From NCBI GenBank assembly GCA_015472025.1, contig BNHL01000001.1, positions 2,453,501-2,517,500 of the forward strand: a DNA stretch of 64,000 nt, in the 5' to 3' direction. The stretch comes from Cytophagales bacterium WSM2-2. GTDB taxonomy: Bacteria > Bacteroidota > Bacteroidia > Cytophagales > Cyclobacteriaceae. The number at the start of each line of letters is the position of its first letter. Positions within the stretch are counted from its first letter, which is position 1. The translations under genes and the position numbers were made by a program. The notes beneath the pieces were generated by a model. It ran no database searches. It was not told the DNA's origin and worked only from the letters and a program-made list of their open reading frames with translations. Positions 1 through 64,000 of the stretch are shown here, piece by piece.

Positions 1-2
1 AA

Positions 3-935
3 AACGAAAATGAACGAGCCAGTCTTGAAAAGAAAGTTACGTTCATCGTGTTTGGGGCTATTATACTGTTCCTTGGAGCGGTTGGTGTGTTGATTGTTAG
101 AAATAGCCGGGAAAGAAAAGTGGCTAATCATCTCTTGCAGGAAAAGAACGATGAGATCGAAACACAAAACGAAGAGTTAACACAAAGTCGTGAAGAGCTG
201 GCACAGCAAAGTGAAGTTGTGTCCGAACAAAACCAGGCATTGCGCCTGGCCAATGATACCAAAGACAAACTTTTTTCGATCATTTCCCATGATTTGCGGG
301 GACCTATTGCTTCATTGAGAAGTTTACTGGGACTGGTAATGCGCGGTGCAGTAACCACCGAAGAATTTCAAAAAATGGCACCTAAGCTCAACCAGAGCAT
401 TGGGAGTATTCACGAAACTCTTGAAAACCTTTTGCAATGGTCTTATGCACAAATGAGCGGACTGAGCTACTCTCCGGTGGAAGTGGAGATAAATTCATTG
501 GTGTCTGGAAATATCGGGTTGTTTGCAGAGGCCGCTAAAGTCAAGCACATCGAACTGATAGACGAAACCAACGGGCAACTGTCTGTTTTCGCTGATGAAA
601 ATCAGGCCAAGCTCATCATGCGAAATTTGATTAACAATGCAATCAAGTTCACACCGGATGGTGGCAAGGTTGTAGTTTCTTCCCGGCAGAACAGCAACAT
701 GGTAGAGATAAGCGTTCGCGATAGTGGCATCGGTATTCCGCCTGATCGTGTAAAAGAACTTTTTGAGCCACACACCCGTGTTTCAACAGTGGGAACGCAT
801 GGCGAAAAAGGAACCGGACTCGGCTTACTTTTATGTCATGAGATGGCACAACGGAATGAAGGAAAGCTATCTGTCATCAGCGAGGTAGGGATTGGAACAA
901 GTTTTATTCTCTCACTTCCCTCCAAATCGCGCTAA
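3..935 (+). CDS. Sensor histidine kinase, 5'-truncated by window start
   Basis: The frame is open to the window edge, so the N-terminus (often TPR repeats in this Bacteroidota class) is missing. A GTG at 48 is only an internal codon. Visible order: one membrane helix (VTFIVFGAIILFLG region), a charged coiled coil with repeated E/Q/N residues, a HisKA helix with the phospho-acceptor His in SHDLRGP, then the ATPase domain with N box NLINNAIKFT, G1 box DSGIGIP and G2 box GTGLGL. It should autophosphorylate and pass phosphate to a response regulator, which is not in the window. arfB follows after 5 bases. Confident on kinase; the signal sensed is unknown. Confidence 0.93.
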   Translation, partial: NENERASLEKKVTFIVFGAIILFLGAVGVLIVRNSRERKVANHLLQEKNDEIETQNEELTQSREELAQQSEVVSEQNQALRLANDTKDKLFSIISHDLRGPIASLRSLLGLVMRGAVTTEEFQKMAPKLNQSIGSIHETLENLLQWSYAQMSGLSYSPVEVEINSLVSGNIGLFAEAAKVKHIELIDETNGQLSVFADENQAKLIMRNLINNAIKFTPDGGKVVVSSRQNSNMVEISVRDSGIGIPPDRVKELFEPHTRVSTVGTHGEKGTGLGLLLCHEMAQRNEGKLSVISEVGIGTSFILSLPSKSR

Positions 936-940
936 TAGTC

Positions 941-1351
941 ATGAATAGAATTTTGACTCCGGAAGTATTGATGAGCGAATTGGAATTTTCCACATCGCGC
1001 AGCAGTGGTCCGGGTGGGCAGAATGTGAACAAGGTGAACACGAAAGTGACAATGCGTTGGAGCGTCAGCAACTCGGCATTGCTTGCACCAGAAGAAAAAG
1101 AACTCTTGCTGCAGAAACTGTCCAACCGCCTCACGGTTGACGGGACTTTAATCCTTACTGCGCAAGAGAAACGATCGCAGTTGCAAAACAAGGAAGAGGT
1201 GTTGAATAAATTCGGGGACCTCCTTCAGAAGGCATTCGCAAAAAAGAAAAAACGAAAAGCTACTAAGCCATCCAAAGGTTCTGTTCAAACACGTCTCGAC
1301 AAAAAGAAAAAACACGCAGATAAAAAGAAGTGGCGGCAAAGTCGGTTTTAG
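941..1351 (+). CDS. arfB: Alternative ribosome-rescue factor ArfB (peptidyl-tRNA hydrolase)
   Basis: 136 residues, close to the usual ~140 for this family. The N-terminal class I release-factor domain carries the GGQ motif in SSGPGGQNVNKV (about residues 22-33), which hydrolyses the peptidyl-tRNA ester on stalled ribosomes. The C-terminal ~40 residues are very basic (KKKKRKATK, DKKKKHADKKK), matching the tail that ArfB threads into the empty mRNA channel. There is no stop-codon-recognition domain, which separates it from RF1/RF2. It begins 5 bases after the upstream kinase and is probably co-transcribed with it. Confidence 0.93.
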   Translation: MNRILTPEVLMSELEFSTSRSSGPGGQNVNKVNTKVTMRWSVSNSALLAPEEKELLLQKLSNRLTVDGTLILTAQEKRSQLQNKEEVLNKFGDLLQKAFAKKKKRKATKPSKGSVQTRLDKKKKHADKKKWRQSRF

Positions 1352-1540
1352 ACTTTACTATTCCGGAACAACTCTGCTGAGTAAGCGTAACATTCTTAAA
1401 AATCCATGCAAGTTGGCGGTATTCAAAGACCAGCGAAAACGACCGCAAGCAAAGCCTATTGACCTGTGTTGGAAAAGCGACCTGTTGTTGTTCAACTTCC
1501 CTTATTTTTAAAGGTTCAAAATCACCCTAAACCAATTTTT

Positions 1541-3100
1541 ATGAAAAGAATCAATACGTTGCTTTGGGTTGCACTGATTGCATTTTGTGCCCAAAGCTAC
1601 GCCCAAACGAAAGACCCGGTAGTAGACGGCATTGTGAAGGAGGCAACCGAAAATTCTCAACTGGAAAAACTAGCACACGAACTATTTGATGTTATCGGCC
1701 CTCGCCTGGTAGGAACACCGCAAATGCAGCAGGCCAACGATTGGGCCGTTGCCAAATATACCGGCTGGGGTATTTCCGCAAAAAATGAAAAATGGGGAGA
1801 GTGGCGCGCATGGGAACGAGGCATCTCACACATCGACATGGTATCTCCCCGGGTGAGATCATTAGAAGGGATGATGCTGGCATGGAGTCCTGGCACTAAC
1901 GGAAAGACAGTTACGGCTGATGTGATTATCATTCCGGATGTGGCTGACTCAATTGCTTTTCAAAAATGGTTGCCCAATGTGAAAGGGAAATTTGTTATGA
2001 TTTCAATGAAGCAACCAACCGGACGCCCCGACTACAACTGGGAAGAATTCGGAACGAAAGAATCATTTGAAAAAATGAAGAAAGAGCGCTCCGAGCAGAC
2101 GGAGGCCTGGGCAAATCGCATCAAGAAAACTGGCCGCACAAACCGCACGCTGCCGGTGGAATTGGAGAAGGCAGGTGCAGTTGGTATTGTGATGTCCAAC
2201 TGGTCAAGGGGTTTTGGTGTGAATAAGATTTTTGATGCTTACACCAAGAAAATTCCTACAGTAGACATTTCCCTGGAAGATTACAGTTTACTTTATCGTC
2301 TTTCAGAAAATGGAACAACTCCGAAGATCAGCGTTTATGCCGATTCAAAAGACAAAGGTGTCGCTCCCACTTTCAACACGATTGCAGAAATTAAAGGAAC
2401 AGAGAAACCGAACGAGTATGTGATGCTCTCAGCACACTTCGATTCATGGGACGGAGGCAGTGGTGCTACTGACAACGGAACAGGCACGCTGACAATGATG
2501 GAAGCAATGCGCATCCTGAAGAAAATTTATCCTAATCCCAAGCGCACAATACTGGTAGGTCATTGGGGGAGCGAAGAGCAAGGTCTCAATGGATCACGTG
2601 CTTTCGTTGAAGATCATCCCGAGATTATTCAGAATCTTCAGGTACTGTTCAACCAGGATAATGGAACAGGACGTATCGCAAACATTTCTGGCCAGGGATT
2701 TTTGCACGCATACGATTATATCACTCGGTGGCTGACGAAAGTGCCTGAAAAATATAAAGACAAATTGGAGACCCGTTTTCCCGGAAGCCCCGGTGGCGGT
2801 GGTTCAGACTTCGCTTCGTTTGTGGCAGTTGGAGCTCCTGGTTTTTCACTGAGCTCCACGAGTTGGTCATATGGTAACTATACATGGCACACCAATCGCG
2901 ACACATATGACAAAGTAGTGTTCGATGATGTTCGCAGCAATGCTATCATGGCTGCTATTTTGGTTTATGCAGCTTGCGAAGATCCAAGCAAGACTTCACG
3001 TGAGAAGAGCGTGTTGCCTACGAATGCAAGAACCGGTGAGCAAACCAAGTGGCCGGAGCAGAGAAAAGCCACCCGAAAAGGAGGATTGGATCAGAAGTAA
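1541..3100 (+). CDS. Secreted M28-family zinc aminopeptidase/carboxypeptidase-like
   Basis: 519 residues from the ATG at 1541. A longer reading from 1466 would put 25 residues before a clear signal peptide (MKRINTLLWVALIAFCAQSYAQ), so 1541 is preferred. The C-terminal half has the M28 di-zinc motifs: His299 in SAHFDSWDGG, Asp in ATDNGTG, Glu-Glu in SEEQGLNGS, and a later D (FNQDNGTGR) and H (YTWHTNRDT). A PA-like insert lies between about 120 and 280. Expected to cleave peptides in the periplasm or outside. No T9SS C-terminal domain is visible. Resembles plasma glutamate carboxypeptidase/carboxypeptidase Q. Followed by a strong terminator. Confidence 0.9.
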   Translation: MKRINTLLWVALIAFCAQSYAQTKDPVVDGIVKEATENSQLEKLAHELFDVIGPRLVGTPQMQQANDWAVAKYTGWGISAKNEKWGEWRAWERGISHIDMVSPRVRSLEGMMLAWSPGTNGKTVTADVIIIPDVADSIAFQKWLPNVKGKFVMISMKQPTGRPDYNWEEFGTKESFEKMKKERSEQTEAWANRIKKTGRTNRTLPVELEKAGAVGIVMSNWSRGFGVNKIFDAYTKKIPTVDISLEDYSLLYRLSENGTTPKISVYADSKDKGVAPTFNTIAEIKGTEKPNEYVMLSAHFDSWDGGSGATDNGTGTLTMMEAMRILKKIYPNPKRTILVGHWGSEEQGLNGSRAFVEDHPEIIQNLQVLFNQDNGTGRIANISGQGFLHAYDYITRWLTKVPEKYKDKLETRFPGSPGGGGSDFASFVAVGAPGFSLSSTSWSYGNYTWHTNRDTYDKVVFDDVRSNAIMAAILVYAACEDPSKTSREKSVLPTNARTGEQTKWPEQRKATRKGGLDQK

Positions 3101-3121
3101 TTAGAACGAGAAAGCATATAA

Positions 3122-3153
3122 AAAAGACCGCTTCGGCAACGGAGCGGTCTTTT
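3122..3153 (+). terminator. Rho-independent terminator after M28 peptidase
   Basis: A 13-pair stem, AAAAGACCGCTTC (3122-3134) against GGAGCGGTCTTTT (3141-3153) with one T-G wobble, and a GGCAAC loop. Further T residues follow. It lies 22 bases after the peptidase stop. Confidence 0.9.
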
Positions 3154-3271
3154 GTTTTTAAGAATGAGTAGTGACCTGTTCCCGAATGTCCGTTAGCCAT
3201 TGCAATACGTACTTTACTTGATTGTCCAGGGAAAGGATTACGGTCACTTTTGGGTCACAATAAAACCCATT

Positions 3272-4642
3272 ATGAAAAAAGTTCTTTCTGTTCTGTTCAT
3301 TGTCAGTGTTATGGTTGGCTGCCATCAGGATCACAATGCAGTGCCGCGCAAGGGAGGGCTCGTATTTTCACTTACGAGCAATGATATTTCCGGTAAAGGC
3401 AATTCCGGTGGACGTGTTGATTCGCAAAACGATCCGGCTGCAGTTATCCTGAGTATTAAAGATTCACAGGGAAATCTCGTGGCGTCAGGTAAAAAAATAC
3501 AGCTCTACAATTTCGGTAAGTCATACACCACCGAAAGTATCGACCTGGCTGTGGGAGATTACACAGTTACGCAATTCTGGGTACTGAATGCTGCTAACAG
3601 CATTTTGTATGTAAGTCCCCTGGAAGGTTCTTACAACGCAAATCTCGTAATCGATCCGTTGCCAATTGGTTTTCATATCTCAGAAAACGGTAGTACTGCG
3701 GTAACAGTTGAAGTTGTAACACTTTCCGGAACAGACGATCCGGAAGCCTACGGTTACGCTAGTTTTAATTTTCATGTTGCACAGGAGAACATCAACCTGA
3801 CATTTGTTGCTTCAACCAATCCATTCATGACCACGAATGGTTACAATTCCGTCAAGGTTACGTTTACTTCTGGTCAGACGGTGATCGAAAAAGAACTTAC
3901 AGTTATCAGCCCGGTGGAAGCGAGAGGGTCGATCAGTGCCCTTGAACTCGGACTTCCGAATACAGGTCAACCGGTTAGTTGGACAGCAAAAGTATCGGCT
4001 TTGTATGAATCAATTGACGAAGTTCCTTACAACCTTCACATCAACGAAGCGCTCACTACAGTAGCACTGAGTGTTGCCCCAGACACAAAGCTCATCAAGT
4101 TTGAAGGTTCAAAAGTGAATCTGACTAAAGCCGATCAGGTGTATGCATCAAAAGATCTGGCTTGGGAAAATTGGTCGCACCTGACAGATGAAACGGGTTA
4201 CTTCCATTTCCTCGTGAAGAATGATATCTGCTACCCCGTGTTTAAATATGATATTAAGAAGGAAGATGTTTATTACGTTCAATATGATAAAAACGTGAGT
4301 GGTAAAAATCCTGATGGTTCAAGCTTTAGCTTTCTGAAGTATGGATACAACTACAAATCAGACTACGACTACATTGATAAAGGGACTTACACTGTAACGG
4401 ATACTTTCGCTAACATGTGCCCTCCGCAATATTCAGGAAATTTGGGCGGATACTATCTTTTCAGAGTTTGGGCAGATGCAGGCTATCACGATTGCTACAT
4501 CGTTTGGATGTACAAGGATACGCCTATCGATCCGAATGCGCCTGATGGAAACAAGGTACAAGTTCCTAATTTCCAGATCATGTCTGCTGCCGGGTTTAGC
4601 AAAATGAAGGACCCTAAAGGTGGACGAATCGCGACAAATTAG
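3272..4642 (+). CDS. Putative lipoprotein of unknown function (DUF4493-like)
   Basis: 456 residues from ATG 3272. The longer frame from 3200 lacks an ATG and precedes an obvious lipoprotein signal, MKKVLSVLFIVSVMVGC, with the lipobox Cys at 17. The rest is beta-rich with many Gly, Ser, Thr and aromatic residues and no catalytic motif I recognise. The early GLVFSLTSNDISGKG stretch resembles the start of Bacteroidota DUF4493-type lipoproteins, but this is weak. A late aromatic segment (residues ~350-410, many Y and D) may form a lectin-like fold. Flanked by terminators on both sides, so it is a single-gene unit. Confidence 0.7.
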   Translation: MKKVLSVLFIVSVMVGCHQDHNAVPRKGGLVFSLTSNDISGKGNSGGRVDSQNDPAAVILSIKDSQGNLVASGKKIQLYNFGKSYTTESIDLAVGDYTVTQFWVLNAANSILYVSPLEGSYNANLVIDPLPIGFHISENGSTAVTVEVVTLSGTDDPEAYGYASFNFHVAQENINLTFVASTNPFMTTNGYNSVKVTFTSGQTVIEKELTVISPVEARGSISALELGLPNTGQPVSWTAKVSALYESIDEVPYNLHINEALTTVALSVAPDTKLIKFEGSKVNLTKADQVYASKDLAWENWSHLTDETGYFHFLVKNDICYPVFKYDIKKEDVYYVQYDKNVSGKNPDGSSFSFLKYGYNYKSDYDYIDKGTYTVTDTFANMCPPQYSGNLGGYYLFRVWADAGYHDCYIVWMYKDTPIDPNAPDGNKVQVPNFQIMSAAGFSKMKDPKGGRIATN

Positions 4643-4669
4643 GCATAAACCGAACCAACTCGATACGAC

Positions 4670-4699
4670 AGAAAAGCCGCTCATTCGGGCGGCTTTTCT
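4670..4699. terminator. Bidirectional terminator between convergent genes
   Basis: A perfect 11-pair stem AGAAAAGCCGC (4670-4680) / GCGGCTTTTCT (4689-4699) with an 8-base loop. A/T tracts on both sides let it serve the lipoprotein gene on plus and the PD40 gene on minus, whose stop codon overlaps its right arm. Confidence 0.88.
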
Positions 4700-5654
4700 A
4701 TTTTAATTTCAATGCGGAAAAATCAACCTGGTAAATGTCACTTAGCCCATTGCCCGCGCTCCTGATTCTTTTTTCGACTTCAGCCATGGTTTCGGGTCGG
4801 GGTGTAGTTGACGGATTCCTGTTACGGCAACTGGAAAAAAAGAAATATTTTTTATCGCGACTGATTTTTGGTGAAAACTCTGTTACGTTTGAATTGAATG
4901 GAGGTGGCAACTTCTCAGCTGGTGTCCACTGTCCGTTCCGGTTATAGCTGATATATAAATCGGCATTGACCATATCATCAGGACGCGCTGCAAGGAAAAT
5001 CAAAAAAGTTTCATCAGGAGAAATAAATGGCTCGTATTCGCTTCCGTCCGTGTTGATTGATTCTCCAAGATTTACCGGAGTCTGATATTTTCCATTCACC
5101 AATTCACTTTTGTAAATATCCGATCCGCCTTTTCCACCTTCCCGTCGCGAACCAAAGTACAATGTGCCGTTGTCAGTAAGAGTGGGGTAGTATTCACTTT
5201 TGGAACTATTAATTACTTCATCCAGGCGTGTTGGTTTTTTCCATCCACTTGTCGTCTTCTCCATTTTCCAGATGTCCGTATCTTCTTTAGGCAAGCCTCC
5301 CTCGTTCACAGGCCTGTTGGAGATGAAGTAGAGCGTCTTGCCATCCTCCGAAAAGAAAGGATCAGCATCCATATATTGACCGGAAAAGTGCGCTACTTCA
5401 GGTTTTGTCCATTGATTATTTTTGAAATAGCTGACGCATATAGTCCACTTGCTCAGATCAGGCCCGCTTTTCAAAAAATAAAGAGTATCTCCAGTGATTG
5501 AAAATGCAGGATGAGATTCGTAGTCCCCAATACTGATAATCCCTTCACCAAAAATTACAGGTTGAGGAATTGGAACAGGTGAATGATAAGATCTTGACTG
5601 AGCGCATGCCAAAGTAGAAATGAGTATGAGGTGGATAAACATTGATCTATTCAT
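4698..5654 (-). CDS. WD40-like beta-propeller (PD40/TolB-type) exported protein
   Basis: 318 residues with an export signal (MNRSMFIHLILISTLACAQS). The Cys at about 17 could be a non-canonical lipobox, or cleavage may follow ACA. The body holds repeated PD40 units: YESHPAFSITGDTLYFLK, DADPFFSEDGKTLYFISNRP, EYYPTLTDNGTLYFGSRREGG, EYEPFISPDETFLIFLAARP and EFSPKISRDKKYFFFSSCR. Five or six blades are visible, as in the periplasmic TolB propeller and OmpA-associated Bacteroidota proteins. No OmpA domain follows. Probably a binding or scaffold protein in the envelope. Confidence 0.85.
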   Translation of the reverse strand: MNRSMFIHLILISTLACAQSRSYHSPVPIPQPVIFGEGIISIGDYESHPAFSITGDTLYFLKSGPDLSKWTICVSYFKNNQWTKPEVAHFSGQYMDADPFFSEDGKTLYFISNRPVNEGGLPKEDTDIWKMEKTTSGWKKPTRLDEVINSSKSEYYPTLTDNGTLYFGSRREGGKGGSDIYKSELVNGKYQTPVNLGESINTDGSEYEPFISPDETFLIFLAARPDDMVNADLYISYNRNGQWTPAEKLPPPFNSNVTEFSPKISRDKKYFFFSSCRNRNPSTTPRPETMAEVEKRIRSAGNGLSDIYQVDFSALKLK

Positions 5655-5733
5655 GATCTTATTTTGTTCATTAAAAATAGATCGTTGCGGGTTTCCTGGA
5701 AATAATTCTTTCTGGGGTATATTCTGTAAATAG

Positions 5734-5774
5734 AAAAAAAGTGCCGGCAGCCATTACAACTGTGCGACACTTTT
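5734..5774 (-). terminator. Terminator of the GlxA-like regulator gene
   Basis: On the minus strand AAAAGTG (complement of 5768-5774) pairs with CACTTTT (complement of 5737-5743), with a further GCA/TGC pairing inside. A run of seven T (complement of 5734-5740) follows. It begins just after the stop at 5776. Confidence 0.7.
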
Positions 5775-5775
5775 A

Positions 5776-6753
5776 TTACGCAAACGAAAACTTATTTCTA
5801 TAGTCAATAGGTGTGAGCCCGGTCTCTTGTTTAAATGCTTTATGAAATGAGCTTGCATCGGTGTAGCCAACCTTCCATGTCACTTCATTAAAAGTGATGT
5901 CCTTGGATTCCAGGAGACGTTTTGCAGTTTCCATTCTCAACTTCTGTAAATAGTTCAGTGGATTTTCACCGGTTGCCTTCTTGAATCTTCGGAAGAAAGT
6001 TTTCTTCCCCAATTGTACTAATTCAGCCAGCTGATCGGCCGTAATCTTCTCCCGAAAATTCTGCTCCATCCAATCCTGCGCTTTGAGTACAAAATCGTCA
6101 CCATGTGCTTTTGAAAATTGATACACTTGATAAGGGGTTTGAATTTTTCTTCCGGCATCCACCAGGAAGACTTTGGCACAGGAGAGGGAAAGTTCCGCAT
6201 CTGCAAATCTTTGAATAATGTGCAATGCGAGATTAAAGTAAGCTGTCACACCGGCAGCTGAAATGGATGTCCCATTGTCCACAAGGATTTTCTCGGGTTG
6301 AAGATCGATGTCATCGAAGTGCGATCTGAATTTTTGGATAAGGCTCCAATGTGTAGTTGCTTTTTTGTTGCGCAAGGCTCCTGAACTCGCGAGGAGAAAA
6401 TTGCCATTACAGGCGGCAGTCATAATTGTTTTGCCTGACGCACTTACTCTTCTCAACCATTCAATTGATTTCTTTTCCATAGTAAGCACTTCATCCGTAT
6501 CGCCCAGAAAGCCGGGAATGTAAACCAAATCATAGCTTGTCTTTGCCATAATTGTTTTGCGTGGAGTAAAGCTCAGGCCACTGAAACTCTTGATCGGTTT
6601 TTTATTTTCAGCGATTAATTCCAACTGAAAAACCTCTCTCCCGGATAAGTGATTTGCAAGTGTAAGGGTATCCCAGAATCCTGTCACCATCGATGACGTG
6701 CAATTCTTGTAAATCAGAATTCCTATGTTGAGTTGGTTTTTCAGTTTTTTCAT
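5776..6753 (-). CDS. GlxA-family transcriptional regulator (DJ-1/PfpI + AraC HTH)
   Basis: 325 residues. Residues ~10-185 form a DJ-1/PfpI class I amidotransferase-like domain with the nucleophile-elbow Cys in MTAACNGNFLLASSG. Residues ~225-320 hold an AraC-type double helix-turn-helix (ADQLAELVQLGKKTFFRRFKK, then FNEVTWKVGYTDASSFHKAFKQ, closing with TGLTPIDYR). This fusion defines the GlxA/FtrA family. The PfpI part probably senses a small molecule rather than acting as a protease. It lies 36 bases after the NTF2-like gene on the same strand and probably shares its transcript, so it may control that gene. Confidence 0.92.
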   Translation of the reverse strand: MKKLKNQLNIGILIYKNCTSSMVTGFWDTLTLANHLSGREVFQLELIAENKKPIKSFSGLSFTPRKTIMAKTSYDLVYIPGFLGDTDEVLTMEKKSIEWLRRVSASGKTIMTAACNGNFLLASSGALRNKKATTHWSLIQKFRSHFDDIDLQPEKILVDNGTSISAAGVTAYFNLALHIIQRFADAELSLSCAKVFLVDAGRKIQTPYQVYQFSKAHGDDFVLKAQDWMEQNFREKITADQLAELVQLGKKTFFRRFKKATGENPLNYLQKLRMETAKRLLESKDITFNEVTWKVGYTDASSFHKAFKQETGLTPIDYRNKFSFA

Positions 6754-6789
6754 GGCCTGTCTTTTATTAAGTATTAAGGAAATGAGGGC

Positions 6790-7554
6790 TTAAAAAAATC
6801 CATTTTTGTGCGCCTGCTTTTCTGGCGTGGGTATTTCCTGAAGCACGTCCCAGTGTTCTACAATTTTACCGCTTTCTACCCTGAACAAGTCGAAGAAGGC
6901 AGTTGGTTTCCCTGCAAATAATCCTTCAGACAGCGTCAGGACAAAATTACCTTCTCCCAGTACCATTCTTATTTTTTGAATCTGAATCGTTAACCCGTTT
7001 TTCTGTAGCTCCTGAATTCCTTTGATCAGGCCGGCAACAGTATTGTCAATAAAAGGATTGTGCTGTATGATTTCGGGATGATAAAATTCAAGGATTCTTT
7101 CAAATTGCCCCTCAACTAATATCGTCTGGACGAAATCCCGGACAAATGATTTGTTTCGCTGAGTATCAATCTGGTTGGTAACAGCTGTTGCCCCATCTAC
7201 CATGGTATGACCATTTGCTGTTTTCTCAGGGTGCTCCATAATTCCGCTCCAATGTTCCGCAGCTAATCCAGACTCCATGCGAAAAATTTCAAACATGACT
7301 TTCCGGTTTGGCCACAGCACGTCATGATGTAGAACAACGAAGTCACCATCGTTCAGCGTACGGATGTTTTTGATGGTGGGTCCGGGCATTTCTTTGTTCT
7401 CAATTTTCGAAACCAGGGCTTCCAACCCCGAGCGGCCATCAGCCACCAGTGGTGTGTGTTGGACATAATTCTCAAGTACAAGCGAGCTTATTCCCGCTAC
7501 GTCTCCTTTTTGAACGGCTTGATTTACCGCGTGTGCAACTTCTGTGTTAGTCAT
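6790..7554 (-). CDS. Double NTF2-like/SnoaL-type protein
   Basis: 254 residues from the ATG at 7554; an 8-codon extension to a TTG at 7578 is less likely. Two tandem SnoaL/NTF2-like cone domains can be seen. The first (~5-115) has ENYVQHTPLVADG and FEIFRMESGLAAEHW. The second (~125-250) has YHPEIIQHNPFIDN and FDLFRVESGKIVEHWDVLQ. The repeated FdlFRvesGkivEHWD pattern is typical of predicted SnoaL-like cyclase/isomerase proteins. The substrate is unknown. First gene of a likely two-gene operon with the GlxA regulator. Confidence 0.85.
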   Translation of the reverse strand: MTNTEVAHAVNQAVQKGDVAGISSLVLENYVQHTPLVADGRSGLEALVSKIENKEMPGPTIKNIRTLNDGDFVVLHHDVLWPNRKVMFEIFRMESGLAAEHWSGIMEHPEKTANGHTMVDGATAVTNQIDTQRNKSFVRDFVQTILVEGQFERILEFYHPEIIQHNPFIDNTVAGLIKGIQELQKNGLTIQIQKIRMVLGEGNFVLTLSEGLFAGKPTAFFDLFRVESGKIVEHWDVLQEIPTPEKQAHKNGFF

Positions 7555-7698
7555 ATGCTTGTTGTTTTTGTGATACAAAGGTTCAGAAACAACATAGCTT
7601 TGAACATTGTCCGAAAAGACAAAGTTATGGTGAAAAAGGACAATGCCTTGAATCCGGGTACTGAAGTGATTTGAGCCGAAAAAGCCAGGAAAGAAAAC

Positions 7699-8235
7699 CT
7701 ATTTTTTCTTCACTGGTGGCGGTGTAGCTGGTTTTCTGAGCGCAAGTAATTCGCGTGGACTTAATGTTAATATTCCGTTATCTGATTTACTCCTGATTTG
7801 AATATCATCAATTTTTGGGCTGGCACTCGCGCCATCAAAAATCACAACGATTTGAATATAGTCGGTGGTCGTATTTTTATCAGCCCCTATGAGACCGTAA
7901 GTGGTCTTGATTATTTTGTCATTGCCAGAAGCTAAAGTGCGGTTAATCGAGCCAGCTGTGCCTGTGGCAGGCTTAAACTGCGATAAGTTTCTTGTGAATC
8001 TCTCAGCCAAGGTCGTGTTGATGTAGGTATTCGTCAGTTTTGCCTTACCCGAAAACTGCAATGAATTAACCGGCAATTGTTTTTGCAAGACAGATTCACA
8101 CCTTGTGACCGTGCTGAAGAATTGTGCATTCTTTTTTTTGTCAAGATTGGTTTCTTGTAAAACAAAATACTGTGCTGAGGTCTTGCACCATATAAAAAGA
8201 ATAAAAAGTAGGAGAGCAGGCTTTAGCTTATTCAT
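7699..8235 (-). CDS. Secreted protein of unknown function
   Basis: 178 residues with a clear signal peptide (MNKLKPALLLFILFIWCKTSAQ). I do not recognise the family. The mature part has Thr/Asn-rich segments and ends in a basic Pro-rich tail (RKPATPPPVKKK). The middle (YIQIVVIFDGASASPKIDDIQIR) looks like a beta-sandwich edge. A stem-loop lies directly upstream of the start codon. Confidence 0.65.
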   Translation of the reverse strand: MNKLKPALLLFILFIWCKTSAQYFVLQETNLDKKKNAQFFSTVTRCESVLQKQLPVNSLQFSGKAKLTNTYINTTLAERFTRNLSQFKPATGTAGSINRTLASGNDKIIKTTYGLIGADKNTTTDYIQIVVIFDGASASPKIDDIQIRSKSDNGILTLSPRELLALRKPATPPPVKKK

Positions 8236-8239
8236 GAGT

Positions 8240-8281
8240 CGGGTATTCTTTACATTTATACAATCAAAAATGTATGACCCG
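8240..8281. promoter_or_regulatory. Two-part inverted repeat beside a start codon
   Basis: CGGGT (8240-8244) pairs with ACCCG (8277-8281), and inside it TACATTT (8251-8257) pairs with AAATGTA (8268-8274). It begins 5 bases upstream of the minus-strand ATG at 8235, so it could be an operator or a 5'-leader hairpin. Function is inferred only. Confidence 0.4.
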
Positions 8282-8404
8282 TTTTCCTTTCAAGCAATCA
8301 AAAAACGATAAAACGATAGTTTTTGAATATCGGAGGGCAAAATAGCCAGATTTTTGGCAACGCCACGTGTGTTCCAGTCAAGGAACGCTGTGACCTTCAA
8401 CTTA

Positions 8405-9142
8405 CTACTTGTGAAGTTTGCGGCAAAAAGAGATGCTAAAACTTAACGCTGAAGTTCTTGCCTGTGTGGACGTTGGAAGGCTTGGATCCTGATTGCTTAT
8501 GTTCATAAAGCCCAGTCGGCTATTCAGTTCAAGAAATAATAGATAAGAGGCGCCAATATTTGCCTGATACCCTATACCTAAGGTGCCACCCATATTGTAC
8601 TTTTTGATTGAGTAGGCTTCATCATAGGTGATCTTGCTCGTCATACTGATAAAACTGGTTTCCACTGTAAGTCGACCTTTTACAAAAGCGCCTCCGAAAA
8701 GCCCGGCTGATAGGTACCAGTTCATTTTTTTTGTGAAATAGTATTGCGCACTTAACGGTACCGTGATGTAGTCTAAATTCATTGTTGCCGTTTTTAAGCC
8801 AGTTTCGAGGTTTAAAGTTGATTCATTCCAGTTTACCAACGACCGTTCCGTTTTTAAGCCCAGCCGCTCCATCATGATTTTTGTATTTAGCTTAAGCCGG
8901 CTGTTCTCTTTTAACGAGAATCGGAGGTCGACACCAAAATTTTGAACAGGCAGTGTACCGCTCCCGCCATCGTATATGGAACTTCCAATAAGTGCAATCA
9001 CACCCGTACCTCCGGTTACACCGATAGCGTCAATCCTTTGAAGGAGTTTTTGCGCTGATGCGCCAGTACCATAGCACAAGAAGAAGATGAATAAAGCAAT
9101 TCTGAAATCACGTGATGAGTATGCCTGCAATGAAATTCCCAT
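8405..9142 (-). CDS. Outer-membrane beta-barrel protein (PorT-like)
   Basis: 245 residues from the ATG at 9142; the frame extends to a TTG at 9175, which would lengthen the signal sequence unnaturally. A hydrophobic segment ending GTGASAQ is the signal peptide. The body alternates hydrophobic and polar residues with Gly turns and short strands, e.g. VDLRFSLKENSRLKLNTKI, YITVPLSAQYYFTKKMNWYLSAGLFGG and IGYQANIGASYLLFLELNSRLGF, ending SFSISFCRKLHK. This is the usual form of 8-stranded PorT/OMP_b-brl proteins in Bacteroidota. It stands alone between two other minus-strand secreted-protein genes. Confidence 0.75.
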   Translation of the reverse strand: MGISLQAYSSRDFRIALFIFFLCYGTGASAQKLLQRIDAIGVTGGTGVIALIGSSIYDGGSGTLPVQNFGVDLRFSLKENSRLKLNTKIMMERLGLKTERSLVNWNESTLNLETGLKTATMNLDYITVPLSAQYYFTKKMNWYLSAGLFGGAFVKGRLTVETSFISMTSKITYDEAYSIKKYNMGGTLGIGYQANIGASYLLFLELNSRLGFMNISNQDPSLPTSTQARTSALSFSISFCRKLHK

Positions 9143-9244
9143 AATTAGTTGTTTGATTTTGATAACAAAACGCAATCCTATGAATTTGTAAATTCGAATC
9201 TTTGACAGGTAATTTATTGGGTAGCCCTTATAGTTATCGATTGA

Positions 9245-10414
9245 CTATTTTACCGAAACAGGCTGAGTCCACGCGACCTCAAATTCCCCTTCTTTAAACG
9301 GATTGATTTTGAGTTTATTGGAAATGATCTTCGCCCTTACATACAGGATATCGGGTGAAAGATTGAAGCTGCCCTCCACTCCAGACACAAGTTTTAGTTC
9401 GACTGCTTTGTCCGTTTTTTCTTTGACTCCAATGAAATGAATTTGATAAGTAACTCCGGGTTCGGTTTTCACTTTGATCGACAATATTTTTTTATCCTTC
9501 TTTATTTCAATCAGTTCAACTCCTGTCGAAGAGTAAAAATCTCCAGCCTCCAATGCTTTAATCAGTGAAGCAGGAGTCAGTGATTCTGAATTTACCATGA
9601 CCCAGCCTCTGCCCGCGTTGGCGAACGAACCTCCAAACTGGTGGTAGTTGTGGCTGTCATCGGTGGCAAGTCCGAACATCAGTGACTGACCTCGCTTCGC
9701 GTATTCAATGTTGATCATGTCCCACATTTTTTCAGTGCTGGGATGAAGTGAGTCTCCGTCATTGTGCACCAGTGGATGGCCGTTGTATACTTCAAAGAAG
9801 CGCTCGCCACGAAGGCTAATCATATCCTGAACGGACACGGTATAATAAAAATTGGGATGGTTGACATGCGGAAACATTGGGGTGCTCGTCTCTTTCCGCT
9901 GCTGCAGTACTGCGTCTATGTTTCGCTGGATGACATCAGCAATACTGGTACCTCCTTGAGGAGGTATCAATTTCTCTACATTCGTTGCGTTCATGTGAAT
10001 GGGTTTGCCCTGGTAGCGATCGGTAATTTCCTCCGACCGGATGATCAGAAATTTTTGATCTTCAAACCTGGGCCGATATTCATCCAGTGTTTTCAGCCTG
10101 ACATGAAAACGTCCTGAGTCGGTCTTATAAGTTACCCATTCCTTCCCGTATTTGTTGAGGTAGTTCTGAAAACCATCTTCATATAATTTACTCTTAGAGA
10201 TCTTGATCCATTTTTCACCTGTGGCAAGAATATTATGATCGGAAAGTGCCAGAAAATTATAACCATGATTTTTGTACCAGTCCATGATCATTTCCGGAAA
10301 TTCATCGCCATCGCTCCAATACGAATGAGTGTGGAGATTGCCTTTGTACCAGGCGGACTGCGAATAGCAAAGTGCGCTCAGGCAGTAACATGACATAAAT
10401 AGAAATATTCTCAT
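9245..10414 (-). CDS. Secreted PHP-domain metallohydrolase (CehA/McbA-like)
   Basis: 389 residues with signal peptide MRIFLFMSCYCLSALCYSQS. Mature start WYKGNLHTHSYWSDG gives the PHP metal ligands His28 and His30, followed by FLALSDHNIL. Later PMFPHVNHPNFYYTV and LATDDSHNYHQFGG supply more His/Asp ligands. The pattern fits the CehA/McbA group of PHP phosphoesterases/hydrolases that begin with GNLHxHT. A C-terminal beta domain (~290-389) follows. The substrate is unknown and may be a phosphoester or carbamate. Divergent from the AraC-family gene at 10534. Confidence 0.85.
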   Translation of the reverse strand: MRIFLFMSCYCLSALCYSQSAWYKGNLHTHSYWSDGDEFPEMIMDWYKNHGYNFLALSDHNILATGEKWIKISKSKLYEDGFQNYLNKYGKEWVTYKTDSGRFHVRLKTLDEYRPRFEDQKFLIIRSEEITDRYQGKPIHMNATNVEKLIPPQGGTSIADVIQRNIDAVLQQRKETSTPMFPHVNHPNFYYTVSVQDMISLRGERFFEVYNGHPLVHNDGDSLHPSTEKMWDMINIEYAKRGQSLMFGLATDDSHNYHQFGGSFANAGRGWVMVNSESLTPASLIKALEAGDFYSSTGVELIEIKKDKKILSIKVKTEPGVTYQIHFIGVKEKTDKAVELKLVSGVEGSFNLSPDILYVRAKIISNKLKINPFKEGEFEVAWTQPVSVK

Positions 10415-10533
10415 AGTGATGGCTGGGTTATAAAGGTATGTCTATATCTTTTCCTTGCAACGGATTTACTCTATGAACATTGGAACCAAATAACCTTATA
10501 CGAGGTTGAACCCAAAAGTAAATTCGGACGACC

Positions 10534-11358
10534 ATGAAGTCAATAGAAAAAAGAAGTGAACTATTAAGACTTGAGACGCTAAATTCGGAAAACAGCAATC
10601 TCGTAGAAGAACAAACGCCTGATACATTCGGGATTTTATGGTTCAAGGATCAATCCATTTTAACAATCAATGGAAAAAGACTTTTATTCGAAAGAGATCA
10701 AGTCGTTTTTGTGACGGAATTTCAATCGGCTAGAGTTGAGTCTCTCAGCGATGCCCGGTTTATTCAGTTCAAACATCCTTTTTGTTGCATTAAGACTCTT
10801 GAAAAGGAACTGGGCTTGACAGGCCTTCTCTACAATCAGGAAGCAACTGTGGTCTCAATTGCCGATGAACAATTGGTTCAAATGGAATTTTTATGGAACA
10901 ATCTGAATGAGGAACTTCAAACAAATGATCAGTTTCAGGCTGATGTTCTTGAGATCATGATTAAGCGCCTGCTTATTTTTTGCTCCGGTCTTTTGAGAAC
11001 TCAGCATCATCAAAAAGAAACAAGTTTCAGGGGAGTCATCGGAGAGTTCTATCACCAGGTAGAATTGAATTTTAGAAATCTACACATGGTGAACGATTAT
11101 GCTAAAATCTTAAACAAGTCGCCAAAAACATTGTCCGGCATTTTTTCAAGCAGCAAACACAAATCACCATCACAAATAATACAGGAGCGCATTTTGCTAC
11201 AGGCGAGACGACTATTGCTCCAAACGGACATGCCGGTAAAAGAAGTTGCATACGAGGTTGGTTACGAAGATATTCAGTCGTTTAGCCGATTCTTTAAATC
11301 CAAGGTAGGAGTTGGCCCCCGGGAATTCAGACATTCGGAAAAGATGACAACTCATTAG
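10534..11358 (+). CDS. AraC-family transcriptional regulator
   Basis: 274 residues. The N-terminal ~165 residues look like a cupin-type sensor (LWFKDQSILTINGKRLLFERDQVVFV). The C-terminal HTH spans ~175-270, with MVNDYAKILNKSPKTLSGIF and MPVKEVAYEVGYEDIQSFSRFFK, ending VGVGPREFR. This is the common Bacteroidota AraC layout. It faces the PHP gene divergently and is followed after 58 bases by an AhpD-like gene on the same strand, a likely target. Confidence 0.9.
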   Translation: MKSIEKRSELLRLETLNSENSNLVEEQTPDTFGILWFKDQSILTINGKRLLFERDQVVFVTEFQSARVESLSDARFIQFKHPFCCIKTLEKELGLTGLLYNQEATVVSIADEQLVQMEFLWNNLNEELQTNDQFQADVLEIMIKRLLIFCSGLLRTQHHQKETSFRGVIGEFYHQVELNFRNLHMVNDYAKILNKSPKTLSGIFSSSKHKSPSQIIQERILLQARRLLLQTDMPVKEVAYEVGYEDIQSFSRFFKSKVGVGPREFRHSEKMTTH

Positions 11359-11416
11359 GGTATATCGTTAACTTTTTTCCACCTGATCGCCATCATTTTT
11401 GCAGAAAAAAAAGATC

Positions 11417-11959
11417 ATGGCAAAAAGAAAATTCACAGTTCCGAAAAAAGAAGAGGTCAGCGAATCTAACAGGGCTATTTTTGAAAACTTCGAAAAAAAC
11501 TTTGGCTTCGTACCTAACCTGGCAGCCTATTTTGCAAAAAACGAAACAGCCCTGCCGGACTATATGGCTTTCCAATTAAGAAAGAGTTCACTCTCACTGA
11601 AAGAACGGGAAGCGATAAGTCTTGTTGTTAGCGAGGTAAATGGCTGTCGCTATTGTCAATCAGCTCACACGATAGTTGCACAGATGAACGGATTTTCGGA
11701 GGAGCAGATTTTAGAATTACGAAAAGGGTATTTTTCCCTGGATTCAAGAATAGATGCCTTGGTCAAATTTGCGCAAGCCGTAACGGAGCACAGGGGCAGG
11801 ATACCGGAAGGCGTGTTGGAAAATTTTTTTGAAAGCGGGTATACGGAAGCAAATATGATTGATGTCTTCCTGGCGATCGGTGAAAAGACCGTAAGTAATT
11901 ACATTCACAACTTAACGGAACTTGAGATCAATTTTCCAGTAGCGCCTGAGCTAAAATAA
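11417..11959 (+). CDS. Carboxymuconolactone decarboxylase/AhpD-like peroxidase-related protein
   Basis: 180 residues from ATG 11417; a TTG at 11399 would add six residues. The CMD-family active-site motif is present as EVNGCRYCQSAHT, with the CxxC pair and following His of AhpD-type alkylhydroperoxidase proteins, preceded by LKEREAISLVVS. The N-terminus (VPNLAAYFAKNETALPDYM) matches the peroxidase-related branch. It probably reduces peroxides or reactive aldehydes. It lies behind an AraC regulator, an arrangement common for stress- or xenobiotic-induced CMD genes. Confidence 0.88.
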   Translation: MAKRKFTVPKKEEVSESNRAIFENFEKNFGFVPNLAAYFAKNETALPDYMAFQLRKSSLSLKEREAISLVVSEVNGCRYCQSAHTIVAQMNGFSEEQILELRKGYFSLDSRIDALVKFAQAVTEHRGRIPEGVLENFFESGYTEANMIDVFLAIGEKTVSNYIHNLTELEINFPVAPELK

Positions 11960-11986
11960 GACGGCTAGGTCATCTTCGTAGATAGG

Positions 11987-12856
11987 CTATAGTTTTCTCG
12001 CTATCAATATGATCAGGAAGACAATGACGATGGCACCGAGGGCTACAGCGATTATAAAATAGCTAAGCCCTTTCTGGTGTGTTTGTACGGTGATGTGCTC
12101 TGCGTGGTCACTTAACTTTCGCAGGTCATCGACCATTGCAGTTGTGAGTCCGTTTACTTTTTCCTTGATACCTACCTGGTTCTCCATTCCAATCTCCACG
12201 GTAAGGGAAATTAATTCATGGAACTTGTCACTGTATCTTTTGAGTAAGTCAATGCTACCGGTTCTGGATGCATATTTCTTTTGCAAGGCCTGTTGGAGCT
12301 TGTCAAACTTGGATATGTATTCTTCTTCGTGTCGAAGCAAGTAGTCTTTTTCGTGTCTTCTTAGCATCAGGATCTCTTCTGTTGAAACCAGGTTTTTGTT
12401 TTCAAGTTCGTGCGCATAACCACGTAGTTCACCTTCAATGCCGTAATCTTTATAACCTTTGGCCCTGACCTTTTTTACCAGCAGTTTGAATGCAGAATCG
12501 TAAGCTATGAATCTTGCTTTGATGCCTTCCAGGTCATCATCAATTTCAAAATCCTCGATCGCTTCTGCCTTGCTGATGAGATTATTCGCCTCTCTCATCA
12601 GGGAATCATGCTGGATCACACGCGAACTTGACCCGGTTTTAAAGAAATTACTATTGATAACATCATAGCGGTAGAAATTGACATCCGTACGAAACAGATC
12701 TAGGCTTACACGATGGATGCTCTCGACAAGCTCATCAGTGGTTCGTACTTCTTCCGCTTTTCTTAAGCGTTCGATTGAGGCATAGCTGAGAAGCACGAAG
12801 ATCATGACCAGCATGGAAAGGAGAAAAACGACTTTACCTTTGGCAGCGCGTGACAT
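11987..12856 (-). CDS. Membrane sensor with HBM-like periplasmic domain and no output domain
   Basis: 289 residues. TM helix 1 is at ~9-27 (VVFLLSMLVMIFVLLSYA) and TM helix 2 at ~265-286. Between them lies a ~230-residue helical region with YGIEGELRGYAHELE and LMLRRHEKDYLLRHEEEY. These match the signature of the helical bimodular (HBM) ligand-binding domain of chemoreceptors and kinases. The protein stops three residues after TM2 (ARKL), where HAMP and signalling domains would normally start, and no kinase or MCP gene adjoins it. It may be a truncated receptor or a sensor acting through a partner. HBM assignment is by motif memory. Confidence 0.65.
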   Translation of the reverse strand: MSRAAKGKVVFLLSMLVMIFVLLSYASIERLRKAEEVRTTDELVESIHRVSLDLFRTDVNFYRYDVINSNFFKTGSSSRVIQHDSLMREANNLISKAEAIEDFEIDDDLEGIKARFIAYDSAFKLLVKKVRAKGYKDYGIEGELRGYAHELENKNLVSTEEILMLRRHEKDYLLRHEEEYISKFDKLQQALQKKYASRTGSIDLLKRYSDKFHELISLTVEIGMENQVGIKEKVNGLTTAMVDDLRKLSDHAEHITVQTHQKGLSYFIIAVALGAIVIVFLIILIARKL

Positions 12857-12986
12857 AGTTTTGGATGTAAGTCTGCAAAACTAGGGTTAATGCTAACACT
12901 TCAGCGAGAATGTAAGTTTTTAGGCGAAAAAGAGTTGACTTAACAATTCGGTAAAGTAACAGGAACGTTTTGTTTAAAGGCATTCG

Positions 12987-13019
12987 GTGCAGCATTGCAC
13001 AAGTGTAGCATTGACACTT
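12987..13019. repeat. Two adjacent small hairpins with a shared AGCATTG loop
   Basis: GTGCA (12987-12991) pairs with TGCAC (12996-13000), and immediately after it AAGTGT (13001-13006) pairs with ACACTT (13014-13019). AGCATTG occurs at 12991-12997 and 13007-13013. They lie in the 194-base gap beyond the comM stop codon and upstream of the sensor gene, so could be a 3' stem structure or part of a promoter region. No coding capacity is supported in this gap. Confidence 0.4.
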
Positions 13020-13050
13020 CATATCAAGCATTTGGCCTTATTACAACTAA

Positions 13051-14589
13051 TTATCCGGCCCACCCCTCCCGATCCAGGCTCCGGTATTGAATAGCCTCAG
13101 CTAAGTGCTCAATTTTAATATCTGGTGAAGCGGCCAGGTCGGCAATTGTGCGTGAGACCTTAAGTATTCGATCGTAAGCTCGTGCTGACAGCCCCAATCG
13201 TTCCATAGCTGTTTTCAGAAGTTTTCTTCCCGCATCGTTGATTACGCAAATTTCCTTGACCATGTTGGATGGCATCATCGCGTTGCAATAAATAGTTGTA
13301 TTGTTTTTGAAGCGATCTGATTGGATTTGCCGTGCCAGCACCACCCGCTCCCGGATCTCTGTGCTCGTTTCAGATTTCCGCTCGGAAGTCATTTCATCAA
13401 AACTTACGGGAACCACTTCCACGTGCAGATCAATGCGGTCAAGCAGCGGCCCGCTGACTTTGCTCAGGTAACGTTGCACTATCCCAGGTCCACAAACACA
13501 TTCTTTTTCGGGATGATTATAATATCCACAAGGACACGGGTTCATGCTTGCCACAAGCATAAAATTCGCAGGGTAGTCAATCGAGATTTTCGCGCGCGAA
13601 ATAGTTACGCGTCTTTCTTCCATGGGCTGTCGCATGACTTCAAGAACAGCCCTCTTGAATTCGGGTAATTCATCCAGGAATAAAACACCATTGTGTGAAA
13701 GAGATATTTCGCCTGGCTGTGGGTTGCCTCCACCTCCAACAAGCGCAACATCTGAAATGGTGTGATGAGGACTGCGAAATGGACGTGTAGTGAGCAATGA
13801 ACCTTCAGCTCCAACTTTTCCTGCAACGGAATGAATCTTGGTCGTCTCAAGCGCTTCATTTAGCGTGAGTGGAGGAAGGATAGTCGGTAGTCTTTTTGCA
13901 AGCATTGTTTTGCCGGCCCCGGGTGGACCTATCAGAATCGCATTGTGTCCTCCGGCTGCGGCAATCTCCAACGCCCGTTTGATGTTTTCCTGTCCTTGCA
14001 CGTCCTTAAAATCAGATTCATAGCTATTGAGCTTACTCTTGAAAATTTCACGTGTGTCCACGACCAACGGCTCAATTTTCTTTTTCCCCTCAACAAATTC
14101 AATAGCTTCTTTTAGTGTCTCAACACCGATGATGTCCAGGTTATTTACGATGGCAGCTTCCCTGGCATTCGATTTGGGAAGAATAAAACCCTTGAACTCT
14201 TCCTTGCGCGACTGAATGGCAATTGGCAACGCACCTTTGATAGGCCTCAACTCGCCATCAAGAGAGAGTTCGCCCATAATCACATATTTCTCGAGAATGT
14301 CCGTGAAAATTTGCCCGGAAGCCAAAAGCAGGCTAAGAGCTATCGGCAGATCGTAAGCAGATCCTTCTTTGCGAATATTAGCGGGAGCGAGATTTACCAC
14401 AACCTTATTCCTCGGGACTTGAAAATTAAGTGTCTTCATTGCTGACTCTACACGATGCTCACTCTCTTTCACGGCAGAATCGGGCAGACCGCTGATATGA
14501 AAACCTCTTCCTTGCGTCACATTTACTTCAACTGTGATTGTTCTTGCATCTACACCGTACACTGCGCTGCCAAAAGTCTTTGCTACCAT
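13051..14589 (-). CDS. comM: ComM/YifB-family Mg-chelatase-like AAA+ ATPase
   Basis: 512 residues, the usual length. The N-terminal Lon-protease-like fold (1-170) begins MVAKTFGSAVYGVDA and contains GRGFHISGLPDSAVKES. The AAA+ core has Walker A GPPGAGKT (221-228), Walker B FLDELPEF, and the zinc-like Cys cluster ASMNPCPCGYYNHPEKECVCG. ComM helicases act in branch migration during DNA uptake and transformation. Divergent from bioF with a 124-base gap. No other competence gene is in the window. Confidence 0.95.
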   Translation of the reverse strand: MVAKTFGSAVYGVDARTITVEVNVTQGRGFHISGLPDSAVKESEHRVESAMKTLNFQVPRNKVVVNLAPANIRKEGSAYDLPIALSLLLASGQIFTDILEKYVIMGELSLDGELRPIKGALPIAIQSRKEEFKGFILPKSNAREAAIVNNLDIIGVETLKEAIEFVEGKKKIEPLVVDTREIFKSKLNSYESDFKDVQGQENIKRALEIAAAGGHNAILIGPPGAGKTMLAKRLPTILPPLTLNEALETTKIHSVAGKVGAEGSLLTTRPFRSPHHTISDVALVGGGGNPQPGEISLSHNGVLFLDELPEFKRAVLEVMRQPMEERRVTISRAKISIDYPANFMLVASMNPCPCGYYNHPEKECVCGPGIVQRYLSKVSGPLLDRIDLHVEVVPVSFDEMTSERKSETSTEIRERVVLARQIQSDRFKNNTTIYCNAMMPSNMVKEICVINDAGRKLLKTAMERLGLSARAYDRILKVSRTIADLAASPDIKIEHLAEAIQYRSLDREGWAG

Positions 14590-14713
14590 TAAAAAAAGTT
14601 AGTGGCGGGAAATTAACAACTATTTCGAATGTTGTTTGCGGTAAATTATCCTGTGGACCTTTAGCAGCAACTATGTTGTAGGAGGGTTTTCGGCAAACTA
14701 AATTGCAACGCAC

Positions 14714-15841
14714 ATGAACATCATCGTTTCTCTAAAAGACAAGCTTGAAGAAAAGAAGAAAGCAGACTCATTTCGACAGTTAAAGGACATTCAGGGGCTT
14801 GTCGACTTTAGCTCCAACGATTACCTGGGACTCGCGAATTCACGTGAGTTGTTTGAAATCATCCGGCATGAAGTTGAGAAACTTCAACCCCCTTATAATG
14901 GAGCTACCGGTTCAAGGCTACTTTCAGGCAATAGCACTCTGGCTGAAGAATTAGAGTCAAAACTTGCGGATATTTTCCGAGCGAAGAGAACATTGTTGTT
15001 CAATTCCGGCTACACGGCCAACTTGGCTGTTCTTTCTTCTCTTCCGCAGCGGGGCGACACTATAATATATGATGAGTTGGCCCATGCCTGCATCAAAGAT
15101 GGAGCGCGGTTGAGTTTAGCCTCGCGATTCAGTTTCCGCCACAATGATCTTGACGATCTGGAAGAAAAGATAAAGCGCGCCAAGGGAAATATTTTTGTTG
15201 CCGTGGAATCGATTTATTCTATGGATGGAGATGAGTGCCCATTGGCCGAGTTAACCGCACTAGCCGAGAAATATCCGATCACCATAATCCTTGATGAAGC
15301 CCACAGTACGGGTAGCTTTGGCGAGAAAGGGAGTGGACTTGCGGTACAGAGTAAATTACATGAAAAAATTGCGGTCCGGATTTATACTTTTGGCAAAGCC
15401 ATGGGTGCTCATGGAGCATGCGTAGCCGGCGATGAAGTGTTGATTGACTATCTCATCAATTTTGCGCGCCCATTTATTTACACCACAGCAATGCCCCCGC
15501 ACAGTTTGGTTGCTATTCGATGCGCTTTCGACTTCCTGGAAAGGAAAATAAATTCTCAGAAAGAACTACAGGCAAGGGTTAGTCATTTCTCAACAGTTTT
15601 CGAAAAAATAAAATTGAACCAGATCAGCAGTAAAAGCTCAATTCAGAATGTGATTTTGCCAGGAAATACCGAAGTGAAAAAACTGGCGGTATTTCTGAAC
15701 GAACAAAAATTGGATTGTCGTCCCATACTGTCACCGACAGTAAAAGAGGGATCGGAGCGTATCCGGATTTGTCTTCACTCTTTTAATACCAACGAAGAAA
15801 TCAACCAACTGGCTTCCGCAATTCAGAAATTTATTCAATGA
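14714..15841 (+). CDS. bioF: 8-amino-7-oxononanoate synthase (BioF)
   Basis: 375 residues, a PLP-dependent alpha-oxoamine synthase joining pimeloyl thioester and L-alanine. Motifs: NDYLGLA, GATGSRLLSGN, ILDEAHSTGSFGEKG, and the PLP lysine K228 in TFGKAMGAHGA. The family also holds serine palmitoyltransferase and KBL, but the ATGA overlap with bioD and the following bioA make BioF the clear choice. First gene of the biotin unit, divergent from comM. An AACAAC-N10-GTTGTT inverted repeat (14615-14636) lies upstream but does not match a known BirA site. Confidence 0.94.
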   Translation: MNIIVSLKDKLEEKKKADSFRQLKDIQGLVDFSSNDYLGLANSRELFEIIRHEVEKLQPPYNGATGSRLLSGNSTLAEELESKLADIFRAKRTLLFNSGYTANLAVLSSLPQRGDTIIYDELAHACIKDGARLSLASRFSFRHNDLDDLEEKIKRAKGNIFVAVESIYSMDGDECPLAELTALAEKYPITIILDEAHSTGSFGEKGSGLAVQSKLHEKIAVRIYTFGKAMGAHGACVAGDEVLIDYLINFARPFIYTTAMPPHSLVAIRCAFDFLERKINSQKELQARVSHFSTVFEKIKLNQISSKSSIQNVILPGNTEVKKLAVFLNEQKLDCRPILSPTVKEGSERIRICLHSFNTNEEINQLASAIQKFIQ

Positions 15842-16446
15842 GATACTTTGTCACAGCAATTGGTACTGACAGTGGAAAGACCCTGGTCTCCGCCATTTTA
15901 TGCGAAGCGCTCCAGGCTGACTACTGGAAGCCGGTGCAGGCCGGATTTCCCCGTGATGCTGATACAGTTAAGAGCTTACTCTCAAATCAGGTTTCGAAAA
16001 TTCACAACGAGACTTATTTACTCAACACACCGGCATCACCACATGCTTCGGCCAAACTGGATAATGTGGTAATTGACTTGAAAAATTTTATTGTACCTGA
16101 AGCAAAAAGAGATCTCGTGATCGAAGGTGCGGGTGGTTGTCTTGTTCCGCTGAATGATAATGATTTTGTCATTGATTTAGCCCGGCAAATTGATTGCCAG
16201 GTGATTCTTGTTTCGAACTTATATCTTGGAAGTATCAATCATACCTTATTAACTGCTGATTATCTTAAGCGAAACAAATTCAATGTAAAAGGGATTGTGT
16301 TTAATGGTCAACGAAATCCGGCAAGCGAAGAAATAATTCTAAAGCACATGGGATTCAGGCCCTTGCTTCGAGTTGATCAGGAGACTGAGGTAACAAAAGA
16401 AACTGTTAAAAAGTATGCTGAATTGCTGAATGAGAATTGGTTATGA
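15838..16446 (+). CDS. bioD: Dethiobiotin synthetase (BioD)
   Basis: 202 residues. ATP-dependent carboxylation of 7,8-diaminopelargonate to dethiobiotin. P-loop GTDSGKT at residues 9-15 (the family's GTDTGKT variant), the substrate region KPVQAGFPRDADT, and EGAGGCLVPL. The start ATG overlaps the bioF stop (ATGA), which suggests translational coupling. Cytoplasmic. Confidence 0.95.
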   Translation: MRYFVTAIGTDSGKTLVSAILCEALQADYWKPVQAGFPRDADTVKSLLSNQVSKIHNETYLLNTPASPHASAKLDNVVIDLKNFIVPEAKRDLVIEGAGGCLVPLNDNDFVIDLARQIDCQVILVSNLYLGSINHTLLTADYLKRNKFNVKGIVFNGQRNPASEEIILKHMGFRPLLRVDQETEVTKETVKKYAELLNENWL

Positions 16447-17726
16447 ATTTTAAAGAATCTGATAAAAAAAATATCTGGCACCCGTTCACCTCATTGGAGG
16501 GTGCCCCGGAGCCTCTTTTCGTTGAGTCAGCCAACGGTGTTTATTTGTATTTGCAAAATGATCGGAAAATAATTGATGCTGTGTCCTCGTGGTGGGTAAA
16601 TATACACGGTCACAGTAATCCTGTCATTGCTGATGCAATTGCTGAGCAGGCAAAAAAACTGGAGCATGTAATTTTCGCGGGATTCACACATGAGCCGGCT
16701 ATCCGGTTGGCAGAGAACCTTCTTAGTATTCTTCCAAAAAATCAATCGAGAATATTTTTCTCAGACAATGGAAGCACAGCCGTAGAAGTCGCCCTGAAAA
16801 TGGCGATTCAGTTTTGGCATAACCAGGGTGTCAGAAATAAAACAAAAGTGATAGCTATTGATGGCGCATATCATGGTGATACGTTTGGGTCTATGTCGGT
16901 TGGAGAGCGTAGCGCGTTCACAGCCGCTTTTTCACCGTATTTATTTGATGTCAATTTTATCGACTTCCCCGATAAAGAAAATGAGGAACGCGTCATTCGT
17001 GATTTCGAAAGTAAAGTTAAGGAAGGGAATGTTGGAGTATTTATATATGAACCTCTCGTACAGGGTGCATCAGGAATGCGAATGTATAGCGCATCGATAC
17101 TGAACGAATTGATCACCATTGCTCAAAAACATGAAGTGATTTGCATTGCCGATGAAGTGTTTACCGGCTTTGGCCGGACTGGAAAACTATTCGCGTCTGA
17201 TCATCTGACAATACGCCCTGATATCATGGCCGTTTCAAAAGGTATCACCGGTGGTTTTCTGCCACTTGGCGTTACTGCTTGTTCTGAAAAGATAGCTGAT
17301 GCTTTCAAATCTCCTGAAGCAGCCAAGACTTTTTTCCACGGACATTCATACACAGCTAACCCGCTTACCTGTGCGGCAGCAAATGCAAGTTTCACCCTGT
17401 TGATGAAAAAAGAGTGCAAGGAAAATATTCAACAAATCGAACGCAGTCATCTACAATTCCTTCAAAAGAACAAACATCGCAAAACGATAAAGAACATCCG
17501 TTGTCTTGGTACTATACTCGCGATTGAATTGGAGACAGAAGGCGGTACGTCTTATTTCAGTGAGATGAGAAAAAAAATCTATCCTTTTTTTCTTGAACGA
17601 AATGTTTTACTGCGGCCATTAGGAAACGTAATCTATGTGGTGCCACCCTATGTGATTTCCAACAGCGAACTGGACATTGTCTACAGTTGTATTGAAGAAT
17701 TTCTCGATCAACCTACCGAGAAGTGA
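16443..17726 (+). CDS. bioA: Adenosylmethionine-8-amino-7-oxononanoate aminotransferase (BioA)
   Basis: 427 residues from the ATG at 16443, which overlaps the bioD stop as ATGA; the frame runs back to a TTG at 16437 that is less likely. Class III aminotransferase motifs: WHPFTSLEG, SSWWVNIHGH, DGAYHGDTFGSMS, ADEVFTGFGRTG and the PLP lysine in AVSKGITGGFLPLG (residue ~266). The WHPFT opening and SWW are typical of BioA. It makes 7,8-diaminopelargonate using SAM as amino donor. Last gene of the cluster. Its 3' end overlaps the convergent response-regulator gene by 19 bases, and no terminator is visible. Confidence 0.95.
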   Translation: MNFKESDKKNIWHPFTSLEGAPEPLFVESANGVYLYLQNDRKIIDAVSSWWVNIHGHSNPVIADAIAEQAKKLEHVIFAGFTHEPAIRLAENLLSILPKNQSRIFFSDNGSTAVEVALKMAIQFWHNQGVRNKTKVIAIDGAYHGDTFGSMSVGERSAFTAAFSPYLFDVNFIDFPDKENEERVIRDFESKVKEGNVGVFIYEPLVQGASGMRMYSASILNELITIAQKHEVICIADEVFTGFGRTGKLFASDHLTIRPDIMAVSKGITGGFLPLGVTACSEKIADAFKSPEAAKTFFHGHSYTANPLTCAAANASFTLLMKKECKENIQQIERSHLQFLQKNKHRKTIKNIRCLGTILAIELETEGGTSYFSEMRKKIYPFFLERNVLLRPLGNVIYVVPPYVISNSELDIVYSCIEEFLDQPTEK

Positions 17727-18388
17727 TAGCCGATTCCTTTCAGGGTAATGATTTTGACGGAAGGGTCTTCTTTCAGATAATCGCGAAGCTTGGTAATGTA
17801 CACATCCAGATTACGGGAATTAAAGAATGAATCATCGCCCCATACCTTAAGTAAGATGTCTTTCCGGTTAACGGCTGTGTTTTTATTTTCGACTAAAGTT
17901 TGTAGCAACATTGCTTCGCGATGTGACAACTTCCTGACGCTTTGGTCTTTTTTCAGTTCGTATTTCGACAAATCGAATTCAAATTTTCCAACCCACTCGG
18001 CTCCTTTTGGCTTTGAATTCTTTTGCGTGAGCTGAAGGAGATTGTTGATCCGGACGATTAACTCCTCCATACTGAAAGGCTTTCTTAAGTAATCATTTCC
18101 TCCCGACTCAAATCCTTTGAGCAGATCTTCAGTCTGAATCTTTGCTGTTACGAAAATGATGGGCACATCCGTGCGTAACTTCCGAAGATCTTTTGCGATG
18201 GCATAACCGTCTTTATTTGGTAGCATAACATCCAGCACACAAATGTCAGGCTGGATTTCTTCGAACACCGTTTGGGCGAGGTCGCCATCGGCTACAAGAC
18301 GCACGTCAAATCCCCGCGTCTCCAGACTTTCTTTCACGATGCGTCCGAGAAACGGTTCGTCTTCTACATAGAGAACTTTGATTTTCAT
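17708..18388 (-). CDS. OmpR/PhoB-family response regulator (system 1)
   Basis: 226 residues. Receiver domain (1-118) with acidic pocket VEDE, phospho-acceptor Asp53 in CVLDVMLPNKDG, Thr/Ala in FVTAK and Lys in YLRKPFSMEEL. Winged-helix DNA-binding domain (~130-224) with LSHREAMLLQTLVENKNTAV and YITKLRDYLKEDPSVKI. It is the partner of the kinase 9 bases upstream and resembles Bacteroidota RprY. Its probable operator is the phased TTAACCTT array at 19860-19908. Confidence 0.93.
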   Translation of the reverse strand: MKIKVLYVEDEPFLGRIVKESLETRGFDVRLVADGDLAQTVFEEIQPDICVLDVMLPNKDGYAIAKDLRKLRTDVPIIFVTAKIQTEDLLKGFESGGNDYLRKPFSMEELIVRINNLLQLTQKNSKPKGAEWVGKFEFDLSKYELKKDQSVRKLSHREAMLLQTLVENKNTAVNRKDILLKVWGDDSFFNSRNLDVYITKLRDYLKEDPSVKIITLKGIGYHFSVG

Positions 18389-18397
18389 TTCAGCAGC

Positions 18398-19825
18398 CTA
18401 AACGATGAGTTTAGGCAAAGTTATAATAAAGGTGGTGCCTTCGCCCAGAGTGCTATCCACAGAAATGGTGCCTTTGTGAAGTTTAACTACATTCTGAACA
18501 TAACTCAAACCGAGGCCATAACCTTTTATATTGGCCACATCACCGGTAGGCACACGATAAAATTTTTCAAAAATTCGCTTCTGGTGTTCTTCTGCAATGC
18601 CCAAACCATTGTCACGAACGGACAAAACAATATTGTCTTTAGTGGATACAAGACTCAAAGTAATCTCGGGAGTGCCCTTACTATATTTCAATGCATTATC
18701 TACAAGATTGTAAACCACGTTTGTGAGGTGGTCCACGCTTCCGTTTAAATTGAAAGTCGAGCCCTCTCTTGCGAAATTGATTTTCGCGTGATGCTTTTCA
18801 AAAATCAACTTCATGGAATCAATGACATGTCCTGCAATTTTTTCCAGGTCGGCTTGTTCGAGTTGAAGCGTGAGCCCATTACTTTCAAAAATTGCCGTCT
18901 TCAGAACTTTGTCTGTCAGGATGGAAAGGCGATTCAATTCCTGCTGAGCCATTTCAATGTACTCGCGAGTCCGTTGTGGGTCGTCAAGAGCATTAAAATT
19001 TTTTAGTGATTCCAGTGCAACACTCACTGTTGCAATCGGTGTTTTCAGCTCGTGCGTCATGTTACCGATGAAATCATTTTTAATTTCCAGCAATCGCTGG
19101 TTGGAGATGATGCTCTTGTACATCATATAAAATGCCCCGAGTGTGAGTGTGGTCAGGAAGAATGAAAATAAAAGCTGTGGGTATAACTTTTTTAATACGA
19201 ATAATGTGACATCGGAAAAACGAGCTACGTAAAACGAGCCACGCTGAAAAAACGGGAAGGGTTCCGTATCGAAACCGGTGGCTGTTTCTCTTCGCCCGGA
19301 ACGATCTGAATGTTCTTTGATTCGCTCAATAGAGAAATCCATCCTCATGCTTGCCTTCGTAAGGGCCATCTCAAAATTTTTCTTGATGGCTTCTGGCTTA
19401 AGGGAATCGAATGTAACCTGCATCACAAAGCCGCGCTGTCTGCGGTTTCCCCGCAATTTTGAGAACATGGGACGAAAATATTTTTTAATGGAATCAGGTC
19501 GACCCGAGCCGAAGAAAATGACGTTTTCAGCCTGGGGTTTTCTAACTTCAATATGAACGTTGTTAATCCGAAGAGTGTCGCGCGAAACACCAATCCTGCC
19601 AGCGAACTCACCTATGCTGTCACTAGGGAGTGGCTTGATGTTTTTTTCAAGCACGGAATCCTGCATGGCCATAATGGTAGACGAGAAAAGGAAACTGGTT
19701 TCCCTTCGCAAGTCACGTTTGACATCCCGGAATATGGACTGCAGCCAGACCGCCTCCAGTGCTAGCACAAGCACAATGCTGCTGACCATGAGAACGATCG
19801 TTAACCCGTTTTTCTGCTTCTTCAT
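18398..19825 (-). CDS. Two-component sensor histidine kinase (system 1)
   Basis: 475 residues from the ATG at 19825. A further in-frame ATG at 19870 would run the N-terminus through the phased direct repeats, so 19825 is preferred. TM1 is at ~8-28 and TM2 at ~217-237 of this numbering. The ~190-residue periplasmic part is basic, with GRRET and GNRRQRG, and has no recognised fold. Cytoplasmic HisKA has the acceptor His in NMTHELKTPIA, then N box VDNALKYS, G1 DNGLGI and G2 GYGLGLSYV. It is followed by its regulator and is divergent from the GLPGLI/barrel pair, the likely regulon. Confidence 0.92.
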   Translation of the reverse strand: MKKQKNGLTIVLMVSSIVLVLALEAVWLQSIFRDVKRDLRRETSFLFSSTIMAMQDSVLEKNIKPLPSDSIGEFAGRIGVSRDTLRINNVHIEVRKPQAENVIFFGSGRPDSIKKYFRPMFSKLRGNRRQRGFVMQVTFDSLKPEAIKKNFEMALTKASMRMDFSIERIKEHSDRSGRRETATGFDTEPFPFFQRGSFYVARFSDVTLFVLKKLYPQLLFSFFLTTLTLGAFYMMYKSIISNQRLLEIKNDFIGNMTHELKTPIATVSVALESLKNFNALDDPQRTREYIEMAQQELNRLSILTDKVLKTAIFESNGLTLQLEQADLEKIAGHVIDSMKLIFEKHHAKINFAREGSTFNLNGSVDHLTNVVYNLVDNALKYSKGTPEITLSLVSTKDNIVLSVRDNGLGIAEEHQKRIFEKFYRVPTGDVANIKGYGLGLSYVQNVVKLHKGTISVDSTLGEGTTFIITLPKLIV

Positions 19826-19859
19826 TGATGACTCAAAATTACCTGCTTCTCCTCTTAAA

Positions 19860-19908
19860 ATAACTTTCATTAACCTTAATTAACCTTGTTTTAATGATCG
19901 TTAACCTT
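19860..19908 (+). promoter_or_regulatory. Phased TTAACCTT direct repeats, probable response-regulator operator
   Basis: Exact TTAACCTT at 19870, 19880 and 19901, with related ATAACTTT at 19860 and TTAATGAT at 19891. Steps are 10, 10, 11 and 10 bases, one helical turn each. Tandem same-direction half-sites at this spacing are the usual target of OmpR/PhoB-type regulators. They lie between the kinase gene and the GLPGLI gene, about 50 bases upstream of a -7-like TAAATTTT at 19957-19964. Binding is inferred. Confidence 0.65.
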
Positions 19909-20032
19909 CCCTTCCGTTAGTTTTACAAAAAATTTCAACGTTCTGATGACTTGCTTTAAATTTTTCAATTCAATAAAGAAAACTATTTAACGGGAAGATT
20001 CGTCTGACATTCAACCAAAAACACATAAACTC

Positions 20033-20779
20033 ATGAAAAAGCTATTGTTCGTTGTTATCCTGTTGGTGCTGGTAATGACCGGTCGAAAGGAAGTCCTGGC
20101 CCAAGACCAGGGAGTGATCACATATGAAGTTACCATCAACATGCACAGAACTCTTCCTCCGGACCGTGAAGACATGAAAGCGATGATCCCTCAATTCCGC
20201 ACGTTCAAGCAACAACTTTTTTTTAATGCTGCTGCATCCTTGTACAAGCAATTGATCGAAGATGAAGACGAGGATGAAGTTCAAGGTGGTGGCGGTGGGC
20301 GAAGGATTATGATGAGAGCAGGCGGTGGTACCAACTACTTTGACCAATCGACCAGTGTCATGCTCACACAAGCGGATTTGATGGGCAAGAAATATTTGAT
20401 CACCGATACGGTGAAAACTGCTCCATGGAAATTCGGAACTGAAACAAAAGTGATTCAAGGCTATGATTGCATGCAGGCGTACTATACGACTGAAGGTGAA
20501 CGTCCCCAAACCATCACTGCCTGGTTTACATCAAAGCTTCGGCCTATGCTTGGCCCTGAAAGATATAACACATTGCCAGGTGCAGTTTTGGCGGTTGATA
20601 TCAATAATGCTGAACGTGTTATCGTAGCGAAGAAAATTGAAGTGCGCCCTTTAAAGAACAATGAGTTGAAGGCGCCAACAGAGGGTGAGAAAGTGACACA
20701 GGCAGAATTCCGTAAGGCTGGAGAAGAATTGCGTAAACGTTTTCAGAACGGCAACGGAACGGTGAGATTCAGGAATTAA
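20033..20779 (+). CDS. GLPGLI-family exported protein
   Basis: 248 residues with signal peptide (MKKLLFVVILLVLVMTG...VLAQ). The opening DQGVITYEVTINMHRT and the later PWKFGTETKVIQGYDCMQAYYTTEG and TLPGAVLAVDINNAERVIVAKKIE fit the GLPGLI family; GLPGLI itself reads TLPGAVL here. A low-complexity insertion at ~75-100 holds a DEDEDE run, six Gly, then RRIMMRAGGG. Function is unknown. It is usually encoded before an outer-membrane barrel protein, as here after 31 bases. Confidence 0.88.
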   Translation: MKKLLFVVILLVLVMTGRKEVLAQDQGVITYEVTINMHRTLPPDREDMKAMIPQFRTFKQQLFFNAAASLYKQLIEDEDEDEVQGGGGGRRIMMRAGGGTNYFDQSTSVMLTQADLMGKKYLITDTVKTAPWKFGTETKVIQGYDCMQAYYTTEGERPQTITAWFTSKLRPMLGPERYNTLPGAVLAVDINNAERVIVAKKIEVRPLKNNELKAPTEGEKVTQAEFRKAGEELRKRFQNGNGTVRFRN

Positions 20780-20810
20780 TAAGATCTAAATTATTCAATA
20801 CCCCAGTACC

Positions 20811-23669
20811 ATGAAGAAGTTTATTTTTTTGTGTTTCGTGTTGGCTGCCTCCGCAGTCTCGGCACAGAAGTTTGTTGTCAAGGGACAACTGAAGGACTCG
20901 GTAGGAGCACTGCCTGGCGCAACGATCATGATTCTGCAACAGAAGGATTCTTCATTGGTTCAGTTTGGTGTGAGCAACTCCGAGGGAAAATTTGAAGTGA
21001 AAGGCATTTCGGCCGGTGACTACATCTTCAAAGCCTCATTCACGAGCTATCAAAGCTATATGAAGAAATTCTCTGCTCGTCCTGAGAATGGACAGGAGAT
21101 TGACTTAGGAGCAATCCGAATGAGTCCTAAATCAAATACGCTTAATGAAGTAGTAGTGAAAGGCTTCAAAGACCCGGTGAAAGTGAAACGTGACACAGTG
21201 GAATATAATGCCGGGTCATTTAAGGTGAAACCCAATGCTAACGTGGAAGACCTGCTCAAAAAACTTCCGGGCGTGGAAGTTGACAATAGCGGTACTATTA
21301 CTGCACAAGGAGAAACAGTGCAACGAGTGATGGTTGATGGTAAGGAATTCTTTGGACAGGATCCCAAACTTGCAACCCGTAACCTTCCTGCTGATGCTGT
21401 GGATAAAGTGCAGGTGTATGATAAAAAATCTGATCAGGCTGTCTTTTCGGGAATTGATGACGGTCAACGTCAGAAGACTGTGAACCTGGAGTTGAAAGAA
21501 GAGAAACGTCACGCCATGTTTGGAAATAACTCGGTTGGTGCTGGTAAAGATATGATTGATGCCGGTGGAAGTGGACGCTATATGGGATCGGTGAGTCTCA
21601 ACCGTTTTGAAAAAGGGAATCAGTTGTCTTTCCTCGGCATGGGGAACAATGTCAATCAGCAAGGGTTTTCTTTTGGTGATGTCGCCAATTTTGGAGGTGC
21701 TGCTGGTGGAGGCGGTGGTGGAGCCACAATTGTAATTAACCAGGGTGGTGGAGGCGGTGGAGGACCACAAGCCAATACCGGTCTCCAGAATGGTATTGTG
21801 ACAAACTATGCTGGTGGTGTGAATGGCAACCGTACATCTAATGGTGGCAATACAAAGGTCAATGCAAGCTATTTCTACAATCGTATGGATCAAAGTTTGG
21901 CAACGACTACACACCGGATTAATTATCTGTCACCTAATCCTACTCTTCCTGACGGAGGGTTCTATAATTTTGATCAATTTTCCGGACAGCATTCTATTAC
22001 AGATAATCACCGCGCGAATTTGACAATTGATCATAAGATCGATTCGGCTAACTCCCTCAAGTTTACTGGAAATGCGTCTTACAGTTCTTCAGACCAGGCA
22101 GCTACCACTCAGGCTACTACGATGAATATTGGAAATATCGGAGTGAAAAATGATAATGCAAACACAACAACTTCACGTGGTAATAGCGCTTCATTAAACT
22201 CCTCGTTATTGTTGAGACACCGGTTTCCTAAAAAAGGCAGAACAGTCTCATCTAATTTGACTTTCAACTATACAAGCAGTGATTCCAAGGGAACATTAAA
22301 TTCAACCACCAATTTTTACAATCCTGACTCAGTGGGGATTCAGAATCAACGAAACAGTCAGTCGACAACAAGCCCTACCTATGGCGTGACTTTGTCTTAC
22401 ACCGAACCTTTGGGTGGAAGAAAATATCTGGAAGCCAATTATAACTTCACATCTGACATCAATAAGGTTAACAAAGAAGTGTATAATGCTGATAATGATA
22501 TACTCGACACCAAGCTGAGTAACAAGTACAACAGCAACTATTTGTATAATCGCCCAGGACTTAATTTCCGTGTGAACCGTGAGAAATACAGTCTGACAGT
22601 AGGGGCGGCCTATCAGAATACACGTCTTCATGGAGACTTGATATTGAAGAATGTAACGATCGACAAAGAGTTCCAGGCATTTTTGCCGGTTGCTCACTTC
22701 AATTATGATTTCACCAATTTCAAAAGGTTCCGTTTTGACTATACAACGAATATGCAGGAGCCTACCATCCAGCAGTTGCAACCTATTATTGACAACAGCA
22801 ACCCGCTTAACCTCTCTCAAGGTAATCCGGATTTGAGACCGGCCTATTCTCACCAGCTCAGAACAAACTTTACTTTGTTTGATCCCACGAGCTTCATGAA
22901 TGTTTTTGCTTTTGTTAACGCGAACTATACTACCAACTCGATTGTCAATTCACAAACAGTGGATAACAAAACATTGATCAGAACAACAATGCCAGTCAAT
23001 GTTAAGGATGGTGCAAGTGTGAATGGTACTTTCAATTTTGGTATACCGGTTAGAAAAATTAACAGCAGGTTTAATCTTGGACCGAACTACTCCGCATCAA
23101 GAAGTATCAACGTAGTTAACAATGAAGAAAATACGATGGTGCAGCAAACGGTTGGTGGAAGAACCGGTTATAACTATACCCTTGGCGAAGTTCTGATTTT
23201 TGACATGAGTGCCAACTTCAGCTACCAGGAAACGAAGTACAGCTACGGCAATAAGACATCCTCCCCGGGCGCTCAGCAGAGTCCAAGTCAGTATTATTTC
23301 AACCAGACCTACTCCAGTGAAGTGAATGTTAATTTCTTGAAAAAGTATTCGTTCAACACCGAATTGGATTACTTTATCTACAACAGTGCTACAACTAATT
23401 TTCATCAGGAGATTCCGCTCTTGAAAGCATCTATCTCCAGGTTTATCCTGAAAAACAATACTGGTGAAATAAAATTCACAGTCAATAATATGTTGAACTA
23501 TGGTGTGAGTGTTACTCAAACAGCGAGCACCAACTACCTGCAACAAGTGACAAATAACAACCTTGGAAGATATTTCATGGTCAGCTTTACGTATGCCCTC
23601 AATAAGCAACTCAACCCGTTGGGTGGAGGCAGGAGAGGTGGTGGCAATCGTATGATGATCAGAATGTAA
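20811..23669 (+). CDS. Outer-membrane TonB-type barrel with carboxypeptidase-regulatory domain (OMP_b-brl_3)
   Basis: 952 residues with signal peptide ending VSAQ. Residues ~22-105 form a CarboxypepD_reg-like domain (VKGQLKDSVGALPGATIMI). A plug-like region at ~115-215 has VEDLLKKLPGVEVDNSGTI, VMVDGKEFFG and NLPADAVDKVQVYD. The remainder is a long beta barrel with Asn/Tyr/Thr-rich strands. Between plug and barrel (~295-325) is a Gly-rich stretch, and the C-terminus is GGGRRGGGNRMMIRM. The typical partner of GLPGLI proteins. Probably co-transcribed with the preceding gene and controlled by the divergent two-component system. Cargo unknown. Confidence 0.9.
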   Translation: MKKFIFLCFVLAASAVSAQKFVVKGQLKDSVGALPGATIMILQQKDSSLVQFGVSNSEGKFEVKGISAGDYIFKASFTSYQSYMKKFSARPENGQEIDLGAIRMSPKSNTLNEVVVKGFKDPVKVKRDTVEYNAGSFKVKPNANVEDLLKKLPGVEVDNSGTITAQGETVQRVMVDGKEFFGQDPKLATRNLPADAVDKVQVYDKKSDQAVFSGIDDGQRQKTVNLELKEEKRHAMFGNNSVGAGKDMIDAGGSGRYMGSVSLNRFEKGNQLSFLGMGNNVNQQGFSFGDVANFGGAAGGGGGGATIVINQGGGGGGGPQANTGLQNGIVTNYAGGVNGNRTSNGGNTKVNASYFYNRMDQSLATTTHRINYLSPNPTLPDGGFYNFDQFSGQHSITDNHRANLTIDHKIDSANSLKFTGNASYSSSDQAATTQATTMNIGNIGVKNDNANTTTSRGNSASLNSSLLLRHRFPKKGRTVSSNLTFNYTSSDSKGTLNSTTNFYNPDSVGIQNQRNSQSTTSPTYGVTLSYTEPLGGRKYLEANYNFTSDINKVNKEVYNADNDILDTKLSNKYNSNYLYNRPGLNFRVNREKYSLTVGAAYQNTRLHGDLILKNVTIDKEFQAFLPVAHFNYDFTNFKRFRFDYTTNMQEPTIQQLQPIIDNSNPLNLSQGNPDLRPAYSHQLRTNFTLFDPTSFMNVFAFVNANYTTNSIVNSQTVDNKTLIRTTMPVNVKDGASVNGTFNFGIPVRKINSRFNLGPNYSASRSINVVNNEENTMVQQTVGGRTGYNYTLGEVLIFDMSANFSYQETKYSYGNKTSSPGAQQSPSQYYFNQTYSSEVNVNFLKKYSFNTELDYFIYNSATTNFHQEIPLLKASISRFILKNNTGEIKFTVNNMLNYGVSVTQTASTNYLQQVTNNNLGRYFMVSFTYALNKQLNPLGGGRRGGGNRMMIRM

Positions 23670-23687
23670 GCTTCGTGTGTTTTAGTT

Positions 23688-23720
23688 GCGTCCCGTGGTG
23701 CATACCGTGGGACGCTTTTC
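23688..23720 (+). terminator. Terminator after the outer-membrane barrel gene
   Basis: GCGTCCCGTGGT (23688-23699) pairs with ACCGTGGGACGC (23704-23715) through two central G-T wobbles and a GCAT loop, followed by TTTTCTTTT. Confidence 0.85.
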
Positions 23721-23738
23721 TTTTGTATCCGTGTCGTG

Positions 23739-23746
23739 TAGTTTTG
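23739..23746 (+). promoter_or_regulatory. TAGTTTTG, -7-like promoter box
   Basis: An exact match to the Bacteroidota -7 consensus TAnnTTTG, five bases before the methyltransferase ATG. It would give a transcript with almost no leader. Confidence 0.5.
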
Positions 23747-23751
23747 CTCTC

Positions 23752-24483
23752 ATGAGCAAAGATTTATTTTCGGGTCATGCTAATCTCTACGCCACATTTC
23801 GTCCGACTTATCCGAAGGAGCTTTACGAATTTATCTTTTCGCAGCTAAAAAATTTTGATGCAGCCTGGGATGCAGGTACAGGCAATGGCCAAGTGGCAAA
23901 AGATTTAGCTGCTCGATTCTCTAAAGTCTTAGCCACCGACATCAGCCGAAAGCAGATCGATAATGCTTACGGAGCAGAAAATATTTCTTATTCCATTGCA
24001 GGAGAGACTACTTCATTTGCCGACAAAACCTTCGACCTGATTTGTGTCGCGCAAGCGGCCCACTGGTTCGACCGGGAGAAATTTTATACTGAAGTAAAAC
24101 GCGTAGCAAAACCGGGCGCGTTGCTGGCCATCTGGGGCTATGGCTTGCTTACGGTCGATCCTGACCTTGATCTTCACATAAAAGATTTCTATACAAAGGT
24201 AGTTGGGCCGTATTGGGACAAGGAACGAAAACTGATTGACGAAGAATATAAGACGATCACATTTCCTTTTCAGGAAATACAGACTCCGGCCTTTTCGATC
24301 AGGTACGATTGGTCAATTGATGAATTAAAGGGATACCTGACGACCTGGTCATCAGTGCAAAAATTTATCAAAGAGAAAAATTTTAATCCCGTGGAGAACT
24401 TGATTGAAAAAATAGGACCTGCGTGGAGTGCACTCAGACAAGTCCGGTTTCGGTTGTTTATGAGAGTTGGTTTTGTGAGTTAA
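23752..24483 (+). CDS. Class I SAM-dependent methyltransferase
   Basis: 243 residues from the ATG at 23752; the longer frame from 23686 would start inside the preceding terminator. SAM-binding motif I is WDAGTGNGQVAKDLA (~40-53), then LATDIS, then FDLICVAQAAHWFDREKF. The SxHAxxYaxFRPxYP-like opening (SGHANLYATFRPTYP) and the closing RFRLFMRVG fit the methyltransferase-11 group that includes yeast trans-aconitate methyltransferase Tmt1-like proteins. The substrate cannot be assigned. Confidence 0.88.
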   Translation: MSKDLFSGHANLYATFRPTYPKELYEFIFSQLKNFDAAWDAGTGNGQVAKDLAARFSKVLATDISRKQIDNAYGAENISYSIAGETTSFADKTFDLICVAQAAHWFDREKFYTEVKRVAKPGALLAIWGYGLLTVDPDLDLHIKDFYTKVVGPYWDKERKLIDEEYKTITFPFQEIQTPAFSIRYDWSIDELKGYLTTWSSVQKFIKEKNFNPVENLIEKIGPAWSALRQVRFRLFMRVGFVS

Positions 24484-24553
24484 TCTTGATTATTGAATCT
24501 GATTGTGACCGTTAGCAATCGATAAGGCTGTATTCTGGTCTATGTAAAGAACA

Positions 24554-25180
24554 TTAATTCAGTTCGATCACTGAGACTTTTACTCCCGTTGCCTGGAGCA
24601 ACTTTAATTTTGCTAAGAACTTTTCCTGATTCCGAAGTTTTACCTCAACATCTATCCGGGCTATTTCATCGTAACTCTGGGTTTTGATTGCCACATCGAA
24701 ATCCTTTACGAGTCGCATTACTTCTGAAGAGAAACTGTAGTCATAGTCTAAGGTGAAAGAAGAAGTCATTTCCACTTCAATGATTTTTGTATTCGCTAAA
24801 GTCAATTCAGCGGCAGTTCTGTACGCCTGAATGAGTCCGCTTACACCGAGTTTGGTACCTCCGAAGTAGCGCACGACTACAATTAAAATGTTGGTTAGGT
24901 TCTTAGAACGGATTTGCCCCAGGATTGGGGTGCCAGCAGAATGATTGGGTTCACCATCGTCATTGGAACGAAAGTGCTTTTTGTCAGGACCCAAAACCCA
25001 CGCATAACAATGATGAGTTGCGTCAAAATGGGTTTTCCGTAGTGTCTCTAACTTGCTTTTAATATCATTTTCGTTGGCTACCGGGTATGCAAAACCGAGA
25101 AATTTGCTCCCCTTTTCCTTGAAAATGGAGTGAACTGTAGAATCTATGGTGTGAAATGAAAACAGGTTTGCAACCGCCAT
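24554..25180 (-). CDS. YigZ/IMPACT-family protein
   Basis: 208 residues, the family's usual length. The N-terminal UPF0029/Impact domain has KGSKFLGFAYPV, ATHHCYAWVLGP, SNDDGEPNHSAGTPIL and VVRYFGGTKLGVSGLIQAYR. The C-terminal ~70 residues form the ferredoxin-like DUF1949 domain. A conserved cytoplasmic protein linked in eukaryotes to control of eIF2 kinases; the bacterial role is poorly defined. Divergent from the GIN-domain gene. Confidence 0.93.
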   Translation of the reverse strand: MAVANLFSFHTIDSTVHSIFKEKGSKFLGFAYPVANENDIKSKLETLRKTHFDATHHCYAWVLGPDKKHFRSNDDGEPNHSAGTPILGQIRSKNLTNILIVVVRYFGGTKLGVSGLIQAYRTAAELTLANTKIIEVEMTSSFTLDYDYSFSSEVMRLVKDFDVAIKTQSYDEIARIDVEVKLRNQEKFLAKLKLLQATGVKVSVIELN

Positions 25181-25278
25181 TCGGCTTTTAGCGTCTTAAT
25201 CCAACAATATTTTGTAAACATAAGCAACCACGATTGCCATAATGATGTCTTTTAACTGAATTTTAAAAAATACCTCCC

Positions 25279-26094
25279 ATGAAAAAAATAGCCATTCTTT
25301 TTCTGTTACTGGTCTCCGGTTCCGCTTTTGCGCAAACCAAAGAAACCAGGCAAGTTGGTTCCTTCACAAAACTCTCCTTTCGTGTTCCAGGCAAATTAAT
25401 TCTAAAGCAAGGAAATACACCAAGCGTAGTACTTGAAGGCGACAAAGAATTTCTAAGCAAAGTGGAAACTGAAGTGGAAGGAGGAAGACTTGTCATAGGC
25501 CGGGAAGATAGGTGGCGATGGACAGACTGGAGTTGGCGTGACGATAACAGAATCACAGCTTATGTAACGATGAGCACCATCGAATACCTCAGTGTGGCGG
25601 GCTCTGGCGATCTGATTGGTGAAGGAAAACTCTCCACGGGAGATTTAGAACTCAAAGTGAGTGGCTCGGGCTCATTGCAAATCGAAACCGATAGTAAGGG
25701 AATGCTGAATGCGGATGTTTCCGGAAGTGGGGAAATTGAGGTGAAGGGAAACTGCAAAGATTTTGACAGCAGTATCAGCGGTTCTGGCAAAGTAAATGCA
25801 CAGGTGGCAATTTCCGGCAGAGCTGATGTAAGTGTTTCCGGTTCAGGAAAGATTGTCGCCAGGGGCACAGCTAACGAAATTAAAGCGAAGATCAGTGGCT
25901 CTGGAAAAGTGCTGGCTTCCGATCTCGAAGTTTCAAAATGCCAAGTTCGGATTTCCGGATCAGGAGATGTAGAGATTAATGTAAAAGATGCTCTTGATGC
26001 TTCAGTCTCCGGAAGTGGAAGTGTGACCTACAAAGGCAATCCAAGTCAACTGAACAGTCATTCTTCCGGCAGTGGCCATGTGAGGAAGTTTTAA
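25279..26094 (+). CDS. Secreted GIN-domain (DUF2807) beta-helix protein
   Basis: 271 residues with signal peptide MKKIAILFLLLVSGSAFAQ. A head GIN domain begins FTKLSFRVPGKLILKQG with LEGDKEFL and RLVIG. From ~105 onward a repeat of about 20 residues carries SGSG turns (VAGSGDL, VSGSGSL, VSGSGEI, ISGSGKV, VSGSGKI, ISGSGKV, ISGSGDV, VSGSGSV, SSGSGHV), giving a right-handed beta-helix. GIN proteins are thought to be envelope adhesion or polysaccharide-interacting proteins. Single gene with its own terminator. Confidence 0.88.
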   Translation: MKKIAILFLLLVSGSAFAQTKETRQVGSFTKLSFRVPGKLILKQGNTPSVVLEGDKEFLSKVETEVEGGRLVIGREDRWRWTDWSWRDDNRITAYVTMSTIEYLSVAGSGDLIGEGKLSTGDLELKVSGSGSLQIETDSKGMLNADVSGSGEIEVKGNCKDFDSSISGSGKVNAQVAISGRADVSVSGSGKIVARGTANEIKAKISGSGKVLASDLEVSKCQVRISGSGDVEINVKDALDASVSGSGSVTYKGNPSQLNSHSSGSGHVRKF

Positions 26095-26108
26095 AATAAT
26101 TTATTGTG

Positions 26109-26138
26109 AGTCGATTGCTGAAGAGTAATCGACTTTTC
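26109..26138 (+). terminator. Terminator after GIN-domain gene
   Basis: AGTCGATT (26109-26116) pairs perfectly with AATCGACT (26127-26134) around a 10-base loop, followed by TTTCTT. It lies 15 bases after the stop. Confidence 0.82.
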
Positions 26139-26155
26139 TTAGTGAAAGCTAGTAT

Positions 26156-26641
26156 TTAAATGTCTAGCCTATAAAATATTTTATCAACCGTCATGACGGG
26201 AAAATTGTTTGGCAATGATTCCATTGAAATTTCTTTAAAACCGTTTCGTCTGTAAAATTTTTGAGCAGCAATAAACTTCTCGGTGGTACCCAGAAATATA
26301 CTGGCGTATTTATTCTCTTTTGTCCAAGATAGGAGGGTGTCAAGAAGTAGCTGCCCGACTGCATATGTTTGTCCCCTGTATAAATCCTTAACAAACATTT
26401 TTCTAAGGGCTCCTTGTGAATTTCCTATATCCAACAGGCCAAGGGTGCCTATTACCTTACCGTCAATTGTTGCAACCCAAAAATTCCCGTTATCAGCCTG
26501 ATAGTAGTCAGCTATTTTATTAAGATCTGGTTGTTGGTCGATTGTAATGGGAATTTTAAACTCATTTTGTTGTATGTCAAGTATTAAGGTTATCACCCCT
26601 TGTTTGTGCTCCTCATTATATACCTGTATTGTAATCGGCAT
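26156..26641 (-). CDS. GNAT-family N-acetyltransferase
   Basis: 161 residues. The GNAT fold is shown by FWVATIDGKVIGTLGLLDI (motif C/D), RKMFVKDLYRGQTYAVGQLLLDTLL (motif A, with the acetyl-CoA loop R-G-Q-T-Y-A-V-G) and AAQKFYRRNGFKEISMESL (motif B). The start ATG at 26641 gives MPITIQVYNEEHKQGVI, common for ElaA/RimI-like acceptors. The acceptor substrate is unknown. It lies 20 bases downstream of the lipoprotein gene on the same strand, possibly in one transcript. Confidence 0.88.
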   Translation of the reverse strand: MPITIQVYNEEHKQGVITLILDIQQNEFKIPITIDQQPDLNKIADYYQADNGNFWVATIDGKVIGTLGLLDIGNSQGALRKMFVKDLYRGQTYAVGQLLLDTLLSWTKENKYASIFLGTTEKFIAAQKFYRRNGFKEISMESLPNNFPVMTVDKIFYRLDI

Positions 26642-26661
26642 ACTAACTCTCTAAAATTTAA

Positions 26662-27120
26662 TTATATCTTTTTTCGAAATCTTGGCATGTAGGTGTCCAC
26701 CTCCAGTTTATAGCTTCCGTTTTTTTGCAAGCGCCAAACATTAACGTAATTGAAATCCCATTTTGTTGAGTCGTCATATTGTGTATAGCCCGTGCCTGTT
26801 TCATAAATTACCTCACGAGTACCACTTACATAATTGATATTCAAAATTAAATCAACAGTGTTAAGTTTAAGAAACTCTGCCCAATCCTCCCCAATCTTTT
26901 TTTTGCCGACAAAGACCTCTCGGTTCGCTGCCACATACCGAGCACTATCGGAATATATATTGGTGAGCAAAGTCAAATCTCTCGTTTTTACTCCGATACT
27001 AAATTGATCGTCCAGAGATTTTACAAGTTGCAGCATCTCTGCTTTTGAAATACTGGATTTGGTATTTTGTTGGCAGCTACTTAAAACAAAAGCAAGGCCT
27101 CCTAATAGTAGAATTTTCAT
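26662..27120 (-). CDS. Lipoprotein with NTF2-like (DUF4440-type) domain
   Basis: 152 residues from the ATG at 27120, which gives a proper lipoprotein signal MKILLLGGLAFVLSSC with the lipobox Cys at 16; the frame extends to a TTG at 27159. The mature part has SLDDQFSIGVKTRDLTLLTNIYSDSARYV, FVGKKKIGEDW and NYVNVWRLQKNGSYKLEVD, the usual pattern of DUF4440/SnoaL-like domains. Probably a small-ligand-binding or isomerase-like fold facing the periplasm; function unknown. Confidence 0.83.
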   Translation of the reverse strand: MKILLLGGLAFVLSSCQQNTKSSISKAEMLQLVKSLDDQFSIGVKTRDLTLLTNIYSDSARYVAANREVFVGKKKIGEDWAEFLKLNTVDLILNINYVSGTREVIYETGTGYTQYDDSTKWDFNYVNVWRLQKNGSYKLEVDTYMPRFRKKI

Positions 27121-27228
27121 CTTTAAAAAATTTATAATTTGCTCGTGCAACGAAGTCAAACAAAGGAGGTTTTTGCTTTAACAAAATATTAACGGGAGTG
27201 GTAAGTAAATGGTAGAATTATTTATTAA

Positions 27229-28197
27229 CTAACGAGTATGTAGTGTGTCATCTGTAATCTTAAACCGTTCCGACTTCCATTTTTTCAACTCTTCCTCGCG
27301 CTCTTTGAGTTCTTCTTGTGAAGGCTTGTAGTCAATCAGTGATTTCAAATCCGGCTGACCCGCATCGACCCAAGCGGTGTACCAAATACTTCCGATCATA
27401 TGAACACTCGCGCGCATCTGCCGCTCTACCATTCCTGAAAGTTGTTCATGATAAGCCCGGGAGTAGTTTTCTGAATAAACTCTGATGGTTTGCCTTCCTT
27501 GTGTTTCAAAATTGTATTTCCGGTCGCCCCACTTTTCATTCAACTGCTTTTCAAAACGTAGAACTGTATCCAGGGCCTGGTTGGTGTGCGCAATGATTTT
27601 CCAGGCTTCCTGTTGCACGTTGGAGATGTAAGTTGCCTTTCCTGTATAAAAATCGTAGGTGGAATAATACAACTCGGGAAGCCTTGATTCCCAAAAGGCA
27701 TGGATGCCCGTCTGACCTGTAAGCTGCCCATTGTAATTTCTGGTTGTATGCAGTGGCACATGAGCATCAGCAATGTAATGACCGAGATCTGCCGAAAGTT
27801 TTAAGATTCTTTCCGGGTTGCGGACGAAAAAAGCGTCTTTCAATTGCAAGTACACCCGCTGGATATTCCAGGGAAGGATGCCATGCTTCTGAAGAGAATC
27901 TTCCCCGAATTTCTCTACAGCAAATTTCCAGTATCGTGGAAGCTTGAATACAGCACTGTCGCCATAGACGTCAAGGTCAATGAAATGACGCGGAGCTTCT
28001 TCCGGAACAATATATCTTCGCTTATCTGGGTTTACTGCGGATTCTTCAATGTATCTGAGGTTCTTTTTGTAAAATGAGACCATCTCCACCGGCAAAGTGA
28101 ATACCGCCAGTCTGTTGATTTTCTGATGTCCGAAAAATCCCCAGCTGCAAGACAAAAAGAGAACCGATACTAAAAAGAGTTTTTTTCTCTGATACAA
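27229..28197 (-). CDS. Zinc-dependent phospholipase C / S1-P1 nuclease-like secreted enzyme
   Basis: 322 residues. The signal peptide ends so that the mature chain begins with Trp19 (SWGFFGHQ); in this family the N-terminal Trp and the nearby His (His24) bind the trinuclear zinc site. Further ligands: RHFIDLD, LSADLGHYIADAHVPLHTTRNY and GIHAFWESRLPELY. The only start giving a full signal peptide is TTG at 28197, two bases beyond the stop of the M1 peptidase gene, implying translational coupling. It could hydrolyse phospholipids or nucleic acids. Confidence 0.85.
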   Translation of the reverse strand: MYQRKKLFLVSVLFLSCSWGFFGHQKINRLAVFTLPVEMVSFYKKNLRYIEESAVNPDKRRYIVPEEAPRHFIDLDVYGDSAVFKLPRYWKFAVEKFGEDSLQKHGILPWNIQRVYLQLKDAFFVRNPERILKLSADLGHYIADAHVPLHTTRNYNGQLTGQTGIHAFWESRLPELYYSTYDFYTGKATYISNVQQEAWKIIAHTNQALDTVLRFEKQLNEKWGDRKYNFETQGRQTIRVYSENYSRAYHEQLSGMVERQMRASVHMIGSIWYTAWVDAGQPDLKSLIDYKPSQEELKEREEELKKWKSERFKITDDTLHTR

Positions 28198-28198
28198 T

Positions 28199-29782
28199 TT
28201 ATTCGATGATTACCTTCTTCAGGTAATATACATCGGGGTCAATTGTTGGTAGCGTTGAACTATTAATGACCTGTGCTTTTTTACTCAGTGTCAGTTTTTG
28301 CTTACCCGCGCTCGTAACCACTTCCACAGGAATCTCCATATCCAGGTTTAACAACTGAATATTATACTTCTCGGTATCCGTTTGCTTGACTGAGATTTCC
28401 AACTTGTTAATAGTACGTAAATACAGGTCAAATAGCGGAGTCAGGCTTTTGCCATAAGCCCCGCTGAAAAGTTTGTCGACATCATTGGTGGTAACAGTGT
28501 TGATGTAGGTGTACTGTGGATCGGTCGATAACTTCTTGATGGTAGGGAAGAATACATCGTCACCCATGATGTAGCGCAGTGTGTGCATGAAGAAAGCTCC
28601 TTTTCCATAAATATCGCCATGGTAGGATTGATCAGAATCAATTTCATCACCCTGCACGATGGGTGTTTTATTTTGGGTGTGCCGCGCAGTGTTCTGCATG
28701 CGCTTCATGTATTCTTCTTTGCCACCCACTTCCTGGATATGTAACGCATCGGCAAACGTGCAAATGCCTTCTTGTATCCACATGTGTGCCCAGTCGCGGT
28801 TGGTGACTTTGTTGGCCCACCATTCGTGACCGAATTCATGAACCAGCAACCAGTCAAAATCTTCGTTACCTACTTTTTGATATTTGAATTTATTCCCATA
28901 AGCGATTAGCGACTGATGTTCCATACCGAGGTGAGGAGTTTCGCACAACCCGATTTTTTCTTTAGCCCAGGGATATTCACCAAAGTACTTTTCGAGAATA
29001 CGGCACGCTTCAGCCATCAGGTCGAGTTCGTGCATGGCTTTTGATTCATTTTCTTCTAGCACATAAAAATCCATAGGTACCACTGTTCCATTCACCGTAG
29101 TGTAGTTACGGCTTACTTTTTTGTATTTGCCAATGTTGAAAACGAGGCAATAGTTACTGATCGGGTATTTTGTCTGCCAGTGAAAAATCGTTTTATCTTT
29201 TTTGTTGGATTGATTGATCAGCATTCCCGGAGCGGCCGCTGTCAAACCCTGAGGGACGGAGAGGTACAGGTCCGCGCCTTCGTCCGGCTCATCACTGGGG
29301 TGATCTTTGCAAGGGAAGAAAATTTTTCCACCTTCACCCTGGCAGGTAATGGCTACCCACGGATTCCCTTTACTGTCTTTTTCCCATTGAAAACCACCAG
29401 TCCACGGTGCGCGCTCCGAAATGCCGGGTGCGCCTTCGTAGTCGATTTTAACTTTGGCTTTTTGAGCGGGTAGATTCTGCGCAATACGAATGATATCGTC
29501 ATCTCCATGTTGAAATGCTTGTTCTTTTCCATTCACAAAAACTTTGTTCACCTTAAGCCCATGCCAAAAATCAAACAAGAGCGTGGTGGATGGTTGTGTC
29601 AGGTTAAAATCAATTTCACAGAAACCCTTGATGTATTTCTTCTCGGGGTCAATATCCAGATTGATAGTGTAGTGCCGGATATCCATGATGGCTTGTTCCG
29701 GCTTCAACTTGCCTCCCGATTTCAGGTTTTGTGAAAATCCCAGGAATGGGATCAGCAGAAGGAAATAGGTTAATTTTTTCAT
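28199..29782 (-). CDS. M1-family zinc metallopeptidase (aminopeptidase)
   Basis: 527 residues with signal peptide (MKKLTYFLLLIPFLGFSQ). The catalytic motif HEFGHEWW (HExxH at 315-319) is followed by the third zinc ligand Glu338 in WIQEGICTFADAL. The substrate motif is GMEHQS (~286-291) in place of GAMEN, as in many Bacteroidota and leukotriene-hydrolase-like members. It is short, lacking the large C-terminal ERAP-like domain. Expected in the periplasm or outer membrane. First gene of a two-gene operon with the phospholipase-like enzyme. Confidence 0.92.
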   Translation of the reverse strand: MKKLTYFLLLIPFLGFSQNLKSGGKLKPEQAIMDIRHYTINLDIDPEKKYIKGFCEIDFNLTQPSTTLLFDFWHGLKVNKVFVNGKEQAFQHGDDDIIRIAQNLPAQKAKVKIDYEGAPGISERAPWTGGFQWEKDSKGNPWVAITCQGEGGKIFFPCKDHPSDEPDEGADLYLSVPQGLTAAAPGMLINQSNKKDKTIFHWQTKYPISNYCLVFNIGKYKKVSRNYTTVNGTVVPMDFYVLEENESKAMHELDLMAEACRILEKYFGEYPWAKEKIGLCETPHLGMEHQSLIAYGNKFKYQKVGNEDFDWLLVHEFGHEWWANKVTNRDWAHMWIQEGICTFADALHIQEVGGKEEYMKRMQNTARHTQNKTPIVQGDEIDSDQSYHGDIYGKGAFFMHTLRYIMGDDVFFPTIKKLSTDPQYTYINTVTTNDVDKLFSGAYGKSLTPLFDLYLRTINKLEISVKQTDTEKYNIQLLNLDMEIPVEVVTSAGKQKLTLSKKAQVINSSTLPTIDPDVYYLKKVIIE

Positions 29783-29912
29783 GGGTTTAGGTTTTTATAA
29801 AGATAGCCGCGACTACTACTCCACCAAACGGTATTTACACCTGAGGCTGAAATTAAGACAAAGATGTTTTGTGGAATATCATAGTTCATTGCATCCTGGC
29901 TAAAAAAAGCCT

Positions 29913-31778
29913 ATGAAACTGATATTTACTTTTAGCATACTGCTCATCGGCACAGTTGCCTTTTCACAAGATTTTAAGGAAAAGGAATTCAAGACCGAAA
30001 TAAAGGAAGTGACAGTCTTTCTGAGCGGAGCCCAGATTTTTGAATCGGGGAGTATCCTGATTCCGGCGGGCAATACAATTCTTAAAGTCAAAAACCTCTC
30101 TCCGTTCCTTGACGGTAAAAGTGTACGTGTAAAGGCAGATGGAGACTTTACCATTTTGGCGGTCAATCATAAAATCAATCACCTGAATGAATTGAGAAAA
30201 GATACGAGAATCGATAGTGTGAAGAAAGCGATCGAAGGCCTGGAGTTCCTGATATCCAAAGACGAAAGCAGAATGGTTGTTCTGAAAGAAAAACAAAGCG
30301 TTCTGGATGAGAACAAAAAAATTGGATCTCAAAACGTAGCAGTTACCGTGACTCAATTGAAACAAACTATTGATCTGTTTGAATCTGAAGTTTCGAAAAT
30401 CAAGGAGGAGGAAATTCATCTTGTTAAAAGCATCGAAGTAAAGAGAAGGGGACGTGATAAACTTGTGTTACAGCTCAGCACCTTGAACGATTTGAAATCG
30501 TCTCCGACCAGTGAGCTTGAGATCAGAGTAAACGCAGACACTCCAGTGACTACAAAGCTTGATTTGACTTACCTCGTTTCCAACGCAGGCTGGTTTCCGA
30601 AATACGACATTCGTGTTCAAAGCATCAAAAAACCACTGGAGCTCACATACAAGGCTGAAGTCTTTCAAAATACAGGTGTTGACTGGAAGAATGTAAAACT
30701 TCGGTTTTCCAATGGCGATCCAAACCAAAGCGGACTCATACCTGAACTGAATACTTGGAATTTGAATTTTGCCAGGTATACTGTCGTTGATAAAAGTGGC
30801 TACGTACTTGCAGCAAATTCGATAAGCAGGGTGAAAGGAAGAGTACTCGATGAAGACGGCAAGCCCTTGCCTGGAGTGAACGTGATTGCCAAAGGATCGA
30901 CCAATGGGACGGTTACAGATGCTGAGGGCTTCTACAGCATGACTCTGCCCGACGGCTCTCAACAACTTGTTTTTTCTTTCATCGGCCTCCAGACTAAGGA
31001 GGTAGCCGTGACTCGATCTGAAATGAATCTTCAAATGGCGGCAGATGTGACACAATTAAGCGAGGTCGTAGTGACAGCTTATGGAGTTGGAGGTGCCAGT
31101 GGTGAAACTTATGGAAGAGAAGGGGAAAGAGAAAAATCCAGGCCGATTATTACCACGATGATCGAAAATCAAACCACCGTTCAAATCGAAGTTGCAACAC
31201 CCTATTCGATCAAATCCAATGGGGATAAACTCATGGTTGAATTGAAGAAGCATGAGATTGATGCGATGTATCAATATTACGCTATCCCCAAACTTGATAA
31301 AGACGCTTTCCTGATGGCGAAGATTACACAATGGGATCAATATAATCTGCTAGAAGGCGAAGCCAATTTGTATTTCGAAGATGCTTATATCGGCCGGTCA
31401 CTTCTGAATGCAAAATCACTTCAAGACACGTTGAATATTTCGTTGGGACGGGATAGAAGCATCGTTATCGGGCGAGTCAAAAACGAACAATTCACTAAGC
31501 GCAAAACGATCGGAAGCAACACCGTTGATACCCGTGGATTTAAAATAACTGTAAGAAATAAAAAATCACAGGCGATAAAGCTCACGCTTTTCGATCAAAT
31601 CCCTGTTTCAGTTGTTAGCGATATCTCTGTAACTCCGGTAGAGATCACCAAAGGAATTTTCAATGAAAAGACCGGTAAAGTCTCCTGGGATTTGGTTATC
31701 GATCCGCAGCAGCAAAAAGAAATCAATCTTCAGTACGAAGTCAAGTATCCGAAACGGGAACGCGTTATACTGGAGTAG
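29913..31778 (+). CDS. DUF4139/MuiA-family protein with inserted carboxypeptidase-regulatory domain
   Basis: 621 residues with signal peptide MKLIFTFSILLIGTVAFSQ. The N-terminal DUF4140-like part (KEVTVFLSGAQIFESGSI) is followed by a coiled coil (~85-180) and the start of DUF4139 (LDLTYLVSNAGWFPKYDIR, VDWKNVKLRFSNGDPNQSG). At ~307-390 a complete CarboxypepD_reg-like domain interrupts it (VKGRVLDEDGKPLPGVNVIAKG...) and ends SEVVVTAYG, the junction motif of SusC-type receptors, although no barrel follows. DUF4139 then resumes to the C-terminus. The role in the envelope is unknown. Overlaps the convergent desaturase gene by 14 bases. Confidence 0.85.
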   Translation: MKLIFTFSILLIGTVAFSQDFKEKEFKTEIKEVTVFLSGAQIFESGSILIPAGNTILKVKNLSPFLDGKSVRVKADGDFTILAVNHKINHLNELRKDTRIDSVKKAIEGLEFLISKDESRMVVLKEKQSVLDENKKIGSQNVAVTVTQLKQTIDLFESEVSKIKEEEIHLVKSIEVKRRGRDKLVLQLSTLNDLKSSPTSELEIRVNADTPVTTKLDLTYLVSNAGWFPKYDIRVQSIKKPLELTYKAEVFQNTGVDWKNVKLRFSNGDPNQSGLIPELNTWNLNFARYTVVDKSGYVLAANSISRVKGRVLDEDGKPLPGVNVIAKGSTNGTVTDAEGFYSMTLPDGSQQLVFSFIGLQTKEVAVTRSEMNLQMAADVTQLSEVVVTAYGVGGASGETYGREGEREKSRPIITTMIENQTTVQIEVATPYSIKSNGDKLMVELKKHEIDAMYQYYAIPKLDKDAFLMAKITQWDQYNLLEGEANLYFEDAYIGRSLLNAKSLQDTLNISLGRDRSIVIGRVKNEQFTKRKTIGSNTVDTRGFKITVRNKKSQAIKLTLFDQIPVSVVSDISVTPVEITKGIFNEKTGKVSWDLVIDPQQQKEINLQYEVKYPKRERVILE

Positions 31779-32772
31779 ATTTCACTAAATCCATATCCGG
31801 TTTGCTCTCATCAGTGAGTTTCACCTTACCGCGCTCATTTCGCATGATGCGGGAGTAAAGAGAAATATTCTTATCGAACAGGAACCGGAAGAAAAGCTTG
31901 GTCCAGGATTGATGAGAGAAGAGTGTGTCATAATAAGTTGGCGCACTCTTTTTCAATTCAGGCAAACGGTTCCACGGAATGGATGGAAAATCGTGATGCT
32001 CGTTGTGATAGCCTACGTTAAAGGCTACGGCATTGAGTGGGCCATAATAACTATATGTTTCCTGGGTTTCACTCAAAGTCAAATAGTGCTCCTGTATCCA
32101 TCGTGCTCCAAGTGGATGTAAGCCCACGGAGAAGAAAAAACTCAATAGCATAAAAGCAAAAGCTTTTGGGCCGAAGAACATCCAAAGAGCAACATTGAAA
32201 GCGATTTGCACAACCCAGTTGGTGATGATCCAACCATCTACCGGTTTGATTTCTTTCAAACGGAAAGTGCGGATCACCTGGAATACCGGGAAGAGCAACA
32301 ACCAAAATGCTTTACCCAGCGTGGAGTTGTTGAAAAATTTGGCCTCCCAGAAATCGGGCAAATCTGCATCAAGCTCATGGACGCCTTGAAAAGAATGATG
32401 CTTGATGTGATAGCGTTCAAATGAAATTGCAGAAGGAAAAATATGCGGCATGTTAGAAACTATCGCAGCCACCCGGTTCAGGGCTTTAGTTTTGAAAAGG
32501 AGATGGTGGGAACATTCGTGGATCATCACAAAGAGCGCGTGATTGAAGAAAGCGCCAACGCCATAGGCTACCAGCAAAACAACCCACCAGGCTGAATCTT
32601 TCACCAGGTAGGACAAGAAAATCATCCCGCCAACCAGACCGATAATTGCAAAAATCGTGAGCGGATTCTTGCCCATTAATTTTTTCACATCCGGATACTG
32701 CTTGAGAATTTGTAGTGTGCGCACCCGGTGCGGCTCAGAAACCTCTGAAAATCGAAAAGAATGATCTGCCAT
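31765..32772 (-). CDS. Membrane fatty-acid desaturase closely resembling sphingolipid delta-4 desaturase
   Basis: 335 residues. The N-terminus FSEVSEPHRVRTLQILKQYP with DVKKLMG matches the lipid-DES extension of eukaryotic dihydroceramide delta-4 desaturases. Histidine boxes: HECSHH (85-90), HIKHH (122-126) and HNEHH (256-260), with extra His in LHPLGARWIQEHY. The stretch ETYSYYGPLN, FNVGYHNEHHDFP and SLYSRIM is nearly what I recall of DEGS1. Four or more membrane helices are visible. Likely introduces a double bond in a sphingoid or fatty acyl chain using di-iron and O2. No serine palmitoyltransferase gene is nearby. Convergent overlap with the DUF4139 gene. Confidence 0.88.
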   Translation of the reverse strand: MADHSFRFSEVSEPHRVRTLQILKQYPDVKKLMGKNPLTIFAIIGLVGGMIFLSYLVKDSAWWVVLLVAYGVGAFFNHALFVMIHECSHHLLFKTKALNRVAAIVSNMPHIFPSAISFERYHIKHHSFQGVHELDADLPDFWEAKFFNNSTLGKAFWLLLFPVFQVIRTFRLKEIKPVDGWIITNWVVQIAFNVALWMFFGPKAFAFMLLSFFFSVGLHPLGARWIQEHYLTLSETQETYSYYGPLNAVAFNVGYHNEHHDFPSIPWNRLPELKKSAPTYYDTLFSHQSWTKLFFRFLFDKNISLYSRIMRNERGKVKLTDESKPDMDLVKSTPV

Positions 32773-32888
32773 AAGACCGCGAAGTTTGCAATTTTATTTC
32801 AGATTTCAGTTGGCCGTCACCAAAAATGAAGCGAATGAAATTCATAATCCGCCCAATGCTGTGAAATTTGTAATTTGTAATCTTTTTT

Positions 32889-34127
32889 ATGATCTCCTTC
32901 AGTGAATTTACCCTAGACAACGGCCTTCGTGTAATCGTGCACGAGGACCGCTCAGTTCAGATTGCAGTGATGAATATCCTCTATGATGTGGGCTCACGGG
33001 ATGAGAATCCAGACAAGACAGGTTTTGCTCATTTATTCGAACACCTGATGTTTGGCGGGTCTAAAAATATTCCCAGCTATGATGAGCCCCTGCAGTTAGT
33101 TGGTGGTGAAAACAATGCTTTCACAAATACGGATATCACCAACTACTACCTCACGGTGCCGGCCTCAAATCTGGAAACAGGTTTTTGGCTTGAAAGCGAC
33201 CGGATGTTGAGTTTGTCTTTTGATCCTAAAGTCCTTGAGGTGCAGCGTAAAGTTGTGATTGAGGAATTTAAGCAGCGTTACCTGAATCAGCCTTACGGTG
33301 ATGTGTGGCTGAAACTCCGTCCACTGGCGTATACAACACATCCCTATTTGTGGGCCACGATAGGTAAGGAGATTTCACATATTGAGAATGCGACAATGGA
33401 CGATGTGAGGGATTTTTTCTTCACTCACTATGTGCCGAACAATGCAGTGCTCGTGGTAGCCGGAAATGTCACAGTGGAGCAAGTCAGGAAACTTTCAGAA
33501 AAATGGTTTGGCCCGATACCTGCCGGAAAAAAGAGAGAAAGAAAATTGTCAATGGAACCTAGGCAGCTTGGTAAACGGTTGCTGAACGTGGAGGCCAAAG
33601 TGCCTGCTAACGCACTTTACAAAACATACCATATGCCCGGACGTTTTCATAAAGACTACTATGCATCCGACTTGCTGAGTGATGTTTTGAGCCGAGGACA
33701 TTCGAGCAGACTGTACCAATCTCTGGTTCAGGAGAAAGAGATTTTTACTTCCGTTTCGTCTTTCGTTATGGGAACAATCGACCCCGGACTCATCGTGGTC
33801 AACGGTCGCGTTAAGGACGGAATTAAGTTGGAAGATGCAGAAAGAGAAGTGGATATTGTTTTACAGAGTGTGATAAAGAATGGAGTGGAGAAAGAAGAAC
33901 TTCAAAAGGTAAAGAACCAGTCGACCGCATCAATTGAATTTGGTGAAGTGGAAGTGATGAACCGGGCGATGAACCTGGCGTTTGCTTCACTGAGCGGAGA
34001 TGCTGACTTAGTTAATAAAGAGATTGGGGAAATTGAAAAGGTCTCCACTGCCGATATTCACCGCGTTGCATCGGAAATTCTCATGGAAGAAAATTCAAGT
34101 GTGATGTACTATAATGCTGTCAAATGA
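32889..34127 (+). CDS. M16-family zinc peptidase (pitrilysin/PqqL-like)
   Basis: 412 residues. Inverted zinc motif HLFEH at 48-52 in GFAHLFEHLMFGGSKN, followed by VIEEFKQRY supplying the downstream Glu. The second half (NALYKTYHMPGRFHKDYYASDLLSDVLSRGHSSRLYQSL) is the inactive M16C domain. No signal peptide is visible, so it is probably cytoplasmic, unlike many Bacteroidota M16 proteins. The stop overlaps the ispF start (ATGA). Confidence 0.92.
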   Translation: MISFSEFTLDNGLRVIVHEDRSVQIAVMNILYDVGSRDENPDKTGFAHLFEHLMFGGSKNIPSYDEPLQLVGGENNAFTNTDITNYYLTVPASNLETGFWLESDRMLSLSFDPKVLEVQRKVVIEEFKQRYLNQPYGDVWLKLRPLAYTTHPYLWATIGKEISHIENATMDDVRDFFFTHYVPNNAVLVVAGNVTVEQVRKLSEKWFGPIPAGKKRERKLSMEPRQLGKRLLNVEAKVPANALYKTYHMPGRFHKDYYASDLLSDVLSRGHSSRLYQSLVQEKEIFTSVSSFVMGTIDPGLIVVNGRVKDGIKLEDAEREVDIVLQSVIKNGVEKEELQKVKNQSTASIEFGEVEVMNRAMNLAFASLSGDADLVNKEIGEIEKVSTADIHRVASEILMEENSSVMYYNAVK

Positions 34128-34603
34128 AAATCAGGGTAGGACTTGGATTTGATGTACATCCGTTGGTCGAGGGGCGCGAATTCTGGCTGGGCGGAATTAA
34201 ACTGGCATCAGAAAAAGGAGCACTGGGACATAGCGATGCTGACGTGCTGATCCACGCTATTTGTGATGCATTGCTAGGGGCCGCCAACCTGCGCGACATC
34301 GGGTTTCACTATTCCAACACAGACCCTCGTTGGAAAGGCAAAGATTCCAAATTCTTTCTGCAGGACGTAGCACGCATGCTAAAAGAGAAAGGATGGCAAA
34401 TTGAGAACGTGGATTGCACGATCTGCCTGGAAAAACCTAAAGTCAACCCTCACATTTCGGAGATGAAAAAAGTGTTGGGCCCCCTGATGAATATTTCCGA
34501 AGATGACGTTTCCATAAAGGCCACCACCAATGAAAAACTGGGATACGTTGGCCGCGAAGAAGGAGTGAATGCCATGGCTGTGGCGCTTATTTCCAAAATG
34601 TGA
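34124..34603 (+). CDS. ispF: 2-C-methyl-D-erythritol 2,4-cyclodiphosphate synthase (IspF)
   Basis: 159 residues, standard length. Catalyses cyclisation of CDP-ME-2-phosphate in the non-mevalonate isoprenoid pathway. Zinc ligands Asp10 and His12 in GFDVHPL, the third His in GHSDADVLIHAICDALLGA, the substrate loop DIGFHYSNTDP and the C-terminal TTNEKLGYVGREEG. Overlaps its neighbours on both sides, so is tightly coupled between the M16 peptidase and mnmD. Cytoplasmic trimer. Confidence 0.97.
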   Translation: MKIRVGLGFDVHPLVEGREFWLGGIKLASEKGALGHSDADVLIHAICDALLGAANLRDIGFHYSNTDPRWKGKDSKFFLQDVARMLKEKGWQIENVDCTICLEKPKVNPHISEMKKVLGPLMNISEDDVSIKATTNEKLGYVGREEGVNAMAVALISKM

Positions 34604-35277
34604 GTCAACTCAAGATCATCGAAACCGGGGACGGTTCACATTCTTTGCTGAATGAAACACTAAACGAAACTTATCATTCCACTCACGGAGCCGTTCAGGA
34701 ATCCCTTCACGTGTTTATTAGGAACGGGTTGCAATTTTGGCAGGTAAGAAATCCAAAGAAAAAATTTTCCATCCTTGAGATAGGATTTGGTACCGGCCTC
34801 AACGCCCTGCTCACATTGCAAGAGGCAGCTAAAAAAAACCTGGAGATAGAATACACAACAATCGAGGCGTTCCCCGTGGACATGGCATTTGTGGAGCAGT
34901 TGAATTATGCTCACCACTTACGTTTCGAATCTGAGAAATATTTTCATGAATTGCACAGAGCTGAATGGAATTTGCCTGTTTCTATTTCCGCCAATTTTCT
35001 ATTGAAAAAACAAAAAGGAAAGATTCAGGATATGATTCTTCGGGAAAAAGCATTCGATATTATTTTTTTTGATGCCTTTGCACCAAGCAAGCAGCCTGAA
35101 ATGTGGGAAAAGCCCATTCTCGAGAAAGTCACGAAATCGATGGCCAGCAAGGGAGTGTTCGTCACCTATTGCGCCAAAGGCCAACTGAAGCGCGATTTGA
35201 AATCGCTTGGACTTGAAGTAGAGTCTCTTCCAGGTCCGCCGGGAAAGAGAGAGATGGTGAGAGGTTATTCGAGGTAA
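34600..35277 (+). CDS. mnmD: tRNA 5-methylaminomethyl-2-thiouridine methyltransferase, MnmD-type
   Basis: 225 residues starting with GTG at 34600 inside the ispF stop region. The DUF752/MnmC-like methyltransferase lacks the FAD oxidoreductase half of E. coli MnmC, matching stand-alone MnmD. Motifs: ETYHSTHGAVQESLHVFI, LEIGFGTGLNALLT (SAM site), FDIIFFDAFAPSKQPEMW and FVTYCAKGQLKRDL, ending GPPGKREMVRG. It methylates nm5(s2)U34 of tRNAs. Its end overlaps the convergent lipoprotein gene by 13 bases. Confidence 0.93.
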   Translation: MSQLKIIETGDGSHSLLNETLNETYHSTHGAVQESLHVFIRNGLQFWQVRNPKKKFSILEIGFGTGLNALLTLQEAAKKNLEIEYTTIEAFPVDMAFVEQLNYAHHLRFESEKYFHELHRAEWNLPVSISANFLLKKQKGKIQDMILREKAFDIIFFDAFAPSKQPEMWEKPILEKVTKSMASKGVFVTYCAKGQLKRDLKSLGLEVESLPGPPGKREMVRGYSR

Positions 35278-35600
35278 ACAAATAACGCAGTGATAGTGGT
35301 TTGACCTAGGGTAGCTGTACCTACTGCAAATCGGTCAAGCCTGTCCAGATCGTAGTAAACCGGACTACTAGTATTAGATGGAGTTACAATAAACTCACCA
35401 CTGAGTGTAAACTTCTGCGGAGCTGTGGACGAAGAGTACGAACCTACCAATTCGTTGATGACCACATAGGTAATGGACTCTTTACTTACCACCGAGCTAA
35501 TTTGATCGGCCGCAACCTGCCCGGGGGTCTTTACAGTTTCTTTGCTGCACGAAAACACTAAAGCACTAATGACAAAATAGAACAACATTACTTTTTTCAT
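35265..35600 (-). CDS. Small lipoprotein of unknown function
   Basis: 111 residues with a good lipoprotein signal, MKKVMLFYFVISALVFSC (lipobox LVFSC, Cys18). The mature part is Ser/Thr-rich and beta-like (KFTLSGEFIVTPSNTSSPVYYDLDRLDRF). I know no family. The 179 bases between it and the plus-strand amidase at 35780 hold no convincing gene, only promoter-like sequence. Confidence 0.7.
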   Translation of the reverse strand: MKKVMLFYFVISALVFSCSKETVKTPGQVAADQISSVVSKESITYVVINELVGSYSSSTAPQKFTLSGEFIVTPSNTSSPVYYDLDRLDRFAVGTATLGQTTITALFVYLE

Positions 35601-35753
35601 AGACTGTTATTTGGGTATTAAGTTAAAAACGGAACTTGAAAAAAGTATAGAAAAATCGATAGGTGGGTGTGTGGTCTTTTGCATGGAAAACGCAGGTGGC
35701 TTGGCAATGTTTCAATTATTCTTTCAAGCGTGCCACCAGCGGGTACTTTTTTA

Positions 35754-35761
35754 TATTTTTG
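35754..35761 (+). promoter_or_regulatory. TATTTTTG, -7-like box upstream of the amidase
   Basis: Exact TAnnTTTG match ending 18 bases before the GTG start at 35780. No clear TTTG -33 element was found at the usual distance. Confidence 0.45.
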
Positions 35762-35779
35762 TGATCAAATTTTTCAGCA

Positions 35780-36661
35780 GTGCCACAAAAGAATGTTAAA
35801 ATCGGGACCGTGCAAATGAGTTGCACGTCAAATAAAGAAGAGAACCTCGCAAAAGCGATCTCCAAAGTAAGAGAAGCAGCTCAAAAAGGAGCGCAGATCA
35901 TTTGTCTCCAGGAGCTTTTCACATCGCTGTATTTCTGTGACGTGGAGGATTATGAGAATTTTAAATTGGCAGAGTCCATTCCCGGACCTTCTTCGGATAA
36001 ACTGGCTGCTCTGGCGAAAGAACTGGGTGTTGTGATCATCGCTTCACTGTTCGAGAAAAGAGCGCAAGGCATTTACCATAACACCACGGCCGTACTCGAT
36101 GCTGACGGTACTTACCTTGGGAAGTATCGCAAAATGCACATCCCTGATGATCCGTCCTACTACGAGAAATTCTATTTTACTCCCGGTGATTTGGGTTATA
36201 AAGTCTTCCATACAAAATTCGCAACGATAGGCATTTTGATTTGCTGGGATCAATGGTATCCAGAAGCTGCGCGCATTACCGCGTTGATGGGAGCAGAAAT
36301 TTTGTTTTACCCCACGGCTATCGGCTGGGCAACATCACAGGATGAAGCGACCAACAATGAACAATATGGAGCGTGGCAAACCATTCAGCGAAGTCATGCG
36401 GTTGCCAATGGTGTGCATGTGGTGAGTGTCAATCGCGTGGGGCTTGAACAAAATGGCGCTATGAAGTTTTGGGGCGGTTCTTTTATTGCGAATCCTCTTG
36501 GAAGGTTACTCTACAACGCTTCGCACGATAAGGAAGAAGTGAATGTTACCGAAATAGATCTCGACCGTACCGACAGCGTGCGGGTGCACTGGCCCTTCAT
36601 GAGAGACAGGCGCATCGATTCTTATCAACCAATCACAAAGCGCTTTATCGACAACGACTAG
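35780..36661 (+). CDS. aguB: N-carbamoylputrescine amidase-like carbon-nitrogen hydrolase
   Basis: 293 residues with GTG start. Nitrilase-fold catalytic triad Glu45 (CLQELF), Lys118 (YRKMHIPDDP) and Cys155 (ILICWDQWYPEAAR). The set YHNTTAVLDADGTYLGKYRKMHIPDDPSYYEKFYF... is characteristic of AguB, which converts N-carbamoylputrescine to putrescine in the agmatine route. The usual partner agmatine deiminase (aguA) is not adjacent. Convergent with the HAD gene, only 2 bases apart. Confidence 0.9.
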   Translation: MPQKNVKIGTVQMSCTSNKEENLAKAISKVREAAQKGAQIICLQELFTSLYFCDVEDYENFKLAESIPGPSSDKLAALAKELGVVIIASLFEKRAQGIYHNTTAVLDADGTYLGKYRKMHIPDDPSYYEKFYFTPGDLGYKVFHTKFATIGILICWDQWYPEAARITALMGAEILFYPTAIGWATSQDEATNNEQYGAWQTIQRSHAVANGVHVVSVNRVGLEQNGAMKFWGGSFIANPLGRLLYNASHDKEEVNVTEIDLDRTDSVRVHWPFMRDRRIDSYQPITKRFIDND

Positions 36662-36663
36662 CT

Positions 36664-37320
36664 TCAGGATTTTTCGAATGCCGCAATAATTTGCGAAGGA
36701 GTCATTTCTGAAAAATCCCGGATAGTCACTTTTGTACCCAACTCTTCAGGTGAATGCGTTGTGGCGACACCAACTACGGGACATCCCGCAGCCTGAGCGG
36801 AAGCTACACCTGAAAGTGAATCTTCGAAAACAATACATTGTGCCGTTGGCATAGTCAATCGTGCCGCACATTTGATATAGACTTCAGGATCAGGTTTGCC
36901 CTTGGCGACATCTGCTTCGTGCAATGTGATTGGAAAATATTTTCGCAAACCAGTTCCTTCTAACGTAAAATCAAGGTTGCTTTTTGGTGCAGAGGTCCCG
37001 ATAGCTCTGGGGATTTTTAATTCATCCATCTGATCGAGAAAACTGCGAAGGCCTTTCAAGGGAGTGATGTCTTTCTTATACAATACTCTGAACATTTCTT
37101 CCTTCTCTTCACCGTATTTGTAAAGATCTTCGACTGAAAGTTCACGGCCGAACAAATTAGGAATCCATTCTTTGTTGGTTCGCCCATAAATCTTCTTTAC
37201 TAGACCCTCTTCATCGAGGTGGTAACCGTATTTTTCGGCAAACTGGCGAAGGGCGATTTTATGATAAGGATTAGTGTCTACGATTACACCATCCATGTCG
37301 AATACAAAAGCGAAATTCAT
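36664..37320 (-). CDS. HAD-family hydrolase, beta-phosphoglucomutase-like
   Basis: 218 residues. HAD motif I FDMDGVIVDT (nucleophile Asp8, Asp10), motif II GTSAPKSN, motif III with Lys in AKGKPDPEVY and motif IV FEDSLSGV. The cap domain after motif I is helical (YHKIALRQFAEKYG), as in subfamily I phosphatases and beta-phosphoglucomutases. It probably dephosphorylates a sugar phosphate. It lies 8 bases after the GNAT gene on the same strand. Confidence 0.9.
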   Translation of the reverse strand: MNFAFVFDMDGVIVDTNPYHKIALRQFAEKYGYHLDEEGLVKKIYGRTNKEWIPNLFGRELSVEDLYKYGEEKEEMFRVLYKKDITPLKGLRSFLDQMDELKIPRAIGTSAPKSNLDFTLEGTGLRKYFPITLHEADVAKGKPDPEVYIKCAARLTMPTAQCIVFEDSLSGVASAQAAGCPVVGVATTHSPEELGTKVTIRDFSEMTPSQIIAAFEKS

Positions 37321-37328
37321 CAGGCTTG

Positions 37329-37805
37329 TTATTTTTTTTGAAAGCTCTTCAATGAACCGATAGTCTTTCGAAGAAGAAACTCATTGTGGCCATCAATGGC
37401 AAAATTTTTCAGATCTCCGATTTTTTCATAACCGAGGCGTGAATAGAGGTCTGCAGCCTTGCTATTGAAAGCTGAGACCAGCATGAATACATTCGGGGAA
37501 ACAGTAAAAATTCTTTTTTCTGCAAATTGAATCAGAGCCGTTCCGATTCCTGACCCACGAGTGTCAGGAGATACACAAATGCTTTGAATGTACCCTTTGA
37601 AAGCACCTTGCATTTGAAGGACAATGAATCCGAGGAGCTCGCGGTGGCGTCTGGCAACATAAACTTCTTTATAATCTCCATTCATTGCATCGATACAACC
37701 GTTGAGATCCCGTTGCAAAGTGATCCAGGGTTCTGATCGGCTCATCATTTCGGCACATTCGGTCAACACGTGTTTTTCGAGCGTCTCCTCTATTTTAAAA
37801 CTCAT
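37329..37805 (-). CDS. GNAT-family N-acetyltransferase (RimI-like)
   Basis: 158 residues from the ATG at 37805; a TTG at 37826 would add seven residues. Motif A is IQSICVSPDTRGSGIGTALIQFAEKRI with the acetyl-CoA loop R-G-S-G-I-G, and motif B is KAADLYSRLGYEKIGDLKNF. HRELLGFIVLQM precedes it. Acetylates an unknown amine. First gene of a pair with the HAD hydrolase. Confidence 0.9.
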   Translation of the reverse strand: MSFKIEETLEKHVLTECAEMMSRSEPWITLQRDLNGCIDAMNGDYKEVYVARRHRELLGFIVLQMQGAFKGYIQSICVSPDTRGSGIGTALIQFAEKRIFTVSPNVFMLVSAFNSKAADLYSRLGYEKIGDLKNFAIDGHNEFLLRKTIGSLKSFQKK

Positions 37806-37922
37806 TTCTCTTGTTTTGGCCCGCAAAAGTAACCGTTAGATGACAGATTCCATACCTCCAATGTAGAATTGGTGTTAACCCAGTTTTAAAATTTGTATTT
37901 TGTATGACTAAACTAAAAACCT

Positions 37923-39212
37923 ATGTCATCACGCAGGTCGTTCTTTCAAAAAACAATGGGCTTGGCAGGTGCCATGTCGCTAACTCCATTTCTGAGCCAG
38001 GCAATGTCAGAAGATGTTTCGGATGCTTTAGTTGAATTGAATAAACTGTCTCCGCTCGATGCCGCCAATGATGAAGACTTGTGGGCGCGCATGGCACAGG
38101 CTTATACCGTCACTCCAAATATTTTAAATCTGAACAATGGTGGTTGCAGTCCTCAGCCTAAAGTGGTGCAGGATGCAGTAGACCGCTATTATCATCTGAG
38201 TAATGAAGCACCCACTTATTATATGTGGCAAATTCTCGATAAAGGTCGCGAGCCTTTACGCAGAAAACTGGCTGACCTGGCCGGAGCGATGTCCGAGGAA
38301 ATTGCTATCAATAGAAATACCACGGAGGCACTCGGTACTTTCACTTGGGGAATTGACATGCAACGCGGTGATGAAATTGTGATGACCAAGCAGGATTACC
38401 CCAACATGATCCATGCCTGGAAACAGCGCGAGATGCGTGAAGGTGTGAAGATCAACTGGATCAACCTTAGCCTGCCACTCGACAATGATGACATTGTATT
38501 GAAGGCCTATATCGATGCAACTACTTCCAAGACGAAAATCTGGCACATCACACACATGATGACCTGGACCGGACAGGTGTTGCCTGCGGCTAAACTTTGT
38601 GCGGAGGCGCGCAAGCGAGGAATCATTTCTATTGTCGATGCTGCACATTCTTTTGCCCAAATGGACTACAAAATTTCAGATTTTAACTGCGACTATTTCG
38701 GAGCCAGTTTGCACAAATGGCTTTGTGCACCGTTCGGCACGGGGTTGATGTTTATTCGTAAAGACCGGATTGAGAAAACGTGGCCGTTGTTCCCGACCGA
38801 CAAACCACAGAGTGGCGATATTCATAAGTTCGAGGCTTTGGGGACAAGGTCTTTCGCCCCTGAACAGGCGATCGGGCAAGCCATCGATTTTCATAACGCC
38901 ATTGGAAGCCGTAGAAAACAGGAACGTTTACATTATCTGAAGACCTATTGGTGTACGGCAGTATTGAAAAACCCGAGAGTTAAACTTCACATTTCATTGA
39001 AACCGGAATACTCTTGTGCATTAGGCACATTTAGCATTGATGGAATGGACGTGAGCGATATTGGTTCAAAACTGATGAGCGAATACCAGATCCACACGAC
39101 CACGATCAAGTGGGAAAATGTGAATGCAGTGCGAGTTACTCCACACGTTTACACCACCACAAAAGACCTCGACCGGTTGATTGACGCAGTGATGAAGATT
39201 GCGGCCTCGTAA
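37923..39212 (+). CDS. Tat-exported PLP-dependent class V aminotransferase-like enzyme
   Basis: 429 residues. The N-terminus SSRRSFFQKTMGLAGAMSLTPF has a twin-arginine motif (SRRSFFQ) and hydrophobic stretch, implying folded export by Tat. The catalytic fold is class V: LNNGGCSPQPKVV, NRNTTEALGTFTWGI, VDAAHSFAQMDY and the PLP lysine K265 in FGASLHKWLCAPFGTG. Nearest described relatives are isopenicillin N epimerase-like and cysteine desulfurase-like proteins. The substrate is unknown. Monocistronic. Confidence 0.88.
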   Translation: MSSRRSFFQKTMGLAGAMSLTPFLSQAMSEDVSDALVELNKLSPLDAANDEDLWARMAQAYTVTPNILNLNNGGCSPQPKVVQDAVDRYYHLSNEAPTYYMWQILDKGREPLRRKLADLAGAMSEEIAINRNTTEALGTFTWGIDMQRGDEIVMTKQDYPNMIHAWKQREMREGVKINWINLSLPLDNDDIVLKAYIDATTSKTKIWHITHMMTWTGQVLPAAKLCAEARKRGIISIVDAAHSFAQMDYKISDFNCDYFGASLHKWLCAPFGTGLMFIRKDRIEKTWPLFPTDKPQSGDIHKFEALGTRSFAPEQAIGQAIDFHNAIGSRRKQERLHYLKTYWCTAVLKNPRVKLHISLKPEYSCALGTFSIDGMDVSDIGSKLMSEYQIHTTTIKWENVNAVRVTPHVYTTTKDLDRLIDAVMKIAAS

Positions 39213-39320
39213 GTCGGACCGAATCATAACGAACCCAAAGAGCTATACAATCATCTGATTATCTTATTGGCTAATTAGATTTCCCTTGCTTAACTTCCAG
39301 CACCAAAACTTATCTTGTCT

Positions 39321-40919
39321 ATGAACAATCGACAGCTTTTTCTACTCATCTCCTTTGTTATCGTTGCAGCTATTGGAGTATGGACATACTTCTGGATAGA
39401 TGCAGTATTTATTTACATCCTCGTCTTGCCTTTTATTTATATGGGCATCGCGGATATAATCCAGGTGAGGCAATCCATTAAACGGAATTTTCCCCTGTTT
39501 GGAAGATTGAGATATGTCTTTGAAGACCTCCGCCCTAAAATCCAGCAATACTTTGTGGAAAGTGATACAGATGGTTCGCCTATCAATCGTAACGAGCGCT
39601 CTGTCATTTACCAGCGTGCAAAAAAACAGATTGATACTATCCCTTTTGGAACACAACTGGATGTTTATGCCGAAGGTTATGAATGGATGACACACTCCAT
39701 TTCACCCAGAGATTTTCATAAAATGGATCATAACCCCCGGCTGCGATTTGGCGGGGAGAAATGTACCCAGCCTTATGACATGAGCGTGCTCAATGTGTCG
39801 GCAATGAGCTTTGGATCGCTGAGTCAAAATGCGATCGAGTCACTGAATGCAGGTGCGAAAATTGGAGGTTTCGCACATAATACTGGCGAAGGCGGATTAA
39901 GTCCTTATCACCTGAAAAATGGTGGTGACATCATTTGGCAGATTGGTACAGGTTATTTTGGTGCCCGCTCTGAGGATGGAAAATTTTCCGACTCTGCTTT
40001 TCAGCAAAATGCTACCAAGCCCAATGTGAAGATGATTGAGGTTAAGCTCTCACAAGGCGCAAAACCAGGCCACGGTGGAATTTTACCTGCCGCGAAAAAC
40101 ACTCCTGAGATTGCTGCCATACGTTTGGTGAAACCCGGCACTACAGTATTCTCCCCTCCATTTCATAGTGCATTCACTACACCAATTGAATTGATCAAGT
40201 TCATTGAAAAGTTACGGACGCTTTCAGGAGGCAAACCTGTTGGTTTTAAACTGTGCCTGGGACGCAAGAGTGAATTCCTTTCAATATGTAAAGCGATGGT
40301 GCAACTCAACAGCTATCCCGACTTCATCACCGTGGACGGAGGCGAAGGAGGAACAGGTGCAGCACCACCGGAGTTTACCAATTCTGTAGGTATGCCGCTT
40401 CTCGATGCTCTTGCTTTTGTCGACAATGCATTGATTGGATTCGGTATCCGTGGAAAGTTAAGATTGATTGCTTCAGGTAAAGTGCTTACGGGTTTCCACA
40501 TGGTGCGAGCCATGGCGCTCGGTGCAGACACCTGTAACTGTGCACGAGCCATGATGATGGCACTCGGTTGTATCCAGGCACTTGAGTGCAATAAAAATAC
40601 ATGCCCCACGGGTGTGGCTACTCAAAACCCGTCATTGATGAAAGGGCTTGTGATCGAAGATAAAAAAGTCCGTGTAGCCAATTTTCATAAAAACACGGTC
40701 GAAAGCTTCGTAGAGCTGCTCGCTGCTTCTGGCATTGATCACCCTGAAAAAATCAATCGTTCACACGTATACAGGCGCGTCTTCATGAACATGGTTAAGA
40801 ATTTTGAGGAAATCTATCCAACTATTCCGGAAGGATGCCTGCTGGAAGGAGGAGACTCTCCTTACGATTATGATGAGTACTTGAAGCGAGCTTCTGCTGA
40901 AGTCTTCGAAGTCGTGTAG
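39321..40919 (+). CDS. Membrane-anchored glutamate synthase-like FMN oxidoreductase
   Basis: 532 residues from ATG 39321 (a TTG lies at 39315). Two N-terminal membrane helices (FLLISFVIVAAIGVWTYFW and FIYILVLPFIYMGIADI) are followed by a GltS FMN barrel: NVSAMSFGSLSQNAIESL, GEGGLSPYH, KPGHGGILPAAKNTPEIA, ITVDGGEGGTGAAPPEF and the [3Fe-4S] cysteines CIQALECNKNTCPTGVA. It lacks the amidotransferase and GOGAT N-terminal domains, as in the YerD-like group. Electron donor and substrate unknown. Confidence 0.88.
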   Translation: MNNRQLFLLISFVIVAAIGVWTYFWIDAVFIYILVLPFIYMGIADIIQVRQSIKRNFPLFGRLRYVFEDLRPKIQQYFVESDTDGSPINRNERSVIYQRAKKQIDTIPFGTQLDVYAEGYEWMTHSISPRDFHKMDHNPRLRFGGEKCTQPYDMSVLNVSAMSFGSLSQNAIESLNAGAKIGGFAHNTGEGGLSPYHLKNGGDIIWQIGTGYFGARSEDGKFSDSAFQQNATKPNVKMIEVKLSQGAKPGHGGILPAAKNTPEIAAIRLVKPGTTVFSPPFHSAFTTPIELIKFIEKLRTLSGGKPVGFKLCLGRKSEFLSICKAMVQLNSYPDFITVDGGEGGTGAAPPEFTNSVGMPLLDALAFVDNALIGFGIRGKLRLIASGKVLTGFHMVRAMALGADTCNCARAMMMALGCIQALECNKNTCPTGVATQNPSLMKGLVIEDKKVRVANFHKNTVESFVELLAASGIDHPEKINRSHVYRRVFMNMVKNFEEIYPTIPEGCLLEGGDSPYDYDEYLKRASAEVFEVV

Positions 40920-40972
40920 TAACTCATTTCGCAGTTCATACATTGACCTGGTAATCTCTTCACGAGAATAGG

Positions 40973-40980
40973 TATTTTTG
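40973..40980 (+). promoter_or_regulatory. TATTTTTG, -7-like box upstream of AsmA-like gene
   Basis: Exact TAnnTTTG ending 20 bases before the TTG start at 41001. Confidence 0.45.
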
Positions 40981-41000
40981 CAGCAATCAATTTTTTAATC

Positions 41001-43463
41001 TTGAAGGCTGTCAGGAAAATATTTTTCTATCTCACGCTGTCGCTAGTGGTTTTGATCATCGCGTTCGGAGGTTCAGTGATCTTATTCAAAGACCGGATTA
41101 TCCGCCAATTTATCCGGGAAGCCAATAAAAGCCTGGGTACTCCGGTGCAGATCGGCCGGATTGATGTTTCGGCCTGGCAGGGATTTCCCAATCTTGCGAT
41201 CACGTTTACGGATGTTTATGTCGAAGACAGCCATCCGGGCATTTACCCTTTACTTACAGCAAAGACGATCTCCTTTTATCTCAATCCCCTGGAAACCTGG
41301 AGGGGAAAGTATGCGATTCGTGGATTGAAGATCGATCAGAGTGAAACCCACCTAAAAATTGACGAAAAAGGACGAACGAATTTTGCAGTTGTAAAAGAGC
41401 AGGGTAAAACAGAAGAGAAAAGTATTTCATTCGATTTACACAAGGTAAAACTTACACGGACTACAGTAGTTTACCAGGATTTGCAGGCGTTACAGCATCA
41501 CATCTTTGAAAGTGAAGACCTTGTAGCCTCCGTAAGCCTCAACAGTAATGTTTACAAAATCGAAACCAAGGGCGATGTCACTATTGGAAAAATAGGGATC
41601 AGAAATTTATCACTGCTAGAAAAAAAGAGATTTGACATCGATGCTGTCGTGAACTATGACGACACGAACAAAAATGTTTCGGTAGAAAAAGCCACTCTTG
41701 ACTTAGGAAATTCCGTGTTTGATGTAGAAGGAGATTACAATTTTAAAAAGACGGATGTAGTCAACGTAAAAGCCAAAGGAAAAAACACCGATATCCAAAC
41801 TGTCCTGTCCCTTTTTCCGGAGAGCGCGACTAAAAAATTAAAAGCTTACCAAAGCAAAGGCGATGTCTATTTTTCACTTTCGCTGAAAGGTGAAATTCTG
41901 AAGCCTTTTATCTCGATTGAATTTGGCTGTAAAAACGCATCGTTCTTCCATCCTGATTACAAATCCAAAATTGAGGGCGCGAATCTTCGTGGTTCGTTTG
42001 CCAGCCCTTCACCAACTGATTTTTCCAGGGCAGAACTTTTCCTGAAGGACTTTTCAGGGAAACTGAATGGCAACCGGTTTGAATCGGAACTTTCAATACA
42101 GGATTTCGAAGACCCGTACGTATCACTCAAATTCAAGGGCGATATCGATGCGGCATCTATTCAGAATTTTTACCCGATCGATAATGTCATGGATCTCTCC
42201 GGCGAGGTGAAAGCAGATATCACATTGGATGGCAAGATTTCCTTGTTGAAAAATAAGACTACCGCTCAGCAGGTTCAGGCCACCGGGACGCTGGATTTGA
42301 AAGACGTTGCTTTTGCCTCCGGCAAGCAGAGGATTCATTTCAAAAACCTCAATGGCTCGTTGCAATTTAATCGAAACGACATCGCCATGAGCAATGTGAG
42401 CGGGAAGCTGGAACGTAGTGATTTTCTTCTGAATGGATTCCTTAAAAATGTGATAACGTTTCTTCTCTTTGAAAATCAACCGATCGGAATTGAAGCGGAC
42501 CTGCGATCTGATTTTCTGGACGTGGACCAATTGCTGACTTTCGGTTTGGGTGAATCAGGCTCGAAAGATTTTGGTTTTGAGATACCCACAGATCTTCATA
42601 TGAATTTTAATTGCAATGTGAGGAGAATGAAGTACAAGCGCTTTTCACCGAGAGAGATTAAAGGTGACTTGCTTGTAAAGAATAAATTGGCGGTTTCCCG
42701 CAATGTGTTTTTTAAAGCCATGGGCGGTTCACTTATCGCCAGTGGTATTGTAGATGCCAAAAACCATAAAGCCATTGATGTGTCGTCTTCATTCAAAGTG
42801 GATGGCATAAATGTGGACAGTGTTTTTTATGTGTTTGAGAATTTCTACCAGGATTTTATACAAGCCAAACATTTGAAAGGGCAAGCCATAGCCGATGTAA
42901 GCCTGGAGATGGCCCTGAATGAGAATTTGAAACTTTATCCTGAAACATTGACGGCCGATATTGGGGTGCTTATTAAAAACGGTGAGCTCAATAATTTCGA
43001 ACCTGTCCAAAAACTGAACCGCTATATCGATGACGAAACGCTCAATCACCTGCGGTTTGCTGACTTAAGAAATGATATTCACATCGAAAACCGTACGATC
43101 TATATTCCGCAGATGGAAGTGCGGAGCAATGCTACGACAATCGCCATCAGCGGGACGCATTCATTCGACCAGCAAATTGACTATCGTGTGATAGCTCCGT
43201 TACGCAGCCGGAAGAAGATTGACCCGGATGAGGCTTTTGGAGCAATTGAGGAGACAGGCGGGCAGACGAAAGTTTTTTTGAAAATTGTAGGCACAACCGA
43301 CAACTACGAAGTGAAGCTCGACAAGGAGGCGACTAAAAAGAAAATCGTCAGCGATCTTAAGAAAGAAGTGAAAGAGCTGAAAGACGCTTTTTTAAATCGT
43401 GGAATTAAAAAGAAGAAAGAAGTCGAGCTTCAAAAAGATGAATATTTTGATTGGGATAACTAA
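41001..43463 (+). CDS. AsmA-family envelope protein
   Basis: 820 residues starting with TTG at 41001; no ATG or GTG lies upstream in frame before the promoter-like box. One N-terminal membrane helix (IFFYLTLSLVVLIIAFGGSVILF), then the AsmA-type start LGTPVQIGRIDVSAWQGFPNLAITFTDVYVED. The C-terminal AsmA-like domain at ~560-760 has VDAKNHKAIDVSSSFKV, NLKLYPETLTADIGVLIKNGELNNFEPV and IDYRVIAPLRSRKKIDP. It ends with a charged Lys-rich tail. AsmA-like proteins are long beta-groove proteins linked to lipid transport between membranes. Single gene. Confidence 0.88.
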   Translation: MKAVRKIFFYLTLSLVVLIIAFGGSVILFKDRIIRQFIREANKSLGTPVQIGRIDVSAWQGFPNLAITFTDVYVEDSHPGIYPLLTAKTISFYLNPLETWRGKYAIRGLKIDQSETHLKIDEKGRTNFAVVKEQGKTEEKSISFDLHKVKLTRTTVVYQDLQALQHHIFESEDLVASVSLNSNVYKIETKGDVTIGKIGIRNLSLLEKKRFDIDAVVNYDDTNKNVSVEKATLDLGNSVFDVEGDYNFKKTDVVNVKAKGKNTDIQTVLSLFPESATKKLKAYQSKGDVYFSLSLKGEILKPFISIEFGCKNASFFHPDYKSKIEGANLRGSFASPSPTDFSRAELFLKDFSGKLNGNRFESELSIQDFEDPYVSLKFKGDIDAASIQNFYPIDNVMDLSGEVKADITLDGKISLLKNKTTAQQVQATGTLDLKDVAFASGKQRIHFKNLNGSLQFNRNDIAMSNVSGKLERSDFLLNGFLKNVITFLLFENQPIGIEADLRSDFLDVDQLLTFGLGESGSKDFGFEIPTDLHMNFNCNVRRMKYKRFSPREIKGDLLVKNKLAVSRNVFFKAMGGSLIASGIVDAKNHKAIDVSSSFKVDGINVDSVFYVFENFYQDFIQAKHLKGQAIADVSLEMALNENLKLYPETLTADIGVLIKNGELNNFEPVQKLNRYIDDETLNHLRFADLRNDIHIENRTIYIPQMEVRSNATTIAISGTHSFDQQIDYRVIAPLRSRKKIDPDEAFGAIEETGGQTKVFLKIVGTTDNYEVKLDKEATKKKIVSDLKKEVKELKDAFLNRGIKKKKEVELQKDEYFDWDN

Positions 43464-43514
43464 GAAAAATTTCGGACTCCGTTAAGTGTTGCTGTATTTT
43501 TGAATATCTCTACA

Positions 43515-43970
43515 TTAGTTTAGAATCCCTTTTGCCAAAGCGCCTGTCGCATAGGCGCAAACTTCGTTTTCCTCATTCATAACGCGTACGATGCCAAAAA
43601 TTCTTTTCCCGACAACTTCAGTCTGCTCCGCTTTTACAACTACTTTTTTGGCAAGTAATGGTTTCACATAGTTGATGCTTAGGTTGCTCGTGCCCGTCAT
43701 GCCTTCTGAAAAATGAGCCAGCCCCAAAAGTCCAATAGCAAGATCGGTAAGCATGGCAATGACAGCTCCGTTAACGGCTTCTGTTCCGATACCGCCCCTG
43801 TGAAAATCCTGAACCTCATCTATAAAAACCAGCGGTTTTGATATATCAGTGAGGTCGATGCGGATGCCGCTATGTTTTAACTGGATGGAAGAATTGAAAA
43901 ACGATTCCATTTCTTTCCAATTTTTGTCAATGGCAGTTTGGCGAATGCGATGAAGATTAATGAGACTCAT
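43515..43970 (-). CDS. PaaI-type hotdog thioesterase
   Basis: 151 residues. The hotdog fold is shown by FHRGGIGTEAVNGAVIAMLTDLAIG, holding the Asn-Gly-Gly-like catalytic turn, TSNLSINYVKPLL and VMNEENEVCAYATGALAKG. Members hydrolyse acyl-CoA or related thioesters; the acyl group is unknown. Its start overlaps the mazG stop by one base, so the two are probably one transcript. Confidence 0.85.
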   Translation of the reverse strand: MSLINLHRIRQTAIDKNWKEMESFFNSSIQLKHSGIRIDLTDISKPLVFIDEVQDFHRGGIGTEAVNGAVIAMLTDLAIGLLGLAHFSEGMTGTSNLSINYVKPLLAKKVVVKAEQTEVVGKRIFGIVRVMNEENEVCAYATGALAKGILN

Positions 43971-44782
43971 CAGATTGATTTAGCTTGTTCCCAATACTTA
44001 TCCATTTCGGCCAAGGTCATTTCACCCATCTTTTTTCCGTCTTTCGCGGATTCAGTTTCCAGGTATTGAAACCGCTTGATGAATTTTTTGTTAGTGCGCT
44101 CCAGCGCCTCTTCAGCATCGATTTCCAGGAAACGGGAATAGTTGACCAACGAAAAAAGCAGATCCCCAAATTCAGCCATGGCCTTTGATTTATCAACCGG
44201 CTTGCCAGACTCGACATTGAATTCATCCTTGAACTCCTGCATTTCCTCTTCCACTTTCTGCCAAACCTGCTCCTTCTTTTCCCAATCGAAGCCTACGCCC
44301 CGAGCTTTGTCCTGGATGCGGATGGCCTTCACTAAAGCAGGTAATGATTTGGGCACACCCTCGAGTACAGATTTATTTCCTGTCCTTAATTTTATTTTCT
44401 CCCAATTTTCTTTGACCGTCTTTTCATCAGTTGCAACGGTATCTCCATAAACATGCGGATGCCGCTCGATGAGTTTGTCGCAAATGGAATTGAGCACGTC
44501 TGCTACATCGAATTTTTTCATTTCTGAAGCGATCCGGGCGTAGAATATATTGTGTAGCATCAAGTCACCAAGTTCTTTCTTCACCTCGTTGAGATTATTC
44601 TCCAGGATTGCATCCGAAAGCTCATATGTTTCTTCGATCGTAAGATGGCGGAGGCTCTCGAGCGTTTGCTTTTTGTCCCATGGACAATTTTCGCGCAACT
44701 CGTCCATAATGGTCAACAAGCGATCAAATGCTTTTAGTTTGGCTTCGCGATTCAGGTCAGGAGCGGATAGAGGTTTTTTCAT
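43970..44782 (-). CDS. mazG: Nucleoside triphosphate pyrophosphohydrolase MazG
   Basis: 270 residues from the ATG at 44782; the frame extends to a TTG at 44803. Two MazG helical domains. The first has CPWDKKQTLESLRHLTIEETYELSDAI and VKKELGDLMLHNIFYARIA with the EExxE/ExxD metal motif. The second has KVEEEMQEFKDEF and KAMAEFGDLLFSLVNYSRF. It hydrolyses non-canonical or excess NTPs to NMP and PPi. It sits upstream of the thioesterase and next to hicAB, but the toxin genes are a separate unit. Confidence 0.94.
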   Translation of the reverse strand: MKKPLSAPDLNREAKLKAFDRLLTIMDELRENCPWDKKQTLESLRHLTIEETYELSDAILENNLNEVKKELGDLMLHNIFYARIASEMKKFDVADVLNSICDKLIERHPHVYGDTVATDEKTVKENWEKIKLRTGNKSVLEGVPKSLPALVKAIRIQDKARGVGFDWEKKEQVWQKVEEEMQEFKDEFNVESGKPVDKSKAMAEFGDLLFSLVNYSRFLEIDAEEALERTNKKFIKRFQYLETESAKDGKKMGEMTLAEMDKYWEQAKSI

Positions 44783-44824
44783 CTTGCAATTTAGGATTTG
44801 CAAACAAAAAGACGCCTGGTAATT

Positions 44825-45229
44825 TCAATTGCGGGAAACAATACGCAAATCTGACAGCTCCTTTCCGATTTCATTAATGCCACGGAGGATCTTTTGTGTT
44901 TGGAGGGTGGATGGTTTCTTTCGACCTTGTACGTATTGCGACAATAAGGAAGCATTCATTCCAATCCGATCGGCAAGAAACCTCGCATTGATTACCCGAT
45001 AATGTTGGAAAAATTGCTTGATATCGATCTCCAGATTAATGTCTTTCTCAGAAACGTCAATCCCATCGTCTTCAAAATACAGGTTAAGAGCCTCGGTCAG
45101 GTTTTTTGTTAATTCAGCAATAGTTTTGCCGGTGGTGAATACCGGATATTCCAAAGCAAAAACCGAAAAACCTGTCTTTGTTTTTTCAACTTTGGAACGA
45201 ATCTTTTTCTTAACCGACAACCGAGTCAT
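44825..45229 (-). CDS. hicB: HicB-family antitoxin with C-terminal HTH
   Basis: 134 residues. The N-terminal HicB fold (KTGFSVFALEYPVFTTGKTIAELTKNLTEALNLYFED) is the degenerate RNase H-like domain that blocks HicA. The C-terminal HTH (~75-125) has NARFLADRIGMNASLLSQYVQGRKKPS and probably represses its own operon. It lies 3 bases downstream of hicA on the same strand; toxin-first order is usual for hicAB. Confidence 0.88.
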   Translation of the reverse strand: MTRLSVKKKIRSKVEKTKTGFSVFALEYPVFTTGKTIAELTKNLTEALNLYFEDDGIDVSEKDINLEIDIKQFFQHYRVINARFLADRIGMNASLLSQYVQGRKKPSTLQTQKILRGINEIGKELSDLRIVSRN

Positions 45230-45232
45230 TTT

Positions 45233-45424
45233 TTATTGCTTTCTTATTCCAGCTTGTTTTAACAACTTACTACCCAACCCTTTTCCAATTTCCTGGTTCC
45301 CATGATTGGGGAAAATGATCACTCCTGACTTTGTAGGATGTTTCATTTTGATATGTGAACCTTTTTGTGATACTGAATACCAGCCGTCTTTGATCAGAAG
45401 ACGAAGCATTTCGGAGCATTTCAT
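45233..45424 (-). CDS. hicA: HicA-family mRNA interferase toxin
   Basis: 63 residues from the ATG at 45424; a TTG at 45433 is possible. The dsRBD-like HicA fold with the catalytic His24 in SVSQKGSHIKMKHP, then GVIIFPNHGNQEIGKGLGSKLLKQAGI, matching the family's typical 60-residue size. It cleaves mRNA when not bound by HicB. The ~120 bases upstream carry AT-rich sequence but no clear operator. Confidence 0.9.
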   Translation of the reverse strand: MKCSEMLRLLIKDGWYSVSQKGSHIKMKHPTKSGVIIFPNHGNQEIGKGLGSKLLKQAGIRKQ

Positions 45425-45546
45425 TTGGACCAATCATCGCAAGAATTTTCATTTTGGATATTGGAGCTTCGACAAACGAAGGTAAATAATTATTTACCGG
45501 TCACAAAAAATTATTAATGCCTAAATTCGCCTTCTAATTCTGAATA

Positions 45547-46932
45547 ATGACTCTTATTAAATCAATTTCCGGAATCCGAGGTACGATCGGAGGGAAACCC
45601 GGTGACTCTCTTACGCCTGTAGATGTCGTCAAATTTGCTGCTGCTTTTGGCACTTGGGTGAAATTACGCAATGGAAAAAAAGTGGTGATTGGCCGTGACG
45701 CCCGAATTTCCGGTGAGATGGTCAGTAACCTCGTGAGTAATACCCTTCGTGGTTTGGGCTTGCATGTTGTTGATTTGGGACTGTCTACTACACCGACAGT
45801 GGAGATAGCGGTACCGATTGAAAAAGCAGGAGGGGGAATTATCCTGACAGCAAGTCACAACCCCATTCAATGGAATGCCTTGAAATTGTTGAACGACAAA
45901 GGGGAATTCATTTCCGGAGCAGATGGAGCAGAAGTATTGGAACTTGCATCACAAGGGAATTTTGATTTTGCCGAAGTCCACAAATTGGGGAGCTATGTGA
46001 AAGCAGATCATTATATCAAAAAACACATTGAGTTGATTCGGAAAAATAAATTGGTGGATGTGAAGGCGATACAAAAGGCCAATTTTAAAATTGTGGTCGA
46101 TGCTGTGAACTCAACTGGCGGGACAGCCGTGCCTCAATTGTTGAAAGAACTCGGTGTCAGAAAAATTAAAAAACTGTACTGCGAACCTACAGGCAAATTT
46201 CCGCATAATCCCGAGCCGCTTCCTGAAAATATTAAAGAGATTTGCCGCGAAGTGAAGAAAGGGAAACACGACCTGGGAATAATTGTTGATCCGGATGTCG
46301 ACCGACTGGCCCTTGTGCAGGAAGATGGAAAGCCATTTGGTGAAGAATATACATTGGTGGCTGTAGCAGATTACGTGTTAAGCAAAAGAAAAGGAAACTC
46401 AGTATCCAATTTATCGTCTACACGGGCACTGCGGGATGTTACCGAAAAGCTGGGAGGCAAACACACTGCCGCAGCAGTTGGAGAGGTGAACGTGGTCAAC
46501 GCGATGAAGGAAACCAAAGCACCAATTGGCGGTGAAGGAAATGGCGGTGTGATTTTTCCTGAACTTCATTACGGACGCGATGCGCTGATGGGTATTGCTC
46601 TTTTTCTGACCCATTTGGCCAAGAGCAAAATGAAAGCTTCAGAGCTAAGAAAAACATATCCGGAATATTTTATTTCTAAAAACAAGATTGAACTTACTCC
46701 GCAAATCAATGTTGATGACATACTAAGTCAGATGACGGAAAAATATCGCAATGAAAATATCAATCTGACAGATGGCGTAAAAATCGATTTTGAAAAGGAA
46801 AAAGAATGGGTACACCTGCGTAAAAGCAACACTGAGCCGATCATCCGTATTTATGCCGAATCGCAAAATGAGAAGAAGGCAGATGATTTGGCCCAAAAAA
46901 TCATAGCGGATATCAGGTCCTTGATTGTTTAG
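45547..46932 (+). CDS. glmM: Phosphoglucosamine mutase-type phosphohexomutase
   Basis: 461 residues with four alpha-D-phosphohexomutase domains: ISGIRGTIGGKPGDSLTP, the active-site phosphoserine Ser103 in TASHNPIQWNALK, the metal loop DPDVDRLALV, the sugar loop GGEGNGGVIFPELHYGRD and the C-terminal RKSNTEPIIRIY. It interconverts glucosamine-6-P and glucosamine-1-P for peptidoglycan and LPS, although some Bacteroidota members act on other hexoses. Divergent from hicAB. Confidence 0.9.
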   Translation: MTLIKSISGIRGTIGGKPGDSLTPVDVVKFAAAFGTWVKLRNGKKVVIGRDARISGEMVSNLVSNTLRGLGLHVVDLGLSTTPTVEIAVPIEKAGGGIILTASHNPIQWNALKLLNDKGEFISGADGAEVLELASQGNFDFAEVHKLGSYVKADHYIKKHIELIRKNKLVDVKAIQKANFKIVVDAVNSTGGTAVPQLLKELGVRKIKKLYCEPTGKFPHNPEPLPENIKEICREVKKGKHDLGIIVDPDVDRLALVQEDGKPFGEEYTLVAVADYVLSKRKGNSVSNLSSTRALRDVTEKLGGKHTAAAVGEVNVVNAMKETKAPIGGEGNGGVIFPELHYGRDALMGIALFLTHLAKSKMKASELRKTYPEYFISKNKIELTPQINVDDILSQMTEKYRNENINLTDGVKIDFEKEKEWVHLRKSNTEPIIRIYAESQNEKKADDLAQKIIADIRSLIV

Positions 46933-46953
46933 CTGGCATTTTATTTTATTGGT

Positions 46954-46961
46954 TAAATTTG
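46954..46961 (+). promoter_or_regulatory. TAAATTTG, -7-like box upstream of cysteine desulfurase
   Basis: Exact TAnnTTTG, ending 31 bases before the ATG at 46993. Confidence 0.5.
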
Positions 46962-46992
46962 CACAGAATTTAGTACCGTAACCTGTCGTAGA

Positions 46993-48132
46993 ATGAGAGT
47001 TTACCTGGATAATGCCGCCACTACACCGCTCGATCCCGAGGTGTTTGAAGCGATGAAGCCTTTTATGCTTGAAGATTTTGGAAACCCGTCTTCAACACAC
47101 GCTCATGGAAGGAAAGTGCGTGCAGCAATTGAGTCTTCAAGAAAGAAAGTGGCTGAACTACTGAACTGTACACCGGGCGAAATCATTTTTACTTCCGGAG
47201 GAACAGAAGCGGATAACGCCATCATTGCCGGTGCGATTAAAACCTATAAAATAAAAGATGTCATTTCTTCTCCGATTGAGCATCATGCGGTGGTTCATAC
47301 CCTGGAGACACTCGAGAAGCACGGAGAAATAAAACTTCATTTTGTTCAGCTCGATGAGAAGGGTCATGTGGATATGGATCACCTTGAAAGCCTGCTCAAA
47401 GAATATCCGAATGCCCTTGTTTCGTTGATGCATGCCAACAATGAGATTGGAAACTTGCTGGATATTCAAAAAGCGAGTGACCTTTGTCAGCAGTACAATG
47501 CGTACTTTCATTCGGACACCGTACAGACCATGGGGCACTACAGACATGACCTCAAGAAATTGAAAGTGCATGGCATGACGGCTGCCGCTCATAAATTTCA
47601 TGGCCCTAAAGGTGTTGGGTTCATGTACATCAACAAAGACAAGAAAATTCAACCTCTCGTACATGGTGGCGCCCAGGAACGTAACATGCGTGGAGGGACG
47701 GAAAATACCTACGGAATTATTGGATTGGCCAAAGCCCTTGAGATTTGCTATCGCGAAATGGAAGAACACGAGTCGGCCATCAATAAGTTGAAGGGATACA
47801 TGATTGAGAAACTGAAAATGGTTGTTCCCGGAGTTACGTTTCACGGTGATTCCGATAACCTAAATCGTAGCCTTTATACTGTACTCAATGTTTCCTTTCC
47901 GGAATCAGAGGAAAATGAGATGATGCTCTTCAACCTGGATTTGCAGGGCATTTCAGCCTCAGGCGGAAGTGCATGTTCCAGCGGTGCTACTACCGGATCT
48001 CATGTGCTTAATGCAATTTACCCAGGATCAAAAAGGGGAGCCGTTCGCTTTTCGTTTAGCAAATTCAACAAAGTAGAAGAAGTGGACTTCGTAATTGAAA
48101 AGGTAGCAGAACTCTGCAAGGTTAGTGTCTGA
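46993..48132 (+). CDS. Cysteine desulfurase (NifS/IscS family)
   Basis: 379 residues. YLDNAATTPLDPEV opens the fold, HxxPSSTHAHGR follows, the PLP lysine is K201 in TAAAHKFHGPKG, and the persulfide Cys328 is in SASGGSACSSGATTGSHVL. The long form of the Cys loop suggests the NifS/IscS-like group I. It supplies sulfur for Fe-S clusters or tRNA thiolation; no iscU or mnmA gene adjoins it, so the role is open. Followed by a terminator. Confidence 0.93.
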   Translation: MRVYLDNAATTPLDPEVFEAMKPFMLEDFGNPSSTHAHGRKVRAAIESSRKKVAELLNCTPGEIIFTSGGTEADNAIIAGAIKTYKIKDVISSPIEHHAVVHTLETLEKHGEIKLHFVQLDEKGHVDMDHLESLLKEYPNALVSLMHANNEIGNLLDIQKASDLCQQYNAYFHSDTVQTMGHYRHDLKKLKVHGMTAAAHKFHGPKGVGFMYINKDKKIQPLVHGGAQERNMRGGTENTYGIIGLAKALEICYREMEEHESAINKLKGYMIEKLKMVVPGVTFHGDSDNLNRSLYTVLNVSFPESEENEMMLFNLDLQGISASGGSACSSGATTGSHVLNAIYPGSKRGAVRFSFSKFNKVEEVDFVIEKVAELCKVSV

Positions 48133-48157
48133 GATTTTTACAATTCGAAGAATGAGT

Positions 48158-48186
48158 AGCCTCGCATTAACTGTGAGGCTTTTTTA
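48158..48186 (+). terminator. Terminator after cysteine desulfurase
   Basis: AGCCTCGCA (48158-48166) pairs with TGTGAGGCT (48172-48180), with one G-T, around TTAAC and followed by TTTTT. The T tract overlaps the next gene's -7-like box. Confidence 0.85.
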
Positions 48187-48192
48187 TATTTG
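48185..48192 (+). promoter_or_regulatory. TATATTTG, -7-like box directly after a terminator
   Basis: Exact TAnnTTTG, ending 11 bases before the ATG at 48204. Its first base overlaps the U-tract of the upstream terminator, so termination and re-initiation are packed together. Confidence 0.5.
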
Positions 48193-48203
48193 ACAAACTT
48201 CAA

Positions 48204-48983
48204 ATGAATATCTCATTTATCGGCTCCGGAAATTTAGCGTGGCATCTGGCCCCGGCCCTGGATAATGCTGGTTTTGTAGTTAAAGAAGTTTATAGTCCCA
48301 ACCCACGTCACGCAGGCGAATTGACCGGACGCCTTTACCAGGCTGAAGTGAAAGCCACACTTGATTTTTCGACCAGCCCATCAACTGTCTTTATTGTGGC
48401 CGTCAATGACGATAGTATAAGTGAAGTTGCGAGAGAAATCATTTTACCTGATGACGCGATTCTCGCTCACACTTCCGGCAGTGTTCCGTTGACTGATCTG
48501 CAATTTGCTGCTACTGCCAACATTGGAGTGTTCTATCCTCTCCAAACGTTTAGCAAATCAAAAAAAATTGACTTCAAGCAAACTCCGATTTTTATCGAGA
48601 GTAATACGGACGAAACAGAGGAGGTATTGATCCCCCTCGCCAAAGCAATTAGCAACCAGGTCAGAAGGATCGGTTCGGAACAACGGAAAGCATTGCACCT
48701 TGCTGCTGTGTTTGCATCGAATTTTACCAACCATATGCTTACGCTTTCGGAGGAGATCATGAAACAAAACGATCTAGACTATAATTGGCTTAAGCCTTTG
48801 ATCACCGAGACTATTAACAAGAGCCTGCAGGTAGGACCTGAGGCTGCGCAAACAGGTCCTGCCAGACGTGGAGATATGGAAGTGCTCGAAAAACACATGG
48901 CTTTCCTTCAATCTGATCCCAGTCTCGCGGAGGTCTACAAAATTATCAGTCAGCACATCATTGATCGCTATCACGAAGAGTGA
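48204..48983 (+). CDS. Rossmann-like / DUF2520 dehydrogenase-like protein
   Basis: 259 residues. N-terminal NAD(P)-binding fold MNISFIGSGNLAWHLAPAL with GSGNLA, then FIVAVNDDSI and ILAHTSGSVPL. The C-terminal helical DUF2520 domain has LHLAAVFASNFTNHMLTLSEEIM and TGPARRGDMEVLEKH. The layout resembles ProC/6-phosphogluconate dehydrogenase-like proteins. Reaction unknown; some relatives neighbour pantothenate genes, but none are here. Confidence 0.88.
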   Translation: MNISFIGSGNLAWHLAPALDNAGFVVKEVYSPNPRHAGELTGRLYQAEVKATLDFSTSPSTVFIVAVNDDSISEVAREIILPDDAILAHTSGSVPLTDLQFAATANIGVFYPLQTFSKSKKIDFKQTPIFIESNTDETEEVLIPLAKAISNQVRRIGSEQRKALHLAAVFASNFTNHMLTLSEEIMKQNDLDYNWLKPLITETINKSLQVGPEAAQTGPARRGDMEVLEKHMAFLQSDPSLAEVYKIISQHIIDRYHEE

Positions 48984-49020
48984 CTTTTTCCTATTTTAGG
49001 AACCCTTTAATTAAACAAAC

Positions 49021-49944
49021 ATGAAAAAGATATTCATCCTGTTTCTCCTGATAACCACCTTTCACTTGTCTGCCCAGGATAAAAAGCCAGACCCGGTGAT
49101 TGTTCTTGATGGAAAAATAGTCCGCGGATTAAATTCCATAAATCCGAATAATATTGAGTCTGTTCAGATCCTGTATGGAAAGGATGCTGTTGATAAATAT
49201 GGCGATACTGCAAGAAACGGAGTTATAGTAGTCACTTCGAAACCGAAACCCGGAATTCCCCCAAGGGAGTCTCTCGATCCTACCGTAACTGAAGTTTGGG
49301 ACTTAGCGCCAATGGTGGTGACTCCTGGAAAAAATGTGGGAGATGCTCCCTCAGATGCGATTCTCCTCTTTGTAGGAACCGATTTGACCGAGTGGACTAA
49401 CAGTTCTGGGGCAGTAGCAGCCTGGGATGTGAAGGATGGTGCGATGACCGTAGCGAAGGGAGCTGGAGGCATTAAAACTAAACGTACTTTCGGAGATATC
49501 CAGCTTCACATTGAATGGAGAGCACCAGCCGAAGTAAAAGGCGATGGGCAAGGTCGTGGCAACAGCGGGATTTTTTTTCACGAGCAATACGAACTCCAGG
49601 TGCTTGATAGCTATGAAAATCAAACTTACTCCAATGGACAGGCGGGATCTATCTACAAGCAATCAATCCCCCTGGTGAATGTTTGCAAGAAGCCGGGCGA
49701 GTGGCAGGCATATGATGTGGTGTTTATCGCTCCTCGCTTCAGCGAGACTACCGGAAGAATTATCGCCCCTGCTAATATCACTGTATTTCAAAATGGAGTG
49801 CTGATTCAAAATCATGTCGAGATTACTGGGCCATCACAATACAAAGGACTACCGGTGTATAAACTCCACGGCAAGGGCTCCATCAGTTTACAAGACCACG
49901 GCAATCCTGTGAGCTATCGAAACATTTGGGTCAGAGAATTATAA
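49021..49944 (+). CDS. Plug-like mini-domain fused to DUF1080 (3-keto-disaccharide hydrolase) domain
   Basis: 307 residues with signal peptide [19 protein letters not shown]. Residues ~20-75 read as a TonB-receptor plug fragment ([45 protein letters not shown]), although there is no barrel. Residues ~112-307 are DUF1080, a jellyroll related to Lam[66 protein letters not shown] and [20 protein letters not shown]1080 proteins include glycoside-processing enzymes. Single gene with a bidirectional terminator after it. Confidence 0.85.
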
Positions 49945-49964
49945 AAGAAAAATCAAAGCAATAA

Positions 49965-49993
49965 AAAAAGTCAGGCTCAACACCTGACTTTTT
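49965..49993. terminator. Bidirectional terminator
   Basis: AAAAAGTCAGG (49965-49975) pairs perfectly with CCTGACTTTTT (49983-49993) around CTCAACA. It serves the DUF1080 gene on plus and the DUF1573 gene on minus. Confidence 0.9.
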
Positions 49994-50011
49994 ATTTGCG
50001 CTTTTTTAAGA

Positions 50012-50428
50012 CTAGTTCGCCTTTACGGGAGTAGGTGGAGCTTCCACTTCTCCTTTAATGTGCAACAAGATCACACCGCCATCAGTGTTTGCAGACACGG
50101 TGATCACTTTGTCGAAAGGTCCGAGTGCAGCAGCATTAAATGTTGCTTTTACATGGCCTTCACCACCTGACAAAACAGGATCACGAGTCCAGCTAGGTGT
50201 AGTACAGCCACAAGAAGGCTGTGCATTGGTAATCACCGCTGGCACCTTGCCCTTATTAACGAACTTAAATTCGTACGATACAGGAACACCCTGCTTGATC
50301 TTTCCGAAATCGTGCGTAGATGCTTCCCACTGGACAACAGCCACATCTGCTTTTGCCTGAGTTGCTGTTTGGCTCCAGCCACAATTGGCCACCAGTGCCA
50401 ATGCCGCGATAAACATTAATTTTTTCAT
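50012..50428 (-). CDS. DUF1573 exported protein
   Basis: 138 residues with a signal peptide (MKKLMFIAALALVANCGWSQ). The single Ig-like DUF1573 domain is seen in THDFGKIKQGVPVSYEFKFVNKGKVPAVITNAQPSCGCTTPSWTRDPV, including the conserved SCGCT. A beta-sandwich domain of unknown function widespread in Bacteroidota. Divergent from the second sensor kinase, with the TTAA-type repeats in between. Confidence 0.9.
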   Translation of the reverse strand: MKKLMFIAALALVANCGWSQTATQAKADVAVVQWEASTHDFGKIKQGVPVSYEFKFVNKGKVPAVITNAQPSCGCTTPSWTRDPVLSGGEGHVKATFNAAALGPFDKVITVSANTDGGVILLHIKGEVEAPPTPVKAN

Positions 50429-50509
50429 CTTTCTTTCTTCAATTTAGTGTTAAACTTAAAACCTTCGTTCGAACTGTACAAACTTCGTGCATGAAAACCC
50501 GTTAAGCTG

Positions 50510-50549
50510 TTAATAAAAGGGTAAAAAGTGTTAATGCTTTGTTAAACAG
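50510..50549 (+). promoter_or_regulatory. Phased TTAA-type repeats upstream of sensor kinase 2
   Basis: Half-sites TTAATAAA (50510), GTAAAAAG (50521), TTAATGCT (50531) and TTAAACAG (50542), with steps of 11, 10 and 11 bases. They resemble the TTAACCTT array at 19860-19908 and may bind this system's own OmpR-type regulator. Weaker than the first array, because the repeat cores are less exact. Confidence 0.4.
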
Positions 50550-50585
50550 CACATTGCAGCCCAAGCTTTCCACGTAAATACCCCT

Positions 50586-50593
50586 TAACTTTG
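50586..50593 (+). promoter_or_regulatory. TAACTTTG, -7-like box at the start of sensor kinase 2
   Basis: Exact TAnnTTTG ending only 4 bases before the GTG at 50598, so the transcript would begin at or next to the start codon (leaderless). Confidence 0.5.
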
Positions 50594-50597
50594 TAAG

Positions 50598-51863
50598 GTG
50601 AGCAGGAATACACTACGTATCATTATTGTACTTGCCGCGGTGAGCATCTTAGGGCTTACGGTGACGCAGGTGTATTGGGTGCGCAAGGCATTTGACCTTC
50701 GCGAGAAACAATTCAATAGAGATGTTCAAACGTCATTGAATTCGGTTGCCAGTCGCATTTTCGAAATCAACAAAACGCCTGTGCCGGATAACTCACCGGT
50801 AGAACAGTTGTCGACCAATTATTTTGTGGTGCTGGTTAACGGGCCGGTGAACTCAAGTGTGATTGGAGTTTTGATCGCCTCCGAATTCGAGAAAAGAAAT
50901 ATTTCCGCCACTTACGAATATGGAGTTTATGATTGCGAGGAACAGTGCATGAAGGGCGCAGACTTCGATTCGCATAAAGCAGGTAAAGCGATGGCGAGCC
51001 TTGCTGAGATGCCCGCCTGGAATAATGACGGATATTATTTTGCTGTGCAGTTTTCCAATATTCAGGCAAACCTGACTAGTCAGATGGGTATCTGGGTTTA
51101 TTCTTCGGCAGTAATGCTCGTGGTTATATTCTTTTTTGTCTATACACTCCTGGTCATCCTTAAACAGAAAAGGCTATCTGAGATTCAGAAAGACTTCATC
51201 AACAACATGACACACGAGTTTAAGACTCCCTTGTCTACCATTGCTATCTCTTCAGAAGTATTAAAGGATCCGCAGATCACTCAGACGCCCGAGCGTTTGT
51301 TGAACTACGCTTCCATTATTCAAAATGAAACGCACCGGTTGAAGCAAGGTGTTGAGCGTGTGTTGCAGATGGCCCGAATGGAGAAAAGCGATGTTGGTCT
51401 GAAAAATGAAAAACTGGATGTACACGAACTCATTCATGATGCAGTACACAACAGTTCTTTGTTGCTCCAGGAGAAAAAAGGAGAAGTAGAGATGCAATTG
51501 AATGCTTCCGCAAGCTGGGTTCTTGCCGACAAGCTTCACTTTACGAATGTGCTCTTTAACCTGATCGACAACGCTCTCAAATACAATCAACAGGAGCCCC
51601 GCCTCATTATTAAAACGGAAAACCAGGGCGAAAACGTGATTATTGAAGTCAGCGATAACGGTATCGGAATTAGTCCCGAAAACCAAAAGAAAGTCTTTCA
51701 CCAATTCTATCGTGTGCCTACCGGCAACCTGCACGATGTAAAAGGTTTCGGCCTTGGCTTGAATTATGTCAAACTTATGGTCGAAGCGCACAAAGGAAAA
51801 ATCTCTGTTCAGAGTAAATTAGGAGAAGGAAGTACATTCAGAATAATTTTACCGACAGCATGA
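50598..51863 (+). CDS. Two-component sensor histidine kinase (system 2)
   Basis: 421 residues with GTG start. TM1 ~7-26 and TM2 ~165-188 enclose a ~135-residue periplasmic region with two Cys (YDCEEQCMKG), possibly a disulfide. HisKA acceptor His206 is in NNMTHEFKTPLST, N box LIDNALKYN, G1 DNGIGI and G2 GFGLGLNYV. The kinase core resembles system 1 (same YxxPTGNxxxVKGxGLGL pattern), suggesting a paralogous pair. Its stop overlaps the regulator start (ATGA). Confidence 0.93.
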   Translation: MSRNTLRIIIVLAAVSILGLTVTQVYWVRKAFDLREKQFNRDVQTSLNSVASRIFEINKTPVPDNSPVEQLSTNYFVVLVNGPVNSSVIGVLIASEFEKRNISATYEYGVYDCEEQCMKGADFDSHKAGKAMASLAEMPAWNNDGYYFAVQFSNIQANLTSQMGIWVYSSAVMLVVIFFFVYTLLVILKQKRLSEIQKDFINNMTHEFKTPLSTIAISSEVLKDPQITQTPERLLNYASIIQNETHRLKQGVERVLQMARMEKSDVGLKNEKLDVHELIHDAVHNSSLLLQEKKGEVEMQLNASASWVLADKLHFTNVLFNLIDNALKYNQQEPRLIIKTENQGENVIIEVSDNGIGISPENQKKVFHQFYRVPTGNLHDVKGFGLGLNYVKLMVEAHKGKISVQSKLGEGSTFRIILPTA

Positions 51864-52549
51864 GTGCAAAAATTCTTTTGGTGGAAGATGATCCCACACT
51901 AGGTTATGTCATCAAAGACGGACTTGTTCACAAAGGTTATGATGTAACGTTGTGCAAGGACGGAGAGCAGGGTCAGGAGGTTTTCAAAGAGAAATCTTTC
52001 GATGTCTGCATCTTTGATGTGATGATGCCCAAAAAGGATGGTTTTAGCCTGGCTAAATCCGTTCGTGAAAAGAATTCACAAGTGCCTATTTTGTTTGTCA
52101 CCGCCAAAGCGATGCTTGAAGATAAAATGGACGGGTTTCGCTCGGGAGGGGATGACTATATCGTCAAACCTTTCAGTATGGAGGAGTTGATCATGCGTAT
52201 TGAGGTTTTCTTACGCAGGTCAAAGAGCATTGGGCAAACTGAAAATGGATCGTACGATCTGGGGGCTTTTAAATTCGATGCAAAGAATTTTAAACTCAAT
52301 CATTCCGCTGGCGAAAAAATCCTGACACCAAAGGAGGCTGAAGTACTGAAATTACTATGCTCCAACAAAGATCGTGTGCTTAAACGCGAAGAGATCCTGA
52401 ATACGGTTTGGGGTGATGATGACTATTTCATGGGACGCAGCCTTGATGTTTTTATTTCAAAACTTCGTAAGTACCTGAGAGAAGACCCACGCGTGGAGAT
52501 CGTAAACTACCACGGAGTTGGATTTAAGCTTGAAGTTAAAATTGCTTAG
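51860..52549 (+). CDS. OmpR/PhoB-family response regulator (system 2)
   Basis: 229 residues. Receiver Asp53 in CIFDVMMPKKDG, acidic pair VEDD, Lys in YIVKPFSMEELIMRI. Winged helix (~130-227) with LTPKEAEVLKLLCSNKDRVL and FISKLRKYLREDPRVEI. Closely similar to the first regulator in the shared KPFSMEELI and C-terminal motifs. Overlaps the kinase by 4 bases and the convergent recR stop by 4 bases. Confidence 0.94.
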   Translation: MSAKILLVEDDPTLGYVIKDGLVHKGYDVTLCKDGEQGQEVFKEKSFDVCIFDVMMPKKDGFSLAKSVREKNSQVPILFVTAKAMLEDKMDGFRSGGDDYIVKPFSMEELIMRIEVFLRRSKSIGQTENGSYDLGAFKFDAKNFKLNHSAGEKILTPKEAEVLKLLCSNKDRVLKREEILNTVWGDDDYFMGRSLDVFISKLRKYLREDPRVEIVNYHGVGFKLEVKIA

Positions 52550-53154
52550 TCAAATAAGATCCGGGCAGTAATACTTCTGCCCAGCGTGATTTCATCTGTA
52601 TATTCCAGGTTACCACCAACGGGCACACCACGTGCTATGGAAGTCACCTTTAAATGAAGGTCTTTCAATTTTCGGTTGATATAAAATGCCGTAGTATCGC
52701 CTTCCATGGTAGGGCTAAGAGCAAGAATTACTTCTTTGATTTCATTTTGCTTTTGAGAGAGGCGCGTGAGAAGTTGCTCGATCTTCAATTCCGAAGGGCC
52801 TATGCCGTTAATGGGAGAGATTACTCCACCCAGTACATGATACACTCCGAGGTACTGCGAAGTATTTTCGATGGCCATGACATCATTGCTTTCTTCAACT
52901 ACGCACATGATCGATTTGTCCCTGCGGTGACTCCGGCAAATGGCGCACTCTTCTTCGTCTGAAATGTTGAAGCATGTTTTGCAGAACTTGATGTTTGCGC
53001 GGAGTTTGTTCAAGGATTCCGTGAGGGCCAGCGTGCGGTGTTCACTTTCTTTCACAAGATGGAGCACTAACCGAAGAGCTGTTTTTTTTCCAATACCTGG
53101 AAGTTTGGAAACTTCGTTTACGGCATCTTCAATCAGTTTTGAGGGATATTCCAT
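52546..53154 (-). CDS. recR: Recombination protein RecR
   Basis: 202 residues. HhH-like N-terminus KLPGIGKKTALRLVLHLV, Cys4 zinc finger CKTCFNISDEEECAIC, Toprim region CVVEESNDVMAIE and YHVLGGVISPINGIGP, with LSPTMEGDTTAFYI and SIARGVPVGGNLEYTDEITLGRS. Works with RecO (and RecF) to load RecA at gaps. Its ATG shares a base with the clpS stop, so the two are coupled. Confidence 0.97.
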   Translation of the reverse strand: MEYPSKLIEDAVNEVSKLPGIGKKTALRLVLHLVKESEHRTLALTESLNKLRANIKFCKTCFNISDEEECAICRSHRRDKSIMCVVEESNDVMAIENTSQYLGVYHVLGGVISPINGIGPSELKIEQLLTRLSQKQNEIKEVILALSPTMEGDTTAFYINRKLKDLHLKVTSIARGVPVGGNLEYTDEITLGRSITARILFD

Positions 53155-53435
53155 CAGATTATTCGAGCATCGATGCCTGCTTCGCAGATGGCCTCGCGCA
53201 TGGGGTTGAGCTCTTCAAACGATCCATTTTTCACGGCACATTTTCCTTTGTAGTGAATAAGCCAGGTGCACTGCTCGGCTTGTTCCACCGAATGCTTACA
53301 GACGCGAATGAGCGTTTCAATCACGTGATTGAATGTATTGAAATCATCATTGAAAACTACAAGATCTTTTGTCTCCGTGACTGCAATTGCTTCCAGCAGA
53401 TCAACGAGTTCCTGTTCGTGTCCCGAGGGATTCAT
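53154..53435 (-). CDS. clpS: ATP-dependent Clp protease adaptor ClpS
   Basis: 93 residues from the ATG at 53435; the frame extends to a TTG at 53450. Core DLVVFNDDFNTFNHVIETLIRVC matches the ClpS N-degron pocket (LxxxNDdxxxxxxVxxxL), followed by EQAEQCTWLIHYKGKCAVKNGSFEELNPMREAI. It delivers N-degron substrates to ClpAP/ClpCP. Transcribed towards recR and divergent from the symporter gene. Confidence 0.92.
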   Translation of the reverse strand: MNPSGHEQELVDLLEAIAVTETKDLVVFNDDFNTFNHVIETLIRVCKHSVEQAEQCTWLIHYKGKCAVKNGSFEELNPMREAICEAGIDARII

Positions 53436-53458
53436 TTGTTTGTACGCCAATTGTATTC

Positions 53459-53466
53459 CAAAATTA
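53459..53466 (-). promoter_or_regulatory. TAATTTTG (minus strand), -7-like box upstream of clpS
   Basis: The complement of CAAAATTA at 53459-53466 is an exact TAnnTTTG on the minus strand, 23 bases before the clpS ATG at 53435. Confidence 0.45.
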
Positions 53467-53502
53467 AGAAAAAATGATAAGTTTTGGTTTTCTTACGCCC
53501 AC

Positions 53503-54972
53503 ATGACACCCATTTTTGTTAGCAGTATCATCCTCATCTATTTCGCGGCCCTGATTACTATTTCGTATTTCACTTCTCGTGGGGCAGATACGAACACGTT
53601 TTTTACCGCGCACCGCCAATCACCGTGGTACCTCGTTGCCTTCGGCATGATCGGTTCGTCTCTCTCAGGGGTGACCTTCGTCTCTGTTCCTGGCAGTGTA
53701 GGAAAGTTCAATGAATCAATTGGCCAGGTTAATGGGTTCGCCTATTTCCAAGTGGTTTTGGGGTATCTCGTTGGCTATTGGGTGATCATTTTAATTTTGA
53801 TGCCTCTGTATTATCGGCTTAAGGTCATTTCAATATACAGTTACCTCGAAGAGCGTTTTGACGTCTGGTCTTACAAAACGGGGGCGCTGTTCTTTTTAGT
53901 GAGCCGTTCGATTGGTTCTTCGCTTCGTCTTTTTCTGGCAGCCACCGTGTTGCAACTTTTTTTGTTTGACGCCTGGGGCGTTCCGTTTTATGCAACAGTT
54001 GCAATAACCATTGGCCTGATCTGGATTTACACTTTTAAGGGTGGTGTAAAAACAATTATCTGGACCGATACTTTTCAAACGTTCTTCCTGGTGGGAGCCG
54101 TAGCTATTACAGTGTGGCAGATTTCCAGTGCGCTTGGATTTTCCTTTTCCGGTATGGTGAATGCCATTCGGGAGGCAGGCTATTCTCAAATTTTTGTCAC
54201 GGACTCTGTCAATTCATCTTTGTTTTTCCCTAAGCAGTTTTTTGGAGGAATGTTCATCACTATTGCAATGACCGGACTGGATCAGGAGATCATGCAGAAA
54301 AATCTCACTTGCAAAAATTTGGGGGAAGCTCAGAAGAATATGTTCTGGTTTAGCATTACGCTGGTGGTCGTTAACCTGCTTTTTCTGACGCTTGGAGCGT
54401 TACTGTACATTTATTGCAAACAGAAAGGAATCGCTATTCCGGAATTTACAGATGAACTCTTCCCGCGACTGGCATTTAATGAACTTGGACCGTTGGTCGG
54501 AATTTTATTTTTACTCGGGATCATTGCCTCTTCTTATGCCAGCGCTGATTCAGCTCTTGCCGGACTGACAACTTCATTCTGCATAGACTTCCTGAATTTT
54601 AAAAACAAGGAGGAAAAGACGAAGCTGAAACAAAAATTCATCGTGCATTTGAGTTTTTCGGTTTTGTTCCTGTTGATAATCCTTGTCTTTAAAGAGGTCA
54701 ATGAAAAGACAGTGATTGATGCTGTGCTTAACGTGGCAGGCTATACATATGGTCCGCTTCTTGGCCTGTTTACTTTTGGGATTTTTACTTCTCGGAAATT
54801 GGAAGGAAAAGGCGTGCCACTGGTTTGTTTGATATCGCCCGTAATTTCTTACGTCCTCAGCCGGAATTCTGTGGATTGGTTCTCCGGGTATAAAATTGGG
54901 ATTGAGATATTAATCATTAATGGGCTGATCACTTTCCTTGGTCTTTGGTTGATCTCAAAAAAGCAGAAATAA
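53503..54972 (+). CDS. Sodium:solute symporter (SSS family)
   Basis: 489 residues from the ATG at 53503. An upstream frame extension to 53329 is antisense to clpS and non-hydrophobic, so 53503 is preferred. About 13 membrane helices. SSS features: TFFTAHRQSPWYLVAFGMIGSSLSGVTFVSVPG (signature G-S-S-L-S-G with the Na+ helix) and GLDQEIMQKNLTCKNLGEAQKN, then LLGIIASSYASADSALAGLTTSFCIDF. Imports an unidentified solute using the Na+ gradient. Confidence 0.92.
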   Translation: MTPIFVSSIILIYFAALITISYFTSRGADTNTFFTAHRQSPWYLVAFGMIGSSLSGVTFVSVPGSVGKFNESIGQVNGFAYFQVVLGYLVGYWVIILILMPLYYRLKVISIYSYLEERFDVWSYKTGALFFLVSRSIGSSLRLFLAATVLQLFLFDAWGVPFYATVAITIGLIWIYTFKGGVKTIIWTDTFQTFFLVGAVAITVWQISSALGFSFSGMVNAIREAGYSQIFVTDSVNSSLFFPKQFFGGMFITIAMTGLDQEIMQKNLTCKNLGEAQKNMFWFSITLVVVNLLFLTLGALLYIYCKQKGIAIPEFTDELFPRLAFNELGPLVGILFLLGIIASSYASADSALAGLTTSFCIDFLNFKNKEEKTKLKQKFIVHLSFSVLFLLIILVFKEVNEKTVIDAVLNVAGYTYGPLLGLFTFGIFTSRKLEGKGVPLVCLISPVISYVLSRNSVDWFSGYKIGIEILIINGLITFLGLWLISKKQK

Positions 54973-54975
54973 GAA

Positions 54976-54991
54976 GGCCGCTTGCGCGGCC
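54976..54991 (+). terminator. GC-rich hairpin after the symporter, weak T tract
   Basis: GGCCGC (54976-54981) / GCGGCC (54986-54991) with loop TTGC, extendable by AA/TT at the base through mismatches. No long T run follows, so termination is uncertain. Confidence 0.45.
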
Positions 54992-55030
54992 CCCTTCGAT
55001 CAAAACCAACCAACAACACGAAACCAAGTC

Positions 55031-55339
55031 TTACATATTTTCATAGCTGAGCTCAATGCTCTTATTGCCTTTCGAAATAATCACTGTGTAAACTCCGGCA
55101 GGAGCGTCTTCAAAATGAACTTTGTTGTGCGTATGAGGTACGCCTTCACCTTCCAGGAAATTGTTGTTAGCATCAAAAACTTCGATCAAGCCGCCAACGA
55201 ATGCTTTTCTGACTTTGAAGAAGAGCGTCTTCTGTTTCGTTGAAATTACTCTGACCTGTTTTTTAGGTTGCTTCTCGCGTGCCATCGAAGTGGTGGCAGT
55301 TATCACAATCAGCATCAGAAGTACAAGAATCTTTTTCAT
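55031..55339 (-). CDS. Small secreted beta-rich protein of unknown function
   Basis: 102 residues from the ATG at 55339, which gives the signal peptide MKKILVLLMLIVITATTSMA. The frame extends to 55489, but those 50 residues look like untranslated leader. The mature part (VRVISTKQKTLFFKVRKAFVGGLIEVFDANNNFLEGEGV... then VHFEDAPAGVYTVIISKGNKSIELSYEN) resembles a compact Ig-like sandwich similar to a T9SS-type C-terminal fold (EDAPAGVYTVIIS), without a catalytic motif. Confidence 0.7.
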   Translation of the reverse strand: MKKILVLLMLIVITATTSMAREKQPKKQVRVISTKQKTLFFKVRKAFVGGLIEVFDANNNFLEGEGVPHTHNKVHFEDAPAGVYTVIISKGNKSIELSYENM

Positions 55340-55461
55340 AAGCTTTTCCTTTGTTGTATAGCTTATGACGAACACTGTGCCAGCGTCATAACCTTCGAAT
55401 TTTCGAAAATTTCGAAGCTGACCAAATTTTATTTTTCCAGAATTGGGAAAGATATTCTCGG

Positions 55462-55839
55462 TTAAATTAATTCTTGGGACGGATCCCACAACCGGTCTTG
55501 GAAATCGACTACTTTATCCTTGATGACTTTCACGCCATCTTTCTCTAAAGCGCGTTGCATGGCCGTGGGAGTCTTGAAATGATGTTTTCCTGTCAGGAGG
55601 CCCTGACTATTGACCACACGATGTGCTGCAATTTTTTGAGTGTGAGCCGCATTCATGGCCCAACCGACCATTCGGGCGCTCATTTTCGTGCCCAGATACC
55701 TCGCGATTGCGCCATAGCTAGTGACACGCCCTTTGGGAATGAGCTTCACAACTTCATACACATCCTCAAAGAAATTGTGCTCTTTGCTCTTTCGTTGACT
55801 GGTCTTTTTTCTCGTTGGCATCGTTTGAGACTCCTCCAT
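55462..55839 (-). CDS. Alkyltransferase-like (MGMT-family) DNA repair protein lacking the active Cys
   Basis: 125 residues from ATG 55839 (ATG 55821 and GTG 55860 are alternatives). O6-alkylguanine-DNA alkyltransferase C-terminal domain: VVKLIPKGRVTSYGAIARYLG, RMVGWAMNAA and KIAAHRVVNSQGLLTGKHHF. Where true transferases have PCHRV with the acceptor Cys, this has AAHRV, so it should bind alkylated DNA without repairing it and pass it to excision repair, as ATL proteins do. The N-terminus is Lys-rich. Divergent from the Ig-like gene. Confidence 0.85.
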   Translation of the reverse strand: MEESQTMPTRKKTSQRKSKEHNFFEDVYEVVKLIPKGRVTSYGAIARYLGTKMSARMVGWAMNAAHTQKIAAHRVVNSQGLLTGKHHFKTPTAMQRALEKDGVKVIKDKVVDFQDRLWDPSQELI

Positions 55840-55867
55840 TTTGGGTTTCAAAAGCTGCACAAAATAC

Positions 55868-55875
55868 TACCTTTG
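55868..55875 (+). promoter_or_regulatory. TACCTTTG, -7-like box upstream of Ig-like gene
   Basis: Exact TAnnTTTG ending 8 bases before the TTG at 55884, supporting that start over the longer frame from 55815. Confidence 0.5.
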
Positions 55876-55883
55876 CGGTCAAA

Positions 55884-57422
55884 TTGTTCAAAAAGGCAGT
55901 GTTCCGAACGTTTCTTATAATTCTGATGGCCGCACCCGGCCTGGTTTCTGCTCAACAATTGATTTTTCCCGACTCCGCTAACTGGAATCAATTGAAGGAA
56001 GGACAGTTGCTTGCCTTTCGGGTTAAAGTAAAGGACGTCATTGCACCAAAATTTACCCTGGAGGGAATTAATGGCTATGGCATCCAATTCGATTCACTTG
56101 GAAACTTTTCATGGAAACCGTCTTTTGACATGGTGGATAGACTGGAGAAACAAAAAGAGATCAATTTGATTTTCCAGGCAGAATGGAAGGATGGCCGCAA
56201 AACCAGGACGCCCATCAACTTTACGGTGTTTCATCAAAACCGGCCTCCTGAAATTGGAGAACTCCCGGTTTTTTATGTGAAGCAAGCCTCCATGAATCGC
56301 TACCAGATTTCTTTGGATTACGTGCGCGATCCCGATGGAGATCCTTTGGTATTTAAGATTTCACCTGCACAATTGCCGGAGGGAATGGCATTGTCATCGT
56401 TGGGGTTGCTGACATGGACACCTTCGCGAAATCAATTCAATAGTTTAAAGTCGAACCAGCACGTGATCGAATTCACGGCACAGGATCAACCCGAGAAAGG
56501 CGAAGCAACCGGCAAAATCCGGTTGATGCAAACACAACTTGACCTGCCACCTGAATTACTTTTGGTGCCGGCGGACACAATTTTTTCTCTCAAAGAAAAC
56601 GAACGTCTCAACTTCAAAGTTTACGTTACCGATCCTAATGGTGACGAGGACGTTCTGAATGTCAGTTTCCTGAGTTCAGATGAACGTGTTTCCAAAACTT
56701 CCTTAAAAGAGAACACCGCTGTTCAGTACGAATTCACCTGGACCCCGGGTTATCAGTTCACCGATGATGCTGAAAAATCCAGGAGTATTGATATCATTTT
56801 TTTTGCGATAGATAAATCGAACAACCGTGCTCAGCGCAAGGTGAAAGTAAAAGTCACCGATACTGAAAACCTGGAGGAACGCGATAAATTTCTTTATCAG
56901 AAATACAAAGGAATCCTGGAACGTGCCAAAGGACTTCTCGACCAGTTGAATGAAAAACACAAGGCACTGGAGAAAGCTTATCGTCAGGCGAAGAAGGGAA
57001 AGAAAAACAGGTCCATTCTGAGTGCCGGACTTGGAGCAACGTCAGCAGTATCTTCGGCAATGGTCTCAGATCCTACCAATTTAAAGTCGATCACTGTGAT
57101 TGGCGGATCGGCTACTGCAACACTGGGAAGTTTGGAGGCAGCCGAGGTAATGGGGAAATCCAAGAACGATATTTTGGATTTGATCAAGACCGAAACAGAA
57201 ATCAGAAACCGATTACAATTGGAGGGAGATATTTTTGCCCGCAAGTATGCTTTGAAATCTAACCGTAGAACGATTGACTTCGACAACGACCGTGACAAAC
57301 TGCTTCCAATTCTGAATCACGAGAAACTTCCACAGCTTGAACTCGATGCATCGAAGCCCCTCAATGTGAGGTTTGATGCTAAAGAAATGAAAAAGACTTT
57401 TGCTGACTTCAGCGAGGAGTAA
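55884..57422 (+). CDS. Exported multi-Ig/cadherin-like protein with coiled coil and hydrophobic segment
   Basis: 512 residues from the TTG at 55884, which gives a signal peptide (FKKAVFRTFLIILMAAPGLVSAQ). The frame reaches back to 55815, but that extension would overlap the divergent gene. Three Ig-like repeats with cadherin-type LDYVRDPDGDPLVFKISP, LGLLTWTPSRNQF, VYVTDPNGDEDVLNVSF and EFTWTPGYQF precede a coiled coil (~330-377) and an Ala/Gly-rich hydrophobic segment (~378-422, ILSAGLGATSAVSSAM and SITVIGGSATATLGSL), then a charged tail. Function unknown; looks like an envelope scaffold. Confidence 0.78.
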   Translation: MFKKAVFRTFLIILMAAPGLVSAQQLIFPDSANWNQLKEGQLLAFRVKVKDVIAPKFTLEGINGYGIQFDSLGNFSWKPSFDMVDRLEKQKEINLIFQAEWKDGRKTRTPINFTVFHQNRPPEIGELPVFYVKQASMNRYQISLDYVRDPDGDPLVFKISPAQLPEGMALSSLGLLTWTPSRNQFNSLKSNQHVIEFTAQDQPEKGEATGKIRLMQTQLDLPPELLLVPADTIFSLKENERLNFKVYVTDPNGDEDVLNVSFLSSDERVSKTSLKENTAVQYEFTWTPGYQFTDDAEKSRSIDIIFFAIDKSNNRAQRKVKVKVTDTENLEERDKFLYQKYKGILERAKGLLDQLNEKHKALEKAYRQAKKGKKNRSILSAGLGATSAVSSAMVSDPTNLKSITVIGGSATATLGSLEAAEVMGKSKNDILDLIKTETEIRNRLQLEGDIFARKYALKSNRRTIDFDNDRDKLLPILNHEKLPQLELDASKPLNVRFDAKEMKKTFADFSEE

Positions 57423-57428
57423 GAATAG

Positions 57429-58514
57429 TTAAATAGACTTCCACCACTGCTTATTTGGATAAGATAAGTTGAGAACGACCGGCTCCCCGATCAATGGAGT
57501 AGTCACAGGTTGATTTTGTTCTACTGCGGCTTTCGTTGCACGCGTGATGGGTTCGTCCCAGGGGTGCATTGCCAGTTCGAATTTTCCCCAATGTACTGGC
57601 ATCAGGATTTTAGCACCGAGGTCTTTTGCCGCCATCACCGTTTCCTCTGGGGCCATGTGAATGTGGGGCCAGTTCACCCCGTATTGTCCGCACTCAAGAA
57701 GAGCGATGTCGAACGGGCCAAATTGCTTACCTATTTCTTTAAAATGATTTTCGTATCCTGAGTCTCCACCAAGAAATAATTTGGAGCCATTCAATTTCAA
57801 AATGAAAGCACTCCAAATGGTTTTGCCACGGGTGAATCCACGCCCTGAAAAATGTCGAGCCGGGGTTGCCGTAAATTCAATTCCTTCGGAGATTGAAATT
57901 TTCTCCCACCAGTCAAGTTCAGTTATTTTTTCAGGCGGGACACCCCACGCTTCGAGGTGAGATCCTACGCCTAACGAGGTCACAAAATATTTCGCGCGTG
58001 AAGAGAAATATTTTACTGATTCATAGTGAAGGTGATCATAGTGGTCGTGCGTTAATAAAACCAGGTCGATTGGTGGCATGTCATGAACGGAATAAACATC
58101 TGATCCCGGAAACGGTTTTGCGAAAAAAGAAACTGGCGAAGCCTGTCCTTTCAGAACAGGGTCAACGAGAATATTGAAACCTTTGGACTTGATCAGGTAA
58201 GAAGAATGACCAAACCAAACAATTGTTGGATTTTCAACGACAAGATTTTTTAAATCTGTTTTTACGGATGGCAGCGGCCTGGCCGGCTTAAGCGTGGACG
58301 GTTTGAAGAAAAAGGAAAAGAATAATTTTGTGTAGGATGTATCCTTGAGCATCATCTCTGTCGGAGTAAGATTCCGGAAAGCATTGTCCTTATAGTTGGG
58401 TGATTTCAGGATTCGCTCCAATCTCTTTCCTGAAGGATTATCTCCAAATTTTTTCTGAACAAAGATCAGCCAGTAAGCAGCAATCAGTACGAGAACGGAT
58501 AAGAGCCAAATCAT
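57429..58514 (-). CDS. Metallo-beta-lactamase-fold hydrolase (NAPE-PLD/UlaG-like)
   Basis: 361 residues. One N-terminal membrane helix (MIWLLSVLVLIAAYWLIF) anchors it. MBL fold: VWFGHSSYLIKSKGFNILVDP, the zinc motif LLTHDHYDHLHYES (HxHxDH), FTATPARHFSGRG, SKLFLGGDSGYENHF and ILMPVHWGKFELAMHPWDEP. The closest described relatives are N-acyl-phosphatidylethanolamine phospholipase D-like proteins, which suggests a lipid phosphodiester substrate. Single gene. Confidence 0.87.
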   Translation of the reverse strand: MIWLLSVLVLIAAYWLIFVQKKFGDNPSGKRLERILKSPNYKDNAFRNLTPTEMMLKDTSYTKLFFSFFFKPSTLKPARPLPSVKTDLKNLVVENPTIVWFGHSSYLIKSKGFNILVDPVLKGQASPVSFFAKPFPGSDVYSVHDMPPIDLVLLTHDHYDHLHYESVKYFSSRAKYFVTSLGVGSHLEAWGVPPEKITELDWWEKISISEGIEFTATPARHFSGRGFTRGKTIWSAFILKLNGSKLFLGGDSGYENHFKEIGKQFGPFDIALLECGQYGVNWPHIHMAPEETVMAAKDLGAKILMPVHWGKFELAMHPWDEPITRATKAAVEQNQPVTTPLIGEPVVLNLSYPNKQWWKSI

Positions 58515-58650
58515 CTTTGAGGTTTAAAGTTGAAGTCGGATGGAAGTGAGATTTATTGTAAAACTAAAGTGAATGGAACCAAAAGCCTCGTTTGCATAGT
58601 TTTAATTAACATCCGATCTTTAACTTTTACACTTTCAATCGATTACGAAT

Positions 58651-60051
58651 ATGCAATACAACGTTACAGTTATTGGCTCCGGCCCCGGTGGATATGTAGC
58701 AGCGATCCGCTGTGCTCAATTAGGTTTTAAAACTGCCATCATTGAAAAGTATGATACACTGGGAGGAACTTGCCTCAACGTAGGTTGCATACCGTCAAAA
58801 GCGATGCTCGATTCGACTGAACATTTTCACAATGCCGCGCATACGTTCAAAGAACATGGAATTGATATTCCGGCTCCTAAAGTCAATCTGACCCAGATGG
58901 TTGCACGCAAAGCAGATGTTGTCAAACAAAATGTGGACGGCATCGCTTTCCTGATGAAGAAAAATAAAATTGATGTTCATACCGGTGTCGGTTCATTTGT
59001 TGACAAAAACACCATTAAAATTACTGACAAGGGAGGTAAGGAGACTACGATCACAACAGACAATGTAATCATTGCGACAGGTTCGAAACCGACATCACTG
59101 CCATTTGCTCCGATCGATAAGAAAAGAATCATCTCTAGCACCGAAGCATTGGAATTAAAGGAGGTGCCGAAGCACCTGATTATCGTTGGAGGAGGAGTTA
59201 TTGGAATGGAGCTGGGTTCCGTTTATGCACGCATAGGTTCTAAAGTTTCCGTTGTGGAGTATCTGGATAGCCTGATTCCAACTATGGATGGAACCATGGG
59301 AAAAGAACTTCTGAAAACTGCCAAGAAATTGGGAATGGAATTTTATCTCGGACACAAGGTGACATCTCTCGAAAATAAGGGCAAAGAAGTCGTGTTGAAA
59401 GCGGAGGCTAAAAATGGCGGAGCTGCTCTCGAACTCAAAGGTGATTACTGTTTGGTGAGCGTGGGTCGCAGACCGTATACGGATGGATTGGGCCTGGATA
59501 AAGTAGGAATTGAAACAGTGAAAGGTCAAATCCCAGTTGACGACCACCTTAAAACCAAAGTCGATAATATTTATGCAATAGGTGATGTAATCCGTGGCGC
59601 AATGCTCGCACACAAAGCGGAGGAGGAAGGAGTTTATGTTGCTGAGCGTTTGGCCGGTCAAAAGCCGCATGTCAATTATTTACTAATTCCGGGAGTAGTC
59701 TATACATGGCCTGAAGTAGCAAGTGTTGGTTATACTGAAGAGCAATTGAAAGAACAGGGCCGTGCCTACAAGACCGGCAATTTCCCATACAAGGCGCTGG
59801 GGCGTGCACGTGCTTCGATGGATACAGATGGTCTCGTGAAAATACTCGCTGATAAAAATACTGATGAAATTTTAGGTGTCCACATCATAGGTGCCAGGGC
59901 TGCCGATATGATTGCTGCCGGAGTGGTGGCCATGGAGTATCGTGCTTCGGCCGAAGATGTTTCACGAATGAGCCATGCTCACCCGACTTATATGGAAGCG
60001 GTTAAAGAGGCTTGTCTCGCGGCTACGGCTGGAAGGCCAATTCATATTTAG
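58651..60051 (+). CDS. lpdA: Dihydrolipoyl dehydrogenase
   Basis: 466 residues. FAD site VIGSGPGGYVAAIRCAQLG; redox disulfide Cys41/Cys46 in GGTCLNVGCIPSK; NAD site IVGGGVIGMELGSVYARIGSKV; C-terminal interface with active His-Glu in SHAHPTYMEAVKEA. E3 subunit of 2-oxoacid dehydrogenase complexes, reoxidising dihydrolipoamide. E1/E2 genes are not adjacent. A near-match TAACTTTT promoter box lies at 58621. The stop TAG shares its G with the start of a palindromic repeat. Confidence 0.96.
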   Translation: MQYNVTVIGSGPGGYVAAIRCAQLGFKTAIIEKYDTLGGTCLNVGCIPSKAMLDSTEHFHNAAHTFKEHGIDIPAPKVNLTQMVARKADVVKQNVDGIAFLMKKNKIDVHTGVGSFVDKNTIKITDKGGKETTITTDNVIIATGSKPTSLPFAPIDKKRIISSTEALELKEVPKHLIIVGGGVIGMELGSVYARIGSKVSVVEYLDSLIPTMDGTMGKELLKTAKKLGMEFYLGHKVTSLENKGKEVVLKAEAKNGGAALELKGDYCLVSVGRRPYTDGLGLDKVGIETVKGQIPVDDHLKTKVDNIYAIGDVIRGAMLAHKAEEEGVYVAERLAGQKPHVNYLLIPGVVYTWPEVASVGYTEEQLKEQGRAYKTGNFPYKALGRARASMDTDGLVKILADKNTDEILGVHIIGARAADMIAAGVVAMEYRASAEDVSRMSHAHPTYMEAVKEACLAATAGRPIHI

Positions 60052-60141
60052 CCACAGATAAAACTCGTGTGATCGCAGTCAAGCGATTAATTTTTAGTTG
60101 ACCTATCTGCGCCAACCTGCGCCATCTGTGGCAAATTAATC
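60051..60141. repeat. Small palindromic intergenic repeat (MITE/REP-like)
   Basis: GCCACAGAT at 60051-60059 is matched by ATCTGTGGC at 60124-60132, giving 9-base terminal inverted repeats of an 82-base element. A second pair, GATTAATTT (60075-60083) and AAATTAATC (60133-60141), interleaves with it. It holds TCTGCGCC/CTGCGCC repeats. It begins at the lpdA stop and runs into the end of the DUF4105 gene. Similar GCCACAGAT-type dispersed repeats are known to me from Bacteroidota genomes. Confidence 0.6.
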
Positions 60142-61283
60142 AGTGACCGAACCAAGATCATCCCTACAACGGGAATCAAAAACACATTCAACATTTGCGG
60201 TAAGAGATACCATACACCTAAGAGCAGCGCACACAAAACGGTGGTGAATAAAAAATAGTGACTCATCCATTTCGGCTTCTGCTTGCGTAAAAGAAAGATT
60301 GCGAACACAGCATGCGTTGGCAAAGCCCATAACAAATTAAAATTCTTTGCAGCTGCCTGATGATCGGTCATTGTCCAGAGAAAGAGTAAAAGAATTCCGA
60401 GGATACCGATGATCAGGAACAAGGTTACGTCAAGCCATTTCGTAAGTTTTTTGCGTTGCCAGTCACGCCAGGTGACGAAGGCCACTCCGGCAAATACAAT
60501 CCCGAAGACAATCCATGGATGAAACCAGTGAAAGGGCGCTTTCGATTCTTCCGATTGAAAAACAATGATCTTGTCTCTGACCAACGGTTTGCCAGTTGAA
60601 GTGTTTGTCATGTGATCAAACGAACTTTCTACGTAGTCAGGCAGAAACATGTATTCACGAGGCCCTGCTTTTTTGTCCATAGGTAGCCCCAGGCAAATAT
60701 CGATTCCCAAATCACCCCAGGGTTGCTGCCCAAGATAAATGTCGGTCAGCTGGCGGATGGTGTAATTTGTTTTGATAAAAGTTGAGTCAAAACTCATTTC
60801 TCCCTTAAGCACGTGTTCGAAGACATCGCGGACTTTCGTGGCGCAGTTGTTATAAAAATAGTCGTAGCGATAGGTTTGATTTTCAGGCCGCATATTCCAA
60901 AAAAGAAAATTGGCAATCTTTTGTTTCTGGATTTGAGTCAACTCCAGGACCTGTTCATGTACAAACCGGTTGCGCTTGATGTAGTGATCTCTGAAAAGAT
61001 CGTAGGGATAAATGTCCACCATGTAGTACAAGTATCCTCTGGCGAAATTGAGATAGAAGTGAGGTTGATCAAAATTGAAAACGCCATAGTTGAAAATAAT
61101 ATCAGTGCCATTCAAGGAATCGTAGAGGCGAATAGCAGAGTGCCCGAAGGCGGTGTAGAGTTCTTCCTGACCTGCACCAAATGTGATGATGGAGATCGAA
61201 GCTTTTTCGCTAAGCACGGTGGGTTGGCCGAAACTTGCGAAGCTTGAAAGCGAAATCAGGAATAGAACCAGAACTTTTCTCAT
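60087..61283 (-). CDS. DUF4105 membrane protein, candidate lipoprotein N-acyltransferase (Lnb-like)
   Basis: 398 residues from the ATG at 61283 (a TTG at 61316 would extend it). Signal peptide MRKVLVLFLISLSSFASFGQ. The DUF4105 domain has ELYTAFGHSAIRLYDS with His and YFYNNCATKVRDVF with Cys, resembling a thiol-acyltransferase/NlpC-like pair, then about four C-terminal membrane helices. I recall DUF4105 members of Bacteroides reported as the lipoprotein N-acyltransferase Lnb, but assigning that here is an inference. The last ~15 residues (NLPQMAQVGADRSTKN) are encoded by the adjacent palindromic repeat. Confidence 0.8.
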   Translation of the reverse strand: MRKVLVLFLISLSSFASFGQPTVLSEKASISIITFGAGQEELYTAFGHSAIRLYDSLNGTDIIFNYGVFNFDQPHFYLNFARGYLYYMVDIYPYDLFRDHYIKRNRFVHEQVLELTQIQKQKIANFLFWNMRPENQTYRYDYFYNNCATKVRDVFEHVLKGEMSFDSTFIKTNYTIRQLTDIYLGQQPWGDLGIDICLGLPMDKKAGPREYMFLPDYVESSFDHMTNTSTGKPLVRDKIIVFQSEESKAPFHWFHPWIVFGIVFAGVAFVTWRDWQRKKLTKWLDVTLFLIIGILGILLLFLWTMTDHQAAAKNFNLLWALPTHAVFAIFLLRKQKPKWMSHYFLFTTVLCALLLGVWYLLPQMLNVFLIPVVGMILVRSLINLPQMAQVGADRSTKN

Positions 61284-61357
61284 AAGACACAAACGATTTA
61301 CAGAATAAGAGAGCAACTAATTCAGCCCCAAGATAAACACAAATCATTCGTAAGCCG

Positions 61358-61365
61358 TAATTTTG
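61358..61365 (+). promoter_or_regulatory. TAATTTTG, -7-like box upstream of radical SAM gene
   Basis: Exact TAnnTTTG ending 5 bases before the ATG at 61371, implying an almost leaderless transcript. Confidence 0.5.
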
Positions 61366-61370
61366 GTTTG

Positions 61371-62390
61371 ATGATTCGGGAAATTGCAGACGGATTGAAT
61401 TTTGTGGGTAAGCAGTCGCCAGTGCGATTGGTTAACATGGCATCCGTTTTTTCCAGTTTCCAGATTTCCAAAGCAACGCGGAAGGTGAAACACCGGGGGA
61501 TGCCCGTGAGTATTTCAATTGAGCCCACGACCTCGTGCAATTTGAGATGTCCGGAATGTCCAAGTGGCCTTCGTGCATTCACCCGGCCTACGGGAATGAT
61601 GAAGCAGGAACTGTTTGAATCGATTGTCAATCAAATACCCGAGCTCTCCTATCTCATATTTTATTTCCAGGGCGAGCCCTATTTACACACGGGGCTTTTG
61701 GAAATGATAAGGTATGCTTCACAGAAAAAAATCTACACAGCTACATCTACCAATGCACATTTTCTCACAGATGACATTGCTCGAAGAACAGTGGAGTCCG
61801 GGTTGGACCGATTGATCATTTCCATCGATGGGACAACACAAGAGACCTATCAATCGTACCGTGTCGGTGGAAAAGTTGATAAAGTAATCGAAGGAACAAA
61901 AAATATTTTGCGTTGGAAGAAAGAACTCAAATCAAAAACGCCCCACGTCATCTTTCAGTTTTTGGTTGTGAAACCGAACGAGCACCAAATCGAGGATGTA
62001 AAAGAACTTGCACGCAAACTTGGGGTGGATGAAGTGAAGTTCAAGACTGCACAGATTTATGATCATGAAGCCGGATCTGATTTAATTCCTACAATAGAAA
62101 AATATTCGCGCTACAAAAAACAACCGAACGGGTCGTATTCTATAAAAAACGGGTGGCTAAATGAATGTTGGAAAATGTGGCACAGTTGTGTCGTCACCTG
62201 GGACGGAAAAGTAGTGCCATGCTGTTTTGACAAGGATGCTCATTTTGTTTTGGGCGACCTGAGTAAAAATTCTTTTCGGGAAATCTGGACGGGAGCTAAG
62301 TACAATGATTTTCGGGCAACACTTTTTAACTCACGTTCAGAAATCGAGATTTGCCGCAATTGCACCGAAGGGTCTAAAGTTTTTGCCTAA
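61371..62390 (+). CDS. Radical SAM/SPASM-domain protein
   Basis: 339 residues from ATG 61371 (TTG at 61368 in frame). The [4Fe-4S]/SAM motif CxxxCxxC is CNLRCPEC (Cys56, 60, 63) in SIEPTTSCNLRCPECPSG. Then LIFYFQGEPYLHTGLLEMI and RLIISIDGTTQETYQSYRVGG typify the barrel. A C-terminal SPASM segment has CWKMWHSCVVTWDGKVVPCCFDKDAHFVLGD and EICRNCTEG, giving auxiliary Fe-S ligands. SPASM enzymes modify peptides or cofactors; no precursor peptide or partner is recognisable nearby. Confidence 0.9.
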   Translation: MIREIADGLNFVGKQSPVRLVNMASVFSSFQISKATRKVKHRGMPVSISIEPTTSCNLRCPECPSGLRAFTRPTGMMKQELFESIVNQIPELSYLIFYFQGEPYLHTGLLEMIRYASQKKIYTATSTNAHFLTDDIARRTVESGLDRLIISIDGTTQETYQSYRVGGKVDKVIEGTKNILRWKKELKSKTPHVIFQFLVVKPNEHQIEDVKELARKLGVDEVKFKTAQIYDHEAGSDLIPTIEKYSRYKKQPNGSYSIKNGWLNECWKMWHSCVVTWDGKVVPCCFDKDAHFVLGDLSKNSFREIWTGAKYNDFRATLFNSRSEIEICRNCTEGSKVFA

Positions 62391-62458
62391 ATTAGGGAGT
62401 TTACCTGGCTAACGTCATTCGTATAAACCCTTATATTTACCCTCTTAAAATTGGTTTG

Positions 62459-63598
62459 ATGCGTAGATTTCTTGCTGCGTTTGGTTTGGTTGGTTTCATT
62501 TATTCTGCGGAAGCACAGATTGTGGTCAGCCCATCCACTGCATTTGCCGTTGGAAGCTCTACTAATGTGGTTATTGCCACTACAGACAAGATTGATATCA
62601 ACTCTCCAATTGATTTCAGCCCTGGTCATGTTGATTTTCATTTGTTTGGAGCAGGGACCTTGAAATCTACAAGCCCGATTACTATCAATAATTTAACAAT
62701 CAATGCTGTAGGTAATTATGCTGTACTGGGCCAATGGACTGTTACTGATGATATTAACCTCGTTAAGGGTAAGTTGATTGTTCCTACCCGTTTGGCGTCC
62801 ACGGATCAATTGCTTTATACGGGTGCTAATCTTGGAAGAAACGGGATGCCAGGCAGTGATTTATCTTACATACAGGGGCCGTTTGCACAGAAAGATTCCA
62901 AATCATATAAAACATTGACTTATCCTATCGGCAATGCCGATGGTTTTTTTCCTGTACAATTGCTTGGTGTAAATGAAAGTAACACCGTTTTGGAAATGGA
63001 ATGTGTAAAAGATCCATCTCCTCAGATTCCGACTACAGGATTAAGTGCCGACATCGATGCGGTGTTTAACAGCCGCTACTGGACGCTTGCGGTGTCGAAC
63101 GGCCCATATACAGGAGCATATATTTCTCTTAGCCTGACGGGAGTCTCCAGTTTCCTGAGTGACGAAGCTCCGGTCATACTTGAAAAAGATGCAGGTGGTA
63201 CAGTAAAAGATTTGAGCAATGCAGCGCAAACTTCAGATTTTGCCACGAGCAAAGACAAGACAGGTGCTACAGGTGGAACTTATGCTGTGGCCTCATCAAA
63301 AAAAGTGGAGATCATTATCCATAGGATCATCACTCCAAACGGAGATGACGTAAACGAGACATTGTTCATCCAGGGAATCGACTTTTACAAGGAGAACAAA
63401 GTGACATTTATGGATCGTTATGGAGCGACATATTTTGAAAAATCTCAGTTTGCTAACTACACTTCAAAGTCTCCTCAGCAACTTGATTTTGATTATTCCA
63501 AACTAAATAATGGCAATTACATTTGCACGGTTGAATACACGGATACTAACGGTAATGTAAGAAAGTCGAAGTCACAAATGATTACCGTGATAAAATGA
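62459..63598 (+). CDS. Secreted protein with T9SS type B (gliding-motility-type) sorting domain
   Basis: 379 residues from ATG 62459. Signal peptide MRRFLAAFGLVGFIYSAEAQ. The middle is beta-rich (INNLTINAVGNYAVLGQWTVTDDINLVKGKLIV). The C-terminal ~85 residues, starting IITPNGDDVNETLFIQGIDFYKENKVTFMDRYG and ending KSKSQMITVIK, match the CHU_C/type B sorting domain used by the type IX secretion system. It lies 7 bases before a PorP/SprF-type gene and is probably handled by it. Confidence 0.9.
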   Translation: MRRFLAAFGLVGFIYSAEAQIVVSPSTAFAVGSSTNVVIATTDKIDINSPIDFSPGHVDFHLFGAGTLKSTSPITINNLTINAVGNYAVLGQWTVTDDINLVKGKLIVPTRLASTDQLLYTGANLGRNGMPGSDLSYIQGPFAQKDSKSYKTLTYPIGNADGFFPVQLLGVNESNTVLEMECVKDPSPQIPTTGLSADIDAVFNSRYWTLAVSNGPYTGAYISLSLTGVSSFLSDEAPVILEKDAGGTVKDLSNAAQTSDFATSKDKTGATGGTYAVASSKKVEIIIHRIITPNGDDVNETLFIQGIDFYKENKVTFMDRYGATYFEKSQFANYTSKSPQQLDFDYSKLNNGNYICTVEYTDTNGNVRKSKSQMITVIK

Positions 63599-63605
63599 TA
63601 TTTGA

Positions 63606-64000
63606 ATGAAGAGACTTTTACCTGGACTGATTTTACTCTTTATTCTTGGCAACCTGAAAGCCCAGGATATTCCTCTGTTCAGTCAAAAGCTCACGAATTC
63701 ATTTATCTACAACCCTGCCATGGCGGGTCATACTTTTGGATCAGCCACGTTCTCTTACCGAAACAATTACAGTGGAGTAGAGGATGGGCCTAAAAATTAT
63801 TTACTCAGTTTGCACACTCCTTTCGCGAATGCCAGGTTCGGAGTTGGATTTAATGTCTTTCAGGAGAACGTCAACATCCTGAAAAATACATACTACTCGG
63901 GTGCTTTTGCATACCATTTACATTTCAATAAGTACACCTCCATTTCAATGGGTGTTTCAGGAGAGTACAATCAATTTTCTCAACCGACTTATAATCCAGT
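63606..64000 (+). CDS. PorP/SprF-family type IX secretion outer-membrane protein, cut at window end
   Basis: Starts at ATG 63606 and stays open to the window end (131 codons visible). It begins MKRLLPGLILLFILGNLKAQ, then DIPLFSQKLTNSFIYNPAMAG, the hallmark PorP/SprF opening, and continues FGSATFSYRNNYSGVEDGPKNY with barrel-like strands. These proteins bind or help anchor type B T9SS cargo at the outer membrane. Directly follows a type B cargo gene, the usual arrangement. Confidence 0.9.
   Translation, partial: MKRLLPGLILLFILGNLKAQDIPLFSQKLTNSFIYNPAMAGHTFGSATFSYRNNYSGVEDGPKNYLLSLHTPFANARFGVGFNVFQENVNILKNTYYSGAFAYHLHFNKYTSISMGVSGEYNQFSQPTYNP

Follow-up and report, generated by a model that had tools for sequence, protein, structure and literature searches.

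A DES-family desaturase in a Cytophagales genome with a SulA-type acyltransferase: a candidate sulfonolipid-modifying enzyme

The window, the whole 64,000-nucleotide stretch of Cytophagales bacterium WSM2-2 DNA analyzed here, contains a minus-strand open reading frame that runs from ATG to stop and encodes a 335-residue protein, P0001. The strand was missing from the preliminary description of this DNA, and the plus-strand frame over the same positions is riddled with stops. The features are as follows.

31765–32772, minus strand: DES-family desaturase gene (P0001), 335 aa, from the open reading frame and Pfam matches
32662–32763, minus strand: N-terminal Lipid_DES domain, residues 4–37 (PF08557, 41.5 bits, cut-off 23)
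31936–32589, minus strand: FA_desaturase domain, residues 62–279 (PF00487, 94.1 bits)
32506–32520, minus strand: His box 1, HECSH, residues 85–89 (H85 and H89 unchanged across the 33 bacterial copies and the presumed DEGS1)
32395–32409, minus strand: His box 2, HIKHH, residues 122–126 (H122, H125, and H126 invariant)
31993–32007, minus strand: His box 3, HNEHH, residues 256–260 (invariant)
32032–32061, minus strand: DES block ETYSYYGPLN, residues 238–247 (ETYSYYG-like in 33 of 34 DES rows)
14714–15841, plus strand: bioF, adjoining bioD- and bioA-like open reading frames (the bioF model is best; 229.5 bits on the SPT model, cut-off 640)

The preliminary description had compared this gene with the eukaryotic sphingolipid delta-4 desaturase DEGS1 on the basis of N- and C-terminal blocks beyond the generic His boxes, and every quoted motif was located in the frame. 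EPHRVRTLQILKQYP spans residues 13–27 and DVKKLMG residues 28–34; toward the carboxy terminus, ETYSYYGPLN is followed by FNVGYHNEHHDFP (residues 251–263) and SLYSRIM (residues 304–310). The proposed profile search matched PF08557 with an E-value of 8.8e-11, well beyond chance, and PF00487 was matched with 1.5e-26; both scores lie above their cut-offs, and both models were matched by all 19 rows of a set made up of P0001 and 18 diverse bacterial relatives. The DEGS1 sequence used in the alignments and the tree is a presumed human sequence and does not come from a database record. P0001 is 39% identical to it over 321 residues, and 49 of the 54 positions invariant in the 33 bacterial copies are also present in it. 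P0001 has a single BLAST match within its own genome, which carries nine other FA_desaturase genes. ETYSYYG and NVGxHNEHHD are absent from the eight of these proteins covered by the motif scan (the ninth, L190, was left out). Seven of eight ordinary desaturases of the genome gave an alignment to the presumed DEGS1, the best at an E-value of 0.043, and one gave none; P0001 is nearer to DEGS1 than these desaturases, none of which aligned significantly. A tree with these eight as the outgroup was disturbed, with very long branches and two of the eight placed among the DES rows. Domains and motifs place P0001, over its full length, in the DES (sphingolipid delta-4 desaturase) family; it is predicted to be an integral-membrane non-haem di-iron desaturase, and its metal-binding histidines are conserved.

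The structure model of P0001 has an overall pLDDT of 72, with values below 50 around the second and third His boxes. Among solved structures of named enzymes, the nearest in fold is AlkB 8f6t (Z 12.0, rmsd 4.6, 250 aligned residues, from the model of pLDDT 72). AlkB 8sbb follows with a Z of 11.6 and an rmsd of 4.0 over 236 residues, and unrelated rows reach at most 5.8. Foldseek gave AlkB matches only at E-values of 0.12 and 0.18 and none at or below 0.001. Sequence searches retrieved no solved DES structure: one had no match at an E-value of 1, and another returned only two 5-aminolevulinate synthases at 0.09. No stearoyl-CoA desaturase is among the best 50 structural matches listed, an absence that excludes nothing.

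The genes around the desaturase were compared across its best 80 relatives. Clustering placed 79 of the 80 loci in the DES cluster and one outside it. The common neighbors are dehydrogenase E1 (21 loci), M16 peptidase (18), MnmD-like (15), and IspF (14) genes. These names were given by visual inspection of the first 120 residues of a single representative of each cluster, and a check was made on one protein each of the M16 and E1 groups. No sphingolipid or sulfonolipid partner gene was recognized among these shared neighbors, and no SulA- or SPT-type open reading frame was found in the sequence flanking 32 DES loci or in the window slice, where the flanks covered reached about 8 kb per side at most and were shorter at contig ends. 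The bioF gene, which is not SPT, is the only one of the genome's four alpha-oxoamine synthases within the window.

The genome is 99.65% complete, and its four alpha-oxoamine synthases are L113, a KBL-like enzyme, BioF, and a distant fusion. Their scores on the SulA/SPT alignment model are 679, 323, 241, and 110 bits, respectively. The best solved relatives of L113 are 7u7h (577 bits) and 28eh (563 bits), the latter named 'Cysteate-C-fatty acyltransferase', and the SPT structure 3a2b scores 220 bits. The entry 7u7h was deposited as '7-keto-8-aminopelargonate synthetase-like enzyme', and we take it to be SulA. On the curated SPT model (cut-off 640), L113 scores 285 bits, bioF 229.5, and the fusion 135. 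No match to the NCBI Bacteroidota SPT model at an E-value of 1e-120 was found in the genome; of 14 control genomes, those of Bacillus subtilis and Bacteroides ihuae matched, and one of these two exceeded the cut-off. A lysine at SulA position 281 is given as the mark of SulA in PMC9304779. In L113 the counterpart of K281 of 7u7h is K280, assuming that the first 20 residues of 7u7h are a tag, and the diagnostic position is lysine in 23 of 23 SulA-type rows and alanine in 6 of 6 SPT-like rows. Locus L139 was left out of this alignment (A1), as its translated stretch contained a stop. The cysteate synthase model TIGR03844 scored 79 bits in the genome against a cut-off of 325, and 12 of 14 control genomes match it too, one above the cut-off; we presume this model to describe the archaeal enzyme. 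L113 is classed as a SulA-type cysteate acyltransferase, the first step of sulfonolipid synthesis. The preliminary description had envisaged ceramide-type lipids in this bacterium and had itself named a lack of SPT as evidence against this. None of the four synthases is SPT, and the ceramide suggestion is not supported by gene content; the genome has a SulA-type enzyme and no SPT match.

The desaturase is no stray, since PF08557 is matched in 40 of 395 Bacteroidota genomes and in 56 of 291 genomes of the window's order. The best 80 relatives listed are all Bacteroidota by title and include the cultured genera Chitinophaga, Puia, and Ferruginibacter. The DES tree was built from 33 of the 40 matching genomes and the presumed human DEGS1; G062, G082, G176, G187, G326, G363, and G379 were left out, and locus L165 (G387), missed by the open reading frame filter, was added by hand. 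Alignments A2 and A3 comprised 19 rows and 29 rows (28 of the best 80 loci and the window), respectively. The window falls in a clade of 12 in which every genome has SulA, and three copies of one bacterial family (f24: G191, G089, and G262) group with the presumed DEGS1. Columns 39, 107, and 132 separate the DES copies of the clade with SulA from those of the clade with SPT-like enzymes only, but each set is itself a clade, so these differences cannot be interpreted. Transfer from or to eukaryotes had been raised earlier. The titles of the relatives and the conserved bacterial neighbor genes make recent transfer from a eukaryote into this lineage unlikely, while an ancient exchange between bacteria and eukaryotes may have occurred. 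Recent acquisition from a phage or plasmid was rejected, as the desaturase had no match in phages, plasmids, PHROGs, or viral contigs. Base composition was part of the same case against recent transfer, the GC content being 44.5% for the gene and 43.3% for the window.

Across the phylum, 379 of 395 genomes have a SulA/SPT-class match at an E-value of 1e-118, a limit that may admit other synthases in distant families (the KBL-like gene of the window's genome lies at 4.7e-96). With such genes nearly universal, a pairing of DES with one of them is expected by chance, and co-occurrence was rejected as proof of a link. SulA occurs in 23 of 40 genomes with DES and in 116 of 355 without, uncorrected for kinship. 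In the window's order, all 56 DES genomes have a SulA-class match by score and 53 have no SPT-like match. In the phylum-wide set, 17 of the 40 DES genomes lack SulA but have an SPT-like enzyme, which means that DES as a family is not bound to sulfonolipids. The SPT-like class is, judged by score, not equal to SPT proper. On the curated SPT model, 25 of 80 DES genomes match at an E-value of 1e-120 and nine exceed 640, and the SPT-like genes of families f17, f24, f35, and f43 reach 490–526 bits.

The SulA-type enzyme would likely supply a substrate pool for the desaturase. SulA would condense cysteate with acyl-ACP, and the product would be reduced to capnine and then N-acylated. The DES substrate would be the sulfonolipid long-chain base, as N-acyl-capnine or as capnine or 3-ketocapnine. 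Using O2 and two electrons from a putative donor, the enzyme would remove hydrogens from C4 and C5, beside the C3 hydroxyl, to give a 4-unsaturated sulfonolipid; the same chemistry could give a C4-hydroxylated product. Flavocristamide A is a 4-unsaturated sulfonolipid. We see an even chance that the enzyme acts near C4 of the capnine base as a desaturase or hydroxylase; the activity itself and the remaining sulfonolipid pathway are likewise predicted. The broader scenario is more tentative: an old bacterial branch of DES may have been redirected to sulfonolipids to provide the desaturase or C4-hydroxylase step for unsaturated capnine lipids, with a ceramide desaturase gene exchanged once between f24 and eukaryotes.

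Other substrates and reactions have to be weighed against action on capnine. P0001 could be a dihydroceramide delta-4 desaturase proper, drawing on dihydroceramide from an unrecognized route of its own or taken up from eukaryotes or neighboring cells. DES is the closest described family, the 17 SPT-like genomes without SulA fit this reading, the substrate pocket may take both lipids, and G524, of the same genus as the window, has both SulA and an SPT at 668 bits, above the curated cut-off of 640. This reading is nevertheless improbable here, because an SPT-like match is absent from this genome and from 52 others of the order's 56 DES genomes. It is similarly unlikely that P0001 is mainly a C4-hydroxylase like DEGS2, giving a capnine or sphingoid base of the phyto type (4-hydroxy). 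DES enzymes can both desaturate and hydroxylate, as DEGS2 does. Additional hydroxyls on the base are known from bacterial capnoids, such as the 5-hydroxy of RIF-1 (PMC3463246), but that hydroxyl sits at C5 and not at C4.

P0001 might instead desaturate fatty acids in acyl-lipid or acyl-CoA form and only resemble DES. This would be in keeping with the breadth of the PF00487 superfamily, with the other FA_desaturase genes of the genome, and with the finding that P0001 reaches the cut-off of no NCBIfam equivalog. This reading is unlikely, given that P0001 has the PF08557 domain as well as the C-terminal block typical of DES and that the eight ordinary desaturases show no significant alignment to the presumed DEGS1. 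The genome also has a second unassigned alpha-oxoamine synthase, the fusion (an 871-aa open frame, G000:C1:4162801), which might make another long-chain amino lipid base for the enzyme. That source is highly improbable: the fusion has only its 110 bits on the SulA/SPT model, and nothing ties it to DES.

Dihydroceramide-type lipids are abundant in Bacteroides according to a review (PMC10626005), which also cites a 1975 study for sphingosine bases and ceramide in this genus. According to PMC3463246 and PMC10191378, sulfonolipids act on choanoflagellates (RIF-1) and on a von Willebrand receptor and are required for gliding. A sulfonolipid desaturase was not found in the literature searched. With a named gene in cultured genera, experiments could establish which bacteria produce unsaturated sulfonolipids or true ceramides. 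The gene also makes it testable whether eukaryotes and bacteria exchanged the ceramide desaturase.

With the SulA/CapB sulfonolipid pathway the system has in common a SulA-type enzyme that bears the diagnostic lysine. It differs in the desaturase, a step not found in the consulted passages of PMC9304779, PMC10191378, and PMC11211663. P0001 is unlike the alkane monooxygenase AlkB, which hydroxylates alkanes and is 13–18% identical. The closest likeness is to DEGS1, with which P0001 shares both domains, the three His boxes, the N- and C-terminal DES blocks, and a similar length (335 residues compared to 323 for the presumed human DEGS1). Unlike DEGS1, P0001 is bacterial, its genome has SulA and no recognized SPT, and its substrate is probably N-acyl-capnine.

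Profile searches support the assignment of the window protein to the sphingolipid delta-4 desaturase (DES) family, to which dihydroceramide desaturase DEGS1 belongs. The gene and its domains are:

31765-32772, minus strand: DES-family desaturase ORF, 335 aa
Residues 4-37, N-terminal: Lipid_DES domain, PF08557 (41.5 bits; cut-off 23)
Residues 62-279: FA_desaturase domain, PF00487 (94.1 bits)

Pfam describes PF08557 as 'Sphingolipid Delta4-desaturase (DES)', and the profile matched 19/19 proteins tested, the window protein and 18 relatives, a result independent of the human DEGS1 sequence compared below. No NCBIfam equivalog scored over its cut-off with the window protein (best 32 bits against 350). 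The human DEGS1 sequence compared is an unverified one, and every identity or position figure against it is provisional. The window protein is 39% identical to it across 321 aa, and the remaining 32 bacterial DES rows are 35.5 to 48.7% identical. Fifty-four positions are invariant among the 33 bacterial copies, and 49 of them are identical in this DEGS1 sequence. These data, with the two Pfam domains, confirm the DEGS1-like sequence noted in the preliminary description. FA_desaturase-family matches fall at ten places in the WSM2-2 genome, this gene among them; eight other desaturases gave no significant alignment with the DEGS1 sequence (best E 0.043), and BLAST of the genome with the window protein (E 0.001) returned only itself. 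The gene has a GC content of 44.5%, near the 43.3% of the whole window. A convergent gene at 29913-31778 (plus strand) encodes a DUF4140/DUF4139 protein, and its end shares 14 bases with the DES stop; a carboxypeptidase-regulatory-like domain (residues 307-387) is nested in its DUF4139 match (216-614). A promoter-like site lies 5' of the DES start (32820-32791, minus strand), in a region with 2 such sites against 2.2 expected by chance.

A search of genome contigs identified at least 582 confirmed relatives. The best 80 of these are all Bacteroidota by title and include Cyclobacteriaceae/Flammeovirgaceae MAGs, Chitinophagaceae and Mucilaginibacter, among others. PF08557 occurs in 40/395 genomes of the phylum (25/170 genera), in 56/291 of the window's order and in 4/5 of its genus; the other genera of its family lacked it in the sampled set, and 0/14 control genomes had it. 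Divergent neighbours of the window gene are retained in near relatives (M16 peptidase in 18, MnmD-like in 15 and IspF in 14 of the best 80 of at least 582 loci). This Bacteroidota spread, the retained neighbours and the absence of hits among phages, plasmids and viral contigs therefore show DES to be a settled bacterial gene, not contamination. A dehydrogenase E1 gene lies about 1.7 kb from DES on the DES strand in 21 of the same 80 loci (L005 and 20 more), and the one E1 protein scanned carries PF00676, PF02779 and PF02780. No dehydrogenase E1 adjoins DES in the window itself.

The genome (G000) encodes four alpha-oxoamine synthases: bioF, a KBL-like enzyme, a fusion and an enzyme of the type of SulA, the cysteate acyltransferase that begins sulfonolipid synthesis. 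Three were placed as follows:

Window 14714-15841: bioF, adjoining bioD- and bioA-like ORFs
G000:C1:2748236-2749486: SulA-type synthase, assigned by solved relatives, SPT-model score and lysine
G000:C1:4162801-4163928 and on: fusion L115, an 871-aa open frame far from serine palmitoyltransferase (SPT)

Among solved structures, the SulA-type protein is closest to 7u7h (577 bits; its deposited name is a general one, and it is taken here for SulA) and 28eh (563 bits; deposited as 'Cysteate-C-fatty acyltransferase'), compared to 220 bits for SPT. It scored 285 bits with the curated Bacteroidota SPT model, below the cut-off of 640. One lysine is described as setting SulA apart from SPT (PMC9304779). 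The alignment places this lysine in the G000 protein; the diagnostic position is K in 23/23 SulA-type rows and A in 6/6 SPT-like rows. The synthase half of L115 matched NF005697 at 262 bits, under the cut-off of 342, and its other part (about 400 aa) was matched by nothing in NCBIfam at E 0.01 and by no Pfam model above its cut-off. The SPT model found no match in the whole genome at E 1e-120. By gene content, then, SPT, for which the preliminary description had proposed a check, was not recognised and a SulA-type enzyme is present instead; the proposal that WSM2-2 makes ceramide-type lipids is not supported by its predicted proteins.

All 56 DES genomes of the order have a SulA-class match by score (609-686 bits; G500, a fragment at a contig end, 547 bits), with the lysine read in the five in the alignment. 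No SPT-like match was detected in 53/56. Of the remaining three, G524, which belongs to the window's genus, exceeds the SPT cut-off, and both G415 and G428 fall below it. Across the phylum, the 40 DES genomes divide into 7 with SulA only, 16 with SulA plus an SPT-like enzyme and 17 with an SPT-like enzyme only. The SPT-like label is provisional for more distant families because only 9 of the 25 genomes that matched the curated model at E 1e-120 (80 DES genomes examined) pass its cut-off; Bacillus subtilis, a control, also matched. Co-occurrence by itself is uninformative because 379/395 phylum genomes have a SulA- or SPT-class enzyme. The data show that many genomes retain DES without a recognised dihydroceramide source of their own.

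The main tree contained the 33 bacterial DES rows and the unverified human DEGS1 sequence, with very distant ordinary desaturases left out. The window DES belongs to a 12-member clade (supported at 90/95), all from genomes with SulA, and a second clade of 12 (100/100) comes from SPT-like-only genomes. The clades track taxonomy, so this match of clade with pathway may reflect descent only. Human DEGS1 groups (100/99) with three copies from family f24, L146 (G191), L147 (G089) and L148 (G262), which are 48.7, 43.3 and 43.1% identical to it and give the three top BLAST scores of the 33; the fourth is f43_G384 (43.3%). The three f24 genomes have both SulA and an SPT-like enzyme. With eight ordinary desaturases as outgroup, DEGS1 and f24 join at 98/94 in a tree whose bootstrap did not converge and where 2/8 outgroup rows, on extreme branches, fell among the DES rows; a single clade of all bacterial DES is compatible (p-AU 0.058). 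Transfer from or to eukaryotes had been suggested as possible; one long branch, from the unverified human DEGS1 sequence, is too little to tell which way any exchange went.

An AlphaFold2 model of the window DES from 29 alignment rows (pLDDT 72.4, pTM 0.75) has pLDDT < 50 at 127-134, beside His box 2, and at 256-260, in His box 3. The nearest solved chains come from the Orf2971-FtsHi (Z 13.2) and Ycf2-FtsHi (Z 12.1) motor complexes and from AlkB alkane monooxygenase (Z 12.0 and 11.6; next row 5.8). Foldseek returned nothing at E 0.001. The model agrees with a membrane di-iron enzyme, without proving one.

No title or abstract opening on bacterial DES was found among the matches listed from open-licence PubMed Central, and 'bacterial sphingolipid desaturase' and similar phrases are absent from the open-licence papers found there. 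The best reading of the window DES is a predicted sulfonolipid desaturase or hydroxylase, and the chance that its substrate is a sulfonolipid is put at about even. Dihydroceramide would suit the DES family and the DES genomes with an SPT-like enzyme only; WSM2-2 itself has no recognised SPT, and this substrate is considered unlikely. An ordinary acyl substrate would go with the FA_desaturase domain; the N-terminal PF08557 match points to the DES family, and we consider such a substrate equally improbable.

In DES enzymes the His boxes bind a di-iron centre, which activates O2; hydrogen is then removed from C4, and after it from C5, of a long-chain base at a site adjoining the 3-hydroxyl. Rebound to a 4-hydroxyl can replace the double bond in DEGS2-type enzymes. 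That the window enzyme chiefly hydroxylates is also unlikely, to the same degree as the two other substrates. Among sulfonolipids, flavocristamide A has a 4-double bond; passages in the papers found name the compound without this bond. The 49 invariant positions that the bacterial copies share with DEGS1 include all eight histidines of the three His boxes, ETxSYYG and NxGxHNEHHD. N-acyl-capnine differs from dihydroceramide in the sulfonate that replaces the 1-hydroxyl, so an active site similar to the dihydroceramide type could accept it.
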